A stretch of 38,464 nt of DNA from an uncultured Bacteroidales bacterium (lineage in GTDB: Bacteria; Bacteroidota; Bacteroidia; Bacteroidales; Muribaculaceae): NCBI GenBank assembly GCA_947573135.1, contig CANPDU010000034.1:1-38464 (forward strand), written 5' to 3'. Under the pieces are notes generated by a model. It was not told where the DNA came from. It did no database searches and worked only from the letters and a program-made list of their open reading frames with translations. Below, piece after piece: positions 1-38,464 of the stretch. The translations under genes were made by a program, and so were the position numbers. Position 1 is the first letter of the stretch; every line of letters begins with the position of its first letter.

Positions 1-105
1 AAAACTGAATTCTTCAAACAAATCGCTAATTTTGCACTTGCCAGTTGAACCTGCCGATATTGTCGGTATTGGGGCGGCGGGAGTTTTTTGTAGGGTCTGA
101 ATGGG

Positions 106-134
106 TTGTTATCCAAATATTTTGAGTAATTTTG
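106..134 (+). promoter_or_regulatory. Probable promoter of korAB
   Basis: The -7 element TAATTTTG (127-134) matches the Bacteroidetes consensus TAnnTTTG exactly. A weak -33 element (GTTG, ending at 108) lies 18 bases upstream. The start codon of korA is about 80 bases downstream. A second TAATTTTG stands at 27-34, and nothing recognisable follows it before this promoter. Confidence 0.55.
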
Positions 135-214
135 TAGGGCAAATGCATGATCTTGGATCATGTTTTAATATTGTGTAGTTAACCTTCTAAGCCTAAACAT
201 TTTATTTCGTCAGC

Positions 215-2062
215 ATGTTAGAAAAAACCAATATCAAGACGCTCGACAAGGTCGTAGTGCGTTTCTCGGGCGACTCGGGCGACGGCATGCAGCTTGCCGG
301 CAACATATTCACCAACGTATCTGCCGGACTTGGCAATCAGGTCTCGACATTTCCCGACTATCCGGCTGAAATTCGCGCTCCGCAGGGATCGCTCAGCGGC
401 GTGTCTGGTTTTCAGGTAAGCGTCGGAACAGGCGTGCACACTCCCGGCGACAGCTGCGATGTGCTTATCGCCATGAACCCCGCGGCGCTCAAGCAGAATG
501 TAAAATTTCTCAAACCCGGCGGCGTGATCATCGTCGACATCGACTCTTTTAAGGAAGCCGATCTGCGCAAGGCGATGTTCGAGACCGACGAACCGTTCAA
601 AGAACTCGGCATCACGGCACAGATACTCGAAGTCCCCGTCACGGCAATGACCAAGGCGGCGCTCGCCGACAGCGGTCTCGACAACAAGGCCGTGCTGAAA
701 TGCCGCAATATCTTTGCGCTCGGCCTCGTCTGCTGGCTCTTTGACCGTCCGCTCGAACAGGCCAAACGTCACCTTAAAAATAAATTCGCCAAGAAACCGG
801 TGGTCTACGAGGCCAACGCCAAGGTGATCGAAGCCGGTTTCGACTATGGCCACAATATCCACGCGTTGGTATCGACCTACCGCATCGAGACCGAAGATCC
901 GCGTCCGGGCGTCTACACCGACATCAACGGCAACACCGCCACAGCATGGGGACTGATAATGGCTTCGGAAAAATGCGGTCGTCCGCTTTTCCTCGGCTCC
1001 TACCCCATCACTCCGGCCACCGACATTCTCCATGAGCTTGCCAAGCGCAAGGATCTCGGAGTGAAAGCGTGTCAGATGGAAGACGAGATCGCAGGCGTAT
1101 GCTCGGCGATCGGCGCATCGTTTGCCGGCAATCTCGCTGTAACATCGACTTCGGGTCCCGGCCTCGCACTCAAGAGCGAAGGCATCGGACTGGCCGTGAT
1201 GGCCGAGCTGCCTCTGGTGGTAATCGACGTTCAGCGCGGCGGTCCGTCGACAGGTCTCCCGACAAAGACCGAACAGACCGACCTGATGCAGGCTCTCTAC
1301 GGCCGCAACGGCGAGTCGCCCGTGGCTGTCGTGGCTCCGGCATCTCCGACCGACTGCTTCACAATGGCATTTGAAGCCTGCCGCATCGCTGTCGAGCACA
1401 TGACTCCGGTCATCCTGCTAAGCGACGCCTTCATCGGCAACGGATCGTCGGCATGGCGTGTGCCCGAAGCTGACGAATTCCCCGAAATCCATACACCCGA
1501 TGTGCCGGCAGAAATGCGCGACGGATCGTGGCGTGCATATCTGCGCGACGAAAAGTCGAAAGTGCGCTATTGGGCTGTGCCCGGCACAGAAGGCTGCGCC
1601 CACCGTATCGGAGGGCTCGAGAAAGACGCCGTGACAGGCGGCATATCGACTGATCCGGCCAACCACGAGAAGATGGTCGAGATACGCCGCGAAAAGATAG
1701 CCCGCATCGCCGACGACATTCCCCAGCTTGAAGTGATAGGCAATCCCGACGCCGACACTCTGCTCGTCGGCTGGGGCGGAACCTACGGACATCTCCACAC
1801 TGCAGCCGATGAACTCAATTCGTCGGGCAAGCCTGTGGCTTTCGCCCATTTCCGTTACATCAATCCGCTGCCGGCCAATACCGGCGAGGTGCTCGGCCGC
1901 TACAAGCGTGTGATCGTAGCCGAACTCAACACCGGAATGTTTGCCGACTATCTCCAGGCCAAATATCCTCGCGTCGAGATGCTCCGCATCAACAAAGTAC
2001 AGGGCCAGCCTTTCATGGTCAAAGAGATCGTAGACCGCGTAAGTGAAATCATCGAGAAATAA
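215..2062 (+). CDS. korA: 2-oxoacid:acceptor oxidoreductase, fused gamma-alpha subunit
   Basis: This is the large subunit of a 2-oxoacid (probably 2-oxoglutarate) ferredoxin oxidoreductase, which reversibly converts a 2-oxoacid plus CoA to acyl-CoA, CO2 and reduced ferredoxin in the cytoplasm. The first about 195 residues form the gamma domain, opening with the GDSGDGMQ motif (residues 19-26). The pyrimidine-binding alpha domain follows from about residue 240, with the YPITPATDI and QMEDEIAG stretches and TSTSGPG. The C-terminal part (about 505-615) is the transketolase C-terminal-like domain. A length of 615 aa fits the fused gamma-alpha KorA of two-subunit enzymes. The stop is only five bases before korB, so the two are one operon. 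Substrate preference cannot be read with certainty, and pyruvate or a branched-chain oxoacid remain possible. Confidence 0.93.
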   Translation: MLEKTNIKTLDKVVVRFSGDSGDGMQLAGNIFTNVSAGLGNQVSTFPDYPAEIRAPQGSLSGVSGFQVSVGTGVHTPGDSCDVLIAMNPAALKQNVKFLKPGGVIIVDIDSFKEADLRKAMFETDEPFKELGITAQILEVPVTAMTKAALADSGLDNKAVLKCRNIFALGLVCWLFDRPLEQAKRHLKNKFAKKPVVYEANAKVIEAGFDYGHNIHALVSTYRIETEDPRPGVYTDINGNTATAWGLIMASEKCGRPLFLGSYPITPATDILHELAKRKDLGVKACQMEDEIAGVCSAIGASFAGNLAVTSTSGPGLALKSEGIGLAVMAELPLVVIDVQRGGPSTGLPTKTEQTDLMQALYGRNGESPVAVVAPASPTDCFTMAFEACRIAVEHMTPVILLSDAFIGNGSSAWRVPEADEFPEIHTPDVPAEMRDGSWRAYLRDEKSKVRYWAVPGTEGCAHRIGGLEKDAVTGGISTDPANHEKMVEIRREKIARIADDIPQLEVIGNPDADTLLVGWGGTYGHLHTAADELNSSGKPVAFAHFRYINPLPANTGEVLGRYKRVIVAELNTGMFADYLQAKYPRVEMLRINKVQGQPFMVKEIVDRVSEIIEK

Positions 2063-2067
2063 GCGAA

Positions 2068-3084
2068 ATGGAAGAAACTAAGAAATATACAGCAGCCGAC
2101 TATAAAAACAAGCTATCAGTGCGCTGGTGTCCCGGCTGCGGCGACCATGCCATACTCAACACTCTCCACAAGGCGATGGCCGAGATCGGCGTTCCTCCTC
2201 ATATGACAGCCGTCATATCGGGCATCGGTTGCTCATCGCGTCTGCCCTACTACATGGACACATACGGTTTCCATACCATCCACGGCCGTGCGGCTGCCAT
2301 TGCGACAGGCTTCAAGGTGGCCAACCCCGAAATGACCGTATGGCAGATCTCGGGCGACGGCGACGGTCTGGCAATCGGCGGCAACCACTTCATCCACGCC
2401 GTACGACGCAACGTCGACATCAACATGCTGCTTTTCAACAATAAAATCTACGGTCTGACCAAAGGTCAGTACTCTCCGACCTCGGCCCGCGGATTTGTAT
2501 CGAAGTCATCGCCTTACGGCACGACCGAAGATCCGTTTATCCCGGCGGAACTCGTGTTCGGTGCCCGCGGCAATTTCTTCGCGCGCTCGATCGATGTCGA
2601 GCTCGCAACGTCGGTTGAGGTTCTCACCGCCGCTGCCCGCCACAAGGGTGCATCGGTCGTGGAGATACTGCAGAACTGCGTGATCTTCAATAACGGCATC
2701 CATAACCCGATCACTGACAAGTCGGTGCGCGCCGACAAGACAATCCATCTCCGCCACGGCGAAAAGATGATCTTCGGCGCCGACAACAACCGCGGCCTCG
2801 TTCAGGACGGGTTCCTGCTCAAAGCTGTGACCATAGGTGAAGACGGCTATACTATCGACGACGTACTCGTCCACGACGCCCACTGCGAAAGCAACTTCCT
2901 GCATCAGCAGCTTGCGATGATGGACGGCGACCGTCTGCCTCTGGCTGTCGGCGTGATACGCGATGTCGCCGCTCCGACTTACAACGAAGGCGTCTCGCAA
3001 CAGGTCGAAGAAGTGCGCGCCCGAAAAGGCTTCGACAAACTCCGCGATATGATCCTCGCCGGCGAAACCTGGACCGTAGAATAA
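2068..3084 (+). CDS. korB: 2-oxoacid:ferredoxin oxidoreductase, beta (TPP-binding) subunit
   Basis: Partner of the upstream fused subunit. It carries the thiamine diphosphate site and the iron-sulfur cluster that passes electrons to ferredoxin. The TPP motif runs from GDGDGLAIGG (96-105) to the NN pair at 124-125. Cysteines 21 and 24 (WCPGCG), 55 (GIGCSS) and one near residue 204 (LQNC) are placed like the four ligands of the [4Fe-4S] cluster in two-subunit enzymes. A length of 338 aa is normal for the family. The gene is followed by a strong hairpin, consistent with a two-gene transcript. Oxidative or reductive direction cannot be told from the sequence. Confidence 0.93.
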   Translation: MEETKKYTAADYKNKLSVRWCPGCGDHAILNTLHKAMAEIGVPPHMTAVISGIGCSSRLPYYMDTYGFHTIHGRAAAIATGFKVANPEMTVWQISGDGDGLAIGGNHFIHAVRRNVDINMLLFNNKIYGLTKGQYSPTSARGFVSKSSPYGTTEDPFIPAELVFGARGNFFARSIDVELATSVEVLTAAARHKGASVVEILQNCVIFNNGIHNPITDKSVRADKTIHLRHGEKMIFGADNNRGLVQDGFLLKAVTIGEDGYTIDDVLVHDAHCESNFLHQQLAMMDGDRLPLAVGVIRDVAAPTYNEGVSQQVEEVRARKGFDKLRDMILAGETWTVE

Positions 3085-3114
3085 CCCTCCGAATTTAATT
3101 CCCCTAAAAATAGC

Positions 3115-3144
3115 GCAAGCGCGATGAAATCTCATCGCGCTTGC
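3115..3144 (+). terminator. Hairpin after korB
   Basis: A perfect 13-bp stem (3115-3127 with 3132-3144) encloses a four-base loop. The T-run after it is poor (ttcgtatataagtttt). It lies between convergent korB and the minus-strand lipoprotein gene and may stop transcription from both sides. Confidence 0.75.
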
Positions 3145-3170
3145 TTCGTATATAAGTTTTATAGTTTAAA

Positions 3171-4202
3171 TTACAACGGATTAGCCGGAACTGTTTCTTC
3201 AGTCATAGGAGCCTCTTCAACAATGCCAAGAGTAATATTCTTGTCATAGCTTGAGAGTTCGACCTTGATGACTGTCATAATATTGCGTTTAAGAGTTACT
3301 TCTGCCATATATTTTTTCTCCATGCCGCCATCGGGCTGCCAGGTGAATAAAATATCTGTAGAAACCTCATCACTATTAGCTGTTATCACACTCTTTACTT
3401 TGTCCAACGTAAATTTGGTCGTAGCTTCCTGTCGGCCGGAACCCGTCAGGCTGACTTCTCCGAAATCCAGCGTACCGTAGGCATCTTTCCATGTGAGCGT
3501 TCCGCCCGGCATATCTTCAACAACAACCTTTACACCAAAAGTCGCGCTCTTAAGATTGATCGTAGCTTCTGTAGCGACTGTCGGATTGAATCCTTCCAAA
3601 GCACCATAGTAGCGCACCAAGCGCGGATACAACAGATCTTCTCGTCCGTCAGCATTACTGCTTTCGACAGTAGATTTTCCTGTTCCAAGACCATTGAGAT
3701 AATTGCCGGCTTCGCTGCAGAATGTATTTAAATTTGAAACACGGTAATACGACACCTTTGTACCGTCGGACGCGGTTTCGCTCTTGGCAAGCGAGAAGGG
3801 AAGCATATAATGCTCGACCGAGCCGGTCTCGACAGTGGCAAGTATGTCGACGTCGTCCTGAACAGTCGTGCATTCAAACTTATATTCATAGCCTGTTTCG
3901 AGGGCGATATGCATATCACTGAGATTATCGAAAACACCGTAAGCGATATAAGAGTAATCCGCTTCACCTATATTAGAACGCAAAACATTGATTGCATAAT
4001 ATTTTTTCTTTGTTTCTCCGTCGGCACGCGCTAGTGGTTCTTCGGTAATATTGACAAATTCACCAGCCAAAGTGAAATTCACATCAACGAGAGTTCCATC
4101 AGGAACGACCGGTCTCGGATCATGAGAATGGGAGCACGATGAAAGAGCAGAACATGCAGCCAACGCTCCAACAGCAATAAAAACAGACTGAATCAGTTTC
4201 AT
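3171..4202 (-). CDS. Lipoprotein of unknown function, Bacteroidales type
   Basis: The protein (343 aa) starts with a signal peptide ending in a lipobox-like LSSC (cysteine at about residue 23), so it is probably an outer-membrane or surface lipoprotein. The mature part is predicted mostly beta. It resembles, from memory, Bacteroidales lipoproteins with a phrase like YAYGLFDN near residue 90 (here IAYGVFDN), and loosely the fimbrillin-like fold, but I cannot assign a family. No membrane segments or catalytic motifs are seen. It is a single gene with its own promoter upstream (4335-4365) and faces the korAB terminator. Its lower GC content than the korAB genes suggests an accessory gene. A fimbrial subunit role is only a guess. 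Confidence 0.7.
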   Translation of the reverse strand: MKLIQSVFIAVGALAACSALSSCSHSHDPRPVVPDGTLVDVNFTLAGEFVNITEEPLARADGETKKKYYAINVLRSNIGEADYSYIAYGVFDNLSDMHIALETGYEYKFECTTVQDDVDILATVETGSVEHYMLPFSLAKSETASDGTKVSYYRVSNLNTFCSEAGNYLNGLGTGKSTVESSNADGREDLLYPRLVRYYGALEGFNPTVATEATINLKSATFGVKVVVEDMPGGTLTWKDAYGTLDFGEVSLTGSGRQEATTKFTLDKVKSVITANSDEVSTDILFTWQPDGGMEKKYMAEVTLKRNIMTVIKVELSSYDKNITLGIVEEAPMTEETVPANPL

Positions 4203-4334
4203 TATAATTATCAGAAATAAGGTTAGCTTTCCACCCCAGGAATGCTACTTTAAATAATTATTTTTGAGCGTGGGGTAATATTATAAATATAATAACGCTC
4301 CGTTTTAAAAAATTATAAAAATATATTGATATGA

Positions 4335-4365
4335 CAAAATTAGTAAAATCCATCATTCGTTCAAA
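4335..4365 (-). promoter_or_regulatory. Promoter of the minus-strand lipoprotein gene
   Basis: Read on the minus strand, TTTG (4362-4365) is followed after exactly 19 bases by TAATTTTG (4335-4342), a full match to the Bacteroidetes consensus. The leader to the start codon at 4202 would be about 130 bases and is AT-rich. The 347-bp intergenic region (4203-4549) otherwise holds the plus-strand promoter at 4453-4484. Confidence 0.75.
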
Positions 4366-4452
4366 CTACAAAACACACATTAACATATATTAAGACCATA
4401 TTCCCCAATATTTCACAATTACTCTCTTATGCCAAACAACCGTGCTCATTTA

Positions 4453-4484
4453 TTTGGTCAAAACGGAGAATATTTGTATTTTTG
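4453..4484 (+). promoter_or_regulatory. Promoter of the FN3/T9SS gene
   Basis: TTTG (4453-4456), a 20-base spacer and TATTTTTG (4477-4484) match the Bacteroidetes promoter consensus. The start codon at 4550 lies about 60 bases after the expected transcription start. Confidence 0.75.
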
Positions 4485-4549
4485 CAACACTTTAAGCTAA
4501 AGTTGTAGCAAAACGCTTCAATAACAATATCAGATTCAATCATTGCGTT

Positions 4550-6355
4550 ATGAAAAAATATTTCCTGACTATTATCTGTCTGAGCCTGTTATCACTGACG
4601 ATGAACGGCGAAATCGTATTATCTGAAAAATTCGACAAATTTACCGACGGCACCGAGGATCAGCCAGCGGCCACGGCAATATCCGATTTTGACGCTATGA
4701 CACAGACACCCGGCTGGACGGGATCAGACATCAGATCGGCCGGAGGCTGCATATATATACCCGTCAATGCACTCCTGACGACTCCGGCTTTCGATCTCGG
4801 GAAGCACAACGGCAACTACAGCCTGTCATTTAAAGCGAAATCAGCAACTCCAAACGCATTTTTCTTCATAATCGACTCTAACGGCGGTTACCAAAGCGGC
4901 GATATAAGTGCGGAATGGAAACAATACACAGTGACACTTTCGACAGGTTCCGGACCCTCCAACGGAGGACTACCCACAACACTCAGTTTCTACGGCTATA
5001 CAGACATGCTCATCGACGATATCGTTATGGACGACAGCGGAGTAGGCATACCTGTGGCTTTCAAAAGCAGTGATTTTACGCGCGAATCTTTTACCGCGAA
5101 CTGGAGCGAGGCCATGAACGCCGAAAGTTATCTGCTCAATGTGTTTACGCTCGACTATGATGTCGAAACTACTATATTCAACCGCAAATATCTGCTGAAG
5201 GACAAAGAGGTCAAAGGATGCTCTTATGTTGTCGATGAAGGAGAATTTGATGTGCCATATTACTATACGGTAGCGGCCAAAGCAGGAAATGCAGTCTCAG
5301 GCGAGTCAAACATAATCACAGTTAGTCCCGACAAAATTGACCCATGCGAGGCTCTTGCCGCCACAGATGTTGACAATGATTCTTTTACTGCCAACTGGAC
5401 AGAATCGTCTATTGCGTCACAATACTATATTCATGTATTAAAACGTCACACGGCTGAGTCAGCCGAACAATACGCTATTATCGATACCGATTACTCCGAC
5501 ATCGACACTGAGGGAACAGTTGAAAAGCCACAAAAAGAACTCGAGATGCTTTTCGACGGCGACTGGTTTGCAAATATGCCCGTAATAGCAAAAGGCATGA
5601 TAGGCATCAATAATCAGGACATCGACTTTTTCGGACAAGCTTATCTGCAGTCACCGATAATCGACCTAAAAACATGTAACGGAACCGTCAAAGTTGCATT
5701 CACCGCATTTGCAAGGAAAGGGATGAAAAATGCGATGATAAAATTATGCGATCATACGGGTAAAGTGACCTTTGTCGATACAAAAAATTTCGCAGTTTCG
5801 GAAGATGCCGCTGATTATGAATTCACACTTTCCGGGGGCACAGGACTGTCGAGCGTACTGATTACGAGTGAAGAAAACGGCGGCATGATGTTTATCGACA
5901 GACTCAAAGTGACCGTCGATCTCCCGGCTCAGGCATCGATGATCCTGCCTGTAAGGACTACAGTCGCAAAAGAATCTCCTGCGACAGTGTCGCTCAAGGG
6001 CACCGCGACATCAGATCAGGCGGCCTATTATATCCAAGCGGCATGGGCTGTAAAACACAAAGACGGTGAAGTGCGTCAGATACCTGAAGTGATCAGCGAT
6101 CCGTCAAATTACGTATGGATAGACCGTAACGCCGGTATAGATGATATTACGGCAACCGCCACGCAAATTCACACCACGCCTGACGGCATTGCCATATATA
6201 ATCCGGCGCCTGTACGCGTCACAGTCTACGATATGTCGGGCCGATGCATCTACGCGTCGGGCACTCCCGTTCAGAACGCAAATGTAAGACTCGACGCAGG
6301 GCTATATATTGTCACCGCCGGCGAAGAGACATTCAAGACTTCAGTCGGGCGTTAG
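4550..6355 (+). CDS. Secreted FN3-domain protein with T9SS type A sorting domain
   Basis: A Sec signal peptide (about residues 1-20) precedes a jelly-roll or choice-of-anchor-like domain (about 22-165). Two fibronectin type III-like modules follow, each marked by the repeated phrase SFTANW (one near residue 180, one near 277). A second jelly-roll-like region spans about 310-460. The last about 75 residues form a Por secretion C-terminal domain (VTVYDMSGR, then LDAGLYIV and the end). The protein should cross the outer membrane by the type IX system and be attached to or released from the cell surface. No catalytic motif is visible, so adhesion or substrate binding is the most that can be inferred. 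It is monocistronic with its own promoter. Confidence 0.82.
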   Translation: MKKYFLTIICLSLLSLTMNGEIVLSEKFDKFTDGTEDQPAATAISDFDAMTQTPGWTGSDIRSAGGCIYIPVNALLTTPAFDLGKHNGNYSLSFKAKSATPNAFFFIIDSNGGYQSGDISAEWKQYTVTLSTGSGPSNGGLPTTLSFYGYTDMLIDDIVMDDSGVGIPVAFKSSDFTRESFTANWSEAMNAESYLLNVFTLDYDVETTIFNRKYLLKDKEVKGCSYVVDEGEFDVPYYYTVAAKAGNAVSGESNIITVSPDKIDPCEALAATDVDNDSFTANWTESSIASQYYIHVLKRHTAESAEQYAIIDTDYSDIDTEGTVEKPQKELEMLFDGDWFANMPVIAKGMIGINNQDIDFFGQAYLQSPIIDLKTCNGTVKVAFTAFARKGMKNAMIKLCDHTGKVTFVDTKNFAVSEDAADYEFTLSGGTGLSSVLITSEENGGMMFIDRLKVTVDLPAQASMILPVRTTVAKESPATVSLKGTATSDQAAYYIQAAWAVKHKDGEVRQIPEVISDPSNYVWIDRNAGIDDITATATQIHTTPDGIAIYNPAPVRVTVYDMSGRCIYASGTPVQNANVRLDAGLYIVTAGEETFKTSVGR

Positions 6356-6392
6356 GCAATTGCTTTGATTTTTAAGTGTCATAAAAAAATTG

Positions 6393-6400
6393 TATTTTTG
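6393..6400 (+). promoter_or_regulatory. Probable -7 element for the queF operon
   Basis: TATTTTTG matches the -7 consensus and lies 24 bases before the queF start codon. The closest TTTG upstream (6364-6367) is 25 bases away, longer than the usual 19-20, so the -33 element is uncertain. No preQ1 riboswitch-like structure was recognised in the 69-bp gap. Confidence 0.45.
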
Positions 6401-6424
6401 TGACATCAATAAAAGACAAGCATT

Positions 6425-6910
6425 ATGCCACGAAGCAACGAAGAAATCAGCGGATGCACACTTTTGGGTAACACCGGAGTAAGCTATCCGACTCAATATG
6501 ACCCGTCAATCCTCGAGACTTTCAAGAACAAGCATCCCGAAAACGACTATCTTGTCACATTCAACTGCCCGGAGTTCACGTCATTGTGTCCAAAGACCGG
6601 GCAGCCTGATTTCGCCCGTATTATAATAAATTATATACCGCGCGAAGACATGGTCGAGAGCAAAAGCCTGAAGCTATATCTCTTCAGTTTCCGCAATCAC
6701 GGAGACTTTCACGAAGACTGTGTCAACATCATAATGAAAGATCTCATAAAACTGATGAACCCCCGTTATATCGAGGTCATCGGCATATTCACGCCTCGGG
6801 GCGGCATCTCAATCTATCCTTTTGCCAATTATGGCGACGACGATCATCAGGATCTTGTAAAGAGCCGTATGCTTGCCGCTCTGCAGTCGGCTCCCGGCCT
6901 CACAAAATGA
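6425..6910 (+). CDS. queF: NADPH-dependent 7-cyano-7-deazaguanine reductase
   Basis: QueF reduces preQ0 to preQ1, the step before insertion into tRNA anticodons in queuosine synthesis. At 161 aa it is the short (unimodular) type. The catalytic cysteine and aspartate are visible as C55 and D62 in [13 protein letters not shown], and the ESKSLKLY substrate-binding motif follows near residue 77. The gene overlaps queC by four bases (ATGA), which indicates translational coupling of two enzymes in one pathway, although QueF acts one step after QueC. Confidence 0.96.
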
Positions 6911-7620
6911 CAACACCACGAAACCCCGTATCGCAAATTAATAATATGGATAAAGACGCATTAATAGTTCTATCCGGCGGCATGGACTCTGTGACCATGC
7001 TCTATGAATATTCCGACAGCATAGATCTTGCCGTGACATTCAACTACGGTTCGAACCACAATCTGCGTGAAATCGAGTGTGCTCGTTATCAGTGCCGCAA
7101 ACTCGGCATCGAACTTGTCGAAATCGACTTATCGTTTATCGGGCAATATTTCCACAGTTCGCTTCTTTCAGGAGCAGACGCTGTGCCTGTGGGAGAATAC
7201 GATTTCGACAACATGAAGTCGACAGTGGTGCCATTCCGCAACGGGATCATGCTTTCGGCAGCAGCAGGTCTTGCAGAAAGCCGCGGTCTCAAAGCAGTCA
7301 TGATAGCGAACCATGCAGGCGACCATGCACTCTATCCCGACTGCCGCGAAAGCTTTGTCAAAGCAATGGGTGAAGCTATAGCCGCAGGCACATACGACTC
7401 AATAGAACTCAGAGCGCCGTACACGTTGCTCAGCAAAGCCCAGATAGCCGAGCGCGGAAAAACACTCGGCGTAGATTACAGCCATACATATTCGTGCTAT
7501 AAAGGAGGAGAACGACATTGCGGACAATGCGGCACATGCATCGAGCGTCGTCAGGCGCTCGCGGCTGCCGGCATTGACGATCCCACGGAATATGACGACG
7601 AGCCAGAAATAATTCAGTAA
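6907..7620 (+). CDS. queC: 7-cyano-7-deazaguanine synthase
   Basis: QueC converts 7-carboxy-7-deazaguanine, ammonia and ATP to preQ0. The ATP-pyrophosphatase loop SGGMDS lies at residues 23-28, counted from the start at 6907. Four cysteines near the C-terminus (C197, C205, C208, C211) form the zinc site. The upstream start gives an ATGA overlap with queF. An internal ATG at 6946 ([12 protein letters not shown]) would place the loop at the usual distance from the N-terminus and is an equally likely true start. The gene ends 15 bases before the next one in the operon. QueD and QueE are not in the window. Confidence 0.96.
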
Positions 7621-7635
7621 ACCGTAATAATCAAT

Positions 7636-8244
7636 ATGGATATAAAACAATCGATGCATGACATACTTCGCTCGGAAAGCGAAGCAATAGCATCTATCCC
7701 CTACACTAACGACTATGAGAAAGCCGTCGAGGCAATAGTCGAACGGGTACACCGCCGCGGGGGCAAAATGGTAACCACCGGCATGGGCAAAGCCGGTCAG
7801 ATAGCAATGAATATAGCCACGACATTCTCTTCGACCGGAACACCGGCCGTATTCATACATCCGTCGGAGGCTCAGCACGGCGATCTCGGCATACTCCAGC
7901 CCAACGACATCATGCTTATGATCTCCAACTCCGGCAAAACGACAGAAATCGTAGACCTTGTTTCATTGGCAAAAAACATGTATCCCGACATCCCGCTGAT
8001 CGTGATTTCAGGCGCGCCATCGTCACCGCTGGCTGAACAGGCTGATTACGTGCTTCCGACCGGAGGTGCACCGGAAGTGTGTCCGCTCGGGCTGACACCC
8101 ACCACGTCGACAACGGTCATGACCGTTATAGGCGACGTCCTTGTAGTCAATGTAATGAAAGCCATCAATTTCACAAAAGAAGAGTACGCCAAACGCCATC
8201 ACGGCGGTTATCTCGGACGCGCAGCCCGAGGTGACAAACACTGA
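7636..8244 (+). CDS. SIS-domain sugar-phosphate isomerase, KdsD/KpsF-like, lacking CBS domains
   Basis: The 202-aa protein is a single SIS domain with the MGKAGQIA loop near residue 50, HPSEAQHGDLG near 75 and the phosphosugar-binding ISNSGKTTE near 95. It closely resembles D-arabinose 5-phosphate isomerase, which makes the precursor of Kdo for lipopolysaccharide. Full-length KdsD/GutQ proteins are about 320 aa with two C-terminal CBS modules, and these are absent here. Single-domain forms are known in Bacteroides. The gene sits between queC and a PfkB-like gene in a closely spaced operon. Arabinose 5-phosphate isomerase is the best guess, but another aldose-ketose phosphate substrate cannot be excluded. 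Confidence 0.88.
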   Translation: MDIKQSMHDILRSESEAIASIPYTNDYEKAVEAIVERVHRRGGKMVTTGMGKAGQIAMNIATTFSSTGTPAVFIHPSEAQHGDLGILQPNDIMLMISNSGKTTEIVDLVSLAKNMYPDIPLIVISGAPSSPLAEQADYVLPTGGAPEVCPLGLTPTTSTTVMTVIGDVLVVNVMKAINFTKEEYAKRHHGGYLGRAARGDKH

Positions 8245-8254
8245 CAAGACATCG

Positions 8255-9160
8255 ATGAAAAAGATTATATGCATAGGCGAATGCGCTCTGGATGTCATTT
8301 TCCGCGGTTCACAACCGGTCGGATCTATGCCCGGCGGCAGAATAGTCAATGCCGCCGCAATTTTGGCAAAACAGGGTCTGCCCGTATCGCTTGTAAGCGA
8401 ACTTTCACAGGATTCGGTCGGAGACATTATCTCCGACTTCCTGACCAAATCGGGAGTTGATGTGTCGTCAGTCGACCGTTTTACCGAAGGACTGACACCT
8501 CTGGTAATATACATCACCGACGAAAAATCAATAACCGCAGTCACACGCTACGAAAAGTATCCCGACGAATGTTTCGATGTGGTATGGCCGCGGATCGACG
8601 AAGGCGATATCGTGGTCTACGGAGGCTATTACGCGCTTGATGCCCGCATGAGACCACGAATGTCCCAACTGCTTTCGCATGCAGCCGAACGCAAGGCTAC
8701 GCTTATCTATCTGCCTGGATTTCTTCCTCAGCAGGAACCACAGATCACGAGAGTTATGCCTGTAATTCTTGAGAATCTTGAATTCGCCTCAGTTGTCATC
8801 GTCCGCAACAATGACCTTAAGACAATATTCGGGGTAAGCGACGGAGACCGTTGCTACCATGATCATATCGACTTTTACTGCCGGTCACTGATCAATGTCG
8901 ATGTTGCCGAACGACGCATCAATTACTACAGCGGGACAGAAGTCACATCGGTCGAAATACCGGAAGAAATGTGTCTGTCGATGATGTGGAACGCCGGTGT
9001 CGTCGCCGGAACGGTTGACGCGATATACCGTAACGAAACATCGGCAGCACAACTTGAAGCACCGAATGACGACTTCCGCCGTGAAGTACTGACACATGCT
9101 GCACTCACAGCTGCCAACGCATCAAAATCACTGACGGCCGAATGGCAGAAAACACATTAA
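8255..9160 (+). CDS. PfkB/ribokinase-fold protein with degenerate catalytic motif
   Basis: The N-terminal [11 protein letters not shown] and [16 protein letters not shown] segments are typical of PfkB sugar kinases, and the length (301 aa) fits. The start is set at ATG 8255 (MKKIICIGE), ten bases after the previous stop. A GTG at 8231 would add eight residues and overlap the isomerase gene. The signature near the C-terminus that normally reads D-T-x-G-A-G-D-A is here [11 protein letters not shown] (about residues 242-252), so the anion-hole glycines and the catalytic aspartate appear to be missing. It may be a non-kinase or regulatory member. Position after the SIS isomerase suggests a link to sugar-phosphate metabolism. 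Confidence 0.8.
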
Positions 9161-9215
9161 ACACAATAGTCTGACCAATGACAAACCAATTCTAAAGTAT
9201 AATTGTTATTTTTTC

Positions 9216-9707
9216 ATGGCAACAGCAAATAAAAACAGCGCCCCCGCCGGGCCACTTCCTAAAGTTGACGGCATGACCGTAGGCATCGTAGTCGCCGAAT
9301 GGAACGGACACATCACCTCAGCCCTTCTGAGAGGGGCTATGGACACATTCCGCAAGGAAAACTTCGATGATTCACAAATCAAAGTCTTTCATGTGCCGGG
9401 AGCTGTTGAACTCACATTCGGAGCTTCACAACTGATAGAAAGTTCGGCTTTCGATGTGATCATTGTGTTCGGATGTGTGATCAAGGGAGGGACTCCTCAC
9501 TTCGATTATGTCTGCCAAAGCGTAACACAAGGTATCACATCGCTTAACGCAGACTGCGACATTCCGGTAATATTCGGTGTGCTTACCGTAGACACCGAAC
9601 AGGATGCAATAGACCGCGCCGGCGGTAAACTTGGCAACAAAGGATCAGAGGCTGCCGAAGCTGCGATAAAGATGTATGCATTCACAGAAGAAATCAAGAA
9701 CCTGTAA
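9216..9707 (+). CDS. ribH: 6,7-dimethyl-8-ribityllumazine synthase
   Basis: RibH condenses 5-amino-6-ribitylaminouracil with dihydroxybutanone phosphate in riboflavin synthesis. The family motifs are all present: AEWN near residue 27, GAVELT near 67, [14 protein letters not shown] near 87-100 with catalytic H95, FGVLT near 128 and GNKGSEAA near 144. The 163-aa length is usual for the icosahedral or pentameric enzyme. It begins 55 bases after the PfkB-like gene and is followed 17 bases later by a small membrane protein gene. No FMN riboswitch was recognised upstream. Other riboflavin genes are not in the window. Confidence 0.96.
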
Positions 9708-9724
9708 CCAAATTTCATATCAAA

Positions 9725-10003
9725 ATGACACAAAACAATTCAAAAAAAACAGGCATCGGCCGTCTGCTGATCATCGGCCTTGTCGTGGCCGCGATTGCCG
9801 TAGCCATCATATACTATATCGGATGGTTTGACGAACGCACACATGTCGATACGCCGGCGGGCGATAACGTCGAAGCAAATTATGAGCTCAAAGATCCGGA
9901 ATCACCTGCAGAAACAGAATGGCAGAATGCAGACAACAAATCGCTTGACGAAGTCATCACTGACCCTGAAGCTCCAACAGCCACCCCTCCGACTTCAGAA
10001 TGA
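9725..10003 (+). CDS. Small single-pass membrane protein, unknown function
   Basis: This 92-aa protein has a basic N-terminus and one hydrophobic segment (about residues 14-35), then an acidic Pro/Glu-rich tail ending in TPPTSE. The topology is probably N-in with the tail in the periplasm. It overlaps the next gene by four bases (ATGA) and lies 17 bases after ribH, so it is part of the same transcript. No family was recognised. Confidence 0.65.
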   Translation: MTQNNSKKTGIGRLLIIGLVVAAIAVAIIYYIGWFDERTHVDTPAGDNVEANYELKDPESPAETEWQNADNKSLDEVITDPEAPTATPPTSE

Positions 10004-10452
10004 AAAATTTCATTAATGTCATCTTTGCTGCCTCCATTGTCTTGACGTCATGCGAAAATCAGGGCGATTTATCAGTTGCGACGGCAGAAGACGAATATTC
10101 ATCAGGCAGATTGCAAACAGCACAGGCAATCTGTGACAGCCTTGTGCTCGGATCGAGATTTTCAGATCTGTCAGTCGACGAATTGTGCCGCCTGTCGCTG
10201 CTCACCTCCAGAATAGCGGAACAGACCGATGAAGACACCAATATGGCACTCGCTGCAAAATGTATGCAGGCAGCAATGAACCGAAATGCCGATTCTGTTA
10301 TGACATTTGTCCATTCACTGCCGGCTGACGAACAATCGCGCACACTTTTTGTAAGGCAGATTACACAAATGATTGGCAATTCGTGTGATCCCGACACCGG
10401 GGAAATAGTTATCACCGCTGAACCCGACAGTTTTCCCAATTATACAGACTGA
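10000..10452 (+). CDS. Small helical lipoprotein, unknown function
   Basis: The 150-aa product has a signal peptide ending in LTSC (C18), a lipobox. The mature part is mostly helical; residues about 30-115 could form TPR-like helices (ATAEDEYSSGRLQTAQAICD). The C-terminus is acidic. The start overlaps the stop of the upstream small membrane protein by four bases, and yciH follows three bases after the stop. Function is unknown. Confidence 0.68.
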   Translation: MKNFINVIFAASIVLTSCENQGDLSVATAEDEYSSGRLQTAQAICDSLVLGSRFSDLSVDELCRLSLLTSRIAEQTDEDTNMALAAKCMQAAMNRNADSVMTFVHSLPADEQSRTLFVRQITQMIGNSCDPDTGEIVITAEPDSFPNYTD

Positions 10453-10454
10453 TC

Positions 10455-10799
10455 ATGAAATCTCAGGATTGGCATGAGGCGCTTAAAAGCCTTACATTCG
10501 CAGATACAGCCTCCGGTCAGGAAGTCTGTGAAAAAAGTACCGGCGCAGAAGATAAGGCCGTGACTGTACAAAAATCACCGATACACATTGTACTCGAACG
10601 GAAAGGACGCGGAGGCAAAACAGCAACTATCATCTGCGATCTGCAACTTGACGACAACGATCTGAAAAACCTCGCCGCCGACATCAAAAAAACGCTGGGA
10701 TGCGGTGGGTCGGCAAGGGACGGAGAAATACTCATTCAGGGAGATAGAACCGCCGACTGCAAAAAATTGCTGGAGAATCTCGGCTATAAGGTCAAATAA
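10455..10799 (+). CDS. yciH: SUI1/eIF1-like translation initiation factor family protein (YciH)
   Basis: The C-terminal about 70 residues (45-114) form a SUI1 domain, with the RKGRGGKTATII strand-loop, a DLKNLAADIKKTLGCGGS helix and the ILIQGDR strand that are typical of eIF1 and bacterial YciH. YciH can influence start-codon fidelity, but its role in Bacteroidales has not been worked out as far as I know. The N-terminal about 40 residues are low in conservation. A length of 114 aa is normal for bacterial members. It is the last gene of the ribH unit, two bases after the lipoprotein gene. Confidence 0.9.
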   Translation: MKSQDWHEALKSLTFADTASGQEVCEKSTGAEDKAVTVQKSPIHIVLERKGRGGKTATIICDLQLDDNDLKNLAADIKKTLGCGGSARDGEILIQGDRTADCKKLLENLGYKVK

Positions 10800-10907
10800 A
10801 CATCCTCAACGCCGGGCATTTGCTTTTATATATCGATTTTTCAGCAAATAAGAGTGTCGCAATCCAACAAAGCCCCTGAAAAATTTTTATTTCTGAGAGA
10901 TAAACAC

Positions 10908-10915
10908 TATTTTTG
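10908..10915 (+). promoter_or_regulatory. Probable -7 element for the TPR gene
   Basis: TATTTTTG matches the -7 consensus. The -33 region 19 bases upstream is only T-rich (TTTT). The start codon lies 65 bases downstream after an A-rich leader. Confidence 0.5.
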
Positions 10916-10980
10916 CAGACCGAAAGTGCAAAATCACATTCGGCCTAAAACTCAGAAAAAAACGAAATCAACATAATCCG

Positions 10981-11631
10981 ATGGAAAATAACCAACAACA
11001 CGTTCAGCCTGTTAACCAAGAAGAAACAGACTTCGTAGCAAAAACAAAAAAATACCGCAAAGAACTTACCACGCTTTTTATTGTAGTGGCAGTCATTCTC
11101 GTTGCTATTCTGGCATGGTTTCTCGTTCGCCAGTCTCAGACAGCTAAAGCCGATCAGGCTATAGCACTCGCTGATGTCGAGCAGAATGATTCGATCGCGC
11201 TGAATCTTTATAAAGAAGCAGCCACTCACGGCACCAAAAGCGGCGACCGTGCTAAAATGGAATGCGCTATCCGTCTGTATGGCGCCGGCAATTATGAGGA
11301 AGCGATCAAATATCTCGATGACGCATCAGCTTCCGACGAAATTATAGCCGCAGGCATCGAAACACTCAAAGGTGACTGCTATGTAAACCTCAAGAACTAC
11401 GATGCAGCCATAAAGGCATATGAAAAGGCCATAAGCGAGGCAAACGGAAATTCACAACTCGTTCCGATCATCCTTATCAAAGAAGCGAATGTGTATCGCG
11501 AACAGAAAAACTATGCAGCCGAAGCCAAGGCTTATGGAAAGATCGTAGACGAATATCCGACATTCGGACAAGCACAGAATCTTGATATCCGTAAATACTA
11601 CGAAAGAGCAAAAGCATCCATAGCTGAGTAA
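10981..11631 (+). CDS. Membrane-anchored tetratricopeptide repeat protein
   Basis: The 216-aa protein has a short charged N-terminus, one transmembrane segment (about residues 31-50) and a periplasmic helical part. At least three TPR-like units are visible: NYEEAIKYLDDA, NYDAAIKAYEKA and NYAAEAKAYGKI. The layout resembles YfgM-type ancillary proteins of the inner membrane, which help envelope protein folding, but the resemblance is in architecture only. TPR genes of this kind lie near ribH in other Bacteroidetes genomes as I recall. It has its own promoter and a strong hairpin after it. Confidence 0.85.
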   Translation: MENNQQHVQPVNQEETDFVAKTKKYRKELTTLFIVVAVILVAILAWFLVRQSQTAKADQAIALADVEQNDSIALNLYKEAATHGTKSGDRAKMECAIRLYGAGNYEEAIKYLDDASASDEIIAAGIETLKGDCYVNLKNYDAAIKAYEKAISEANGNSQLVPIILIKEANVYREQKNYAAEAKAYGKIVDEYPTFGQAQNLDIRKYYERAKASIAE

Positions 11632-11675
11632 CTTTATATTCGGCTCCGCTGAAATTCAGGAGCTGATAAATGCAT

Positions 11676-11711
11676 CAAAAATCTTGGAAACAATTGTTTT
11701 CAAGATTTTTG
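11676..11711. terminator. Bidirectional terminator-like hairpin
   Basis: A 16-bp stem (11676-11691 with 11696-11711, one G-U pair on the plus strand) encloses the loop AATT. The stem ends are A-rich and T-rich, so it works as an intrinsic terminator for the TPR gene. It sits 28 bases before the MATE start codon. Confidence 0.8.
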
Positions 11712-11739
11712 TATATAATACCATAAGCTATCACAGTAC

Positions 11740-13113
11740 ATGAGTTCCACTGAAACCGAAAGAATCAACAACGATCTCGACACGCTTGCCACCGGCCGGG
11801 TCGGACGTCTGTTGTGGCAGTACAGCCTTCCGACAGTCGTCGGACTGCTGGTCATGTCGCTGTACAATGTTGTAGACAGAATATTTATCGGACGCGGGGT
11901 CGGAGCAGAAGCAATATCAGGTCTGGCGATAACGTTTCCGGTAATGAACCTGACAACGGCTCTCGGTGTACTTGTAGGTGCGGGTGCGACAGCGCGCATA
12001 TCAATAGCTCTCGGACGAAAAGATATGCACAGCGCATCAGAAGTTCTCGGCAACGCCCTTATATTGTTGCTTATCAATGCAAGCATCTATATCTGCTTTT
12101 TCGGTATTTTCATAGATCCAATACTGCGTGCATTCGGAGCAAGTGACGCCACACTGCCCTATGCGAGGGATTTTATACTCTGGATGTTGCCCGGTCTACT
12201 GATGACAAATCTGGCATTCGGCTTCAACAATATCATGAGAGCGTCGGGTTATCCACAAAGAGCGATGATGACCATGATCATGGGCGCGCTGATCAATCTC
12301 GCACTGGCTCCGCTATTCATTTTCGTATTTGACATGGGTATCAAGGGAGCGGCAATTGCGAGCGACATCGCCATGACATGCTCTATGATTTTTGTTATGG
12401 CTCATTTTATGCGTAAAGACAGCAATCTGCATTTTACACGCGGAATCTACCGTCTGAAGCTGCGCGTCGTCATCGGCATAGTCTCGATAGGTGCCGCTCC
12501 GGCACTGGTCAACGCCGCATCATGTTTCATCAACATCATAATCAACAAGTCACTCGCACACTATGGCGGAGATCTTTCCATTGGAGCAGTCGGCATATTC
12601 TCTACCTACACATCACTGCTTGTAATGGTAATCATCGGTATATGTCAAGGCATGCAGGCAATAATAGGTTATAATTATGGAGCCGGTCGATTAGACCGAC
12701 TTAAACAGACATACTGGCTCGCAGTAGCAGTGACAACGGCAATATGTCTGTGCGGAAGTCTATTCGGTTTGTGTTGCCCCGGTCTGATAGCACGCGCGTT
12801 CACATCAGACCAATATCTGATAGAGGTGACTTCTACCTGCCTGTCGTATGCATTGACGGCTTTTGTCGTAGTAGGTTTTCAAATTGTGTCAACCACTTTT
12901 TTTCAAAGCATCGGACAAGTCAGTCAGTCAATATTTCTGAGTCTTTCACGTCAGGTCATCTTTATAATTCCTTTACTTTTAATCTTACCTGACAAATTAG
13001 GATTGACCGGTGTATGGCTGTCGTTCCCGGGTTCTGACATACTGGCCACAATCGTTACCGCAATACTTATGTTCAACGAATTCCGTCATCTCAACAAAAA
13101 ACAGAGAAATTAG
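11740..13113 (+). CDS. MATE family multidrug/Na+ efflux transporter
   Basis: The 457-aa protein is built of about twelve hydrophobic segments in two related halves, as in MATE transporters that expel organic cations or metabolites in exchange for Na+ or H+. Family features are the N-terminal LLWQYSLPTVVGLLVMSLYNVVDRIFIGRGVG and its counterpart in the second half, GICQGMQAIIGYNYGAG. Such DinF/NorM-like proteins are common in Bacteroidales. The 3' end overlaps the convergent Pro-rich lipoprotein gene by four bases. The substrate is not predictable. Confidence 0.93.
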   Translation: MSSTETERINNDLDTLATGRVGRLLWQYSLPTVVGLLVMSLYNVVDRIFIGRGVGAEAISGLAITFPVMNLTTALGVLVGAGATARISIALGRKDMHSASEVLGNALILLLINASIYICFFGIFIDPILRAFGASDATLPYARDFILWMLPGLLMTNLAFGFNNIMRASGYPQRAMMTMIMGALINLALAPLFIFVFDMGIKGAAIASDIAMTCSMIFVMAHFMRKDSNLHFTRGIYRLKLRVVIGIVSIGAAPALVNAASCFINIIINKSLAHYGGDLSIGAVGIFSTYTSLLVMVIIGICQGMQAIIGYNYGAGRLDRLKQTYWLAVAVTTAICLCGSLFGLCCPGLIARAFTSDQYLIEVTSTCLSYALTAFVVVGFQIVSTTFFQSIGQVSQSIFLSLSRQVIFIIPLLLILPDKLGLTGVWLSFPGSDILATIVTAILMFNEFRHLNKKQRN

Positions 13114-13556
13114 CGGCCCCGATTGTAACCGCCTGAAGTTGAATTGTCGTTTCTGTTACCCGTACCTCCCGTTTGAACCGGAGCCTGCCCCATATTTCCA
13201 GGACGGGGCTGACCTGTCGGTGTTGTCATGACAGGACGTGAAGGCTGCGACGGAGCAGGCGCTGACGGTGCAGACGGAGTTGACGGAATGAAATTCGGCC
13301 GATTGGCGCCATTCGGTGGCTGCGGTTTCTGAGGCCTAACTATTACCGGAGGCGGCGGAGGTGTATTCCATCCGGGTCCATAATAACCTAACGGAGGATT
13401 ATATATATTACCGTAATTAGGCCAATAATAATCATACGAGGGTCCATAATCATCGAACCCGAAATCAGAAGACACGAGCAGTCCGGAGCATGACACGATG
13501 CCGAATGCCATCACTGATATTACCGCCAATATGATAGGTCTATGTTTCATTTTCAT
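13110..13556 (-). CDS. Proline/glycine-rich lipoprotein, unknown function
   Basis: Start chosen at ATG 13556 (MKMKHRPII), because a TTG further upstream would add eight residues before the signal peptide; a second ATG at 13550 is possible. The signal peptide ends in the lipobox GIVSC (about residue 23). The rest of the 148 residues is low-complexity: a Tyr/Asp/Pro-rich stretch (about 30-63), a polyproline run (about 66-80), then Pro/Ser/Gln/Asn-rich sequence and a C-terminal GGYNRGR. This suggests a flexible surface or periplasmic linker, not an enzyme. The stop overlaps that of the MATE gene on the other strand. Confidence 0.62.
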   Translation of the reverse strand: MKMKHRPIILAVISVMAFGIVSCSGLLVSSDFGFDDYGPSYDYYWPNYGNIYNPPLGYYGPGWNTPPPPPVIVRPQKPQPPNGANRPNFIPSTPSAPSAPAPSQPSRPVMTTPTGQPRPGNMGQAPVQTGGTGNRNDNSTSGGYNRGR

Positions 13557-13770
13557 CAGTAAATTATATACTAATAACAATCAGACCGACAAAAATTCAT
13601 ATTCACAGATAAAAAATATTTCGCCATCACATGTCTGTTTCGTCTATAAAAAAAACCGGTTGGTCTATAATTAGGCAGTTACGGGTTACAATGGTTTTGA
13701 GGCGGTTAAACTTTTTATTAATTTCGTGTCATATTTTCAGCAAGCCCATAAAACCCTCGCTAAAAAAACA

Positions 13771-16578
13771 ATGCAACATTCATCTATAACACGAACGTTT
13801 CTACTATCTATTCTGATTCTGACAAGTGCGTTATGTATGTCGGCCTACGATATAAGCGGCCGTCTTATCGATGACGCGGGCGAACCTCTCGTACAGGCAT
13901 CTGTGAGATTGCTGACCCTTAAAGACAGCACTCAGGTAAAAGGATCTGTCACCAACGAACAAGGCCGGTTTAAACTTGTAGGAGTGAAAAAAGGATCCTA
14001 TATTCTCGAGGCTTCGTATATCGGATATAACTCTGATTATTCTCAAATTTCTGTTGGAGACGCCAATCTTAAACTGAAACCGATCACTCTGCATGAAAGT
14101 TCGATTATGCTGAACGAAACAACAGTCGTCGGCATAAAAACTCCGATCAAGGTGATGCAAGATACGATCGAATTTAACGCAGATTCATACAAAACTGCAC
14201 CAAACGCTGTTGTCGAGGACCTTCTCAAACGTCTTCCCGGCGTTGAAGTAGATTCGGATGGCAAAATCACAGCGAACGGCAAAGAGGTATCTAAAATACT
14301 TCTTAACGGCAAAGAATTCTTTGCCGATGATCCTAAAGTAGCCTCGAAAAATCTCCCTGTAGAAATGATTGAAAAACTTCAGGTCGTAGACCGCAAAAGT
14401 GATCTGGCCAGAATAACAGGAGTCGACGACGGAGAAGAAGAAACAGTCATCAATCTGACAGTAAAAAAAGACATGAATAACGGCTGGGTTGGAAATGCAG
14501 AGGCAGGCTATGGCACAGACGGCCGATATAAGGCCTCATTTCTTGCCAACCGTTTCTGGAACGGCAACCAGTTTACAATCATGGGAGGCGGCAATAATGT
14601 CAACGATCCTGCATTCACTGACGGTACAGCGGGCCGGTTCCGCCGCTTTGGCAGTTCGACCGGTATCACGTCGTCGCAAGCACTCGGTATAAACTTCAAT
14701 ATCGGCAAAGAGGAAATTTTCCGTATTGGAGGCAACATAATGTACTCACAGACAGACCGCGACACCTATCAGAAATCGGATCGCCAGTTTCTTTTTACCG
14801 ATTCAACATCATATTACAATTCCAACAAATCGGCCCGCGACAAAGGTCGCAATTTCAGAGCTGACTTCAGACTGCAATGGAATCCCGACTCATTCAACAC
14901 GATTGAGTTCAGGCCCAATATCTCCATAAATCATAATAATTCTTACTCAAGTGACTCATCGCTCACCCGAGCCGGCAACGCGGCTCTAAGCGAAGTGACG
15001 CGAAGCATAAACAACGACCGGACCAAAGGATCGTCGGTCGAATTCGGAGGTATGTTTATCTATAATCACAAGTTCCGATCCAAGCCCGGACGATCATTTT
15101 CAGTATTCGCCAACTACCGCATGAGCAATGTCCGCGAAAAGAGCAATTCATACTCATGGAATAAATTTTATCTCTTCAATGACTCAATTGACCTATCGGA
15201 CCGATTCACCAATAATCATACCTGGTCAAATTCTGTAATGGCACGCGTTTCGTGGACCGAACCCCTCGGCGATGTGAAGAAAGGAAATTTTCTTACAATC
15301 GCATACCGCATACAATACAGGTGGAACAATACCGACCGTTTTACATATGATCACCCTGTCATATTTCCTGACGGATGGACAGGAGAACCGGAAATCAGTC
15401 CATTACTTGAGCTCAATTATGATCTGTCGAACAAATTCCGCAATGATTATATGAATCAGGATATCAGAGTCGGTTACAAACATGTCCGGAAGACCGGCAG
15501 TATCGATGTCGGTGTTTCAGCCGTGCCTCAGATGTCCAAATCGATAAATCTTACCGATGAACGAAAGACGATCCCCAAACGATGGGTATGGAATTTCGCG
15601 CCTTACATGCGCTACCGATATAAACCAACAAAGCAGACGTCGCTGAGTCTCGACTATATGGGCCGTAGTTCACAGCCATCAATGGCTCAGTTACAACCCG
15701 TAGCAGATATGAGTGACCCTCTGCGCATAGTTATCGGTAATCCGGATCTAAAGCCTTCATTCTCCCATTTCATCGGCTTCAGATTTAATAATTTCAACCA
15801 AACAGCACAGCGATCGATAATGTTGATGGGGCATGCTGAGATGACACAGAATTCCGTAGCATCGCGTACAATTTATAATCAAGAGACAGGCGGATCGACG
15901 ACAACATATGAGAATGTCAATGGCTCGTGGAATGCTTTTCTGCGAAATATAATTTCATTCCCGTTCAAAAACAAATCATTTGTTTTCAACAATTCATTGA
16001 TGCTGTGGTATAGGCAGAATGTAGGCTTCAATAATAATGTACGCAACCGTTCGGGCGATCTCCGGTTCACAATTCGCCCGAGCATTGCATGGCGTCCTGC
16101 CAACGCAGAACTGGAACTCCGCCCGTTATATGGCTTACGCTATACGCTCAATTCGCTTCAAGGCATCAATCAGAGTGCCATACACTCATACGGAGGATCT
16201 TTCAATGCGACTTATTACACACCATTCGGCATAGTGCTGAACTCCGATCTCAATTATGACGCAACAAGCGGCTATTCCGCCGGATATGATTCACGCCAGT
16301 GGATGTGGAACGCATCGATATCATACCAGTTCCTGAAAGGACGCGCGGCAACTGTTACACTGAAAGCCTATGATCTGCTCCAGCAAAAGAGCAATATCAG
16401 CCGCTCAGTTACAGCCAACTACATTGACGACTCGATCTATAATTCTCTCACACGCTATTTCATGGTGTCTTTTACATACAAATTCAACACATTCGGCAAA
16501 GGCAATGAACCTGCCAACCGCAATGAAAGGCATCCCTTCGGCCCAGGCGGACCGATGGGACCGCCTCCAGGAAGATAA
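13771..16578 (+). CDS. Outer-membrane beta-barrel protein with carboxypeptidase-regulatory-like N-terminal domain
   Basis: The start is set at ATG 13771 because the preceding GTG (13726) would add 15 residues before an otherwise normal signal peptide (LLSILILTSALCMSA). After the signal comes a CarboxypepD-regulatory-like domain (about residues 27-110, YDISGRLIDDAGEPL), then a plug-like domain (about 125-215, with LLKRLPGVEVDSDGKI and ILLNGKEFF), then a long aromatic barrel (OMP_b-brl_3 type) to the end. The tail is Gly/Pro-rich (HPFGPGGPMGPPPGR). It resembles TonB-dependent receptors without a SusD partner. The ligand is unknown. A complex pair of inverted repeats follows the stop. Confidence 0.87.
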   Translation: MQHSSITRTFLLSILILTSALCMSAYDISGRLIDDAGEPLVQASVRLLTLKDSTQVKGSVTNEQGRFKLVGVKKGSYILEASYIGYNSDYSQISVGDANLKLKPITLHESSIMLNETTVVGIKTPIKVMQDTIEFNADSYKTAPNAVVEDLLKRLPGVEVDSDGKITANGKEVSKILLNGKEFFADDPKVASKNLPVEMIEKLQVVDRKSDLARITGVDDGEEETVINLTVKKDMNNGWVGNAEAGYGTDGRYKASFLANRFWNGNQFTIMGGGNNVNDPAFTDGTAGRFRRFGSSTGITSSQALGINFNIGKEEIFRIGGNIMYSQTDRDTYQKSDRQFLFTDSTSYYNSNKSARDKGRNFRADFRLQWNPDSFNTIEFRPNISINHNNSYSSDSSLTRAGNAALSEVTRSINNDRTKGSSVEFGGMFIYNHKFRSKPGRSFSVFANYRMSNVREKSNSYSWNKFYLFNDSIDLSDRFTNNHTWSNSVMARVSWTEPLGDVKKGNFLTIAYRIQYRWNNTDRFTYDHPVIFPDGWTGEPEISPLLELNYDLSNKFRNDYMNQDIRVGYKHVRKTGSIDVGVSAVPQMSKSINLTDERKTIPKRWVWNFAPYMRYRYKPTKQTSLSLDYMGRSSQPSMAQLQPVADMSDPLRIVIGNPDLKPSFSHFIGFRFNNFNQTAQRSIMLMGHAEMTQNSVASRTIYNQETGGSTTTYENVNGSWNAFLRNIISFPFKNKSFVFNNSLMLWYRQNVGFNNNVRNRSGDLRFTIRPSIAWRPANAELELRPLYGLRYTLNSLQGINQSAIHSYGGSFNATYYTPFGIVLNSDLNYDATSGYSAGYDSRQWMWNASISYQFLKGRAATVTLKAYDLLQQKSNISRSVTANYIDDSIYNSLTRYFMVSFTYKFNTFGKGNEPANRNERHPFGPGGPMGPPPGR

Positions 16579-16579
16579 T

Positions 16580-16663
16580 ATTCGCCTATAACATTACGAT
16601 AGGGATAATTAGCTTTTATAATAGGCGAATTACGGACGCCGTGGATGTGATATCCGCGGCGTC
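16580..16663 (+). terminator. Two inverted repeats after the barrel-protein gene
   Basis: The first is a perfect 10-bp inverted repeat (16580-16589 with 16621-16630) spaced by 31 bases. The second is a compact 12-bp hairpin with one G-U pair (16635-16646 with 16652-16663). The second could stop transcription of the barrel-protein gene, although only ATTTA follows. The decayed IS begins 10 bases later. Confidence 0.55.
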
Positions 16664-16673
16664 TAATTTATAA

Positions 16674-17275
16674 GACCCCGTTCCCCAATATTTGTTAACG
16701 CTAGGGTCGCATATCTATGAGTGATTTTTGTCTTGTGACGAAGGAGCGTAGCCATAGCTACGTGACTAAGGAACAGGGCAAAAAACGCCGGAGAGATGCG
16801 ACACTCAGGCATTTTTAATTCGTTACGACGCAATAAATTAATGGCGTAGCATATATGAATTTTACCGCGAGTGGATTTCAACCGGATTTTTTGACCGTCT
16901 GACACGGGAATTAAATGATGTCGCAAAGGTTTCGAAAGAAAAACAGACACCACCGACAGTTGCCGTCATCTATAGCCAAAGCGTACGTACGGGACTGGCC
17001 ATTCGGTAAATGGAATTGACGGAGGTAAGAAAATCAAGGGTATAAAAAGACATTTGGCCGTAGATTCAAACGGTTTGCCGCTAACTATAGTTACATCACA
17101 TGCAAATGTCCACGATAGCAAGGGCGCGATGGAATTACCATCGCCTCGGCCAATCGCCATGCATCTGCGCCCGCTTGTTTCGGTCACAATGCAACCGCAT
17201 TGCTCCCTCACTGCGCGAACTCATCTGCACGACGATTGACCGCCCCAGCGTTAACAAATATTAGAGAACGGGGTC
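16674..17275 (+). mobile_element. Decayed IS5-family element with intact inverted ends
   Basis: The 602-bp element has ends GACCCCGTTC...GTTAACGCT that match across about 37 bases with about three or four mismatches (IRL from 16674, IRR to 17275). It is flanked by TAA on both sides (16671-16673, 17276-17278), consistent with a short target duplication. The interior codes only for fragments of an IS5/IS427-type transposase. Complete relatives carry about 1 kb or more, so internal deletions are likely. A 16-bp palindrome CGTAGC-CATA-GCTACG lies at 16747-16762 in the left part. It can no longer move by itself but might be mobilised in trans. Confidence 0.85.
16858..17240 (+). pseudogene. IS5-type transposase remnant (frameshifted, internally deleted)
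   Basis: Translated pieces are recognisable in two frames. The first reads FYREW, FDRLTRELNDVAK and PTVAVIYSQSVRTG and ends at a stop at 16999-17010. The second, a different frame from about 17006, reads NGIDGGKKIKGIKRHLAVDS and VTSHANVHDSKGAME before homology stops at about 17133. In intact relatives the first piece reads AVIDSQS, and that aspartate is the first DDE catalytic residue; here it is tyrosine (GAT to TAT). The N-terminal part and most of the C-terminal part are missing. It is therefore a dead gene. Confidence 0.85.
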
Positions 17276-17294
17276 TAAACCGATACATATAACA

Positions 17295-17330
17295 ACATCT
17301 GCCGGAAAACAGATATTTTCCGGCAGATGT
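17295..17330 (-). terminator. Perfect 15-bp hairpin downstream of the small membrane protein gene
   Basis: Arms 17295-17309 and 17316-17330 are exact reverse complements around a six-base loop. On the minus strand it lies 20 bases after the stop of the membrane protein gene. No strong T-run follows (tgttgttata), so termination is inferred from the stem. Confidence 0.65.
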
Positions 17331-17349
17331 ACGTAATTGTATAGATGTT

Positions 17350-17805
17350 TCAGATTTCCGAATTGTCAGTACGAACTGAATATTTCGGATTGATATATAC
17401 CGACACGTTCTGCCTGCGGAAGTTCTCTTTTTTGCATGCCCAAAAGCCATTATGAGCTTTGCGCATCGGCTTGTAACAATCTGAGAGACCCAAATCGCGC
17501 AGGACGATCTTCACTAAGAGACGGCCGCACGGTGCGTCCATGTATTCACCGAAAGTATCCTGTCGGAATTCGACGCGGTTACGTTCAATCAAGACATTGT
17601 ATTTCCTTTTCTTATCACTCCAGGTGTTGAAAATATTGACTGCACCTCTTTCGACAAACAGAACGATTGCAACCTGAATAATCACAGCCACGACTCCCAA
17701 TCTATAAAGGGGAATAACCGCAAGCGCTATACCTGAAAACAATAGAAAAAAAGCCCAAAGGTTCAAGTATAGGAAACGTGATGTTGTGGCTATGGGATGC
17801 TTCAC
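17350..17805 (-). CDS. Hypothetical two-TM membrane protein
   Basis: The 151-aa protein has two hydrophobic stretches near the N-terminus (about residues 10-30 and 34-50) that could form a hairpin in the membrane. A basic cytoplasmic part of about 100 residues follows, with two cysteines in DAPCGRLL and KAHNGFWACKKENFRR. It is the second gene of a minus-strand pair, 18 bases after the PH-like gene. No family was recognised. The pairing of a PH-like lipid-binding domain with a membrane hairpin suggests a membrane-associated role for both. Confidence 0.6.
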   Translation of the reverse strand: MKHPIATTSRFLYLNLWAFFLLFSGIALAVIPLYRLGVVAVIIQVAIVLFVERGAVNIFNTWSDKKRKYNVLIERNRVEFRQDTFGEYMDAPCGRLLVKIVLRDLGLSDCYKPMRKAHNGFWACKKENFRRQNVSVYINPKYSVRTDNSEI

Positions 17806-17823
17806 AGGACTGTTAACAGTTGA

Positions 17824-18267
17824 TTACTTGTTATTGGCGATTACAATGAAATTGTAGAATTCGTCGACAATGCGCTGAGCTCCGACTTCATCCTCACCCT
17901 TGAGTAAGATAGCCGTGCGCTGAGTGAATGCGTCATAATACAAAGAATAAGCCTGACAGAAGCATCCGCAGAAAGTTGCCTCCTTGGTGTAACCGACTTC
18001 TTTAATGCTTGAAGGAAGGACATACTTTACGGCCTTGGCAGAGTTGAAAACATAGCACAAGCGTGTCTGTGCGACCTCGACAAGACGCTGATTAGTCAGG
18101 ACTATATAGCCACGACGGTTACAGCCGAGAATCATGTAAATGATACGCAGGATAGAACCAAAAAATTGTGCGATGGGATTAGAGCTGGACGCCCATAATT
18201 CGGCTTCGAGTTCGAGAATGATTTCTTCTCCCTCTTTCAGGATAATACCCGATTTAGGTGTTGCCAT
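17824..18267 (-). CDS. Small PH-like domain protein
   Basis: The 147-aa product starts GIILKEGEEIILELEAELW, continues with a hydrophobic stretch (about residues 32-50) and then GYIVLTNQRLVEVAQT, an arrangement typical of bacterial PH-like (bPH) domains in which the strand ILTNQRL follows the first hairpin. No catalytic motif is seen. It precedes the two-TM protein by 18 bases and is separated from pckA by 223 bases holding the pckA terminator. The function is unknown; PH-like domains bind lipids or proteins at membranes. The hydrophobic stretch may be a re-entrant or membrane segment. Confidence 0.65.
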   Translation of the reverse strand: MATPKSGIILKEGEEIILELEAELWASSSNPIAQFFGSILRIIYMILGCNRRGYIVLTNQRLVEVAQTRLCYVFNSAKAVKYVLPSSIKEVGYTKEATFCGCFCQAYSLYYDAFTQRTAILLKGEDEVGAQRIVDEFYNFIVIANNK

Positions 18268-18435
18268 AATGAAATTAAGGTTTTTGATGATTATTCCTAC
18301 ACCCTTTAGCGGCGGTTCGGAGTTTTCCGTTTAAGGTTAAAAATTATGGTATGATTTGTAAAGGTATATATTATTCTGTATTTTCCAAATGTTTACATAA
18401 ATAAATCCAACAAAAATCACGGATTCCCGTAAAAA

Positions 18436-18465
18436 AAGGAGCCGCACGCTATTGTGCGACTCCTT
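18436..18465 (-). terminator. Intrinsic terminator of pckA
   Basis: On the minus strand the 12-bp stem (one G-U pair, arms 18454-18465 and 18436-18447) is followed directly by a run of T residues (complement of the A-run 18431-18437). The wobble forms only on the minus strand, which supports use by pckA. Confidence 0.88.
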
Positions 18466-18490
18466 CCGATATTTGAAAAAACTAATCTGA

Positions 18491-20134
18491 TCAGAGCTGG
18501 GGACCTGCAGCAACAAGCGCCTTACCGGCAGCATTGTTTTCGTATTTCTTGAAGTTCTTGATGAAACGAGCTGCGAGATCTTCTGCCTTAGCGGTCCATT
18601 CTGCAGGATTTGCATATGTGTCGCGGGGATCGAGGATCTTGGGATCTACGCCCGGAAGTTCAGTCGGAATTTCGAAATCGAAGATCGGGAGTTTCTTGGT
18701 GGGAGCAGAAAGGATAGCTCCGTCGAGGATGGCGTCGATGATGCCACGGGTGTCGCGGATAGAAATACGCTTGCCTGTGCCGTTCCAGCCGGTGTTGACG
18801 AGATATGCCTTGGCACCGCTCTTTTCCATCTTCTTAACGAGCTCTTCAGCATATTTGGTCGGGTGCAGTTCGAGGAATGCCTGACCGAAGCAAGCCGAGA
18901 ATGTCGGAGTCGGTTCGGTGATGCCGCGTTCCGTACCGGCGAGTTTTGCTGTAAAGCCGGAGAGGAAGTAGTACTTAGTCTGCTCGGGAGTAAGGATCGA
19001 AACGGGAGGAAGCACACCGAAAGCGTCTGCGCTAAGGAAAATAACATTTTTAGCAGCAGGACCTGCAGATATAGGACGAACGATCTTTTCGATATGATTG
19101 ATAGGATAGCTGACACGAGTATTTTCAGTCACGCTCTTGTCAGCGAAGTCGATCTTACCGTTGGCGTCAACTGTAACATTCTCAAGAAGTGCGTCACGAG
19201 TGATGGCATTGTAGATGTCGGGTTCGCTGTCTTTGTCAAGATTGATAACTTTTGCATAGCAGCCACCTTCGAAGTTGAACACACCATTGTCGTCCCAACC
19301 GTGTTCGTCGTCACCGATGAGAAGACGTTTCGGATCGGTAGAAAGAGTGGTTTTTCCTGTTCCTGAAAGGCCGAAGAAGATAGCGGTGTTCTCGCCGTTC
19401 ATGTCGGTGTTAGCAGAGCAGTGCATTGAAGCGATGCCCTTGAGGGGAAGGAAGTAGTTCATCATCGAGAACATACCTTTCTTCATTTCGCCGCCATACC
19501 AAGTGTTGATAATAACCTGCTCACGTGAAGTAATGTTGAACACAACAGCAGTCTCGCTGTTAAGGCCGAGTTCCTTGTAGTTGGTCAGTTTAGCCTTAGA
19601 AGCATTGTAGACGATGAAGTCGGGGTTGAAGTCCTTGAGTTCGTCGGCCGTCGGACGGATGAACATGTTGGTCACGAAGTGAGCCTGCCATGCAACTTCC
19701 ATGATGAAACGGACAGCCATACGGGTATCTTTGTTAGCGCCGCAGAAACCGTCGACAACATACAGTTTTTTGTTTGAGAGCTCGTCGACTGCGAGAGTCT
19801 TGCATGCTTTCCAAGCTTCTTCAGTAGCAGGTTTGTTGTCGTTTTTGTATTCTTCAGTTGTCCACCATACGGTGTCCTTAGAGTTTTCGTCAAGAACGAT
19901 GAACTTGTCTTTAGGCGAACGTCCGGTGTATACGCCGGTCATCACGTCAACAGCGTTGAGCTCAGTGAGCACACCTTTTTCATAGCCTTCGAGCGAGGGA
20001 AGAGTCTCCTCTTTGAAGAGCTGTTCGTAAGAAGGATTGTAGACAACTTCGGTTGTGCCTTTGATGCCATATTTCACGAGGTCTTTCTTGATCTCGGCAA
20101 TACGGGCGTTTTTGATTTCTTCAATGTTGTTCAT
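18491..20134 (-). CDS. pckA: Phosphoenolpyruvate carboxykinase (ATP)
   Basis: PckA interconverts PEP plus CO2 with oxaloacetate and nucleotide. In Bacteroidales it is thought to run in the carboxylating direction as part of succinate formation. The ATP-binding loop [13 protein letters not shown] lies at 255-267 with K261-T262. Upstream are the substrate segments TGRSPKDKF near residue 71 and [13 protein letters not shown]. The length of 547 aa is normal for the ATP-dependent bacterial enzyme. The gene has its own promoter at about 20206 on the minus strand and an intrinsic terminator, and it is divergent from mdh, which uses its product. Confidence 0.97.
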
Positions 20135-20198
20135 TGTTGTAATAACTTGAAAATATGAATGTTTATGTAATTTGCGTCTTAATCCAGTTATTCGAATG

Positions 20199-20206
20199 CA
20201 AAGGTA
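20199..20206 (-). promoter_or_regulatory. -7 element of pckA
   Basis: On the minus strand this reads TACCTTTG followed by CA, a common form of the Bacteroidetes -7 element. No good TTTG stands 19-20 bases upstream. The start codon is at 20134, so the leader is about 60 bases. The 387-bp region to mdh also contains the mdh promoter (20414-20445); the middle (about 20230-20400) shows nothing recognisable. Confidence 0.6.
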
Positions 20207-20413
20207 CGAAAATTTTTGTTTGCGAGAGCTGTTATTATGGAAATTTTTCCCTATTAATTATTTTTAGCAGTTGCCCTTTACAGTCTTATGAGCCTGTTTG
20301 GAATTCGACAACGTCCGATGTAGCGTCGTCATGGGCAGAACATAAAGAAAAACGTTAAGGTTCATCACATTAACGAGATTTAGGCTCTAATTAAAGAAAT
20401 TTTTACGTAAATG

Positions 20414-20445
20414 GTTGCGCAATGGCCGAAGTTTGTTTAACTTTG
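20414..20445 (+). promoter_or_regulatory. Promoter of mdh
   Basis: GTTG (20414-20417), a 20-base spacer and TAACTTTG (20438-20445) match the Bacteroidetes consensus with one change. The start codon of mdh is 76 bases downstream. Confidence 0.75.
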
Positions 20446-20521
20446 CGGACGTTGTTCCGAGAATAGAACGGCATACATAACTGACATTTTCAACAAACAC
20501 ATATATAATTAATATACCATT

Positions 20522-21448
20522 ATGTCAAAAGTAACAGTCGTAGGTGCCGGCAATGTAGGCGCCACTTGTGCAAATGTATTGGTAACAACTCAGGTTGCCG
20601 ACGAAGTCGTGCTGCTCGACATCAAGGAAGGTGTCAGCGAAGGCAAAGCTATGGACATCATGCAGACCGCCAACATACTAGGTCTCAATTCACGTCTGAC
20701 AGGCGTCACAAATGACTATGCCAGAACAGAGAATTCCGATGTCGTTGTCATAACTTCAGGCATTCCCCGCAAACCGGGCATGACACGCGAGGAACTTATC
20801 GGCGTAAACGCCGGCATCGTCAAGTCTGTGACTGAAAACGTTCTGAAGCACTCACCCAACGCTATCATCGTCTGCGTGTCTAACCCTATGGACACCATGA
20901 CTTACCTTATCCACAAGATCTCCGGCCTTCCCAAAAACCGCATCATCGGCATGGGCGGAGCTCTCGACAGCGCACGTTTCAAATACTTCCTGTCGATTGC
21001 TCTCAACGCCAACGCAAACGAAGTCGAAGGCATTGTGATCGGCGGCCACGGCGACACCACAATGATACCTCTGACCCGCTTCGCTGCATACCGCGGAATT
21101 CCCGCAGCATCACTTATTCCTGCCGAGCAACTCGAAAAAGTGGCAGCAGACACAATGGTGGGCGGCGCAACTCTGACCAAACTTCTCGGCACATCAGCAT
21201 GGTATGCGCCCGGTGCAGCAGCAGCTCAGGTTGTAGGCGCGGTCCTCGGTGATCAGAAGAAACTCATCTCGTGCTCGGCGCTCCTCGACGGCGAATACGG
21301 CGAAAAAGATCTCTGCATCGGCGTGCCTTGTATCCTCGGTCGTAACGGCATCGAAAAGATCGTTGAATTCGATCTCAACGACGAAGAAAAAGCACTCTTC
21401 CACAAGAGCGCCGAAGCCGTTCACAAAACCAATGCCGCTCTCGCATAA
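20522..21448 (+). CDS. mdh: Malate dehydrogenase (NAD)
   Basis: This cytoplasmic enzyme of the LDH-like MDH type reduces oxaloacetate to malate with NADH. The dinucleotide loop GAGNVG lies at residues 8-13 and D33 binds the NAD ribose. Substrate-binding arginines are R83 and R89 in IPRKPGMTRE, and catalytic H176 is in GGHGDTTM. The 308-aa length is normal. It is a single gene with its own promoter and a terminator after it. It lies divergent from pckA, the enzyme that makes oxaloacetate, which fits the reductive branch to succinate. Confidence 0.97.
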   Translation: MSKVTVVGAGNVGATCANVLVTTQVADEVVLLDIKEGVSEGKAMDIMQTANILGLNSRLTGVTNDYARTENSDVVVITSGIPRKPGMTREELIGVNAGIVKSVTENVLKHSPNAIIVCVSNPMDTMTYLIHKISGLPKNRIIGMGGALDSARFKYFLSIALNANANEVEGIVIGGHGDTTMIPLTRFAAYRGIPAASLIPAEQLEKVAADTMVGGATLTKLLGTSAWYAPGAAAAQVVGAVLGDQKKLISCSALLDGEYGEKDLCIGVPCILGRNGIEKIVEFDLNDEEKALFHKSAEAVHKTNAALA

Positions 21449-21480
21449 TTGCTGAGGCAGCACAGGCAAAACCACAAAGG

Positions 21481-21535
21481 GCAGGCACACAAGCTCCGTC
21501 GCTCCGGGCGACAGCCGTTGTGCCTGCTCTTTTCA
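21481..21535 (+). terminator. Terminator of mdh
   Basis: The 9-bp stem GCAGGCACA/TGTGCCTGC (21481-21489 with 21520-21528) encloses about 30 bases that contain a smaller GC-rich hairpin. A CTCTTTT run follows. Confidence 0.7.
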
Positions 21536-21602
21536 ACTATTTAAAATAAGAATTGTTGATTCTCTGAATCATATCCACGTATAACCCCTTACACTACACA
21601 AT

Positions 21603-22091
21603 ATGAAAAAATCATTTTTAACTTTAGCAGTAGCAGCATTAGCAGCAGGGTCTCTTGCCTTCGCTTCCTGCTCCGGCAAAAAGGCTGAAACCGCATCTGA
21701 GACAACAGAGACAGCCGAAACATCACAGTCGGCAGCGACAAGCGATCCGAAGCTCACTGCCGATCAGAAATCAGCACTAGTGGCCTCGACACTTGTCAGC
21801 GAAGCTGATTTCGCGAAACCGATTTTTATCGACTTCAACGCCACATGGTGCGGTCCGTGCCGCCAGTTCGCGCCCTTCTTCGAGGCATCGGCAGAGAAAT
21901 ATGCCGACCGTGCAAAATTCCTGTCGGTCGACGTTGATGTCTACGGGGAGGTGGCCAACGCATTCGGTGTACAGAGCATACCTACTGTCATCGCCTTACT
22001 CCCCTCGGGAGAATATACCACTTATGTCGGGACTCAGGACATAATAGGCGACGGAGTATTCGACGCCATTGTCGAAAAATTCACAAAATAA
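21603..22091 (+). CDS. Thioredoxin-fold lipoprotein
   Basis: A signal peptide ends in the lipobox FASC (C23), followed by a Ser/Thr/Glu/Ala-rich linker (24-55) and a thioredoxin domain (about 60-162). The redox motif WCGPC is at residues 82-86, and the cis-proline segment is QSIPT. The protein is probably anchored in the periplasmic face of a membrane and exchanges disulfides there. It starts 154 bases after mdh. Only 12 bases separate it from the helicase gene, so they may share a transcript, though a functional link is not evident. No clear promoter was found upstream. Confidence 0.9.
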   Translation: MKKSFLTLAVAALAAGSLAFASCSGKKAETASETTETAETSQSAATSDPKLTADQKSALVASTLVSEADFAKPIFIDFNATWCGPCRQFAPFFEASAEKYADRAKFLSVDVDVYGEVANAFGVQSIPTVIALLPSGEYTTYVGTQDIIGDGVFDAIVEKFTK

Positions 22092-22103
22092 GACTTACGT
22101 TTT

Positions 22104-23426
22104 ATGAAATACAGCGAAATCACAGCAAACATCCGCTCGCGGCTCGGCATAGCCGAACTCAACGCCATGCAGCTTGCGGTTGGCAGTACACGTGCGCGCA
22201 AACTTATGCTACTGGCGCCGACGGGCAGCGGCAAGACTATAGCATTTGCCATTGCTTTGCTGCGTTCGCTGCACAAGTCTGACGGTCGTGTGCAGGGTGT
22301 CGTGCTGGCACCCTCACGCGAACTCGTTCTGCAAATCTGCGATGTGATCCGCCGCATCGCTGTCGGGTATAAGACCGTGGCATTCTACGGCGGCCATCCG
22401 ATGGCCGAGGAGGTCAACAGTCTGTCGCAGACTCCCGACATCATCGTTGCAACGCCGGGACGCCTGCTCGATCATCTTCTGCGCCACAATGTCGACCTCA
22501 GAACGGTCAGCACACTCGTCATTGATGAATATGACAAATCACTCGAACTGGGCTTCCATGACGAGATGCGCCGTATAGTACGCCGCATGGGCTCACCGTC
22601 TGATATAATTCTCACATCGGCGACACGTCTCGCAGAGATGCCCGACTTCATCAGTCTCGACGGCTGCGAGACCATCGACTGCACCGACGGTGATTCAAAA
22701 AAAGCTACGGCTCCGCGACTTAACATAGCCCACGTCGTAAGCCCTGCCCGCGACAAAGCACAGACTCTTGTCGATCTTATAAAATCACTGCCTGACGGGA
22801 AGGTGCTCGTATTCGTCAACCATCGCGAAAGCGCCGACCGCACCTATGAAATCCTCACTCGAGCCGGCCTTCCCGCCGGAGTCTATCACGGCGGTCTCGA
22901 CCAAAACGAGCGCGAGAAAGCCGTGCGTCTGCTCGATAACGGTTCACGGCCTATACTGGTGACGACCGATCTTGCCGCCCGCGGACTCGACCTCGACAAT
23001 CTCAGCGCAGTCATCCACTATCATATGCCCGTGAGCGCTGAAGCCTGGACCCACCGCAATGGCCGTACGGCACGTGCCGGAGCGACAGGCGACGTCTTTA
23101 TCATCACCTCCGAGGCCGACAACATTCCCGATTATGTGGTCTGGGATCATGATTATAACCCGACCGGACGGTCTGACAATCCTATCCGCTCACGCTTTGC
23201 GACTCTCCATTTCAACGCCGGCAAAAAAGAGAAGATCTCACGAGGCGACATCGTAGGCTTCCTTTGTCAGAAGGGCGGACTTTCAGCCGGCGAAATAGGC
23301 AAAATCGACGTCAGCGACCATCAGTCGCTCGTAGCCGTGGCTTCTGAAAAAGCCGCTACACTTGTCAAGGCTCTCGCTTCAGAAAAAATCAAGGGGCAAA
23401 GGGTACGGATCAGTCTTGTACGCTAA
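22104..23426 (+). CDS. DEAD-box RNA helicase with DbpA-type C-terminal domain
   Basis: All helicase motifs are present: I APTGSGKT (38-45), Ia APSRELV, Ib TPGRL, II DEYD (141-144), III SAT, V TTDLAARGLD and VI HRNGRTAR. Motif II is DEYD and not DEAD. The last about 75 residues (about 366-440, from SRGDIVGFLCQKGGL to the end) look like the DbpA RNA-binding RRM, which recognises hairpin 92 of 23S rRNA. The protein is probably a 50S ribosome assembly factor. The neighbouring rlmN gene modifies the same rRNA region. The length of 440 aa is usual for DbpA. Confidence 0.88.
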   Translation: MKYSEITANIRSRLGIAELNAMQLAVGSTRARKLMLLAPTGSGKTIAFAIALLRSLHKSDGRVQGVVLAPSRELVLQICDVIRRIAVGYKTVAFYGGHPMAEEVNSLSQTPDIIVATPGRLLDHLLRHNVDLRTVSTLVIDEYDKSLELGFHDEMRRIVRRMGSPSDIILTSATRLAEMPDFISLDGCETIDCTDGDSKKATAPRLNIAHVVSPARDKAQTLVDLIKSLPDGKVLVFVNHRESADRTYEILTRAGLPAGVYHGGLDQNEREKAVRLLDNGSRPILVTTDLAARGLDLDNLSAVIHYHMPVSAEAWTHRNGRTARAGATGDVFIITSEADNIPDYVVWDHDYNPTGRSDNPIRSRFATLHFNAGKKEKISRGDIVGFLCQKGGLSAGEIGKIDVSDHQSLVAVASEKAATLVKALASEKIKGQRVRISLVR

Positions 23427-23452
23427 AAATAAGAGGCAGATCAGTTTTACCA

Positions 23453-23483
23453 CTTGTTTTCTCACAGATTCTGATTAAATTTG
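23453..23483 (+). promoter_or_regulatory. Promoter of rlmN-pdxA
   Basis: CTTG (23453-23456), a 19-base spacer and TAAATTTG (23476-23483) match the Bacteroidetes consensus closely. The rlmN start codon is 18 bases beyond. Confidence 0.7.
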
Positions 23484-23501
23484 TAACATAAAACAGATCA
23501 G

Positions 23502-24554
23502 ATGCAGGAAAACAAGAAAAAGCCCTTGTTGGGCATGACGCTCGATGGCCTCAGGTCAGTAGTCTCGGATCTGGGACTCAAAACGTTTGCAGCCGGTCAG
23601 ATCGCTTCATGGCTTTATCAGAAGCGCGTCACCGACATCGAATCCATGACCGACCTGTCGAAAAGTGCCCGGGCGGCTCTCGCTGCCGCTTACTGCGTCG
23701 GACGCGAAGCGCCCAAAGCCGAAATGCGGTCGGCCGACGGCACGGCCAAATATCTTTTCGAAGGCGCCGGAGGCCGCGATGTCGAGGCTGTCTGCATCCC
23801 CGACCGTGACCGCGTGACCATTTGCGTCTCATCGCAGGCCGGATGCAGGATGAACTGCTCTTTCTGCATGACCGGACGGCAGGGATTTCACGGCAATCTC
23901 ACCGCAGCCGCCATCATCAACCAGATACTTTCGGTTCCCGAATCCGCCGACCTGACCAACATCGTCTTCATGGGCATGGGAGAGCCTACCGACAACCTCG
24001 GCGCCGTACTCGACGCCATAGATATCCTCACCGCTCCGTGGGGCCTGGCATGGAGCCCGAAACGCATAACTGTTTCGTCGATTGGTAAATTCAAAGAACT
24101 CAAAACCATACTCGACCGGACGAAAGTCCATATCGCCATAAGCGTCCATTCGCCGATCTCCGAGCAACGCGAATCGCTGATGCCCGTCGAGCGAGCATAT
24201 CCCGTGCGTGAGGTTTTCTCGCTGCTGCGCGGCTATGATTTCGCCCATCAGAGACGTCTGTCAGTAGAATATATAATGTGGCGCGGCGTCAACGACTCGA
24301 TGCGTCACGCCGACATGCTCGCCCGTCTGATCAAGGGCACTTCGGCTCGCGTCAATCTCATACGTTTCCACGCAATCCCCGGCTCGGATCTGCAGCCATG
24401 CTCGTCTAAAGTCATGGAGGCCTTCCGCGACCGCCTCAACGATCTCGGCGTCACGGCAACGATACGCGCCTCACGCGGAGAGGACATCATGGCTGCCTGC
24501 GGAATGCTGGCCGGCAAAAAACAAAACGACACAAACAATACAACTGCAATATGA
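23502..24554 (+). CDS. rlmN: 23S rRNA (adenine2503-C2)-methyltransferase, radical SAM
   Basis: RlmN adds a methyl group to C2 of A2503 in the peptidyl-transferase centre and to A37 of some tRNAs. The radical-SAM cluster motif CxxxCxxC is C115, C119 and C122 (CRMNCSFC). The SAM-binding GMGEP segment follows near residue 160. The C-terminal methyl-carrying cysteine is C333 (AACGM). A length of 350 aa fits the family (about 340-400). The last codons overlap the pdxA start by four bases (ATGA). The overlap ties rRNA modification to a vitamin B6 enzyme in one transcript, with no evident reason. Confidence 0.96.
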   Translation: MQENKKKPLLGMTLDGLRSVVSDLGLKTFAAGQIASWLYQKRVTDIESMTDLSKSARAALAAAYCVGREAPKAEMRSADGTAKYLFEGAGGRDVEAVCIPDRDRVTICVSSQAGCRMNCSFCMTGRQGFHGNLTAAAIINQILSVPESADLTNIVFMGMGEPTDNLGAVLDAIDILTAPWGLAWSPKRITVSSIGKFKELKTILDRTKVHIAISVHSPISEQRESLMPVERAYPVREVFSLLRGYDFAHQRRLSVEYIMWRGVNDSMRHADMLARLIKGTSARVNLIRFHAIPGSDLQPCSSKVMEAFRDRLNDLGVTATIRASRGEDIMAACGMLAGKKQNDTNNTTAI

Positions 24555-25648
24555 ACAACCGCAAAATACGCGTAGCCATTACCCACGGCGACATCAACGG
24601 CATATCTTACGAAGTGATACTCAAAGCGCTCGAGGACACTCGTCTGCTCGAGCTCTGCACACCCGTCGTCTACGGTTCGGCCAAGATAGCCGCTTTTTAC
24701 CGCAAAAGCCTCGATATGCCCCAGTTGCCGTTCAGTCAGGTTGCTTCGGGCGAGGAGATCAAAGACGGCACATATAATATAATAAATGTAGTCGGCGAAG
24801 ACACCAAAGTAGAGCCGGGCGTGTCATCCGACATCGCCGGGCGCGCAGCTTTCGCAGCCCTCGAACAGGCTGTCGCCGACCTCCGCGCAGGCAATGTCGA
24901 CGTGCTCGTCACGGCGCCGATCAACAAAAAGAATATCCAGAGCGATACATTCTGCTTTCCGGGTCACACCGAGTATCTCGAAGCCTCGCTCGGCGAAGAA
25001 GGCGACAAGGCGATGATGATACTCTGCAACGACGACATGCGCGTGGCTCTGGCTACTATCCATATACCGCTTGCCGACGTGCCGAAGACCCTGACCAAGG
25101 AACTGATCGTCGAACGCATCCGCACCCTCAACACCTCGCTGCGCCGCGATTTCGCGATATCATCGCCGCGCATAGCCGTGCTCTCGCTCAACCCCCATGC
25201 CGGCGAGGAAGGACTCCTCGGCACCGAAGAGCGCGACATAATCATCCCGGCAATCGAGGAAGCCAAAGAGCGCCGCATCCTCGTCTTCGGCCCATACGCT
25301 GTCGACGGGTTCTTCGGCATAGGCCGTTTCGTCAAGTTCGACGGCATTCTGGCCATGTACCATGACCAGGGGCTCGCTCCGTTCAAGGCGCTCGCCATGG
25401 ACAACGGCATCAACTTCACGGCCGGCCTGCCCTATGTCAGGACTTCGCCCGACCACGGCACAGGCTATGACATCGCCGGACGCGGCGAGGCATCCCCCGA
25501 ATCAATGCGCCAAGCCATTTACTCGGCCATCGACATCTACCGCAACCGCCGCCGCGAGGACGCCGCCACCCGTCATCCCCTGCGCCGCCAGTATTACGAA
25601 AAAGGCTCCGACAACGTCGTGCTCGATCTCAGCGACGACAACGAATAA
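24551..25648 (+). CDS. pdxA: 4-hydroxythreonine-4-phosphate dehydrogenase
   Basis: PdxA oxidises 4-phosphohydroxy-threonine with NAD(P)+ in the DXP-dependent branch of pyridoxal phosphate synthesis. Recognisable segments are THGDINGISYEVILKAL at the N-terminus and three metal-binding histidine regions: FPGHTEYLE (near residue 137), MYHDQGLAPFK (near 275) and SPDHGTGYDIAG (near 302). At 365 aa it is longer than the E. coli enzyme (about 330), and Bacteroidetes members are often this long as I recall. The start codon overlaps the stop of rlmN. Confidence 0.95.
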   Translation: MNNRKIRVAITHGDINGISYEVILKALEDTRLLELCTPVVYGSAKIAAFYRKSLDMPQLPFSQVASGEEIKDGTYNIINVVGEDTKVEPGVSSDIAGRAAFAALEQAVADLRAGNVDVLVTAPINKKNIQSDTFCFPGHTEYLEASLGEEGDKAMMILCNDDMRVALATIHIPLADVPKTLTKELIVERIRTLNTSLRRDFAISSPRIAVLSLNPHAGEEGLLGTEERDIIIPAIEEAKERRILVFGPYAVDGFFGIGRFVKFDGILAMYHDQGLAPFKALAMDNGINFTAGLPYVRTSPDHGTGYDIAGRGEASPESMRQAIYSAIDIYRNRRREDAATRHPLRRQYYEKGSDNVVLDLSDDNE

Positions 25649-25653
25649 TTTTT

Positions 25654-25685
25654 TTTGGTCGTATTGACGTAATTGTCTATCTTTG
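25654..25685 (+). promoter_or_regulatory. Promoter of the GH13 gene
   Basis: TTTG (25654-25657), a 20-base spacer and TATCTTTG (25678-25685) match the consensus. The start codon is 52 bases downstream. The -33 element lies in a T-run right after the pdxA stop. Confidence 0.75.
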
Positions 25686-25736
25686 TAACCGGAGATTATT
25701 ACGTCACACTTACTTACCTATAACTCAACGACCAAA

Positions 25737-28496
25737 ATGAAAAGATTTACCCTCTTTCTTGCGGTTATCGCCGCTTTGCTGCCGTTTGCCGCGACAGCGC
25801 AGATCGTCACCACTTCACCGGCCATCCTTCAGGAAGACAGCCGCGACGTCGTGCTGACCTATCACGCCGCCTCTCCGCTCGGCAATCGCGAGCTTGCCGG
25901 CGCACCGGAGTCTACACAGGTCTACGCCCACATCGGCGTGATCACCAACCTCAGCCAGTCGTGGACTCACGTTGTCACTCCCTGGCCCGAGAGCGACGGT
26001 TCGAATGCCGACGCCGCCAACACCGAGAAAAACCATCTCACTCGCGTGTCTGACGACACCTACTCACTCACCATCGGCGACATCCGCTCATATTTCGGAA
26101 TAACAGATCCCGACGAACACGTCGAGCGCATAGCGATGGTGTTCCGCAACGCCGACGGTTCGCTTCAGGGCAAGACTGTCTCCGGCGGCGACATCTTTGT
26201 CGACGTCCGCCCCGACGGCTTCGCAATGTCGTTCACGTCCGACGCCGTGTCGGCTGTCATCAGCGAGCCGACCACCGTGACATTCTCGCTGGCCGCTACC
26301 CTGGCCGCCGACCTGAGCATCGCAGTCAACGGAGTCACCATCGCCGAGTCCAAAGGCGCCACTGCACTTTCTAAAGCCTATGACATCGCAGCCAAAGGCT
26401 ATTATACAGCGACTGCAACGGCAGTCTGCGACGGAGTCACTCACTCAGAAACATTGTCGATTGCATGGCCGACAGCTTCGGCAGCGGCCGAATACCCCGG
26501 CGGCAAGCCGGTTCAGGGTGCCGTGCGCAACGACGACGGCACCGTGACCTTCTGCCTTGCCGCCCCCGGCAAACAGAGCGTCATCCTCGTGCCCTCATGG
26601 AACGACTATGCCGTCACCGACGACTATGTCATGGCTTACCACGACTATGAAGGCAACCGCTATTTCTGGATCACCGTCAGCGGTCTCGCCGACGACCGAT
26701 ATTACCCCTACTACTATCTTGTCGACGGTTCTGTCTCCGTGGCCGATCCTTATGCGCGCCTCGTGCTCGACTGCTACAGCGACAAATGGCTTGACACAGC
26801 CGTCTGGCCCGACATGCCCCGCTACCCCTACGAAAAGTTTGACAACATAATGCTTGCCGTCTATCGCGGCGACATCGACGCCTATGACTGGACGGTCAGC
26901 GACTTCGCCGTGCCCGACCATTCTCAGCTGATTGTCTATGAGATGCTCCTGCGCGACTTCACCGGCACCGTCGGCGAAGCCAACGCCAACGGTACTGTCC
27001 GCGCAGCTATCGAACGCATCCCCTATCTCAAGGAACTCGGAGTCAACGCCGTCGAGCTGATGCCCATTATGGAGTTCAACGGCAACAACTCTTGGGGCTA
27101 TAACACCAACTTCTACTTCGCCCCTGACAAAGCCTACGGTTCACCCGACGACTACCGCGAGTTTATCGACGAATGCCACCGTCAGGGCATAGCCGTGATA
27201 CTCGACATAGTCTTCAACCAGAGCGACGGGCTCCACCCGTGGTACCAGATGTACCCCGTCGGCCAGAACCCCTTCTATAACGCCGAAGCGCCCCACGGCT
27301 ACAGTGTGCTCAACGATTGGAACCAGGGCGGCAACCCGCTTGTCGAGCAGCAGTGGGCCGACGCCATCCGCTACTGGATGACAGCCTACCGCGTCGACGG
27401 CTTCCGTTTCGACCTCGTAAAGGGTCTCGGCGACAACGACAGCTATTCGTCGGGCACAGACTCTTACAACGCTTCGCGCATCAACCGCATGAAGCGTCTC
27501 CACGACGTCATCCTCTCCGTACGCCCCGACGGCATTCACATCAATGAGGATCTCGCTCAGGCGCGCGAGGAGATCGAGCTCGGCGAGGCCGGCATGCTTC
27601 AGTGGGCCAACATCAACTCCGCTTCGGGCCGGCTCGCAGCCGGATGGAACGCCGGAGAGTCGGGCATTCCCTCGTCGCTCGGCTACGGCGCCCCGATGAC
27701 CGCCTTCCTCTCTACCGCCCAGGACAACCGCCCGTGGGGATCGACAGTCTCCTACGCCGAGAGCCACGACGAACAGCGCATCGGCTACTATGTCACAGCC
27801 AACGCCAAGAATAATGCTGTACGCAACTCCGCCTACCGCCGACTCGGCGTTCTCACCGTCGAGATGCTGCTCACGCCCGGGCCCAAGATGATATGGCAGT
27901 TCGGCGAACTCGGCGACGCTCAGAACACCAAGCACGACGGCGGCAACAACACCGATCCCAAGACCGTGGTATGGAATCTTCTCGACGACCCCGACGCCAT
28001 GTCGCTCCACGACACATATCAGGCTCTCTGCCGTCTGCGCCTCGCCAACCCCGAGCTCTTCGGGCGGTCGGCCGAATTCACCCCCGTCAACCTCGACGAA
28101 GCCCTCGCCACGACACGCTCAATGCGTCTCCGCGCCGGCGACAAAGAGGTCGTGGCTCTGATCAACACTTCGATCACCGCTCAGGCCAAGACCGTTTCGG
28201 CGCCCGTTACCGTAGCCGATGCATCGGTCTATCGCCTGCTGCTCGCCTCGCCCGGCGTTGAAGTCAAGCCGACGGCCGCCGACGGTGCTATCTCATGCCG
28301 TCTGCCGGGCGGAAGCTTCGCGATATTCGCCACCGACGCCACAGTCTCGGCCGTCGACGACATCATCGCCGATCCCGACCCTGATGCTCCCGCCGAATTC
28401 TTCGATCTCAGCGGCCGCCGCGTTGCCGACCCATCGGCCGCCGGCATCTACATAATCCGCCGCGCCGACAAAGTCACCAAACAAGTCATCCGCTGA
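25737..28496 (+). CDS. Secreted GH13 alpha-amylase-family enzyme with T9SS sorting domain
   Basis: After a signal peptide (about 1-21) come beta-rich N-terminal regions (about 25-245), a CBM48/E-set-like module (about 255-350) and the catalytic TIM barrel (about 395-790). The catalytic residues are visible: nucleophile D559 in GFRFDLVKG, acid/base E604 in HINEDL and transition-state D678 in ESHDEQ. The region I motif is DIVFNQS (490-496), with glutamine where most members have histidine. A C-terminal beta domain follows. The last about 35 residues form the Por sorting domain (FFDLSGRRVAD, then AAGIYIIRRADK). The enzyme should act on starch- or glycogen-like alpha-glucans outside the cell. Exact specificity (amylase, branching or debranching) is not settled. 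Confidence 0.9.
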   Translation: MKRFTLFLAVIAALLPFAATAQIVTTSPAILQEDSRDVVLTYHAASPLGNRELAGAPESTQVYAHIGVITNLSQSWTHVVTPWPESDGSNADAANTEKNHLTRVSDDTYSLTIGDIRSYFGITDPDEHVERIAMVFRNADGSLQGKTVSGGDIFVDVRPDGFAMSFTSDAVSAVISEPTTVTFSLAATLAADLSIAVNGVTIAESKGATALSKAYDIAAKGYYTATATAVCDGVTHSETLSIAWPTASAAAEYPGGKPVQGAVRNDDGTVTFCLAAPGKQSVILVPSWNDYAVTDDYVMAYHDYEGNRYFWITVSGLADDRYYPYYYLVDGSVSVADPYARLVLDCYSDKWLDTAVWPDMPRYPYEKFDNIMLAVYRGDIDAYDWTVSDFAVPDHSQLIVYEMLLRDFTGTVGEANANGTVRAAIERIPYLKELGVNAVELMPIMEFNGNNSWGYNTNFYFAPDKAYGSPDDYREFIDECHRQGIAVILDIVFNQSDGLHPWYQMYPVGQNPFYNAEAPHGYSVLNDWNQGGNPLVEQQWADAIRYWMTAYRVDGFRFDLVKGLGDNDSYSSGTDSYNASRINRMKRLHDVILSVRPDGIHINEDLAQAREEIELGEAGMLQWANINSASGRLAAGWNAGESGIPSSLGYGAPMTAFLSTAQDNRPWGSTVSYAESHDEQRIGYYVTANAKNNAVRNSAYRRLGVLTVEMLLTPGPKMIWQFGELGDAQNTKHDGGNNTDPKTVVWNLLDDPDAMSLHDTYQALCRLRLANPELFGRSAEFTPVNLDEALATTRSMRLRAGDKEVVALINTSITAQAKTVSAPVTVADASVYRLLLASPGVEVKPTAADGAISCRLPGGSFAIFATDATVSAVDDIIADPDPDAPAEFFDLSGRRVADPSAAGIYIIRRADKVTKQVIR

Positions 28497-28499
28497 CGA

Positions 28500-28544
28500 G
28501 TCAGACCCGTCAGACTGGTCCGACTCGTCTGACTTGTCCGCCCA
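28500..28544. repeat. 9-bp tandem repeat (consensus GTCNGACTN)
   Basis: Starting four bases after the amylase stop, five 9-bp units follow in register: GTCAGACCC, GTCAGACTG, GTCCGACTC, GTCTGACTT and GTCCGCCCA. They also form an imperfect hairpin (arms 28495-28502 and 28522-28529, plus an inner GACC/GGTC pair), which may act as the end of the amylase transcript although no T-run follows. Confidence 0.75.
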
Positions 28545-28569
28545 AAAAATAAATTTTTCGGCAAAATTA

Positions 28570-28601
28570 TTTGTAATGATTGCAAAAATTGCTTAACTTT
28601 G
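28570..28601 (+). promoter_or_regulatory. Promoter inside the intergenic region (for the small RNA)
   Basis: TTTG (28570-28573), a 20-base spacer and TAACTTTG (28594-28601) form one of the best promoter matches in the window. No ORF follows it. The expected start is at about 28606-28608. Confidence 0.78.
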
Positions 28602-28603
28602 CA

Positions 28604-28722
28604 ACGGTTAAAAATGTCTTAGGTCTTATGACCTGATGCTCAAAGAACCGTTTTTCAAAATATATATGTTTTTATAGATTGTAGATTATTAGAGGGCTCT
28701 ATCGCGAGATACAGCCCTTTTT
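28604..28722 (+). ncRNA. Candidate structured small RNA
   Basis: The segment between the promoter and terminator is about 115 nt and has no open reading frame of note. AACGGTT (28603-28609) pairs with AACCGTT (28644-28650), enclosing the perfect hairpin AGGTC-TTAT-GACCT (28621-28634). An AT-rich single-stranded stretch follows, then the terminator hairpin. I did not match it to a known family. A 6S-like or other Bacteroidales regulatory RNA is possible, and so is a leader for the next gene, although that gene has its own promoter downstream. Confidence 0.6.
28692..28722 (+). terminator. Intrinsic terminator of the small RNA
   Basis: AGGGCT-C-TATC, loop GCGA, GATA-C-AGCCCT is a stem of ten pairs with one internal C-C mismatch, followed directly by TTTTTT. 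It is a textbook intrinsic terminator. Confidence 0.88.
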
Positions 28723-28806
28723 TATTTGTAATTCCGCAAATCATCTCGCATTTATTACCTTTTTATGAACACTTTTTTACAAAGCCATTAATTTTTTTGC
28801 TGAAAA

Positions 28807-28840
28807 TTTGTTCTTTTCCCAAAATTAAGTCGTATATTTG
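28807..28840 (+). promoter_or_regulatory. Promoter of the duplicated surface protein gene
   Basis: TATATTTG (28833-28840) matches the -7 consensus. TTTG at 28807-28810 is 22 bases upstream, slightly longer than usual. The leader is about 70 bases and A-rich with no GC-rich structure, which is typical of strongly translated Bacteroidetes genes. Confidence 0.65.
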
Positions 28841-28915
28841 CCGCAACCAAACTTTAGCAAGTAATGTAACCAACATACCATATTAAAACATTTATTAATC
28901 AAAACAAAAATTCTT

Positions 28916-30868
28916 ATGAACAAAACTTTACGCAATCTGGCTCTCGTAGCCCTTGCAACTGCTCCGTTCTCTGCTTTCGCAGAAGTTGTCGGTTCAGGTA
29001 CAGCCGATGATCCTTATCAGATCGCTACTGCTGAAGACCTCTGTGGTGCCCACAAACTTACTGTGGCTAATCAAACAGTCTATTTCGTACAGACTGCTGA
29101 TATCGATATGGCAGGAGTTAAAGAATATATTCCTGTTGTAGGAGCCGATGCAGCTACTTACGATCGTCCTCTCAACTATGACGGCCGTAACCACGTGATC
29201 AAAAACTTTGCACCTGAAACAGGAGTAAAATTTGAAACCGGATATGCTTATAACTACGGCCAGTCAATCTTCGGCGTATTCAGCGGCGAGCTCAAGAACC
29301 TCGGCATCGTTGGCCTCAATCTTAATGCTACCGGTGGCCGTGCCGGAGCTATCGGCGGTTATCTCGGACAGAGCAAAGCCGGCGTAGCAGTTACAAAAGT
29401 CAGCAACGTTTATGCAACAGGTACTATCAAAGGCGGATCAAGCTATACCGGCGGACTTTTCGGCACAACAGGTACTGATGTCGAACTCAACAATTGCTAT
29501 GTAAATGTCACCCTGAGCGGTGAAGAAGGTGCACTTGTCGGTGGTATTGCAGGTCGTCTTAACAACCCTGCTACTATCAACAACTGCTACGTAGCCGGCG
29601 AATTCAGCGGCACTGCAAAGCTTGTATGCTCTACCAATACAAAAGCTTCTACTATTAACGGGTTGGTTATCTTTGCAACAGGTGTAGAAGAAACAGGTCT
29701 CGTTGACCCATCTAAAGCACCCATCATGGCCAACACTGATGCCTCTAAAGCAGCTGGTGTAGCAGAAGTTCTTGCTTGGAGCGCATTCCAGGCTAACGGC
29801 GAAGGCCTTCCCACACTCAAATATGCCCTCTCTGGTGCAGGTACAGAAGCTGATCCCTATCAGATTGCTTCTGCAGAAGACCTCTGCAACGCGTGGACTG
29901 CTATAAACCCCAACAACAATACAGTTAAAACATACTTCGTTCAGACCGCCGATATCGACATGGAAGGCGTTGAGGATTATCATGCACTTACCGGTTATAA
30001 TGGCGTTTATGGCCAGTTAATTTCTTATGACGGTCAGAACCACGTCATCTATAATTTCGCACCTGGAGCAGACGCGCCGGACACAGCACTCAATAATTAC
30101 TATTGCACTTCAATCTTCGGCGTTCCCTCAGGTGAAATTAAGAACCTTGGTGTAGTTGATGCCTACAGCGCAAATTCTAATCAGGGCAATGGCATCCTCG
30201 GTGCTTATGGAGGCAATTCCAATGGTTCAGCTCTCACGCTTGAAAATGTATTCGTTCATGGTGAAGTTATTTACGACGGTGCAAAAGACAACTATGTTGG
30301 TGGTATGTTCGGTACTACCGGAAACGATGTCACTATGACCAACTGCTTCGCAAATGTAAAAGTATCAGGATCTGGAAATTCTTATACTGCCGGTCTCGTT
30401 GGTCGTCTTCGCAACACACTTAATATTGAAAACGTCTACGTTGCTGGTTCTGTAGAAGGTAGCGTTGCCGCACTTGTTGCTTCAACCGACAAGACTCCCA
30501 CTGTGAACGCATACAAAGTTATCGCTTTCAATGAAGGTGCTGACGCCGCCCTCGCAAGTGCAATTGTTGAAGGTGACGAAAAAATCACAGTCGCTACTGC
30601 CGAGACCAAAGACGAACTCATCGCAGAAGTTCACACTTGGGTAGGTTTCAGCGAAACTAAGGACTTCGAAGGTTATCCCGCACTTGCTGACTTCGAAAAC
30701 GTTACAAGCGGTATCACTGACGTAGTTGTTAAAGATGCTGCTGAAATTGAAGCTAACGGCGCAGCTGTTTACTACAACCTCCAGGGCGTTCAGGTTGCTA
30801 ACCCCGACAACGGTATCTATATCGTTCGCCGCGGCAACAAAGTTACCAAAGAACTCATCCGCAAATAA
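28916..30868 (+). CDS. Secreted beta-repeat protein with internal duplication and T9SS-type C-terminus
   Basis: The 650-aa protein has a signal peptide (about 1-22) and two homologous halves. The first starts at about residue 24 (GSGTADDPYQIATAEDLC) and the second at about 305 (GAGTEADPYQIASAEDLC). Each contains YFVQTADIDM, YDGRNHVI or YDGQNHVI, SIFGV.SGE.KNLG, GG.FGTTG and a N.YVAG segment, in that order. The GG(L/M)FGTT and N-rich turns suggest a right-handed beta-helix of GLUG-like repeats. The end (AAVYYNLQGVQVAN, then DNGIYIVRRGNKVTKELIRK) is a Por sorting domain. It has strong own signals (promoter and terminator). An adhesin or surface-layer role is plausible but unproven. Confidence 0.82.
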   Translation: MNKTLRNLALVALATAPFSAFAEVVGSGTADDPYQIATAEDLCGAHKLTVANQTVYFVQTADIDMAGVKEYIPVVGADAATYDRPLNYDGRNHVIKNFAPETGVKFETGYAYNYGQSIFGVFSGELKNLGIVGLNLNATGGRAGAIGGYLGQSKAGVAVTKVSNVYATGTIKGGSSYTGGLFGTTGTDVELNNCYVNVTLSGEEGALVGGIAGRLNNPATINNCYVAGEFSGTAKLVCSTNTKASTINGLVIFATGVEETGLVDPSKAPIMANTDASKAAGVAEVLAWSAFQANGEGLPTLKYALSGAGTEADPYQIASAEDLCNAWTAINPNNNTVKTYFVQTADIDMEGVEDYHALTGYNGVYGQLISYDGQNHVIYNFAPGADAPDTALNNYYCTSIFGVPSGEIKNLGVVDAYSANSNQGNGILGAYGGNSNGSALTLENVFVHGEVIYDGAKDNYVGGMFGTTGNDVTMTNCFANVKVSGSGNSYTAGLVGRLRNTLNIENVYVAGSVEGSVAALVASTDKTPTVNAYKVIAFNEGADAALASAIVEGDEKITVATAETKDELIAEVHTWVGFSETKDFEGYPALADFENVTSGITDVVVKDAAEIEANGAAVYYNLQGVQVANPDNGIYIVRRGNKVTKELIRK

Positions 30869-30891
30869 TTTGTCACAACAGACATAACCCC

Positions 30892-30927
30892 GGCGGGCGG
30901 CCCATCCAGGCCGCCCGCCTTGTTTTT
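30892..30927 (+). terminator. Strong intrinsic terminator of the surface protein gene
   Basis: An 11-bp fully GC stem (30892-30902 with 30909-30919), loop CATCCA and a TTGTTTTTT tail lie 23 bases after the stop. Confidence 0.92.
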
Positions 30928-30940
30928 TATCGGTATAATG

Positions 30941-31110
30941 AGCGTCGGAGACGCGCTTTTTTTTTCTTTGCGCACTCAGCGCCTCGGCGTGATACCTCAG
31001 GAGAGCGTCGGAGACGCTTAACATGCGAATCCCCCAGCGATAATTGAGAGCGTCGGAGACGCGCTTTTTTTCTTTGCGCGCTCAGCGCCTCGGCGTGATA
31101 CCACAGGAGA
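30941..31110. repeat. 62-64 bp direct repeat, two copies plus a partial copy
   Basis: Copy one (30941-31004) and copy two (31049-31110) are nearly identical, differing in the length of a T-run (9 against 7) and a few bases. The unit begins with the hairpin GCGTC-GGA-GACGC, then GC and the T-run, then CTTTGCGC, CTCAGCGCCTCGGCGTGATACC. A third copy of the hairpin only lies at 31004-31017. The second half resembles dispersed intergenic repeats of Bacteroidetes. The remainder of the 501-bp gap (31111-31369) is AT-rich and holds the SusC promoter. Confidence 0.85.
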
Positions 31111-31247
31111 GGCAGATCTTTAACCTTTCACACCAAAATAACACATCTAGCTATAAATCAACCTATTAACCCACATAAGTGTTAATATTGCCGAAAAAAA
31201 CACAAAAAATAACGCCAAAATAATCTCTATATTTAATATATTATTTA

Positions 31248-31255
31248 TATCTTTG
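31248..31255 (+). promoter_or_regulatory. Probable -7 element of the Sus-like operon
   Basis: TATCTTTG matches the -7 consensus. The -33 position is only AT-rich, as expected for a promoter that needs an activator. The leader of about 110 bases to the SusC start is A-rich. Confidence 0.55.
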
Positions 31256-31369
31256 AAAACTTTTTGACAAAAAAATCTTTCATTCAATTATTTTTCATTC
31301 TAACCAATCGGTCAAAACAAACTTAGAAACAAATAAATCTAATCTTTAATACCTAACTAATAACCGATC

Positions 31370-34300
31370 ATGAAACTTAAATTAGCAAAAAATTTTAGGC
31401 TATTGGTCTCTCTGTGGTGTTTCTTTGCGGCAGTCGTCTGTGCGTATGCCCAGGTTACAGTCACAGGTACTGTCCTTGACAAAGACGGGGAAACAATGCC
31501 CGGCGTATCAGTCCGTCTGAAAAGCAACCCCCAGGTTGCTGCCGCTACGGATATAGACGGACATTTCACGCTGAAAGTTCCCAACCTGCAGCAGACACTC
31601 GAACTGAGCTATGTCGGCTACAAAGCGCAGAGTGTCGCTCTTAACGGACGCTCAAATGTCGAAATCGTCCTTCAGGAAGACTCCGAAATCCTCGACGAAG
31701 TCGTAGTCGTAGGTTACGGCCAGCAGAAGAAGGTCAGCGTAACCGGCTCCGTATCATCAATCTCCGGCAACGACCTCATCAAGGCTCCTATGCAGAACGT
31801 TTCGAACCTCCTCACCGGTAAGGTGTCGGGTATTACCGCAGTCCAGAGCACCGGTCGTCCCGGTGAGGACGGTGCATCGATCAAAGTGCGCGGTATCAAT
31901 GACTTCAGCGGTTCGGGTCCTCTCGTGATTGTCGACGGTGTGCAGATGGACATGAACCTTGTCAACCCTAACGATATCGAAAGCGTGTCAGTCCTCAAGG
32001 ACGCATCGGCCGCAATCTACGGTGTCGAAGGCGCCAACGGTGTAATCCTCATTACTACCAAGAAAGGTCAGGAAGGCATGGCCAAGATCTCTTACTCAGG
32101 CACATTCTCATGGGTTCACAACACTGCCCTCCCCGAATTCTGCGACGCCGAAGAGTATATCTACTGGCACAACAAAGCGTCTATCATGGACGGTATTACC
32201 CCCCGCTTCGACGCCGACATTCTCCGTCGCGTAAAGGAGGCTGCGCCCGATGACTGGCTCGGCAACACCGACTGGTTCAAGGAAATTTTCCGCACGGGCT
32301 TCACCCAGCAGCACAACGTGTCTGCAACCGGCGGCGGTAAGAACACATCTTACTTCGTTTCCGGCGGCATCATGGACCAGCAGGGCACAATGCGCGGCAC
32401 CAACTACCGCCGTTACAATGTGCGTTCCAACCTCGAAATGAAGGTTGCCAAGAACTTGCGCTTTGCCAGCACAATCTCTGCCTACCGCACTGAAAAAGAT
32501 TATCCGAACACCGACATGAGCGAACAGAGTACATACAACCCCGCATCAGAGGCTGTTTATACACTGCCTATCTTCCAGAAGGAATATCAGGGTCGCCCGG
32601 TAGGTTACGGCCAGGGAGGCAAAAACCCTGTCGCCGCTATCGAGCAGAGCGGCTTCCAGCGCACATACGCCAACCGTTTCGTGGGTACAGCCCTTCTGGA
32701 ATATGACTTCAAGGCTGTTCATCCGCTTCTCGACGGTCTGAAAGTGTCTGTCTGGGGTTCATACAATACATGGCACCAGAACGCCGAATCATATTTCGGT
32801 GCAATAGAAATGTTCCAGGTGCTTCTCAACGATGTCACCACAGGATCTGTCGCTTACAAGGCTGACTATGCCAAAGGTCAGGAGAACACTTCTTACAGCA
32901 AGTCTTCAGTATGGGACTACACTGCAATGCTCCGCCCCCAGGTTAGTTACAACCACAAGTTTGGCAAAGCCGAAGTCGGTCTTCTCTACCTCTATGAAGC
33001 TACCAAATATTTCTCGAGCAACGTCGGCGCGTCGGCGCGCAACTACATCGCTCCCGATCCTGTCGACCTCGGCCTCGGTCTCGAAATCATTCCCACCAGC
33101 GTGAGCGGCGGCCACGGACGTTCGTCGAAGGCCTCTCACATCGGCCGTTTCAACTTCAACTGGGACGAGAAATATCTCCTCGAATTCGCTTTCCGTTACG
33201 ACGGCTCTTACAAATTCGCTCCCGAACACCGCTGGGGCTTCTTCCCCTCCGTATCTGCAGGCTGGATTATGTCGCAGGAAAATTTCATCAAGGATAATCT
33301 TCCCTGGGTCGACTTCCTCAAACTTCGTGCCAGCTACGGTGAGTCCGGCAAGGACAACATCACGGCCTTCCTTTATGAATATCTCTACAAGTCACGTAAA
33401 GACGGCTACATCTTCCCCAGCGGAGTTTCTATTCCTCTGGTATGGACCGACTCTTACACTCAGAGCCGCGATCTCCAGTGGTCAACGACAAAGACTTACA
33501 ACGTGGGTCTCGATATCGACGTCCTCCGCCGTAAGTTAGGACTGGAAGTTGACGTCTTCTATCAGGTGACATCCAACCTTCTCGAAGGTATTGGCGGCAC
33601 TTATCCCTCGTCGCTCGGCGGCAATACCCCAAAATATGAGAACTCCGGTTCTGTCGACAACCGCGGTATCGACTTCACCATCAAGCACGAGCTCGCTCCC
33701 TCCAAGGACTTCAGCTATCGTCTGCGCGGCACATTCGGCTTCGCCCGCAATAAAGTTCTCCGTCAGAAGATCAACGATGACCACCCCTCGTGGCGCAACG
33801 TTCTCGGCCATCCGATGGGCGCACGCTTCGGCCTTATCGCAACAGGGCTTGCCCAGACTCAGGAGCAGATCGACAATGCTCCCGCAGCTCCCTCGGGCGA
33901 CATCAAGCTCGGTGATATCCTCTATTATGATACCAACGGCGACGGCAAGATCATGTACAAGGGTTCTGAGTCTGACTATGTGCGCATCGGTTACGGCGCG
34001 CTCCCCGAAATCACATTCTCTATGAACATGGACTTCAACTTCAAGAACTTCTATCTCAACATGCTGTGGCAGGGCGTTACCCACGTCGACTACCAGCTCA
34101 ACGGTATCTGGGGCACCGGCCACTGCGACCACACCCCCTTCACCCGTCCGTTCTACAGCGACGGCAACGCGCCGAAGTATCTTGTCGAAGGATCATGGAC
34201 TCCCGAGAATACTGACGCCCGCTATCCGCGTCTGTCTTCGACTGCCCGTCAGAACAACGCGGTAGCTTCCACCTGGTGGCTCATCAACGGAGAATATCTC

Positions 34301-34507
34301 CGCCTGAAGACCCTTACTGTAGGTTATGACGTGCCTGAAAGTGTGCTCAAACACACTCCCTTCTCACGCTTCAACATCTACGTGTCAGGCACAAACGTTC
34401 TTACTTTCAGCCACTTCAAATGGCTTGATCCCGAGTCTCCCTCCATCGCCGCAGGTTACTATCCCCAGCCGGCTACATGGTCGCTCGGTCTTAATGTCAA
34501 CTTCTAA
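31370..34507 (+). CDS. SusC/RagA-type TonB-linked outer-membrane glycan transporter
   Basis: This is the TonB-dependent barrel of a Sus-like system that imports oligosaccharides or other ligands handed over by SusD. The signal peptide ends at about residue 28 (CAYAQ). A CarboxypepD-regulatory-like domain spans about 29-105. The TonB-box region DEVVVVGYGQQKK starts at D109, followed by the plug (about 120-235, with GKVSGI, VRGINDFSGSGPLVIVDGV and YGVEGANGVILITTKKG) and the barrel to the terminal LGLNVNF. A length of 1045 aa is typical. The SusD-like gene follows after 22 bases. The ligand cannot be predicted from this sequence alone. Confidence 0.96.
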   Translation: MKLKLAKNFRLLVSLWCFFAAVVCAYAQVTVTGTVLDKDGETMPGVSVRLKSNPQVAAATDIDGHFTLKVPNLQQTLELSYVGYKAQSVALNGRSNVEIVLQEDSEILDEVVVVGYGQQKKVSVTGSVSSISGNDLIKAPMQNVSNLLTGKVSGITAVQSTGRPGEDGASIKVRGINDFSGSGPLVIVDGVQMDMNLVNPNDIESVSVLKDASAAIYGVEGANGVILITTKKGQEGMAKISYSGTFSWVHNTALPEFCDAEEYIYWHNKASIMDGITPRFDADILRRVKEAAPDDWLGNTDWFKEIFRTGFTQQHNVSATGGGKNTSYFVSGGIMDQQGTMRGTNYRRYNVRSNLEMKVAKNLRFASTISAYRTEKDYPNTDMSEQSTYNPASEAVYTLPIFQKEYQGRPVGYGQGGKNPVAAIEQSGFQRTYANRFVGTALLEYDFKAVHPLLDGLKVSVWGSYNTWHQNAESYFGAIEMFQVLLNDVTTGSVAYKADYAKGQENTSYSKSSVWDYTAMLRPQVSYNHKFGKAEVGLLYLYEATKYFSSNVGASARNYIAPDPVDLGLGLEIIPTSVSGGHGRSSKASHIGRFNFNWDEKYLLEFAFRYDGSYKFAPEHRWGFFPSVSAGWIMSQENFIKDNLPWVDFLKLRASYGESGKDNITAFLYEYLYKSRKDGYIFPSGVSIPLVWTDSYTQSRDLQWSTTKTYNVGLDIDVLRRKLGLEVDVFYQVTSNLLEGIGGTYPSSLGGNTPKYENSGSVDNRGIDFTIKHELAPSKDFSYRLRGTFGFARNKVLRQKINDDHPSWRNVLGHPMGARFGLIATGLAQTQEQIDNAPAAPSGDIKLGDILYYDTNGDGKIMYKGSESDYVRIGYGALPEITFSMNMDFNFKNFYLNMLWQGVTHVDYQLNGIWGTGHCDHTPFTRPFYSDGNAPKYLVEGSWTPENTDARYPRLSSTARQNNAVASTWWLINGEYLRLKTLTVGYDVPESVLKHTPFSRFNIYVSGTNVLTFSHFKWLDPESPSIAAGYYPQPATWSLGLNVNF

Positions 34508-34529
34508 TCAATCCTAACGATTCCGCAAA

Positions 34530-36263
34530 ATGAAAAAATATATATTTTTAGCAGCTTTAGCGGCCGTGGCTCTTTCGTCGACATCATGCAACGACATTCT
34601 CGACATCCAGCCTTCAAGCGAGTACAGCTCGGATGCGATCTGGAGCACTGAGACCTCTGCCGACTATTATATAATGGCCTCTTACCAGCACTTCAAGGAT
34701 CACTCGATCCTCGCCGGCCATACACGCCACTACTACGACGCCTATACCGATCTCTACAAGTCGACTACATGGCTCGCATATGACCATATGTATAATAAGG
34801 AGTTCATGCTCGCTTCTCAGTTCGGTAAGAACAACGCCGCCGACTTTGCTTCGTGGGGCACTGCTTACGGCCGCATCAAACGCGCCAACCTTCTGCTCAA
34901 CGACCTCGACAGATTTGCCGACCGCTTCGATCCCGAATGGGTCAAAATCCGCCGCGCTGAGGTTCGCTTCGCTATCGCGATGAACTACTTCTACATCGCC
35001 CGCGTCTACGGCGGCTTTGTTATCCGCACGGATAAGTCAGGCGTCAACGGCGGCACCGACGACGGTGCAAATCCCGAAGACTGCAACCGCGCCCGCGCTT
35101 CTGAAGAGGACTCCTACAAGTTCATCATGCAGACAATGTGCGAGAGCGCTGAGGATCTCCCCGTGTCATGGGGCAAGGGCGGCACACTCGAAGGCCGCGC
35201 CACCAAAGGCATGGTCTACGGCTTCCTTTCTCGCGTGGCTCTCTTCGCAAAGGACTGGGAAATGGCTGCCAATGCTGCCGACTCGTGCGCCAAATACGGT
35301 CAGTACAAGCTCGTCGACAACTACGCCGACCTCTTCGACTACCGTAAGGATGAATCAAACCTCAGTGAAATCATCTATGCTATCTACTATAAGAAAGAAC
35401 TTGCCACACACGGTTTCGACAATGCCATGCGCAGCCCGGGCGACGCTTTGATCAACAAAGTCAACCCCACTGCCACAATCGTTCCTACCGCCGAACTTGC
35501 CGACATGTATGAGTTCAAGGACGGCACTCCTTTCAACTGGACAAACTGGAATAGAGTCACGGATGATAAAGGCAAACGCCTCACCGATCCCTACACCTAC
35601 CGCGAGCCCCGTTTCCAGGCCACAATCCTCTATGACGGAGCAGAGTGGGAAGGACGCACAATCGAAACCTTTGTCGGTCAGACCTCCCAAATACCCGATG
35701 GTGTCGATGCAATCAAGACTTGGACTCGCGCAGGCACGTGTGACGGCCACACCTGCACAGGCTATTACATCCGCAAATATCTCATGGAAGGCGATAAAGA
35801 CTTCCTCACCAAAGGCAGTATCAACACTGAGATCTGTCTCCGCTACGCTGAGGTGCTCCTCAACAAGGCCGAAGGTCTCGGCATGCAGGGTCGTATCGCA
35901 GAAGCTCTCGTGCCCCTGAACGAGGTCCGCGCACGTGTCGGCCTGCCCGCACGCACTGTTGAAGACGCGCCCAACGTATCAGCCTTTATGAACCTTCTCC
36001 GCAAGGAGCGTGTATGCGAGCTCGCAGGCGAAGGCCAGCGCTACTGGGATCTCATCCGCTGGGAACTCGCCAAAGAGATCATCGACGGCAAGTCGTTCCA
36101 CGGCGTTCAGGTCACCAAACGCGCATCAGGCACCAAGCAATACAAGGAAGTGGATATCGACGACGGACAGCTCCGCATGTTCGAAGACCGCTACTATCGT
36201 CTCTCTCTCCCCGCCGACGAACTCACCAACAACAAACTCTGCTTGGACAACCCCGGCTGGTAA
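34530..36263 (+). CDS. SusD/RagB-type surface glycan-binding lipoprotein
   Basis: The partner of the upstream SusC-like protein. It binds the ligand at the cell surface and acts as a lid on the barrel. The lipobox cysteine is C20 (SSTSC). The N-terminal NDILDIQPSSEYSSDAIW is the classical SusD start, and the tetratricopeptide-like helices and the C-terminal RYWDLIRWELA (near residue 508) are also diagnostic. The length of 577 aa is typical. It is followed after 39 bases by a small lipoprotein gene in the same operon. Confidence 0.95.
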   Translation: MKKYIFLAALAAVALSSTSCNDILDIQPSSEYSSDAIWSTETSADYYIMASYQHFKDHSILAGHTRHYYDAYTDLYKSTTWLAYDHMYNKEFMLASQFGKNNAADFASWGTAYGRIKRANLLLNDLDRFADRFDPEWVKIRRAEVRFAIAMNYFYIARVYGGFVIRTDKSGVNGGTDDGANPEDCNRARASEEDSYKFIMQTMCESAEDLPVSWGKGGTLEGRATKGMVYGFLSRVALFAKDWEMAANAADSCAKYGQYKLVDNYADLFDYRKDESNLSEIIYAIYYKKELATHGFDNAMRSPGDALINKVNPTATIVPTAELADMYEFKDGTPFNWTNWNRVTDDKGKRLTDPYTYREPRFQATILYDGAEWEGRTIETFVGQTSQIPDGVDAIKTWTRAGTCDGHTCTGYYIRKYLMEGDKDFLTKGSINTEICLRYAEVLLNKAEGLGMQGRIAEALVPLNEVRARVGLPARTVEDAPNVSAFMNLLRKERVCELAGEGQRYWDLIRWELAKEIIDGKSFHGVQVTKRASGTKQYKEVDIDDGQLRMFEDRYYRLSLPADELTNNKLCLDNPGW

Positions 36264-36302
36264 TCATCCGATATTCTCCAACAATTTAATATTTCGATCA
36301 TT

Positions 36303-36803
36303 ATGAAGATAATTAAATATATACTGTTCTCTCTCGTCGGTCTGCTTGCCTCAGCCTCTTTCTCGGCATGCGAGTCTCCTGACCAGGAATTCGAACACGA
36401 CAACAACCTTATCGCCTGGATGCAGCTCTGTCTGCGTCCCGGCGCCCAGGGTCTCCCCGGTGTAATTGAAGAATATGACGCGCAGGGCAATCTCGTGCCT
36501 GCCGATCAGGTGACCGTTAAGAATGTACAGGGCGGCTACGGCATCATCAAATTCGTGCTCGACCTCGACTACAAGGGCGAATACAATCCCGAACACTGCT
36601 ATCTCAACACCTCGCTTACTTTCGACGAAGTGATCAAACCCGGTCTCGCCGGCATCAAGAACATCACCAACCGTGATGCCGAGGGTGTCGCACAGGGTAT
36701 CAAGATAACTGTTCACTCCGGCATCGGCACAACCCGCGAATACACCGTCATCGGCTACTTCGACGGCGAATATAAAGTTGCTCCAGAAGCATCAGACAAT
36801 TAA
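36303..36803 (+). CDS. Small surface lipoprotein of the Sus-like operon
   Basis: A signal peptide ends in FSAC (C23), followed by an acidic start ESPDQEFEHD. The 166-aa product is beta-rich with no motif I recognise, resembling an immunoglobulin-like domain (VTVKNVQGGYGIIKFVLDLD and an end TREYTVIGYFDGEYKV). Position after SusD suggests a SusE/SusF-like or ligand-presenting lipoprotein. The next gene starts 29 bases later. Similarity to DUF5018- or DUF1735-type families is possible but was not confirmed. Confidence 0.78.
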   Translation: MKIIKYILFSLVGLLASASFSACESPDQEFEHDNNLIAWMQLCLRPGAQGLPGVIEEYDAQGNLVPADQVTVKNVQGGYGIIKFVLDLDYKGEYNPEHCYLNTSLTFDEVIKPGLAGIKNITNRDAEGVAQGIKITVHSGIGTTREYTVIGYFDGEYKVAPEASDN

Positions 36804-36831
36804 TTTCTAACGTTTTTTATCCAAGACAGAA

Positions 36832-38370
36832 ATGAAACTCAATTATAGCAAACACTTCCTGACTGCGGCTACCGCTCTGTTGGCTGTCGTTGCAAGCTCT
36901 TGCAAAGACGATATCACCGACGTCCTCTCAGAGAATGCATACATCGAGCCCGATGCTTTCTATGTGCCCTCGGCTGTCGACAAAACCCGCATCTACAAGG
37001 CTCAGCTCAACGCCACTCAGGACACCTTCTTTATCCGTGTGCCTCAGAACGTCGATCCAGTCACCGAACTCACCGGTGCGGTACCACAGTTCTATCTTAG
37101 CCTCGGCGCTACGGTCACACCTCTTATGACCGACGCCCAGAACTTCGCTGACCGCGACAATCCCCCCAAGTATACCGTAACGGCCAAGAACGGCGGTGCG
37201 ACCCACACCTATGTTGTGAGCTACGTCGTTGTTGAACCTCAGCCTATCGAATTCGGCGAGCTTCCCGCAAGCATCGACCGTCTGGCAGCGGCTACCGTTG
37301 GCGGCAACTTCGGCTTCAACGGCGACATCATCGGTTCGCCCGCTTTCTGCGGTCTCAACCATGTTGTGATGTTCTCACGTAAGTACAACACGCTCCGTGT
37401 CTACGACCTGCCCTCGCTCGAAGTTTCTGCAACTCAGCTCAAGACTGATCCGGCATTTGCCGCAGCCGATGTAGTAGCGGTCACTTCCGACTCCAAGGGC
37501 AACCTCGTCGTGGCTGTCGGCGGTTACGCTTCGGGGCACTCCAAATTCTTCTATTACACTGCTCCCGATCAGGACCCCGTCGCTCTTGAAGGCGAAACCC
37601 ACACAAGCGTTGAATACGATCTCGGAGAACCCGGCATGATGGGAACATATATCAGCTGCACCGGCGACATCACCGGTCAGGCAGTCATCGCCTTCGGCGG
37701 CGAACGCGACGCTCTCGGCACACACTACAAGTACTATATTTCAGGCGGCATTCTCCGTAACGACAACTACGAGACTATCCACACCGGCTACCCGTCCAAC
37801 GACATGAACGAGTTCCAGATGATTTCGTTCTTCTCTACAAAGAAGAATTCTGCCTACCTCATCGGTGACTGCGAGAAGTCTGAAAAAAATGACGGCATGG
37901 AGAACGAAGTTCAGATCCGCGTCAATGATAATTTAGGCAATACTATCGGTATGGCAGACTATTATGCAACCGAATACAACAGCTGGCAGGGCTGGTGGCA
38001 GCGTACCGGTCAGGCTCTGAGTGCGAAAGGCGCACGCCGCCCGACCGTCCACGCCATGAACCTCAACGGCAATGAGCTCGCCCTCTTCTCGACCGGCGGC
38101 GGCAAAAATGCTCCCCAAATGCAACGTACTATTATCACCGACAAGACCCTCGGTGTATATTATAGTGATTTCGGCGCTTTCGACGGAACATGGCTCCTTA
38201 CTCTCGGTTCTGAGACTGCAGCTCCGTGGATCGATTATTATAACTCAAACGGCTCAGGCATGATGTGCGACTGGTGCTTCGACGACGAGAAACAGCAGGG
38301 CTACATCGCCGTATGGTACGAACGCCGCGCGCTCGTGATTTATGATGTAAGCTGCATCAAAATGCTCTGA
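36832..38370 (+). CDS. Surface lipoprotein with beta-propeller-like C-terminal part
   Basis: The lipobox cysteine is C24 (VASSC). An N-terminal beta-sandwich-like region (about 30-135) ends in THTYVVSYVVVEPQ, a form also seen in the N-terminal domain of Bacteroidales DUF5018-like proteins. The remaining about 370 residues contain repeated blade-like motifs (VVMFSRKYNTLRVYDL, AVTSDSKGNLVVAVGG, YISCTGDITGQAVIAFGG), which suggest a propeller. The last residues are RALVIYDVSCIKML. It is the fourth gene of the Sus-like operon and probably a glycan-binding surface protein. No enzyme motif was found. Confidence 0.75.
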   Translation: MKLNYSKHFLTAATALLAVVASSCKDDITDVLSENAYIEPDAFYVPSAVDKTRIYKAQLNATQDTFFIRVPQNVDPVTELTGAVPQFYLSLGATVTPLMTDAQNFADRDNPPKYTVTAKNGGATHTYVVSYVVVEPQPIEFGELPASIDRLAAATVGGNFGFNGDIIGSPAFCGLNHVVMFSRKYNTLRVYDLPSLEVSATQLKTDPAFAAADVVAVTSDSKGNLVVAVGGYASGHSKFFYYTAPDQDPVALEGETHTSVEYDLGEPGMMGTYISCTGDITGQAVIAFGGERDALGTHYKYYISGGILRNDNYETIHTGYPSNDMNEFQMISFFSTKKNSAYLIGDCEKSEKNDGMENEVQIRVNDNLGNTIGMADYYATEYNSWQGWWQRTGQALSAKGARRPTVHAMNLNGNELALFSTGGGKNAPQMQRTIITDKTLGVYYSDFGAFDGTWLLTLGSETAAPWIDYYNSNGSGMMCDWCFDDEKQQGYIAVWYERRALVIYDVSCIKML

Positions 38371-38418
38371 TGCATTAATTCTATAATCTCATACATGAGG
38401 GTGTGTCATATTTGAACT

Positions 38419-38454
38419 GACCCCTAAAAGTTAGACAAAAAACTTTTAGGGGTC
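38419..38454. repeat. Perfect 14-bp inverted repeat (IS3-type left end or terminator)
   Basis: Arms 38419-38432 and 38441-38454 are exact complements around loop AGACAAAA, followed by CTTTTAT. As a hairpin with a T-run it could end the Sus-like transcript. The context TGAACTGACCCCTAAAAG (from 38413) and an ATG at 38461 also resemble the left end and leader of IS3-family elements. The window ends here, so the choice is open. Confidence 0.6.
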
Positions 38455-38464
38455 TTTTATATGA

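Follow-up and report, generated by a model that had tools for sequence, protein, structure and literature searches.

The DNA between the amylase and surface-protein genes of the window (the whole stretch of 38,464 nt that was analysed) probably encodes, at positions 28603-28724, a trans-acting antisense small RNA (sRNA) of a Muribaculaceae family of RNAs that represses a set of envelope operons. Pairing of its putative seed with sites in these operons is well supported by comparison of related genomes, and we infer that pairing in the cell and a repressive effect are both most likely. Muribaculaceae are a common family of the gut. Trans-acting sRNAs are a familiar kind of regulator, and the case in Muribaculaceae is one without precedent in the literature searched: the titles and abstract openings of open-access articles gave no report of an sRNA of this family, and those on PspC/PadR and on sRNAs with phage shock held nothing on this RNA. 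Predicted targets that are backed by co-evolution are uncommon for a finding made from sequence only. The finding would connect RNA-based regulation with membrane stress of the PSP type in Bacteroidota, and the naturally occurring set of matched seeds and targets lends itself to tests of how sRNA regulons evolve.

Organisation of the predicted small-RNA gene

The promoter, a predicted RNA of about 120 nt and the terminator (Table 1) very probably form a free-standing small-RNA gene, as judged from the sequence and as the original prediction had proposed. The promoter, described there as near-consensus, is an exact fit over positions 28570-28601 when TTTG N TAnnTTTG, which we take to be the Bacteroidota consensus, is used as the yardstick. 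Promoters of this type (at most one mismatch) were identified upstream of 66 of 73 homologues, against 6.3 expected from shuffles; three of 76 loci with too short an upstream sequence were left out of this count. Scanning the interval for an E. coli-type promoter gave nothing. A simple terminator scan of the interval also gave nothing, probably because of the internal bulge of the stem, which consists of 12 pairs (28691-28698/28713-28720 and 28700-28703/28708-28711), is closed by a GCGA loop and is followed by a T-run (28718-28723).

Table 1. Predicted features of the small-RNA gene and their positions in the window
Feature	Position	Strand	Remarks
Promoter, Bacteroidota type	28570..28601	+	TTTG at 28570, spacer, TAACTTTG ending at 28601
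Predicted sRNA transcript, about 120 nt	28603..28724	+	Start placed from promoter, end from terminator; fold z -4.8; homologues
5' hairpin	28603..28652	+	Outer stem AACGGTT/AACCGTT, inner stem AGGTC/GACCT
Mostly unpaired stretch	28653-28690	+	Between 5' hairpin and terminator
Conserved core and putative seed ATATATATGTTTTTATAGATTGTAGATTATTAGAGGG	28660..28696	+	Contains TAGATTGTAGATT at 28675-28687
22 nt perfectly complementary to ABC-transporter mRNA leader	28673..28694	+	Target G000:C29:39097-39118, mRNA on minus strand
Intrinsic terminator, GNGA loop	28691..28723	+	Compensatory changes at 12/12 pairs; 5'-arm AGAGGG also in pairing region

Both pairings noted earlier, the outer (28603-28609/28646-28652) and the inner stem (28621-28625/28630-28634), are present in the minimum-energy fold of the RNA, whose energy of -35.8 kcal/mol (z -4.8) was equalled by none of 200 dinucleotide shuffles. 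Searches of the interval for tRNA and tmRNA genes returned none and, in agreement with the earlier description of a region without an ORF, no ORF of at least 100 amino acids lies in it. Downstream of the surface-protein gene, the window encodes a SusC/RagA-type transporter (31370-34507, TIGR04056), one of 17 matches over the cut-off in this genome.

Conservation and distribution

Selection acts mainly on the unpaired positions 28660-28696 between the hairpins rather than on the 5' hairpin. Of the 49 family homologues read, 45 have TAGATTGTAGATT unchanged and the other four carry one change in it. This sequence is also invariant in an alignment (A2) of 57 of the 73 sequences gathered, partly by construction because most rows were found by exact match to it. 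The terminator has changed widely in sequence in A2, yet 96.3% of its pair cells form; all 12 pairs show two-sided changes, 156 cells are compensatory, and the covariation score is 0.736 compared with 0.320 for shuffled and at most 0.170 for slid alignments. Conservation and compensatory change in relatives, one of the checks put forward in the original prediction, were both found. The 5' hairpin, probably there for stability, is retained in most same-genus relatives with differing sequence and is lacking in G018; over 23 same-genus RNAs, the one of the window included and that of G014 dropped for having no recognisable promoter box, the mean fold z is -2.2, with 15 of 23 below -1.5. The nearest genes are common only to the closest relatives and vary between subclades, and just 30 of 64 loci have a downstream gene of matching strand; promoter, core and terminator, by contrast, are retained. 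Selection on a promoter, an unpaired core and a terminator points to the plan of a base-pairing sRNA.

The predicted RNA is, on the searches that follow, a member of an undescribed sRNA family, found only in Muribaculaceae-type genomes and usually in one copy each. A DNA search of 99 genomes, including that of the window (G000, hereafter the own genome), gave matches in 33, and in the loci read the shared part is mainly the 3' half. Within the genus, the RNA is present in 26 of 49 genomes (own included, loci with the core read): 24 came from the DNA search, and two more (G021 and G028) were confirmed when model R2 was applied to all of the other 25 genomes, among which G042 gave a weak partial match that was left uncounted. 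With model R1, 58 matches were obtained in 56 of the 149 family genomes, and every match was read. This RNA accounts for 49 of them, with a single copy in each of 49 genomes that represent 16 of 30 genera. The other nine were rejected, three as FopS loci and the remainder as other terminators, so that the unfiltered counts (56 genomes, 21 genera) are overestimates and the figures of 49 and 16 are used here.

A collection of 84,980 species contains 65 stretches with a perfect copy of a 22-mer of the core; their titles are Muribaculaceae or other Bacteroidales, bar three (one just 'bacterium'). An isolate recorded as Barnesiella sp. WM24 (L272) also has the core. Two MAG records titled Pseudoflavonifractor and Lachnospiraceae (L227 and L281) carry the RNA and are probably mislabelled Bacteroidales. 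Forty genomes of other Bacteroidales families held no convincing copy; the weak R2 matches in six of them (at most 36.5 bits) are plain terminators by eye. A 19-mer of the core was absent from viral contigs, and a phage origin was rejected on this ground. A repeat element unrelated to this RNA, CTAATAATTTACAAAATAT, was seen dozens of times in G074, often at contig ends.

Predicted targets

The core plus the AGAGGG of the terminator is complementary to sites in translation-initiation regions. In the own genome, 22 nt of the core are matched at one other place, where the complementary strand is mRNA. This site spans the stop codon of a 29-codon hydrophobic ORF, 26 nt ahead of an ABC-transporter ATPase gene (PF00005) that is followed by one ORF without a Pfam match and then by a gene for a GntR-type regulator (PF00392). 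The small ORF (MNICSVISSASGFWPALLTTLTVILILLL; G000:C29:39113-39202, minus strand) has its stop inside the target site, and by eye a similar hydrophobic reading frame ends at the same point in G010 and G043. The padR-pspC operon (PF03551 and PF04024) has weaker sites across the pspC stop codon and approximately 100 nt beyond it (C12:79412 and C12:79312).

The duplex with the ABC leader has a calculated energy of -35.4 kcal/mol. On average, 130 leaders of the own genome reach -15.0 (sd 3.7); they serve as a yardstick and not as an unbiased ranking because the loci were fetched after a genome-wide scan had pointed there. Next came the leader downstream of pspC (-32.5 kcal/mol) and that of padR (-21.9 kcal/mol), a weak site only, which was counted against the targeting reading. 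The best of 2000 dinucleotide-shuffled seeds reached -25.4 kcal/mol on the ABC leader. Scanning both strands of the own genome with a 19-mer (up to three mismatches) returned only the sRNA, the ABC site (no mismatches) and the pspC site (three mismatches); the reversed control pattern gave two matches.

Among relatives, the ABC leader pairs at -34.8 to -38.2 kcal/mol in five of nine sRNA-bearing genomes, with nothing comparable in 12 genomes without the sRNA (-10.6 to -17.0 kcal/mol); these are 21 of 30 places, eight from other families and one at a contig edge (G006) having been left out. Sites at the end of pspC were seen, in 11 genomes read, in G000, G036, G001, G016, G008 and weakly in G024, and G038 has an additional site between padR and pspC. 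Chance duplexes within coding sequence reach -25 to -29 kcal/mol. A pattern scan of 25 same-genus genomes yielded 37 matches, namely 14 in the sRNA, eight in padR/pspC/ABC operons and 15 elsewhere; the reversed control yielded 13, which places the matches outside the operons at chance level.

The padR leaders were surveyed in all 40 same-genus genomes with a padR match, 25 with and 15 without the sRNA, some loci (e.g. G002 and G047) ending early at contig edges. Pairing with the genome's own sRNA is at -25 kcal/mol or below in 16 of the 25 and at -9.0 to -23.6 in the other nine. For genomes lacking the sRNA, 14 of 15 leaders lie at -12.0 to -15.7 kcal/mol (mean over 25 sRNAs); the fifteenth, G029, has a site (-27.6), yet a search of its assembly, which is 93% complete, revealed no copy of the sRNA. 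A 17-mer site (up to three mismatches) is present in 16 of 25 padR loci of genomes with the sRNA versus none of 15 without it (Fisher p 4e-5, uncorrected for ancestry). Read by eye, 24 of the 26 sRNA-bearing genomes have a site in the padR, pspC or ABC operons; no clear site was seen there in G014 and G040.

A zero-mismatch 22-mer complement occurs at most once per genome across the 149 family genomes. The extended 22-nt complement was rejected as a general target rule, just two of eight non-sRNA family matches being plausibly ahead of a gene. Outside the genus, where the core is equally conserved, only two possible sites were found: a near-complement with one mismatch ahead of an acyl-CoA-ligase-like gene (L309, G128:C22:15592-15613) and one with three mismatches ahead of a gene for a small exported protein (L307, G111:C1:36922-36943), both genes being assigned by eye.

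Co-evolution of seed and target sites

Where the seed has changed, some predicted target sites have changed along with it. In G018, the seed has gained bases (GATTACTGTAGAGGG) and its counterpart in the padR leader is CTACAGTAATC; G032 and G038 carry TTTGTAATTAG on the 5' side of the seed, with CCAATTACA and CTAATTACA in their leaders; a seed with ATTATCG is met by leaders with CGATAAT in G021 and G028; and in G001, TTATCAG in the seed is met by CTGATAA in the ABC leader. Compensatory change is clear in G018, G032/G038 and G028. It is weaker in G021, whose own pairing (-25.4 kcal/mol) is barely better than the mean over all sRNAs (-25.0), and in G001, because CTGATAA also occurs with TTATTAG seeds through G-U pairs (ABC leader of G010, pspC of G000).

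Over 25 genomes, padR leaders pair with their own sRNA at a mean of -27.7 kcal/mol versus -25.3 for permuted pairs, a mean gain of about 2.3 kcal/mol (p 1e-4, uncorrected for ancestry). The own sRNA is the best of 25 for three leaders only (G018, G032 and G038) and is among the worst partners for those of G008, G011, G014 and G040. Pairing of the flanks alone gave a permutation p of 1.4e-4 (n=17), or 0.004 with seven collapsed seed types, with the tree not modelled and G004 anchored on the wrong one of two repeats.

Proposed function and alternative explanations

The RNA has the attributes of a base-pairing sRNA: a promoter and intrinsic terminator of its own, seen in sequence and covariation; an unpaired seed that is conserved and has complements in the initiation regions of unlinked mRNAs; and compensatory change between seed and targets. 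The seed TATAGATTGTAGATTATTAGAGGG would base-pair with CCCTCTAATAATCTACAATCTATA-like sites that surround start codons or overlap the stop codon of the cistron before. The putative targets are padR-pspC, an operon for membrane stress of the PSP type that includes a PadR regulator, and the ABC-transporter/GntR operon; pairing would block translation initiation and so repress these operons together. Repression is suggested by analogy with FopS, a Bacteroides sRNA that pairs at initiation regions and blocks translation (PMC11697453). PspC belongs to envelope stress systems of the phage-shock type (PMC11237479), which makes a role in membrane stress a natural guess. We consider it an evenly balanced question whether this single-copy, Muribaculaceae-specific sRNA may go further and act as the post-transcriptional hub of a PSP-like envelope-stress regulon, in which one seed would silence several operons cistron by cistron and an RbpB-type RRM protein would not take part. 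Inside a single genus, the sites of such a regulon would emerge, change position (padR leader, padR-pspC gap, pspC end, ABC leader) and evolve in step with the seed.

Pairing at the same sites might instead activate or stabilise the mRNAs, or the sites after pspC might be sponges of the sRNA, and some of the latter, including both in the own genome, are indeed without a close downstream start codon. We regard this as unlikely: the 21 padR and ABC duplexes that were drawn have their ends between approximately 27 nt upstream and 17 nt downstream of the start codon (positions relative to the beginning of the protein match, a few nt off in some), which is where pairing of FopS blocks initiation (PMC11697453). 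It is a little less likely again that the RNA is a diverged member of the FopS/GibS family. The two share a plan of an unpaired U-rich seed and a GNGA terminator, sub-threshold Rfam scores were obtained for BTnc231 (20.9 bits), GibS (18.1) and FopS (17.7), models R1 (three of 58 matches) and R2 (G013 C45, G022 C24) weakly pick up FopS loci, and the seed aligns with the FopS consensus (shuffle p 0.02). However, the score of 17.7 bits (E 1.5) compares with a gathering score of 56 for FopS (RF04319), the own genome has seven separate FopS matches elsewhere, this RNA not being among them, and, for three of its own FopS seeds that were compared, the alignment does not exceed chance (p 0.16-0.58).

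The predicted transcript begins 106 nt after the end of the amylase ORF and stops 191 nt short of the next ORF, all on the same strand, which would suit a 5' leader or riboswitch of the surface-protein gene or a 3' end processed from the amylase mRNA. Such an origin is very improbable given the RNA's own promoter and terminator and a conserved seed that is matched by sites in trans; the leader reading was rejected on the unconserved neighbours, and the earlier statement that the RNA is not simply a leader holds. There is similarly scant probability that the sites are protein-binding DNA repeats and their copy in the sRNA incidental. Sites do recur, at times in tandem, but 18 are in sense and none in antisense in the 40 padR loci, all eight operon matches of the two-strand pattern scan are in sense, the sites co-occur with the sRNA, and the latter has a promoter, a terminator and covariation at the RNA level. 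Repression of envelope operons by a trans-acting sRNA is the reading that we prefer.

Comparison with known RNA families

No Rfam family matched at its gathering score in the window or in 16 homologous loci, which bears out the earlier failure to assign a family. The best permissive match, BjrC68 (23.4 bits versus 39), was rejected, as mainly the terminator was aligned. BTnc231 (RF04180) has a similar U-rich stretch and GNGA terminator, with 20.9 bits against 80.4 and an alignment mainly over the terminator and a low-complexity stretch. GibS (RF04182) is likewise a Bacteroidales sRNA with seed pairing at initiation regions (PMC11697453); it differs from this RNA in promoter type and targets, and membership was rejected (gathering score 115).

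By analogy, the RNA would work like Bacteroides FopS, yet it is outside FopS by the membership test. The R1' seed of FopS, GTGTTTTTCATAGTATTAGATTTAAGG, stands at the 5' end, whereas the seed here is different and internal, between two hairpins. FopS is a family of paralogues with 12-15 copies per genome and this RNA usually has one; FopS targets mainly susC, whereas the predicted targets here are the padR-pspC and ABC operons and include internal cistrons; and FopS is bound by RbpB, an RRM-1 protein, whereas a search of the own genome for RRM_1 (PF00076) gave no match at E 0.001.

FopS was described for Bacteroidaceae (PMC11697453). The seven FopS matches of the own genome, four of them over the cut-off, lie on contigs C1, C2, C6, C20 and C27 (L042-L046), and each of the 37 same-genus genomes that were searched, the own one among them, gave matches, as did eight of 24 from other Bacteroidales families. 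A genus within the family (L351, L352 and L358 in G120, G139 and G173) has a variant core of the present RNA, AAGATTGTAGATT, preceded by GTGTTTTTAC or GTGTGTTAC, which is halfway in look towards the start of FopS, GTGTTTTTC.
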